Assembly: GCA_016290335.1 (NCBI GenBank)
Contig: JAEETM010000084.1
Span: 1 to 14,629, forward strand
Origin: Treponema sp.
GTDB taxonomy: Bacteria > Spirochaetota > Spirochaetia > Treponematales > Treponemataceae
Length of the DNA: 14,629 nt
Direction: 5' to 3'
The notes beneath the pieces were generated by a model. It was not told where the DNA came from. It did not search any database and saw only the letters and a program-made list of their open reading frames with translations. Each line of letters begins with the position of its first letter. Position 1 is the stretch's first letter. A program made the position numbers and the translations under genes. This document shows positions 1 to 14,629 of the stretch, one piece after another.

Positions 1-126
1 AGATGGACCGGAAATTGCGGCGAACTCTCCCTTTTCAATATCAAAAGAAACTCCTTTTACCGCTTCAACTTTTTGTTTTCCCATTGGATATGACTTATGC
101 ACATCTTTTAAAGTTACAACAGACAA
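1..126 (-). CDS. ABC transporter ATP-binding protein, N-terminal part (LolD/MacB type)
   Basis: Partial gene running off the left edge; only the first 42 codons are visible. They read SVVTLKDVHKSYPMGKQKVE and then AVKGVSFDIEKGEFAAISGPS, which is the N-terminus of an ABC ATPase stopping just before the Walker A glycine-lysine loop. The spacing from KSYPMG to the 'AVKGVSFDIEKGEF' strand is typical of the LolD/MacB/FtsE group, whose members power lipoprotein release or macrolide/peptide efflux with a FtsX-like permease. The start is a TTG at 126-124, chosen because GGAGG lies 6 nt upstream and no better in-frame start exists. The transported substrate cannot be told from this fragment. Confidence 0.85.
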   Translation of the reverse strand, partial: MSVVTLKDVHKSYPMGKQKVEAVKGVSFDIEKGEFAAISGPS

Positions 127-235
127 AATAAACCTCCAGATAAAACCATTTTCCGATTTTTTTAGTTTTTGATATTCTAAAGATAACAAAAATTTAAAAT
201 TAAGGAAAGAAAAAACTATTATATATATTTAACAG

Positions 236-904
236 TTGAGAAAACGAAAAGTGTTACATAAATCCTATTTTTTCCATATAATCAACGTTATGATTGAAAA
301 TGATGAAATCGCTGAAATAAAAACCTACGCACGCAGGGAAGCTGTCCCTATTATGCAGGATGAGACGCAGGAGTTTATCTGCAATTACATAAAAGAGCTT
401 TCGCAAAAACTGGAACAGGTGCGTGTGCTTGAGATTGGAACAGCAATTGGTTATTCTGCAATTCAATTTGCGCGCGTGGCAGAAAATGTTACAGTTTCTA
501 CTATAGAGATTGATATTGACCGCTACCTTAAAGCTATCCAGAACATTAAAAACTGCGGATTAGAAACCAGAATTATAGCTTACCACGCCGATGCACTTAC
601 ATTTGAGTTTCCGACTGTAACACCAGCACCCCAGTTCGACCTCATTTTTATAGATGCCGCAAAAGGCCAGTACATAAACTTTTTTGAAAGATACAAGACA
701 AACCTTGCCCCAAACGGCGTAATCATCAGCGACAACCTTTCCTTCCACGGTATGGTAGAAGACCTTAGCCTAACCCACAATTACAGCACCAAAAAGCTGG
801 TTAAAAAAATCCGCAAATACGTTTTATTCTTGCGTGAAAACCAGGAGTTCCATACCGAGTTTTTTGAATGTGGTGACGGGATTTCAATGAGCAGGAAGAA
901 ATAG
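236..904 (+). CDS. SAM-dependent O-methyltransferase, TrmR-like (family 3)
   Basis: Class I methyltransferase of 222 residues as drawn. SAM-binding motif EIGTAIGYSA lies at 66-75 with the acidic residue E91 after the next strand. FIDAAKGQYINFF (138-150) and the SDN triad (165-167) supply the divalent-metal ligands D140, D166 and N167 expected of the caffeoyl-CoA/catechol O-methyltransferase family. From memory, the C-terminus (LVKKIRKY, then GDGISMSRKK) and VPIM near residue 37 match Bacillus TrmR (YrrM), which methylates 5-hydroxyuridine in the tRNA anticodon wobble position; that substrate is inferred. The start is uncertain. An in-frame TAA at 230-232 limits it to TTG 236, GTG 251 or ATG 290, and none has a Shine-Dalgarno sequence. 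A TATAAT at 277-282 sits 7 nt before ATG 290, so a leaderless start there (204 residues) is possible. It stands alone on its strand. Confidence 0.85.
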   Translation: MRKRKVLHKSYFFHIINVMIENDEIAEIKTYARREAVPIMQDETQEFICNYIKELSQKLEQVRVLEIGTAIGYSAIQFARVAENVTVSTIEIDIDRYLKAIQNIKNCGLETRIIAYHADALTFEFPTVTPAPQFDLIFIDAAKGQYINFFERYKTNLAPNGVIISDNLSFHGMVEDLSLTHNYSTKKLVKKIRKYVLFLRENQEFHTEFFECGDGISMSRKK

Positions 905-917
905 TATCTTGACTAAC

Positions 918-947
918 TTGACCAATAAAATAAAGTGATAGTATAAT
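918..947 (+). promoter_or_regulatory. Promoter of the small membrane-peptide gene
   Basis: TTGACC (918-923) and TATAAT (942-947) are separated by 18 bp. Transcription would begin about 954, at the first bases of the left inverted arm. An additional TTGACT lies at 909-914. The spacer contains GTGATA just before the -10, a feature also found in the mirror promoter on the other side of the element. Confidence 0.7.
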
Positions 948-952
948 AAAAT

Positions 953-983
953 AACACCACAGTAGTGGTAGGCTGAACCTCCG
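953..983 (+). repeat. Left arm of the inverted repeat flanking the small-peptide gene
   Basis: These 31 bases are the inverted copy of 1187-1215. Both arms, read inward, begin AACACCACAGTAGTG and end GGCTGAACCTCCG; they differ only in 2-3 bases between those blocks. The arm starts where the plus-strand transcript is predicted to start, so it forms the 5' end of that RNA. Within it ACCAC-AGTA-GTGGT can fold into a short hairpin. Confidence 0.9.
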
Positions 984-1005
984 ATTTTAAATAATGAGGA
1001 GGCCT
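970..1005 (+). promoter_or_regulatory. Predicted hairpin sequestering the Shine-Dalgarno of the small-peptide gene
   Basis: CCTCC (978-982), the end of the left arm, is complementary to GGAGG (998-1002), the Shine-Dalgarno. AGG (970-972) further pairs with CCT (1003-1005) across a 5-nt bulge, leaving a 15-nt loop. The mRNA could therefore hide its own ribosome binding site, as reported for several type I toxin mRNAs. This is a pairing seen by eye; no folding energy was computed. Confidence 0.55.
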
Positions 1006-1008
1006 GCT

Positions 1009-1131
1009 ATGACAGGATACGAAAGCATTACGCTTCTTTGTGCGATTGCGACTACCATAGTTACAATCGCATCGTTTGTCTTTGCTATACGCAAGGCGCT
1101 CGCCAAAAAAAGAAAGAAAAAACGCAAGTAG
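1009..1131 (+). CDS. Small membrane peptide, putative type I toxin (BsrG/TxpA-like)
   Basis: A 40-codon ORF beginning MTGYESITLL. Residues 7-27 form one hydrophobic helix (ITLLCAIATTIVTIASFVFA), followed by a strongly basic tail (RKALAKKRKKKRK, 28-40). The start is firm: ATG preceded by GAGGAGG with a 6-nt spacer. The layout of a short N-terminus with the motif Y-E-S, one membrane span and a lysine-rich end is that of Bacillus BsrG and TxpA and of the holin-like toxin family; BsrG begins MTVYESLM as I recall it. Such peptides insert into the membrane when their antisense RNA fails. Here the gene lies between inverted arms and converging promoters with a shared terminator, which supports that reading. 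Toxicity is inferred; it could instead be a harmless small membrane protein. Confidence 0.75.
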   Translation: MTGYESITLLCAIATTIVTIASFVFAIRKALAKKRKKKRK

Positions 1132-1138
1132 ATAAAAA

Positions 1139-1175
1139 GAAAGCCTACGCTCACTGATTCACCGCGTAGGCTTTT
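1139..1175. terminator. Bidirectional terminator shared by the peptide mRNA and the antisense RNA
   Basis: AAGCCTACGC (1141-1150) and GCGTAGGCTT (1164-1173) form a perfect 10-bp stem with a 13-nt loop. On the plus strand it is followed by TTTTAT; on the minus strand by the better U-tract TTTCTTTTTAT. It lies 9 nt after the peptide's stop codon. Confidence 0.8.
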
Positions 1176-1186
1176 ATAAGTACTTA

Positions 1187-1215
1187 CGGAGGTTCAGCCA
1201 CACTACTGTGGTGTT
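1187..1215 (-). repeat. Right arm of the inverted repeat flanking the small-peptide gene
   Basis: These 29 bases are the inverted copy of 953-983. Read on the minus strand the arm can form CCACA-GTAG-TGTGG, so a 5' hairpin is kept although the stem bases differ from the left arm. No target-site duplication is visible outside the arms. Confidence 0.9.
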
Positions 1216-1227
1216 CTTCCTTTAATA

Positions 1228-1257
1228 TTAATATATCACATCTTTTATTTAAGTCAA
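1228..1257 (-). promoter_or_regulatory. Promoter of the antisense RNA
   Basis: TTGACT (1257-1252) is followed by TATATT (1235-1230, 16-bp spacer) or TATTAA (1233-1228, 18-bp spacer). GTGATA directly precedes the -10, as in the plus-strand promoter at 918-947, so the two look like inverted copies. It fires away from pth and toward the peptide gene. Confidence 0.6.
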
Positions 1258-1272
1258 GTCTTAGAACATACC

Positions 1273-1932
1273 CTACTCTACCAGCTTTTTCTTCCCCCAG
1301 GCCTGAATTAAACTGGCAGGGTCTTTGCTTAACAGCACTTTTACCAGCAACAGGTTTGTCTGGCTGAAAACGTTCTGCATAATTTCCTGCTGTTCTTCGG
1401 TAAAACGGCTGAGAACGTAATCGGCAACGCCAATATTCGGGTTATCCGGGCGGCCAATTCCAAAGCGGAGGCGCCAGAAATCAGCTGTGTTTAAAACTGC
1501 TTTTGTAGAACGCAAACCGTTGTGGCCACCAAGTCCGCCACTCCACTTAAGGCTTACAAAACCAAGGGCAAGCTCAAGCTCGTCGTGAACAACCATAATT
1601 TCTTCAGGCTTAATTTTGTAGAAAGTAGCAGCTTCGATTATGCTTTCGCCGGAAAGGTTCATATAAGTGAGCGGCTTTAGAAAATAGATGTGGGCAGGAG
1701 CTTCTTCGGGCACAAGAACAGGACTTCCGTCTTTTTTAGAACAGATTTTTGTGTCGCAGGCCCATTGAGCAAGTTCCTGTGGCGTACAGGAAGAAATCTC
1801 CCCCTTGAACTTGTTCTGCCAGCTCAGGCGGTTTGCAAAAGGGAGAGAATCTTCAAAATACCAGGAAACGTTATGGCGAGTTTTTTCATACTCGCGGCCA
1901 TAATTACCTAAAAATGCAACTAATTTAATCAT
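1273..1932 (-). CDS. pth: Peptidyl-tRNA hydrolase
   Basis: Cleaves the ester bond of peptidyl-tRNA released prematurely from ribosomes, recycling tRNA in the cytoplasm. At 219 residues it has the family signatures: FLGNYGREYEKTRHN (7-21) with N10 and catalytic H20, FLKPLTYMNLSG (84-95) with N92, VVHDELEL (114-121) with D117, and GGHNGLRS (135-142) with N138. It is about 25 residues longer than the E. coli enzyme as I recall it; most of the excess is an insertion around residues 45-80, before FLKPLTYMN. The canonical start MIKLVAFLGN is an ATG with no Shine-Dalgarno, two bases after the U-tract of a hairpin terminator. Its message must therefore come from terminator read-through or from a promoter I cannot place. 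Confidence 0.95.
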   Translation of the reverse strand: MIKLVAFLGNYGREYEKTRHNVSWYFEDSLPFANRLSWQNKFKGEISSCTPQELAQWACDTKICSKKDGSPVLVPEEAPAHIYFLKPLTYMNLSGESIIEAATFYKIKPEEIMVVHDELELALGFVSLKWSGGLGGHNGLRSTKAVLNTADFWRLRFGIGRPDNPNIGVADYVLSRFTEEQQEIMQNVFSQTNLLLVKVLLSKDPASLIQAWGKKKLVE

Positions 1933-1934
1933 AT

Positions 1935-1965
1935 AAAAAAAGATTGTCGGGTTAAGCCCGACAAT
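1935..1965 (-). terminator. Terminator of the ABC operon, built from a REP-like palindrome
   Basis: ATTGTCGGG (minus strand, 1965-1957), a 5-nt loop and CCCGACAAT (1951-1943) form a 9-bp stem followed by C and seven Ts (1941-1935). It lies 4 nt after the stop codon of the DUF4340 gene and directly before the pth start. The palindrome is also one copy of the repeat seen at 14157-14186. Confidence 0.75.
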
Positions 1966-1969
1966 GACA
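1940..1969 (+). repeat. REP-like palindromic repeat, copy 1
   Basis: Thirty bases matching 14157-14186 at 27 positions. Two of the three differences (1946 and 1962) are paired with each other in the stem, a G-C changed to A-T; the third is in the loop. Both copies lie in the same orientation. Confidence 0.75.
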
Positions 1970-2887
1970 CTATTTTGCTATATCAGCAGGAGTTTTCTGA
2001 TACTTCTGTACGGTGTAGCTTGGAACCTCAAAATAATATGGAGATTCACTGCATTTTGCGTAGTAAGAATCTTTTTCTGCTTCGCCTGCTGCAGGGATTC
2101 TAAAAAGATCCAGAGTAACAGTTTTGTTACCGGCAATAATCTTAATAGTATTATCTTTTTCGCCTGCAAGTCTGTCGCCTTCATCATACCACTTTGTAGT
2201 AGTAAGAGAAGCAAGACTCTTAAACCAGGTATCTGCCGCACCAGAATCAACCTCAACTTCCGCCCCAGAAATGCTCCAGGTTAAATCTTCAGCACTTCCA
2301 GAACAAGAAAGTGTCCAGGTGTTTCCATCTTTATCTGTAGTGGCAACAGAAGAAATAACTTCTTTGTTAACCTGGTAAACAGTTTTGCTGCGAATATCAT
2401 CAACTGTTTTGTTAAAGGTATTAAGAAGATTATCAGCAATAAGATAAATATCATCACCATCATCTACAGTAGCATAACACTGAGTGCCAGTTGAAGATTC
2501 TTTTCCAATAGTGATTTTTCTTACAGTTTTTCCAGCAGCGTTTACAGTTACCTTTATGCTCTTTGTTTCGGTCAAATCATAGCGGGCAGAAATAACCTCG
2601 TTGCTAACCTTTCCCATTTTATCCAAAGCGCGAATCTCTTCTACAGAAGAAACCATTGAATCAACTGTGCCTTCATTTGCAGGATATTTTTTATCGCCAA
2701 TTACCCAGGAATCGCCCTGCTTTGTAAGAGTAAAATTACCATCAGCCTTTTCAATAATAAGCTCATCCGGTTCTTCCTTAAATGTAAAAGTCTTAACATT
2801 ATCCTTTGCGGCAGAAATCCACTGAAAAATACAAACAGCAAGAAGCAGAACATCTGCAGCAATTAAAATTATTTTTCTAGTTTTCAT
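1970..2887 (-). CDS. DUF4340 domain protein of the GldG-type ABC system
   Basis: A protein of 305 residues with one N-terminal membrane anchor (about 3-22, IILIAADVLLLAVCIFQWI) and a periplasmic or extracytoplasmic remainder. The repeated pattern 'F.L.K.GD.WVIGDKKYPA...VDSMVSSVEEIRAL' is typical of DUF4340 proteins, which are usually encoded next to GldG-like genes. The start is the ATG at 2887, chosen because GTGAGG lies 9 nt upstream. The GTG at 2902 would add 5 residues and overlap gldG, but it has no ribosome site and is itself part of that Shine-Dalgarno. The gap to the upstream gene is one base, so translational coupling is likely. It is the last gene of the operon. Molecular function is unknown. 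Confidence 0.85.
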   Translation of the reverse strand: MKTRKIILIAADVLLLAVCIFQWISAAKDNVKTFTFKEEPDELIIEKADGNFTLTKQGDSWVIGDKKYPANEGTVDSMVSSVEEIRALDKMGKVSNEVISARYDLTETKSIKVTVNAAGKTVRKITIGKESSTGTQCYATVDDGDDIYLIADNLLNTFNKTVDDIRSKTVYQVNKEVISSVATTDKDGNTWTLSCSGSAEDLTWSISGAEVEVDSGAADTWFKSLASLTTTKWYDEGDRLAGEKDNTIKIIAGNKTVTLDLFRIPAAGEAEKDSYYAKCSESPYYFEVPSYTVQKYQKTPADIAK

Positions 2888-2888
2888 C

Positions 2889-5069
2889 TTACTTATCCTC
2901 ACTTGAAGCTTCTTCAGCAGCTACTTTTTTTCCAGATTCTTTACCAGCCTTTGTTCTGAAGCGGTCATCATCAGGATTATACTTTCTGTTGATTCTTGCC
3001 TTACGTTTGCTGCGGAGCCTCCATACAATAAATCCGGCGAGTGCAACAAGTACTGCAAGTCCAAACTCATTAAAGTACTGAACTGTTTTTGCTGCTTTCT
3101 GTGATTTTACTTCGAGAGTATTTAAAGAAAGTCCCTTAGAACGCATTGTACACAAATCTTCGTTACCGTTCAGATAATCAACTGTATTCAAAAGGAACAT
3201 TGCAATTGGGCTTGAAGCAGTAGCATCCAGAACCTGGTAAGTTGTTATGTAAGATGTACCTGTAACAAAGATTTTTCCAGGAACCTTGCTCTTTTTAATA
3301 TGACTATCGGTAGAAATATCAGATTCATTCTGAGCTTCATCTGCAGCAGCTTTAGTTTCAGTTTCATCTTCCTCGCCCTCTTCGTCATCTTCATCCTCAT
3401 CTTCTATAACCGGAGCCTCGTCAAAAGCACTATCAAACTTACCTTCCAAAAGAACAGCAAGATTTTCTGACTTATAGCGTGAAGGATCTTTAGGGTCGGT
3501 AATCATAAGAGGATTAAGCATTATGTCTTCTTTATCAATAATCCAGGATTTATCAGAAGATTTTGCAAGAACAGTAACATTTACATCCTTGTTAGCTTCG
3601 GCTTCCGAAACATCAAGTGAGCTGTTCTGCAACATAATTACAAAGCCAAGATTCTTTGTAATAGGATGATTTTTAGCAAGATTCTTTTTCTGCAAAATTG
3701 GAGCCCAGTAGAACTCAAGCTTTCCATACTGCTGATTAGCCTGTGCATAACAATTCTGGTCCATTACAAAGTTCAGACCACGCTTTACACCATATTTTTC
3801 CAAAAGGCGGTCAAGGTTGATTTCGTTTTTCTGATACTGTGGTGTACCGTTGTTATAGTAAGCAGCGGCACCCATTGTATTCATACCGTCAACCAGGAAC
3901 ATTACATTTCCACCGCGCATAATGAACTGGTCAATTGCATAAAGCTCTTTTTCTTCAAAATCAAACTGTGGTCCATTGATGATGATACAGCTCATATTTG
4001 CAGGAATATTTGTTTCTGAAAGATTAAGCTCTACAAGCTCGTACATACCTGAAATGATTTTTTCAAAGTTCTGGGCATATTTTTCTTCATTGAGTGGAAG
4101 CTCGTTGTGTCCTGTGATGTAGCCAATCTGTGTTGGTTTTGAAACAAGGCTCTGAATGTTTTCGTTGATTGAATCTACAAGGCCGTCAAGTCCGCCAACT
4201 GCAAATCCAAAGATTGACTGCTGAACCTGTACCGGAAGTACACGGAAGTTTTCACCTGATTCAACTACAACTCCAAAAACACCAGTTTCTTTTGCGCCAT
4301 CACCATTTGTATAAGTAAGTCCCTGAATGCCGTAGCGTTCAACAAACTCTTTTGCTTCCATTGCAGAAGGATGAACAACTGTATACTCAAGTCTGTCCTG
4401 CTTCTGTTTGTTTACTTCTTTGAATGCAGCTTCTACAAGACCTTCAACCTGGTCCATTCCACTGATTCTAAGCTTTTTGAGTGTGTCTGTAAGATAAACA
4501 GTTACCTTAATCTTCTGTCCCTTAGGAAGATTTGCAAGAGTATCTGTTGTGTTAATCATCTTAGAGATTGTAGAAGTAAGCTTGTACTCAAAACCGTCTG
4601 TTGAACTGATTGGGTCAATAAGCTCAACATTTGGTCCGTAAGTAATTACAAGTCCCATATAAGCCTGTTTAAAGCCTACTTCATTATTCTTTACTTCCTG
4701 AATCTGAACCTGATGCAAGCCAAAGTCTCTTGCAAGAGCCAGATTTTCATCCTTTGAAACATCCATAAAAGTAACTGTAAAGTTTTTGTTTGCAGCACTC
4801 TTGTATTCTTCAAGGAAGTCTTCTACATACTGAGCAACACTGTTATAAGGAGACGGAAGATTCTTATCAAAGAAAACACGTACCGAAAGCGGCTCATCAA
4901 GATTTTTTACAATATTTGCACTTGCCTTGGAAATTGAATAGCTTTTTGGTTCTGTTAAATCAAATCGTATAAAGGCTTTCTGCCCCGCAATGTTGATTAA
5001 AACCAAAAGCACAAGGAACAAAATAAAATCGCTGGAAGGTCCTTTTAACCAATTTATAAACTTCTTCAT
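2889..5069 (-). CDS. GldG-family ABC transporter auxiliary protein
   Basis: A 726-residue protein anchored at both ends: membrane spans at about 14-34 and 668-685, with a large extracytoplasmic domain between them. The domain carries GldG/ABC_transp_aux features: EPKSYSISKASANIVKNLDEP (40-60), VRVFFDKNLP, IGYITGHNE (315-323), and 'FLVDGMN' after an FIMRGGN turn. In Bacteroidetes GldA/F/G serve gliding motility; in spirochaetes the role is not established. An acidic run (about 549-585, rich in E and D) interrupts the domain before the last strands, and the cytoplasmic tail is basic then acidic. AGAGGTAGG precedes the ATG. The permease gene ends 18 bp upstream, so the two are co-transcribed. 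Confidence 0.85.
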   Translation of the reverse strand: MKKFINWLKGPSSDFILFLVLLVLINIAGQKAFIRFDLTEPKSYSISKASANIVKNLDEPLSVRVFFDKNLPSPYNSVAQYVEDFLEEYKSAANKNFTVTFMDVSKDENLALARDFGLHQVQIQEVKNNEVGFKQAYMGLVITYGPNVELIDPISSTDGFEYKLTSTISKMINTTDTLANLPKGQKIKVTVYLTDTLKKLRISGMDQVEGLVEAAFKEVNKQKQDRLEYTVVHPSAMEAKEFVERYGIQGLTYTNGDGAKETGVFGVVVESGENFRVLPVQVQQSIFGFAVGGLDGLVDSINENIQSLVSKPTQIGYITGHNELPLNEEKYAQNFEKIISGMYELVELNLSETNIPANMSCIIINGPQFDFEEKELYAIDQFIMRGGNVMFLVDGMNTMGAAAYYNNGTPQYQKNEINLDRLLEKYGVKRGLNFVMDQNCYAQANQQYGKLEFYWAPILQKKNLAKNHPITKNLGFVIMLQNSSLDVSEAEANKDVNVTVLAKSSDKSWIIDKEDIMLNPLMITDPKDPSRYKSENLAVLLEGKFDSAFDEAPVIEDEDEDDEEGEEDETETKAAADEAQNESDISTDSHIKKSKVPGKIFVTGTSYITTYQVLDATASSPIAMFLLNTVDYLNGNEDLCTMRSKGLSLNTLEVKSQKAAKTVQYFNEFGLAVLVALAGFIVWRLRSKRKARINRKYNPDDDRFRTKAGKESGKKVAAEEASSEDK

Positions 5070-5087
5070 TTTTCCTACCTCTGATTT

Positions 5088-5819
5088 TTATTTTTTTGCC
5101 TGCTGCTGGATTTTTACCGTGCACACAAAGAAGAGGGCACCCAGCGAAATAAAGTAGAGCAAATCACGTGTATCTATAATTCCTTTTGCAATTGAAGAAA
5201 AATGTACGTTTGCAGAAAGGAAAGACAGCGCACTTACGATTGAAGCCGGCAGTAAAATTAAAAATGAATCTATCAATGTAAGAACAATACAAATTACACA
5301 GCCTACAAAGAAGGCAATAATCTGATTTTTTGTAGCTGATGAAGCAAACAAGCCGATTGCAACAAAGCAGGCACAAAGAAAGATTGCACCAAGGTAACCG
5401 CCCACAATTGGACCGTAATCGGGTTCACCAAAGATTTCTGCTGCAAGCACGTAGAACAAGGTTGGTGCAATCATAACAAGTGTTTCAATAAAAACGGCAA
5501 GGAACTTTCCTGCTACAACATTTGTTTCGGTAACCGGTAAGGTCATTAAAGTTTCAATTGAACCAACACGTTTTTCTTCGGCAAAAACACGCATTGTAAG
5601 GGCTGGTACAAAGAAAGAAAGAAGAATTGGAAGCAGAGAGAAAAAGCTTCGTAATTCAGCTCTGTTCTGTAAAAAGAAGGTTGAAAAGAAGATAAAGCCC
5701 GAAATAATAAGGAACAAACCGGTAACAATATAACCGATTGGTCCTGAAAAATAGGATTTAAGCTCCCTTTTCATAATTATAAATGTTGGATTTTTCTGTT
5801 TAATATTTTTATCGCTCAT
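5088..5819 (-). CDS. ABC-2 type permease (GldF-like)
   Basis: Membrane subunit of 243 residues with six predicted spans at about 27-49, 59-77, 103-127, 139-159, 165-190 and 219-236. EEKRVGSIETLMTLPVT (81-97) is the conserved cytoplasmic EExxxGxxExL segment of ABC-2 permeases, and FSSIAKGIIDTRDLLYF (207-223) is a recurrent segment before the last span in this subgroup. It follows the ATPase gene with one base between TAA and ATG. GGAGG, placed 9 nt before its ATG, lies inside the end of that gene, so expression is probably coupled. It should form the transporter core with the ATPase encoded upstream; the substrate is not known. Confidence 0.9.
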   Translation of the reverse strand: MSDKNIKQKNPTFIIMKRELKSYFSGPIGYIVTGLFLIISGFIFFSTFFLQNRAELRSFFSLLPILLSFFVPALTMRVFAEEKRVGSIETLMTLPVTETNVVAGKFLAVFIETLVMIAPTLFYVLAAEIFGEPDYGPIVGGYLGAIFLCACFVAIGLFASSATKNQIIAFFVGCVICIVLTLIDSFLILLPASIVSALSFLSANVHFSSIAKGIIDTRDLLYFISLGALFFVCTVKIQQQAKK

Positions 5820-5820
5820 T

Positions 5821-6786
5821 TTACTTTGCCTCCGACGCTGTTGTCAGTGTATGGAATACATCTTCAAGGCTGTTCTTCTGGATTGCCATTTCGTACAAGT
5901 CAAAGCCTTTTTCAACAAGCTTTTTTACAAGCTCAGGTCTTATTTCGGCATCTCCGTTTACAGAAACTACAAGTTCAAAGTTGCCGGTTTCCTGCTCGTT
6001 CAAATCGTTTACTGTAACAGAAGCTACGTTTGGAATTGATTCGGCAACTTTTTTTGCTTCGGCAGACTTTTCGGTAACGGTTGCATCACCATTGGCACCA
6101 AGAGTTACGAATACTGAAGATGAAGTTCCAACGCTGTTTTTGAGTGCTTCAATTGAGCTGTCTGCAACAACCTTTCCACCAGAAATGATGATGGCACGGC
6201 TGCAGATTGTTTCAACTTCGCTCAAAATATGGGTAGAAACAATTACAGTTCGGGTTTTTCCAATTTCGCGGATAATGGCTCGTACATCTTCAACCTGGTT
6301 AGGGTCAAGACCAGAAGTTGGCTCATCAAGAATAAGAATTTCCGGGTCGTGCATAAGAGCATGAGCAAGGGCAACACGCTGTCTGTTACCGCGAGAAAGC
6401 TCGCTGATATTTTTGCTCATTACTTCTTTAAGTCCACATTCTGCACAAAGAGCAGGAACCTTTTCTTCCGGATTTTCGCCATACATTTCTGCAATGTACT
6501 TAAGATAATCTTCTACAATCATTTCTCCGTAAAGCGGAGCAGATTCCGGCATATAACCAATTTTTTTCTTTGATTCAACAGGTGCTTGTGTAATGTCAAC
6601 TCCATCTATCAAAATCTGTCCTTCTGATGGAGCAAGATAGCCTGTAATCATTCTCATTGTCGTTGTTTTGCCAGCTCCGTTTGGTCCTAAAAGGCCGACA
6701 ATCTGCCCTGTAGGAATAGAAAAGCTGACGTCATTTACCGCACTAAAACTCCCAAAAAATCGGGAAACGTGGGAAACTTCAATCAT
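5821..6786 (-). CDS. ABC transporter ATPase (GldA/DrrA-like)
   Basis: A 321-residue nucleotide-binding subunit. Walker A GPNGAGKT (34-41), the switch segment IGYMPESAPLYGEM, a variant signature LSRGNRQR (130-137, where most ABC proteins have LSGGQ), Walker B ILILDEP (150-156) and the H-loop STH (184-186) are all visible. After about residue 215 there is a C-terminal extension ending 'LEDVFHTLT', usual in the DrrA/GldA branch. The ATG at 6786 is preferred over the ATG at 6801: GGAGG, 8 nt before 6786, lies within the extra codons of the longer version. It opens the four-gene operon that runs down to 1970. Confidence 0.92.
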   Translation of the reverse strand: MIEVSHVSRFFGSFSAVNDVSFSIPTGQIVGLLGPNGAGKTTTMRMITGYLAPSEGQILIDGVDITQAPVESKKKIGYMPESAPLYGEMIVEDYLKYIAEMYGENPEEKVPALCAECGLKEVMSKNISELSRGNRQRVALAHALMHDPEILILDEPTSGLDPNQVEDVRAIIREIGKTRTVIVSTHILSEVETICSRAIIISGGKVVADSSIEALKNSVGTSSSVFVTLGANGDATVTEKSAEAKKVAESIPNVASVTVNDLNEQETGNFELVVSVNGDAEIRPELVKKLVEKGFDLYEMAIQKNSLEDVFHTLTTASEAK

Positions 6787-6820
6787 AAGAAGTGCCTCCA
6801 AATATTTTTCGTATTCTTCT

Positions 6821-6826
6821 ATTATA
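6821..6826 (-). promoter_or_regulatory. Possible -10 box for the ABC operon
   Basis: TATAAT on the minus strand, about 35 nt before the ATPase start codon. No convincing -35 hexamer is seen 16-18 bp upstream, where the sequence is C-rich. No strong terminator separates the toxin gene from this point, so read-through from the toxin-antitoxin operon is an alternative. Confidence 0.4.
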
Positions 6827-6887
6827 ATAAAAAAACGGGGTCTTGTGGAATATAGTTGTGTTTTGGTTATGAAATCTAAGAAAACTC

Positions 6888-7202
6888 TTATTTCCAGATC
6901 TGTGATAAATCCATCTGTCCGCCTATAACTCTTAAAACATTTACAGTTTGATTATTTTCATCAACTGTATAAAATATAAGATAATTATCTATGGGGAAAT
7001 ATCGTAATCCTCTACTGTGCCATGGCTCTTTGGGATAAAGTCTAAATGCATTCGGTAAAGTATCTAACTGTGTAATTTCTTTTTGAAGACGAGATAACTG
7101 AGCTTCGGCATTTATAACAGATTGCTTTTCATAGGCAATATAATCATAAATATTTTGAATATCATTTATAGCTTCTGGTGATAAAATTACTTTATATGTC
7201 AA
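6888..7202 (-). CDS. RelE/ParE-family toxin of a type II toxin-antitoxin pair
   Basis: A 104-residue protein with the RelE/ParE fold pattern: the opening strand YKVILSPEAINDIQNIYDYIA, two helices, then GLRYFPIDNYLIFYTVDE and VNVLRVIGGQMD forming the antiparallel sheet. Family members either cut mRNA on the ribosome or poison gyrase; the sequence does not let me choose. The start is a TTG (7202-7200) directly abutting the antitoxin stop codon with no gap, and GAGGG in the antitoxin's last codons serves as ribosome site. A weak start after the antitoxin gene keeps antitoxin in excess. The pair precedes the ABC operon on the same strand and has no evident functional link with it. Confidence 0.88.
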   Translation of the reverse strand: MTYKVILSPEAINDIQNIYDYIAYEKQSVINAEAQLSRLQKEITQLDTLPNAFRLYPKEPWHSRGLRYFPIDNYLIFYTVDENNQTVNVLRVIGGQMDLSQIWK

Positions 7203-7505
7203 TTATTGAGCCCTCTTTATTTTTGCAAAAGCTTCGTCTGTTGCTACTCCTTCACCACGGAGAATACTTTGATATCCTTTTTCCATTTCAGCATTAAATT
7301 GTTCTTCAGTCATTTCTGAAACATTTAAAGGTTTCTGATAAGGAATCTGCACCTTAAATGGTAATCCATTATTAAGAATAATCTGTTTATAAAACATATT
7401 AATTGCCGTAGAGACTGGAATGCCTAAAGCTGCAAGGATCGCTTCTGCAGGACCTTTAGTTTCCGGTTCTATTCTAGCGTAAAGATTTGCTGTTTTTGTT
7501 GCCAT
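7203..7505 (-). CDS. RelB/DinJ-family antitoxin
   Basis: A 100-residue protein. The N-terminus TANLYARIEPETKGPAEAIL with LGIPVSTAINMFYKQII is the ribbon-helix-helix DNA-binding and dimerisation domain of RelB/DinJ antitoxins, and NNGLPFKVQIP is the usual segment after it. The C-terminal part (about 60-100) should wrap the toxin. The ATG at 7505 is chosen because AGAGG lies 5 nt upstream; the longer reading from TTG 7550 would begin inside the promoter's -35 box. Family members repress their own operon, and the promoter here holds a perfect palindrome suited to that. Confidence 0.9.
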   Translation of the reverse strand: MATKTANLYARIEPETKGPAEAILAALGIPVSTAINMFYKQIILNNGLPFKVQIPYQKPLNVSEMTEEQFNAEMEKGYQSILRGEGVATDEAFAKIKRAQ

Positions 7506-7521
7506 ATTTACCTCTAGTAAT

Positions 7522-7550
7522 AATATAAGCCATTGTACGTACAAACGCAA
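7522..7550 (-). promoter_or_regulatory. Promoter and operator of the toxin-antitoxin operon
   Basis: TTGCGT (7550-7545), 17-bp spacer, TATATT (7527-7522). The spacer contains the perfect 12-bp palindrome TTGTACGTACAA (7533-7544), exactly between the two hexamers, a natural site for the ribbon-helix-helix antitoxin to block RNA polymerase. Transcription would start near 7515, about 10 nt before the antitoxin ATG. Confidence 0.7.
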
Positions 7551-7586
7551 TACAAAAAGAATCTTTAAAACAAATTAATCATTAAT

Positions 7587-7615
7587 TTGACATTTTATGA
7601 TATTTTTTATAAAGT
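7587..7615 (+). promoter_or_regulatory. Probable promoter of the PTS_EIIC_2-family gene
   Basis: A consensus TTGACA (7587-7592) is followed by TATAAA (7608-7613, 15-bp spacer) or TAAAGT (7610-7615, 17-bp spacer). The start would be near 7621, leaving a leader of about 125 nt. Confidence 0.5.
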
Positions 7616-7617
7616 TA

Positions 7618-7744
7618 GTGCAACACTTAGATGCACACAGATTGAGTCCATAGTGTCCTTCTTTACCGGCGATGCCACGGCACACCGCGTATCACATCTA
7701 ATCAATTATTTCTCTCACAATTATATTTTTTTCGAGGTGCTTTT
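7618..7744 (+). other. Long structured leader of the PTS_EIIC_2-family gene
   Basis: No gene is supported here. The leader has a GC-rich patch (about 7666-7690, including CCGGCGATGCCACGGCAC) in an otherwise AT-rich stretch. TTAGATG (7627-7633) is complementary to CATCTAA (7695-7701) and would enclose that patch; GTGCA (7618-7622) and TGCAC (7632-7636) form a competing small hairpin. It ends with GAGGTG, 5 nt before the ATG. It does not match a riboswitch class I recognise; it could also be an inserted repeat. Confidence 0.35.
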
Positions 7745-8908
7745 ATGAATAAGTACGTTAAGCGTTATTGTATTGACGCTATGAGCGGTATGGCACAGGG
7801 ACTTTTTGCTTCCCTGTTGATTGGAACTATTATTAAAACATTAGGACAGCAGCTTTTGCGTCTTTCGGTAAATCCGGTTTTTAAGTTTTTAGTTGATGCA
7901 GGAAACTTTGCTACAGATGCACACGTTGTTGGTGCAGCAATGGCTGTTGGTATTGGATTTGCAATGGGTGTACCTGCTTTTGTTCTGTTTTCACTCGTTG
8001 CGGTTGGCTCTGCGGCTAATGTTACCGGTGGAGCCGGTGGTCCGCTTGCAGTTTTGATTATAGCGATTATTTCTGCGGAACTTGGTTGCCTTGTAAGTAA
8101 AAAAACTAAGGTTGATTTGATTGTTACTCCGGCTGTCACAATTCTTTCGGGTGTCCTGCTCACTGTTTTGACTGCAAAATACATTGGAATTGCTGCAAGC
8201 TCTTTTGGTAAGCTGATTGTATGGTCTACAAAGCTTCATCCATTCTTTATGGGAATGCTTGTTTCTGCAATGGTTGGAATTGCGCTTACTTTGCCAATCA
8301 GTTCTGCAGCTATTTGTGCAGCTCTTGGACTTACAGGACTTGCAGGTGGTGCCGCTGTTGCCGGCTGCTGTGCCCAGATGGTTGGTTTTGCCGTACTTTC
8401 GTTCAAAGAAAACAGATGGGGCGGTATTCTTTCTCAGGGATTGGGGACAAGTATGCTACAAATGCCTAACATCATCAAAAACCCAAAAACCTGGATTCCT
8501 CCAATTTTGACTTCCATGATTACCGGCCCGATTGCAACCTGTATTTTCAAAATGGAAATGAATGGTGCTGCTGTAAGCTCCGGTATGGGAACCTGCGGCT
8601 TAGTTGGACAGATTGGTGTAATTACCGGCTGGTTTGAACCAAGTGAAGTTGCCATTGGTCACGGAGCAACTGCAATTACACCGGGTTTTGTAGACTGGCT
8701 TGGATTGATTTTAGTATGTATTGTTTTGCCTGCTGTTCTCTGCTGGCTGTTCGGAAAGCTGTTCCGCAAAATCGGCTGGATTAAAGATGGTGATTTAGCA
8801 CTTGAATCGGCTGTAAAAGTACCTGTAAAGGCTGAAGCTGCAAAAGATGATGCAAAAACAGAAACAATTGCAGCTGAAAATACTGAAGAAAACAATCCTG
8901 AAAAATAA
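7745..8908 (+). CDS. PTS_EIIC_2-family membrane protein (putative IIC-like transporter)
   Basis: A polytopic protein of 387 residues, mostly hydrophobic helices rich in Gly and Ala (roughly nine or ten spans up to about residue 345). AMAVGIGFAMGVPAFVLFSL, the GGAGGP turn, HPFFMGMLVSAMVGIALTLP, ENRWGGILSQGLGTSMLQMPN and the segment GATAITPGFVDW together match the PTS_EIIC_2 family, proteins resembling sugar-phosphotransferase IIC channels. No IIA or IIB domain and no neighbouring PTS gene is visible, so sugar phosphorylation cannot be assumed. The last 30 or so residues are a hydrophilic Ala/Glu/Lys tail. GAGGTG lies 5 nt before the ATG. It is a single-gene unit ended by a strong bidirectional terminator. 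Confidence 0.8.
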   Translation: MNKYVKRYCIDAMSGMAQGLFASLLIGTIIKTLGQQLLRLSVNPVFKFLVDAGNFATDAHVVGAAMAVGIGFAMGVPAFVLFSLVAVGSAANVTGGAGGPLAVLIIAIISAELGCLVSKKTKVDLIVTPAVTILSGVLLTVLTAKYIGIAASSFGKLIVWSTKLHPFFMGMLVSAMVGIALTLPISSAAICAALGLTGLAGGAAVAGCCAQMVGFAVLSFKENRWGGILSQGLGTSMLQMPNIIKNPKTWIPPILTSMITGPIATCIFKMEMNGAAVSSGMGTCGLVGQIGVITGWFEPSEVAIGHGATAITPGFVDWLGLILVCIVLPAVLCWLFGKLFRKIGWIKDGDLALESAVKVPVKAEAAKDDAKTETIAAENTEENNPEK

Positions 8909-8911
8909 AAA

Positions 8912-8946
8912 AATCTCCGGCAAGACCGGAGATTCTCATTTTTTCC
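8912..8946. terminator. Bidirectional terminator between the IIC-like gene and pgsA
   Basis: AATCTCCGG (8912-8920), loop CAAGA, CCGGAGATT (8926-8934): a perfect 9-bp stem. On the plus strand CTCATTTTTT follows; on the minus strand a run of Ts follows the stem at once. It serves the two converging genes. Confidence 0.85.
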
Positions 8947-8957
8947 AAAGATTACAT

Positions 8958-9560
8958 TTATTTCTGCTTGAGAAGCTTGCCAAAATGCACCAGATAATCA
9001 ATAAAGGATGCATAGCTGGCAATCAGGCAGAGAATAAAGAGTACAAGTCCTATAATCTTCATCACTCCGAAGAAGGATGGCACAAGATTAAGTCTTACAA
9101 GCGATTCCAGGAAAAGTGTATAGAAGCTTGAAATTACATAACCAACAGTTTTAATTTTTCCACCCTTTCTTGCCGCAATTGCGGTTCCCTTTGAAGCAGC
9201 AACCATTCTCAAAAAGTTCTGAGACATTTCGCGGTACAGAATCAGCATAAAAATGATTGGATACATATAGCGGATGCCTGAATCAAAAGAGAACATAAAG
9301 CAGAGGAAGGTTGCAAGGTGAACCATTACATCTGCAAACGGATCAAAAAGCTTTCCAAAATCAGTTACTTCGTTGTTCTTTCTGGCAAAATATCCATCAA
9401 AGAAATCTGTAAGCTCCATAAAAGCCAGGAGCGGGATATATATAAAAACTGAAATTACAGCAAGTGTTTCATTCTTTGTCCAGATAGGAATAAAATACAA
9501 CAGAAAAAAAACTGGCGATAAAATCATTCTGGAAAAAGTAAATTTATTCGAAGTATTCAT
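8958..9560 (-). CDS. pgsA: CDP-alcohol phosphatidyltransferase, PgsA-like
   Basis: Integral membrane enzyme of 200 residues that should transfer a phosphatidyl group from CDP-diacylglycerol to glycerol-3-phosphate, the committed step to phosphatidylglycerol. The full catalytic motif D-x2-DG-x2-AR-x8-G-x3-D-x3-D is present: D52, D55-G56, A59-R60, G69, D73, D77. KGGKIKTVGYV (132-142) after the third span resembles the PgsA segment rather than phosphatidylserine synthase. Phosphatidylinositol or cardiolipin-type relatives remain possible. The ATG at 9560 has no Shine-Dalgarno; a promoter only about 10 nt upstream suggests a very short or absent leader. Confidence 0.85.
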   Translation of the reverse strand: MNTSNKFTFSRMILSPVFFLLYFIPIWTKNETLAVISVFIYIPLLAFMELTDFFDGYFARKNNEVTDFGKLFDPFADVMVHLATFLCFMFSFDSGIRYMYPIIFMLILYREMSQNFLRMVAASKGTAIAARKGGKIKTVGYVISSFYTLFLESLVRLNLVPSFFGVMKIIGLVLFILCLIASYASFIDYLVHFGKLLKQK

Positions 9561-9570
9561 AACTCATATA

Positions 9571-9599
9571 AGTATCGTAAATTAAGGGATAAAAGTCAA
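9571..9599 (-). promoter_or_regulatory. Promoter of pgsA
   Basis: TTGACT (9599-9594), 17-bp spacer, GATACT (9576-9571). Transcription would begin about 9564, only 3-4 nt before the pgsA ATG at 9560. Confidence 0.5.
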
Positions 9600-9625
9600 T
9601 GGCGGAGGAATTTGAGATTAATTAG

Positions 9626-9664
9626 AAAAGGGACTGCCCATTTATTTTAGGACAGTCCCTTTTT
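9626..9664. terminator. Terminator of the lipoprotein gene
   Basis: AAAAGGGACTG (9626-9636) pairs with CAGTCCCTTTT (9653-9663); two further G-C pairs lie inside a one-base mismatch, and the loop is about 10 nt. T-runs occur on both strands. It lies about 45 bp after the stop of the minus-strand lipoprotein gene, and there is no plus-strand gene to end here. Confidence 0.85.
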
Positions 9665-9706
9665 ATTGTTTCAAACCAAAATAACTATCATAACCAGCTT
9701 AGTAGT

Positions 9707-12454
9707 TTAATTCGTAGAATTGAGGTTTGCATCAGCATAAATATGGAAGGCACCCTTATATAATGATCCTGTTCCACGCGCAGCTAAAAATATACTATAA
9801 AAACCTGAAGATGTAACTGTAAAAGTAAAATCACCATCATCAATGTTCTGAATTGTTTCTCCTTCACTATCTTCAATTTTGATATTGTTGTCTGTTAAGC
9901 CATCAAACATTTTTCTTTTATTTGAATCACCACAGCTATCTATCCATTCAACTTTATAAGTTGTACCCGCCTCAAGATAATATTGAAATTTCTGTGATTC
10001 TGAACCAGTAAATTGAACTAAAGTATATTTAGAAGCATCCATACCTGCTGCTTCTAAATCTGGAATTGGTTTATCCGTATATTTTGCATATAAAACAGTA
10101 GTATCTTCTGTAATCACATTAACCTTAGATTTAAAATCTGCATCTGCATACCAGCCCGCAAAGAAATAGCCCTCTTTAGTTGGAGCATTAAATGATGAAG
10201 TTGAAGTACCCGTATAAGTTTTTACAGTTTTAATCTCATTACTACCTTCCATAAACTTTATGCTTACTTCTTTTATCCAATCTGCATAAATAGTTACATC
10301 TGTATTAAATAAATTGCTATATGCTCCATAAAAGCTACGTTTAGTACCTTCATCAATATAATACCAGCCTTTAAAGATATAACCTTCTCTTACAGGGTCT
10401 TTTGGAAGATCAAAACGTCCATAAGCTCCATCGCCTGGTTGACTAACTAAAGTTGCATATTCTTTACTGCTTCCTTCATACAATATAAACTTTGCAGTTA
10501 TTTTTGCGGTTGGAATAAGCTCAAATACAGCATACAAAGGTACAGAATAGGCTGTTTTGCCATCAATAATGTAAGTTGCATTACCACTTCTCCAATAACC
10601 ATTGTATGGGAAAGCATAATTAGAAGTACCATTTCCTTCACTAGTCCAACTTGCAATTCTCCAGCCCCTGAATATCAGGTTATATTTACTATCGTCATTA
10701 TTAAACTTAAGGACAGGAATCTGCTCTGGTTCATATACATTTTCTGCCATCTCAATAGTATTAGCATATAGATAAGAATTCGATTCTCCATAATGCTCAT
10801 AAAGACGATCTCCAAATATTATCTCTATTTCTTTTCCAGGCATATTTGACAAGGAAAGCTTATTGTCTTCAAGGAATTTATTAATATCCTCTTTTGAACG
10901 ACAAGCTCCTAATGAAGAACCCTCTTCTGACGGCATTACAAATCCATCTTTATCATACCTTGCAACAATTCCAATTCCATAGGTAACAAGCTTTTTAACT
11001 TTTTCACCACCCCAAGAACCCCTTGCTTCTGCATAATCATTCATTCTGAAAACAACACTGTCATTGTAAGTCCAGCCTGTAATTAGAAGCGTTGTATAAG
11101 CATTTACAATATAATCATAACCGCTTAATGCTGCCTCGATGTTGCCTTCATAGGATTGCCATGCCTGATATTCACTGCTTATATTTTTCAAATCCATTTT
11201 TCCGTCTGTTGTATCAAGCCATCTTGGAAAATCTGCAGAACTAGTAACCCAATACCAGTTACCATCGTCTCTATATAATTCATATATTAAGCCTTCTCTC
11301 TGAACCTTAACATTTGGATTATCAGTATAAGCAGCTTTTCCTGTTCTTTGTATTATACGGTCATCAGTTAACTCAACACCATATTTATCTGCATTCTCAA
11401 TTTTATATTCGCCGATTCCACCCTGAGCTGTTACCGTAAAACTTTCCTTATACATTACGTAACTACCATACGAAACCTTAACTGTAAAACTATATTCCTT
11501 TCCTTTTTTTACCAAAGGATATGTCAGACTCCATCCTCCAGAATAGTTATATGGTTTAATGAATTTCTGAATCATTTCGACACCGCTGCCATTATCCTTA
11601 ATGCTGACATTTGCTGATGCTGCTGTGGTAGCATAGAAAGAAGATGTATTAATAGCATTATCTGGATGAATGTTATTCAGTATATCACCACTGAACTCAA
11701 TGCCTCTATCTGTTGCTTTTGCTGTAACATAAGATATTTCACTTTCAGCTGTACTTTCTTCAACTTTTACACTTATTGTTCCAGCATCTGCAATAGTCTT
11801 TCCATCTACATTATATTCTGTTGCTAAGGCTTCATATTTTCCGTTTGTCATAACGCAGAGCTTGTGTTTTCCTGCAGGAACTCCACTGATTGTAAACTTA
11901 CCGTCGCTTCCTACAAAAGCAATGTAGCTTGTACCGGCAATACCTATGATTGAGCCTTCTGCTTTTCCGCCAGTTACCTTTAAGGTTCCGCTGATTGAAC
12001 CTTTGAGTACAAGCTTCAAATCTTCAACCGTTACGGCTCTTCCTTCAGTAACAGTAGCACTTACGTATGCAGCTTCATCGCCATTAGAAGCATAAACTGT
12101 ATACTCCCCGTCTGCCAGATTACTGAATGAATATGAACCATCCTTTGCTGTTACTGTACTTGCAAAAAAGATATTTGCAGCACGTCCTTTTTCTGCGGTT
12201 TCTGTTACCGAAGCTGAACGTCCTTTTGAATCAAGCTTTTCAAGATAAACATCAATTCCGCTAAAATCAGTTACTCCCTCCTGATAAACAGCCTTTCCCT
12301 TGATTGAGCCTGTTTGACTTGTTACAGCTCCACCATTTCCTGAGTCACTTGTTCCGTTCTTCTCAATATCTTCTAGACTGTTTTTACAGCCAGCTACAAG
12401 AACAAGAAAAGCAAGTACTCCTGCCAATCCCATTAATAACTTAAGTTTTTTCAT
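9707..12454 (-). CDS. Large surface lipoprotein with carboxypeptidase-regulatory-like and Listeria-Bacteroides repeat domains
   Basis: A 915-residue lipoprotein. The signal peptide (1-22) ends in the lipobox LVAGC with lipidated Cys23. Two beta-sandwich modules follow: about 48-150 (SIKGKAVYQ..., DGSYSFSNLADGEYTVYAS) and about 151-235 (SISGTLKV..., DGKFTISGVPAGKHKLCV), both of carboxypeptidase-regulatory/Cna-B type. Residues 240-345 look like another beta domain. The middle (350-575) is not recognised. Two Listeria-Bacteroides (InlB B-type) repeats lie at about 651-727 and 729-793, each with the GYxFxGWY core, and a degenerate one at 579-647. The end (805-910) resembles a pre-peptidase C-terminal domain. 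This is an adhesin or binding-protein architecture exposed at the surface; the ligand is unknown. AGGAGG stands 4 nt before the ATG. Confidence 0.88.
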   Translation of the reverse strand: MKKLKLLMGLAGVLAFLVLVAGCKNSLEDIEKNGTSDSGNGGAVTSQTGSIKGKAVYQEGVTDFSGIDVYLEKLDSKGRSASVTETAEKGRAANIFFASTVTAKDGSYSFSNLADGEYTVYASNGDEAAYVSATVTEGRAVTVEDLKLVLKGSISGTLKVTGGKAEGSIIGIAGTSYIAFVGSDGKFTISGVPAGKHKLCVMTNGKYEALATEYNVDGKTIADAGTISVKVEESTAESEISYVTAKATDRGIEFSGDILNNIHPDNAINTSSFYATTAASANVSIKDNGSGVEMIQKFIKPYNYSGGWSLTYPLVKKGKEYSFTVKVSYGSYVMYKESFTVTAQGGIGEYKIENADKYGVELTDDRIIQRTGKAAYTDNPNVKVQREGLIYELYRDDGNWYWVTSSADFPRWLDTTDGKMDLKNISSEYQAWQSYEGNIEAALSGYDYIVNAYTTLLITGWTYNDSVVFRMNDYAEARGSWGGEKVKKLVTYGIGIVARYDKDGFVMPSEEGSSLGACRSKEDINKFLEDNKLSLSNMPGKEIEIIFGDRLYEHYGESNSYLYANTIEMAENVYEPEQIPVLKFNNDDSKYNLIFRGWRIASWTSEGNGTSNYAFPYNGYWRSGNATYIIDGKTAYSVPLYAVFELIPTAKITAKFILYEGSSKEYATLVSQPGDGAYGRFDLPKDPVREGYIFKGWYYIDEGTKRSFYGAYSNLFNTDVTIYADWIKEVSIKFMEGSNEIKTVKTYTGTSTSSFNAPTKEGYFFAGWYADADFKSKVNVITEDTTVLYAKYTDKPIPDLEAAGMDASKYTLVQFTGSESQKFQYYLEAGTTYKVEWIDSCGDSNKRKMFDGLTDNNIKIEDSEGETIQNIDDGDFTFTVTSSGFYSIFLAARGTGSLYKGAFHIYADANLNSTN

Positions 12455-12489
12455 ACTTCCTCCTTATAAAACTTAATATTAAATAAAAA

Positions 12490-12529
12490 AAGCATACCCT
12501 TATTTTCTTATGGACATAAAAGTATGCTT
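12490..12529. terminator. Terminator of the cytidylate-kinase-like gene
   Basis: AAGCATAC (12490-12497) and GTATGCTT (12522-12529) form an 8-bp stem, with a smaller TTAT/ATAA hairpin inside the loop. On the minus strand it is followed by a run of seven Ts, placing the end about 30 bp after the kinase-like gene and just ahead of the lipoprotein gene. Confidence 0.8.
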
Positions 12530-12558
12530 ATTATTTGCAAAATCAATTGGTTATAATA

Positions 12559-13380
12559 CTACTGAAACGCCTTATACTCCTGCACAATGCTCACAGCAGA
12601 TTTTACTTCGTACCCTGGAAGCTCCTGGCGGATTACCTGAAGAGCCTGCTGCACAATACCGTTGGAATTGCAGACTCCGTAGAGAACGGCGAGGTTGTCT
12701 TCTACGGTAACATGCAGGAACTCGATGTGGATTTTGTATTCAAAAATGAGCTTTTTAACAACTTCCTGGGCTTTTAGGAGGCAGGCAACCTTTTCTTTAC
12801 CCTTACTTTCATCTATAGGGCAGATTTTCTTTTTGGTATAGTCGCAGATGACCTGGGCACAGGTTTCTACATCCATAATGGCAGTGTTGAGAACCATATC
12901 AAAATTGGCAGGGTCGCCGACATCAACATTGTAAAAGTTCTTGTGGAAGCCATTGCGGTTTTCGTCGCTTTCGGTGATGCGCTGCCTTGCCTGTTTTTCG
13001 GACCAGTCGAACTCTGTCATCAGCCGTTTTACACGAGTTTTTTCATCGGCAACCAAACGCACCGCTACAACATTCGGAACGCTCTTCAAAATAGCAAAGG
13101 CCCCGCGTCCAATAATTACAACATTATCATTATTTGCAGCTTCCAAAACCGCATACTGCGATAAATTAAAGTAATCGTCCCTGTTTTTTGTGATGGAGGC
13201 AAAAAATCCCGGCTTTCGTTCATCATACTTTGGCATTTTTGACTCAGGAAAACCAAGTTCAACTATGCGCTTTTCAATATCTGTACGTTTGATAAACTTG
13301 TAGTTCATTTTTTGAGCAAGAGTTTCCCCCACTTCATCACCCAAAGCCGCAACCTGTCGTGCTAAAGTAATAATTGCCAT
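12559..13380 (-). CDS. Cytidylate-kinase-like protein with C-terminal BON-like domain
   Basis: A 273-residue cytoplasmic protein. Residues 1-180 follow the cytidylate kinase-like family: opening strand AIITLARQ, IIGRGAFAIL (89-98), the LID-like RITESDENRNGFHKNFYN (134-151) and the closing strand FDMVLNT. The phosphate-binding loop is degenerate: where relatives have a Gly-Ser-Gly-Gly or GxxGxGKS stretch, this one has RQVAALGDEVG (8-18), with no lysine. Residues about 205-270 (HIEFLHVTVEDNLAVLYGVC... VKSAVSIVQEY) look like a BON domain, a small fold linked to membrane or ligand association. It may be a regulatory or inactive relative. AAGGAGG stands about 8 nt before the ATG. The gene has its own promoter and a structured leader. 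Confidence 0.75.
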   Translation of the reverse strand: MAIITLARQVAALGDEVGETLAQKMNYKFIKRTDIEKRIVELGFPESKMPKYDERKPGFFASITKNRDDYFNLSQYAVLEAANNDNVVIIGRGAFAILKSVPNVVAVRLVADEKTRVKRLMTEFDWSEKQARQRITESDENRNGFHKNFYNVDVGDPANFDMVLNTAIMDVETCAQVICDYTKKKICPIDESKGKEKVACLLKAQEVVKKLIFEYKIHIEFLHVTVEDNLAVLYGVCNSNGIVQQALQVIRQELPGYEVKSAVSIVQEYKAFQ

Positions 13381-13405
13381 AGACCAAAACCTCCTTGATT
13401 TTAAA

Positions 13406-13432
13406 GAAACGCGAGCAGTGGCGCAGCGTTTC
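13406..13432 (-). promoter_or_regulatory. GC-rich hairpin in the leader of the kinase-like gene
   Basis: GAAACGC (13432-13426 on the minus strand) pairs with GCGTTTC (13412-13406) around a 13-nt loop, and TTTAAAATC follows. It ends just before the Shine-Dalgarno. This could be a weak attenuator or a structure controlling access to the ribosome site; the short U-run argues against an efficient terminator. Confidence 0.5.
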
Positions 13433-13450
13433 CTAGAATTGCAAAATAGC

Positions 13451-13480
13451 AGATTTATAACGATTTATCGTTATAAATCT
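13451..13480. repeat. Perfect 30-bp palindrome in the leader of the kinase-like gene
   Basis: AGATTTATAACGAT, a TT centre, then the exact reverse complement: 14-bp arms. It lies about 14-43 nt after the predicted transcription start, so it can be an operator for a dimeric repressor or a stable stem at the 5' end of the RNA. No T-run follows it on the minus strand. Confidence 0.75.
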
Positions 13481-13500
13481 TCCTTTCAATGTCTACAATT

Positions 13501-13529
13501 ATAATAAATCCAGAATGCTGATCTGTAAA
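13501..13529 (-). promoter_or_regulatory. Promoter of the kinase-like gene
   Basis: TTTACA (13529-13524), 17-bp spacer, TATTAT (13506-13501); an overlapping TATAAT is at 13503-13498. Transcription would start near 13494, giving a leader of about 115 nt. Confidence 0.55.
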
Positions 13530-13544
13530 GCAAGAGATTTTTTG

Positions 13545-14120
13545 CTATGCCTTCGTATGCTTAAAATACAGAGCCAGGGCTGTTCCCATTAGCGCATGTG
13601 GAAACTCAGGTGTTCCTATTCCCCGGATTACTTCATCTATTGGAAGTTCCATATAGTTGATGAACTCGTCGGCGTCGAGGTGCTGAATGCCGGTGGGAGT
13701 AAGATCTTCGGCAAGGAAAAAATGGACGTGATTTGAAAAAAGGGCTGGATTGGGGTTGGAGCTGCCGAGTTTTGTGAGTTTGCCTGCCTTGTAGCCGGTT
13801 TCTTCTTCTAATTCGCGGCGGGCGGCGGCTTCCGGGGTTTCGCCGGCATCTATTACACCACCGGGGAACTCTACGCTAAGGGCTTTTTCACCATGGCGCC
13901 ATTGTTTGACCATAAGAAAAGTGTCGCCCTGTTCTGTGTGGTGCTTTGGAATTACTATAACCCAATCTGGGGCATTCATTATGATATAGTTGCCTTCAGT
14001 GCCGTCGCTGGCCTTATTTTTATTTTCCGTAACATCAAAAACAACGGTATGCAGCAGTTTCTTAGTGCTTTCGGTGCACCACTTTAGTCTTTCATCATCT
14101 TTTGTAAAATACGATTTCAT
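13545..14120 (-). CDS. Nudix hydrolase, ADP-ribose pyrophosphatase-like
   Basis: A 191-residue enzyme with a complete Nudix box at 88-110: G88-x5-E94-x7-R102-E103-L104-x-E106-E107-x-G109-Y110, where the RELEEETGY helix holds the metal-binding glutamates. VKQWRHGEKALSVEFPGGVID before it, and NPNPALFSNHVHFFLAEDL after it, are characteristic of the ADP-ribose pyrophosphatase/NudF branch, which splits ADP-ribose or related sugar nucleotides into AMP and a phosphate sugar. Exact substrate is inferred. The ATG at 14120 has only AT-rich sequence upstream and no Shine-Dalgarno. The gene has no strong terminator of its own; only a weak AGCAA/TTGCT hairpin follows the stop. Confidence 0.9.
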   Translation of the reverse strand: MKSYFTKDDERLKWCTESTKKLLHTVVFDVTENKNKASDGTEGNYIIMNAPDWVIVIPKHHTEQGDTFLMVKQWRHGEKALSVEFPGGVIDAGETPEAAARRELEEETGYKAGKLTKLGSSNPNPALFSNHVHFFLAEDLTPTGIQHLDADEFINYMELPIDEVIRGIGTPEFPHALMGTALALYFKHTKA

Positions 14121-14156
14121 ATTTATATTTTATAGTTATTTATGATTCTGACAAGT

Positions 14157-14186
14157 AAGATTATCGGGTCAAGCCCGATAATGACA
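14157..14186 (+). repeat. REP-like palindromic repeat, copy 2
   Basis: Core ATTATCGGG (14160-14168), loop TCAAG, CCCGATAAT (14174-14182), with the same flanks AAG and GACA as the copy at 1940-1969. It lies between the LysM gene's terminator and the Nudix start. Unlike copy 1 it is not followed by a T-run on the minus strand, so it is not a terminator here. Confidence 0.75.
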
Positions 14187-14200
14187 TTTTTTAATAAAAA

Positions 14201-14228
14201 AAGGGCTGCCTGCATTGAGGCAACCCTT
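14201..14228 (-). terminator. Terminator of the LysM-protein gene
   Basis: On the minus strand AAGGGTTGCC (14228-14219), an 8-nt loop and GGCAGCCCTT (14210-14201) form a 10-bp stem with one U-G wobble, followed by a T-run. The plus strand would have a C-A mismatch at that position, so it works for minus-strand transcription. Confidence 0.85.
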
Positions 14229-14254
14229 CTGTTTAAGCTTTATTCAGCTGAAAC

Positions 14255-14629
14255 TTATTTTTTGAAAGTCTGGTATTCTTTCTTTGGATCGTAAGTGCCA
14301 GTGCGAACTTCGCCTTTGATGCTTGGAATCTTGATTGTAACTCCAGGCTCAATTACGTTAGGGTCTTTAGGATTTTCCAGAAGATCCTTGTTTGCATTGT
14401 AAAGCTCTTTCCACTGCCATGGGTCGTTGTAGATATATGGACGGCCGGCAATGTTCCAGAAACAATCACCTGTCTTTTCCCAGTCGCGTACGATGTAGTA
14501 CTCTGGAAGAGGGTTCTTGTCGCCTACACCATCAAGAGAAGCAAGAGAAAGCTTTGCATATTCAGCAGCTTTTTCCCAGTCTTCCTTTGCAAAAGCGCTT
14601 TCGGCATTTTCAAGATTTTCTTTTGCAGC
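14255..14629 (-). CDS. LysM domain protein, C-terminal part
   Basis: Partial; the start lies beyond the right edge. 124 residues are visible. The first 35 or so (AKENLENAESAFAKEDWEKA, then AEYAKLSLASL) form Ala/Glu-rich helices like a tetratricopeptide-type repeat. The rest is a LysM module: PEYYIVRDWEKTGDCFWNIA, GRPYIYNDPWQWKELYNANK, then NVIEPGVTIKIP, with the double tryptophan DPWQWKELY typical of spirochaete LysM proteins. LysM binds peptidoglycan, so the protein probably sits in the periplasm or at the cell wall. It ends in the terminator at 14201-14228. Confidence 0.88.
   Translation of the reverse strand, partial: AAKENLENAESAFAKEDWEKAAEYAKLSLASLDGVGDKNPLPEYYIVRDWEKTGDCFWNIAGRPYIYNDPWQWKELYNANKDLLENPKDPNVIEPGVTIKIPSIKGEVRTGTYDPKKEYQTFKK

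Follow-up and report, generated by a model that had tools for sequence, protein, structure and literature searches.

Comparison with described systems and layout of the locus

The closest described counterparts of the locus reported here are BsrG/SR4, BsrE/SR5 and TxpA/RatA of Bacillus subtilis prophages, in which the toxin is likewise a short membrane peptide. In the portions of two papers available to us (PMC6562991, PMC7430163), systems of the BsrG/SR4 kind have converging RNAs that overlap at their 3' ends, a Shine-Dalgarno (SD) sequence held in 4-5 G-C pairs, and an antitoxin promoter that is the stronger of the two. The accessible part of PMC7430163 further states that SR4, by binding bsrG mRNA at its 3' end, extends the SD-sequestering helix from 4 to 8 bp, whereas RatA and SR5 leave the SD region as it is. 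Two other groups share features with our locus: the excerpt of PMC4147584 describes Fst/RNAII (par, pAD1) as converging RNAs with an intervening terminator, and that of PMC6733600 describes long-distance pairing of the toxin mRNA ends in AapA/IsoA of Helicobacter pylori and in hok/Sok. The available text of PMC12390103 places type I systems only in Proteobacteria, Firmicutes and Tenericutes before a cyanobacterial case of 2025, and reports BsrG and TxpA as non-toxic in E. coli.

We analyzed a 14,629-nt stretch of a Treponema sp. contig (the window), in which a candidate toxin-antitoxin locus extends over about 270 bases (Table 1). Judged by its sequence, this is probably a chromosomal type I toxin-antitoxin locus working like BsrG/SR4. 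As in systems of that kind, the two predicted RNAs converge and overlap at their 3' ends (as derived from the promoters and the hairpin T1 only), the SD can be enclosed in 4-5 G-C pairs, and the antitoxin promoter is predicted to be the stronger. The locus differs from them, in a comparison made without direct alignment to B. subtilis sequences, in lying on a spirochaete chromosome, in the long basic tail of its peptide, and in having repeat arms whose starts coincide with the 5' ends predicted for both RNAs. The predicted RNA lengths are about 270 and 93 nt, compared with 294 and 180 nt for BsrG/SR4.

Table 1. Features of the candidate locus (window coordinates)
Feature	Position	Strand	Evidence or remark
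Predicted sigma-70 promoter of the toxin mRNA, TTGACC-N18-TATAAT	918-947	+	11/12 consensus positions
5' arm forming the leader of the toxin mRNA (15 and 13 nt separated by a GTA bulge), carrying CCUCC complementary to the SD	953-983	+	Inverted repeat, covariation
SD, GAGGAGG	996-1002	+	6 nt upstream of ATG; GGAGG in 15/15 aligned elements
Start-codon hairpin, CCUG...CAGG	1003-1016	+	RNAalifold consensus
Toxin-like peptide ORF, 40 aa	1009-1131	+	ATG 1009, TAG 1131; direct reading and 18 homologous proteins
Predicted antisense antitoxin RNA, ~93 nt, putative ends	1131-1223	-	Antisense promoter to T1
T1 hairpin, 12-bp stem, loop of 13	1139-1175		Strong terminator in antisense direction, weak in sense direction
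3' arm, complementary to the 5' arm; minus strand is the antitoxin leader	1187-1215	+	Inverted repeat, covariation, RNAalifold
Predicted antisense promoter, TTGACT-N16-TATATT, extended -10 (preceded by TG)	1230-1257	-	10/12 consensus

The 40-codon peptide gene with its strong SD, reported in the initial annotation, was read directly from the window, and the hydrophobic span and basic tail ascribed to the peptide were both present: a single hydrophobic span had a best 19-residue Kyte-Doolittle mean of 2.44 starting at residue 9, and the net charge was +9. BsrG and TxpA start with a Tyr-Glu-Ser motif, as does the window peptide, and M1, Y4, E5 and L9 were invariant in a wider alignment of 14 peptides. 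We then compared 15 complete elements (the window and 14 other loci; alignment A3), from which remnants, divergent cousins and repeat records of the same loci were excluded. The peptide ORF is evolving under purifying selection: mean pN was 0.168 and mean pS 0.342 (pN/pS 0.49) when codons 2-32 of the 15 ORFs were compared, and 101 of the 105 pairs had a pN lower than their pS. Two of the elements (L018, L020) did not start with ATG-Thr-Gly and one (L007) started with TTG. Three of the four pairs of the start-codon hairpin were kept in 15/15 elements (one of them as U-G in two elements), and the fourth in 14/15.

Taken alone, the promoter calls in the window are weak, because 10 promoter-like sites occurred in 3 kb against 6.8 ± 2.6 in shuffled sequence. 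Across the 15 homologous elements, the best antisense promoter matched 10-11 of 12 consensus positions in every case (single-base shuffle mean 6.6), and the best sense promoter, located just 5' of the elements at variable spacing, matched 7-11 of 12 (single-base shuffle mean 7.2). The inward-pointing pair noted on both sides of the gene thus holds in all 15 elements, and this conservation places it above chance. In the wider set of Treponema loci, an antisense promoter with at least 10/12 matches was found in 31 of 38, compared with 3.2% of 1000 random stretches.

The terminator scan missed T1 because its loop of 13 exceeds the limit of the scan. In the 15 elements the tract following T1 held a mean of 6.9 T in 8 positions in the antisense direction (6-7 of 8 in 15/15) and 4.9 in the sense direction. 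The shared bidirectional terminator proposed earlier was confirmed as a hairpin between the ORF and the antisense promoter, but its role for the mRNA is doubtful, since the T tract is strong only in the antisense direction. This asymmetry suggests that T1 acts chiefly as the terminator of the antisense RNA, with part or most of the mRNA reading through; no well-defined sense terminator was found in the window past the 3' arm. The antisense RNA of about 90 nt postulated over the mRNA 3' end agrees with the ~93 nt predicted here from the promoter and T1 only. A search of the window against Rfam gave 4 matches up to E 5, none at the family cut-off, and a search against NCBIfam returned no family.

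Homologues in Treponema and kinship to Hol_Tox

The window peptide had 18 homologues in a set of 5.8 billion proteins. With a profile of the aligned homologues (A1), 8 loci were detected in genome contigs, every one of which carries the label Treponema; at E up to 0.01 the profile matched 19 of 274 genomes of the family. The related loci with a conserved peptide frame that the initial annotation had anticipated are thus at hand, as the purifying selection described above also attests. The window subfamily was present as a single copy in 7 of 8 genomes. Among the weaker A1 matches, L023 and L024 were remnants, L025, L026 and L028 divergent cousins, and L027 and L029 unrelated by reading. By eye, the remnant L023 is a 3' half beside another element, and L024 keeps the ORF end, T1 and the 3' arm.

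The window peptide matched Pfam PF16935 (Hol_Tox) over nearly the whole profile at 15.2 bits; because this lies below the cut-off of 23.3 bits, we call it a relative rather than a member of Hol_Tox. The L006 peptide, which is 74% identical to it, scored 27.9 bits and so exceeded the cut-off. None of the other 6 locus peptides scanned did so, and for 5 of the 7 there was no match to Hol_Tox even at E ≤ 1. Similarly, 7 of 19 A1 members matched Hol_Tox at E up to 1 and 12 did not. Other Treponema loci (L036, L039, L040) scored 23.3-26.1 bits, thereby reaching the cut-off, with L026 below it and L025 without a match. Precomputed PF16935 assignments were present on P0029, P0045 (the L006 peptide) and P0078, and three Treponema proteins of the wider set (P0026, P0045, P0063) carry the NCBI name 'putative holin-like toxin', so the peptide family is not new to Treponema.

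PF16935 matched in 14 of the 274 family genomes (9 above the cut-off) and, among 14 control genomes, in B. subtilis and Lactococcus lactis. Four of the PF16935 matches (L031-L033, L035) were rejected as loci of this type because on reading they looked unlike them. Across 392 genomes drawn from the phylum there were 6 matches, 4 above the cut-off; those in G367 (above the cut-off) and G401 are doubted, as their frames are 111 and 510 aa long.

We searched the 274 genomes of the Treponema zioleckii family with a second profile (A5) built from 14 peptides of several subfamilies. Matches were obtained in at least 100 of the 274 genomes at E up to 1e-3, near-threshold matches included. Among the matches listed, 12 were in G001 (the T. 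zioleckii genome that holds L001) and 8 each in G074 and G227, and close pairs lay about 350-460 bases apart. On one contig of G227 (C13; L132-L135), four related peptide genes were clustered in about 5 kb.

Pairing of the mRNA ends and the predicted SD switch

An imperfect inverted repeat, overlooked in the initial annotation, lies at both predicted 5' ends. In the window its two arms are exact complements except for a GTA bulge opposite one base. Because the arms begin near the two predicted starts, the two RNAs share nearly one leader, and the ends of a toxin mRNA that reads through T1 could pair over 28 bp (the clamp). In the alignment of 15 elements, 95.3% of 600 cells of the clamp and T1 were paired, and RNAalifold recovered the clamp unprompted. 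The covariance sought across Treponema was found: 10 pairs were changed on both sides (9 in the clamp, 1 in T1) compared with 2.8 ± 1.3 in shuffles, none of 500 shuffles reached 10, and slid controls gave 0-3. The number of further pair types was not above shuffles (199/500).

We also asked in which strand the arms pair. Clamp cells with G-U numbered 30 against 7 with A-C (outer helix 28:1, inner helix 2:6) in the 15 elements, whose related sequences are not independent, and this excess supports pairing in the sense RNA. Whole-arm energy was neutral in the 15 core elements (sense favoured in 9/15, P = 0.41). Beyond this core, the sense strand was favoured by 35 of the 46 untied cases among a further 47 Treponema loci (P = 9e-5) and by 14 of the 17 phage loci compared (P = 8e-4), with a slight antisense lean at random positions (sense in 191 of 397 untied of 400, P = 0.047).

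Paired ends also occurred outside the window subfamily. Thirteen loci drawn from several subfamilies were examined, and in 10 of them the pairing surpassed every one of 200 shuffles; in the others, 1 (L030), 3 (L042) and 89 (L037, whose 5' side looks truncated) of 200 shuffles were as good. We further sampled 40 stretches from the A5 matches (L144 being the L038 locus again), which yielded 43 distinct ORFs; 3 had incomplete flanks and 40 were tested. Of these, 28 had no shuffle as good and 35 at most one in 100, compared with 4 of 120 random positions. Pairing was weaker in one copy of L138 (2 of 100 shuffles as good) and in L125 and L157 (5 each). It was absent from L132 and L134 (34 and 50 of 100), which may for that reason be of a different type or decayed, and the search pattern found no ORF in L158.

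A viral scan with profile A9 returned 21 loci, and tblastn of P0110 hit 10 Brevibacillus phage records at E 0.5-0.9. The five phage-locus peptides scanned scored 34.6-49.7 bits, all above the cut-off for Hol_Tox. Of the 18 distinct loci from phages, 16 had paired ends at ≤ 1/100 shuffles (L062, 2; L047, 9). The paired ends are therefore not peculiar to Treponema. The phage loci (L043 and L044; L045-L065 from IMG/VR) resemble the Treponema loci in their Met-Thr-x-Tyr-Glu-type peptides and paired mRNA ends, but their peptides do not have the long basic tail, and L043 and L044 have, by eye, a strong sense terminator outside the 3' arm, unlike the window. L043 and L044 are Hol_Tox genes with paired mRNA ends in the Brevibacillus phages Emery and Jimmer2, respectively, that of Jimmer2 being unannotated. 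Relatives of the window subfamily were absent from the viral contigs, plasmids and phages searched: no relative was confirmed in viral scans with profiles A1, A6 and A7, three queries against plasmids were all without a match, and neither the element DNA nor the L025 peptide had a match in phages.

The leader pyrimidines could pair with the SD in 15/15 elements, as CCUCC/GGAGG in 13 and with one G-U pair in the other 2; since this helix hardly varies, covariation is no test of it. We compared predicted SD openness among full RNAs, RNAs without the leader and RNAs without the 3' arm, the last as a stand-in for occupation of that arm by the fully complementary antitoxin. The 'full' RNAs, bounded by the outermost helix, often exceeded the length predicted for the transcript, the one folded for the window measuring 344 nt; tighter ends (a 277-nt window element) gave the same clamped openness. 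Mean openness in the 15 elements was 0.18 for the full RNA, 0.22 without the leader and 0.04 without the 3' arm, the full RNA being more open than that without the 3' arm in 13/15. The 47 other Treponema loci gave 0.17, 0.16 and 0.05, respectively, with the full RNA higher in 37 of the 42 that changed. Over all 62 Treponema elements, the SD was predicted to be more open with the clamp in 50 of 57 that changed. In 17 phage loci the means were 0.12, 0.43 and 0.08 and the full RNA was higher in 8 of 9 that changed; with 0.12 against 0.43, the clamp there does not restore the leaderless state. In mRNAs ending at T1 the SD was predicted to be hidden (openness 0-0.13 in 15/15 folds).

Openness stays low in both states, and the window copy showed no switch (0.17 clamped and 0.16 without the 3' arm, although 0.07 in the form ended at T1). 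The fold switch is therefore a property of the set and is not shown for the window copy. The family folds suggest that occupation of the 3' arm by the antitoxin releases the leader, which can then sequester the SD. This resembles SR4 alone among the three B. subtilis antitoxins compared, which at the 3' end tightens SD closure (available part of PMC7430163); in Treponema the corresponding change was predicted in 13/15 elements, with the window almost unchanged.

These observations are consistent with the following mechanism. The plus-strand mRNA would encode the 40-aa membrane peptide, which probably inhibits growth when made, and the stronger convergent promoter is predicted from conserved signals to yield the ~93-nt antisense RNA ending at T1. 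By complementarity, CCUCC in the mRNA leader can pair with the SD. Once transcription passes T1, the two mRNA ends, whose pairing covaries, would join over 28 bp, and the clamp would engage the leader and leave the SD about as open as in a leaderless RNA, as predicted from the family folds. With the 3' arm occupied by the antitoxin, the leader is predicted to close the SD (arm removal serving as the stand-in), so that the antitoxin would shut off translation and may also offer a duplex to RNase III.

The same paired ends could instead follow the logic of hok and AapA, in which the full-length mRNA would be an inert precursor that 3' trimming or ending at T1 activates for translation. End pairing is known for both of those mRNAs (available part of PMC6733600), it is supported here by covariation and prediction, the clamp is strongly conserved, and the Treponema leader carries an anti-SD as AapA mRNAs have local ones. 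In the same source, however, the far end of AapA mRNA hides the SD, whereas here the 3' arm pairs with the anti-SD of the leader, and predicted openness falls rather than rises when the 3' arm is removed (13/15; 37/42 changed). We consider this explanation unlikely.

A further alternative is that the antitoxin leader, through a CCUCC of its own, binds the mRNA SD in trans and blocks ribosomes, as in Fst. Most of the leader is common to antitoxin and mRNA, the pyrimidines of the mRNA leader pair with GGAGG in every aligned element, and in Fst the two RNAs run towards a common terminator and base-pair through ribosome-blocking repeats (excerpt of PMC4147584). Only about 5 bp would be available for such a contact, the repeat is inverted rather than direct, and the 15-nt outer arm would be left without a role. 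The likeness to Fst drawn in the initial annotation fails at the direct repeats: DRa and DRb have no counterpart in the window (0 direct-repeat families in 880-1290), nor was an NCBIfam family found. Control of this kind is quite doubtful.

Genomic setting and biological meaning

The element in the window lies between genes for an O-methyltransferase and a peptidyl-tRNA hydrolase. Among 19 flanking proteins of its relatives, 13 had a Pfam family and 6 had none; the families included glycosyl hydrolase, leucyl-tRNA synthetase, pyruvate formate lyase and HAD hydrolase. A resolvase (L006) and a Phd/YefM antitoxin (L004) each occurred once, and no phage structural family was found among the 19. 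The Phd/YefM-type antitoxin gene of L004 (2019-2327, minus strand) is about 110 bases from the element. Elsewhere in the window, 6888-7550 (minus strand) holds a type II toxin-antitoxin pair of a ParE-family toxin and a RelB-family antitoxin. In L020, an apparent second, divergent element with its own promoter, GGAGG and a GTG start was seen by eye immediately behind the first, after about position 1750, which would place two types in tandem. No clean empty site was obtained, because the nearest relatives by peptidyl-tRNA hydrolase (G145, G191 and G213, 92-93%) carry other sequence to the left of that gene; in the 30 stretches examined there was no match to the left gene of the window, nor to the element.

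With many flanks being ordinary chromosomal genes and the toxicity of the peptide putative, the locus might encode a conserved, non-toxic small membrane protein whose level is tuned by the antisense RNA. The homology to Hol_Tox, the sequestration of the SD and the patchy, multicopy distribution with tandem pairs argue against this, and we regard it as improbable. A miniature transposable element with the inverted repeat as its terminal repeat, an idea prompted by the imperfect repeat at both ends and the scattered locations, is rejected as highly improbable, because the arms begin where transcription is predicted to start, on the inner side of the promoters, the repeat covaries, 7 of 8 genomes are single-copy for the subfamily, and no subfamily relative was found in the phage, plasmid and viral collections.

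The reading as a TxpA/BsrG-type toxin-antitoxin-like locus in a spirochaete, put forward in the initial annotation, stands: all 8 genome contigs hit by the peptide profile are labelled Treponema, the peptides are homologous to Hol_Tox, and the layout is conserved in 15 elements. For these reasons the best reading of the sequences is a type I toxin-antitoxin-like locus of the BsrG kind, in a phylum for which no description was found, with an unexpectedly large family behind it. The claim of an undescribed member outside the Firmicutes holds in part: the loci are in Treponema, and the titles, abstract openings and open-licence papers covered by our literature search contained no description of such a locus in Treponema or other spirochaetes, but the 'putative holin-like toxin' names at NCBI predate it.

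More tentatively, these loci may represent the first type I family of spirochaetes, multicopy in this Treponema family, in which the paired ends serve as an anti-anti-SD until the antitoxin pulls away the 3' arm and the leader sequesters the SD, silencing the toxin. Since phage Hol_Tox loci, those of Brevibacillus phages among them, show the same end pairing, this could be a common regulatory design of Hol_Tox toxins. With matches in at least 100 of 274 family genomes, the family would add a phylum to type I systems, and its conserved, covarying clamp would offer a simple, testable account of how an antisense RNA at the 3' end controls a distant upstream SD, as SR4 does on bsrG.
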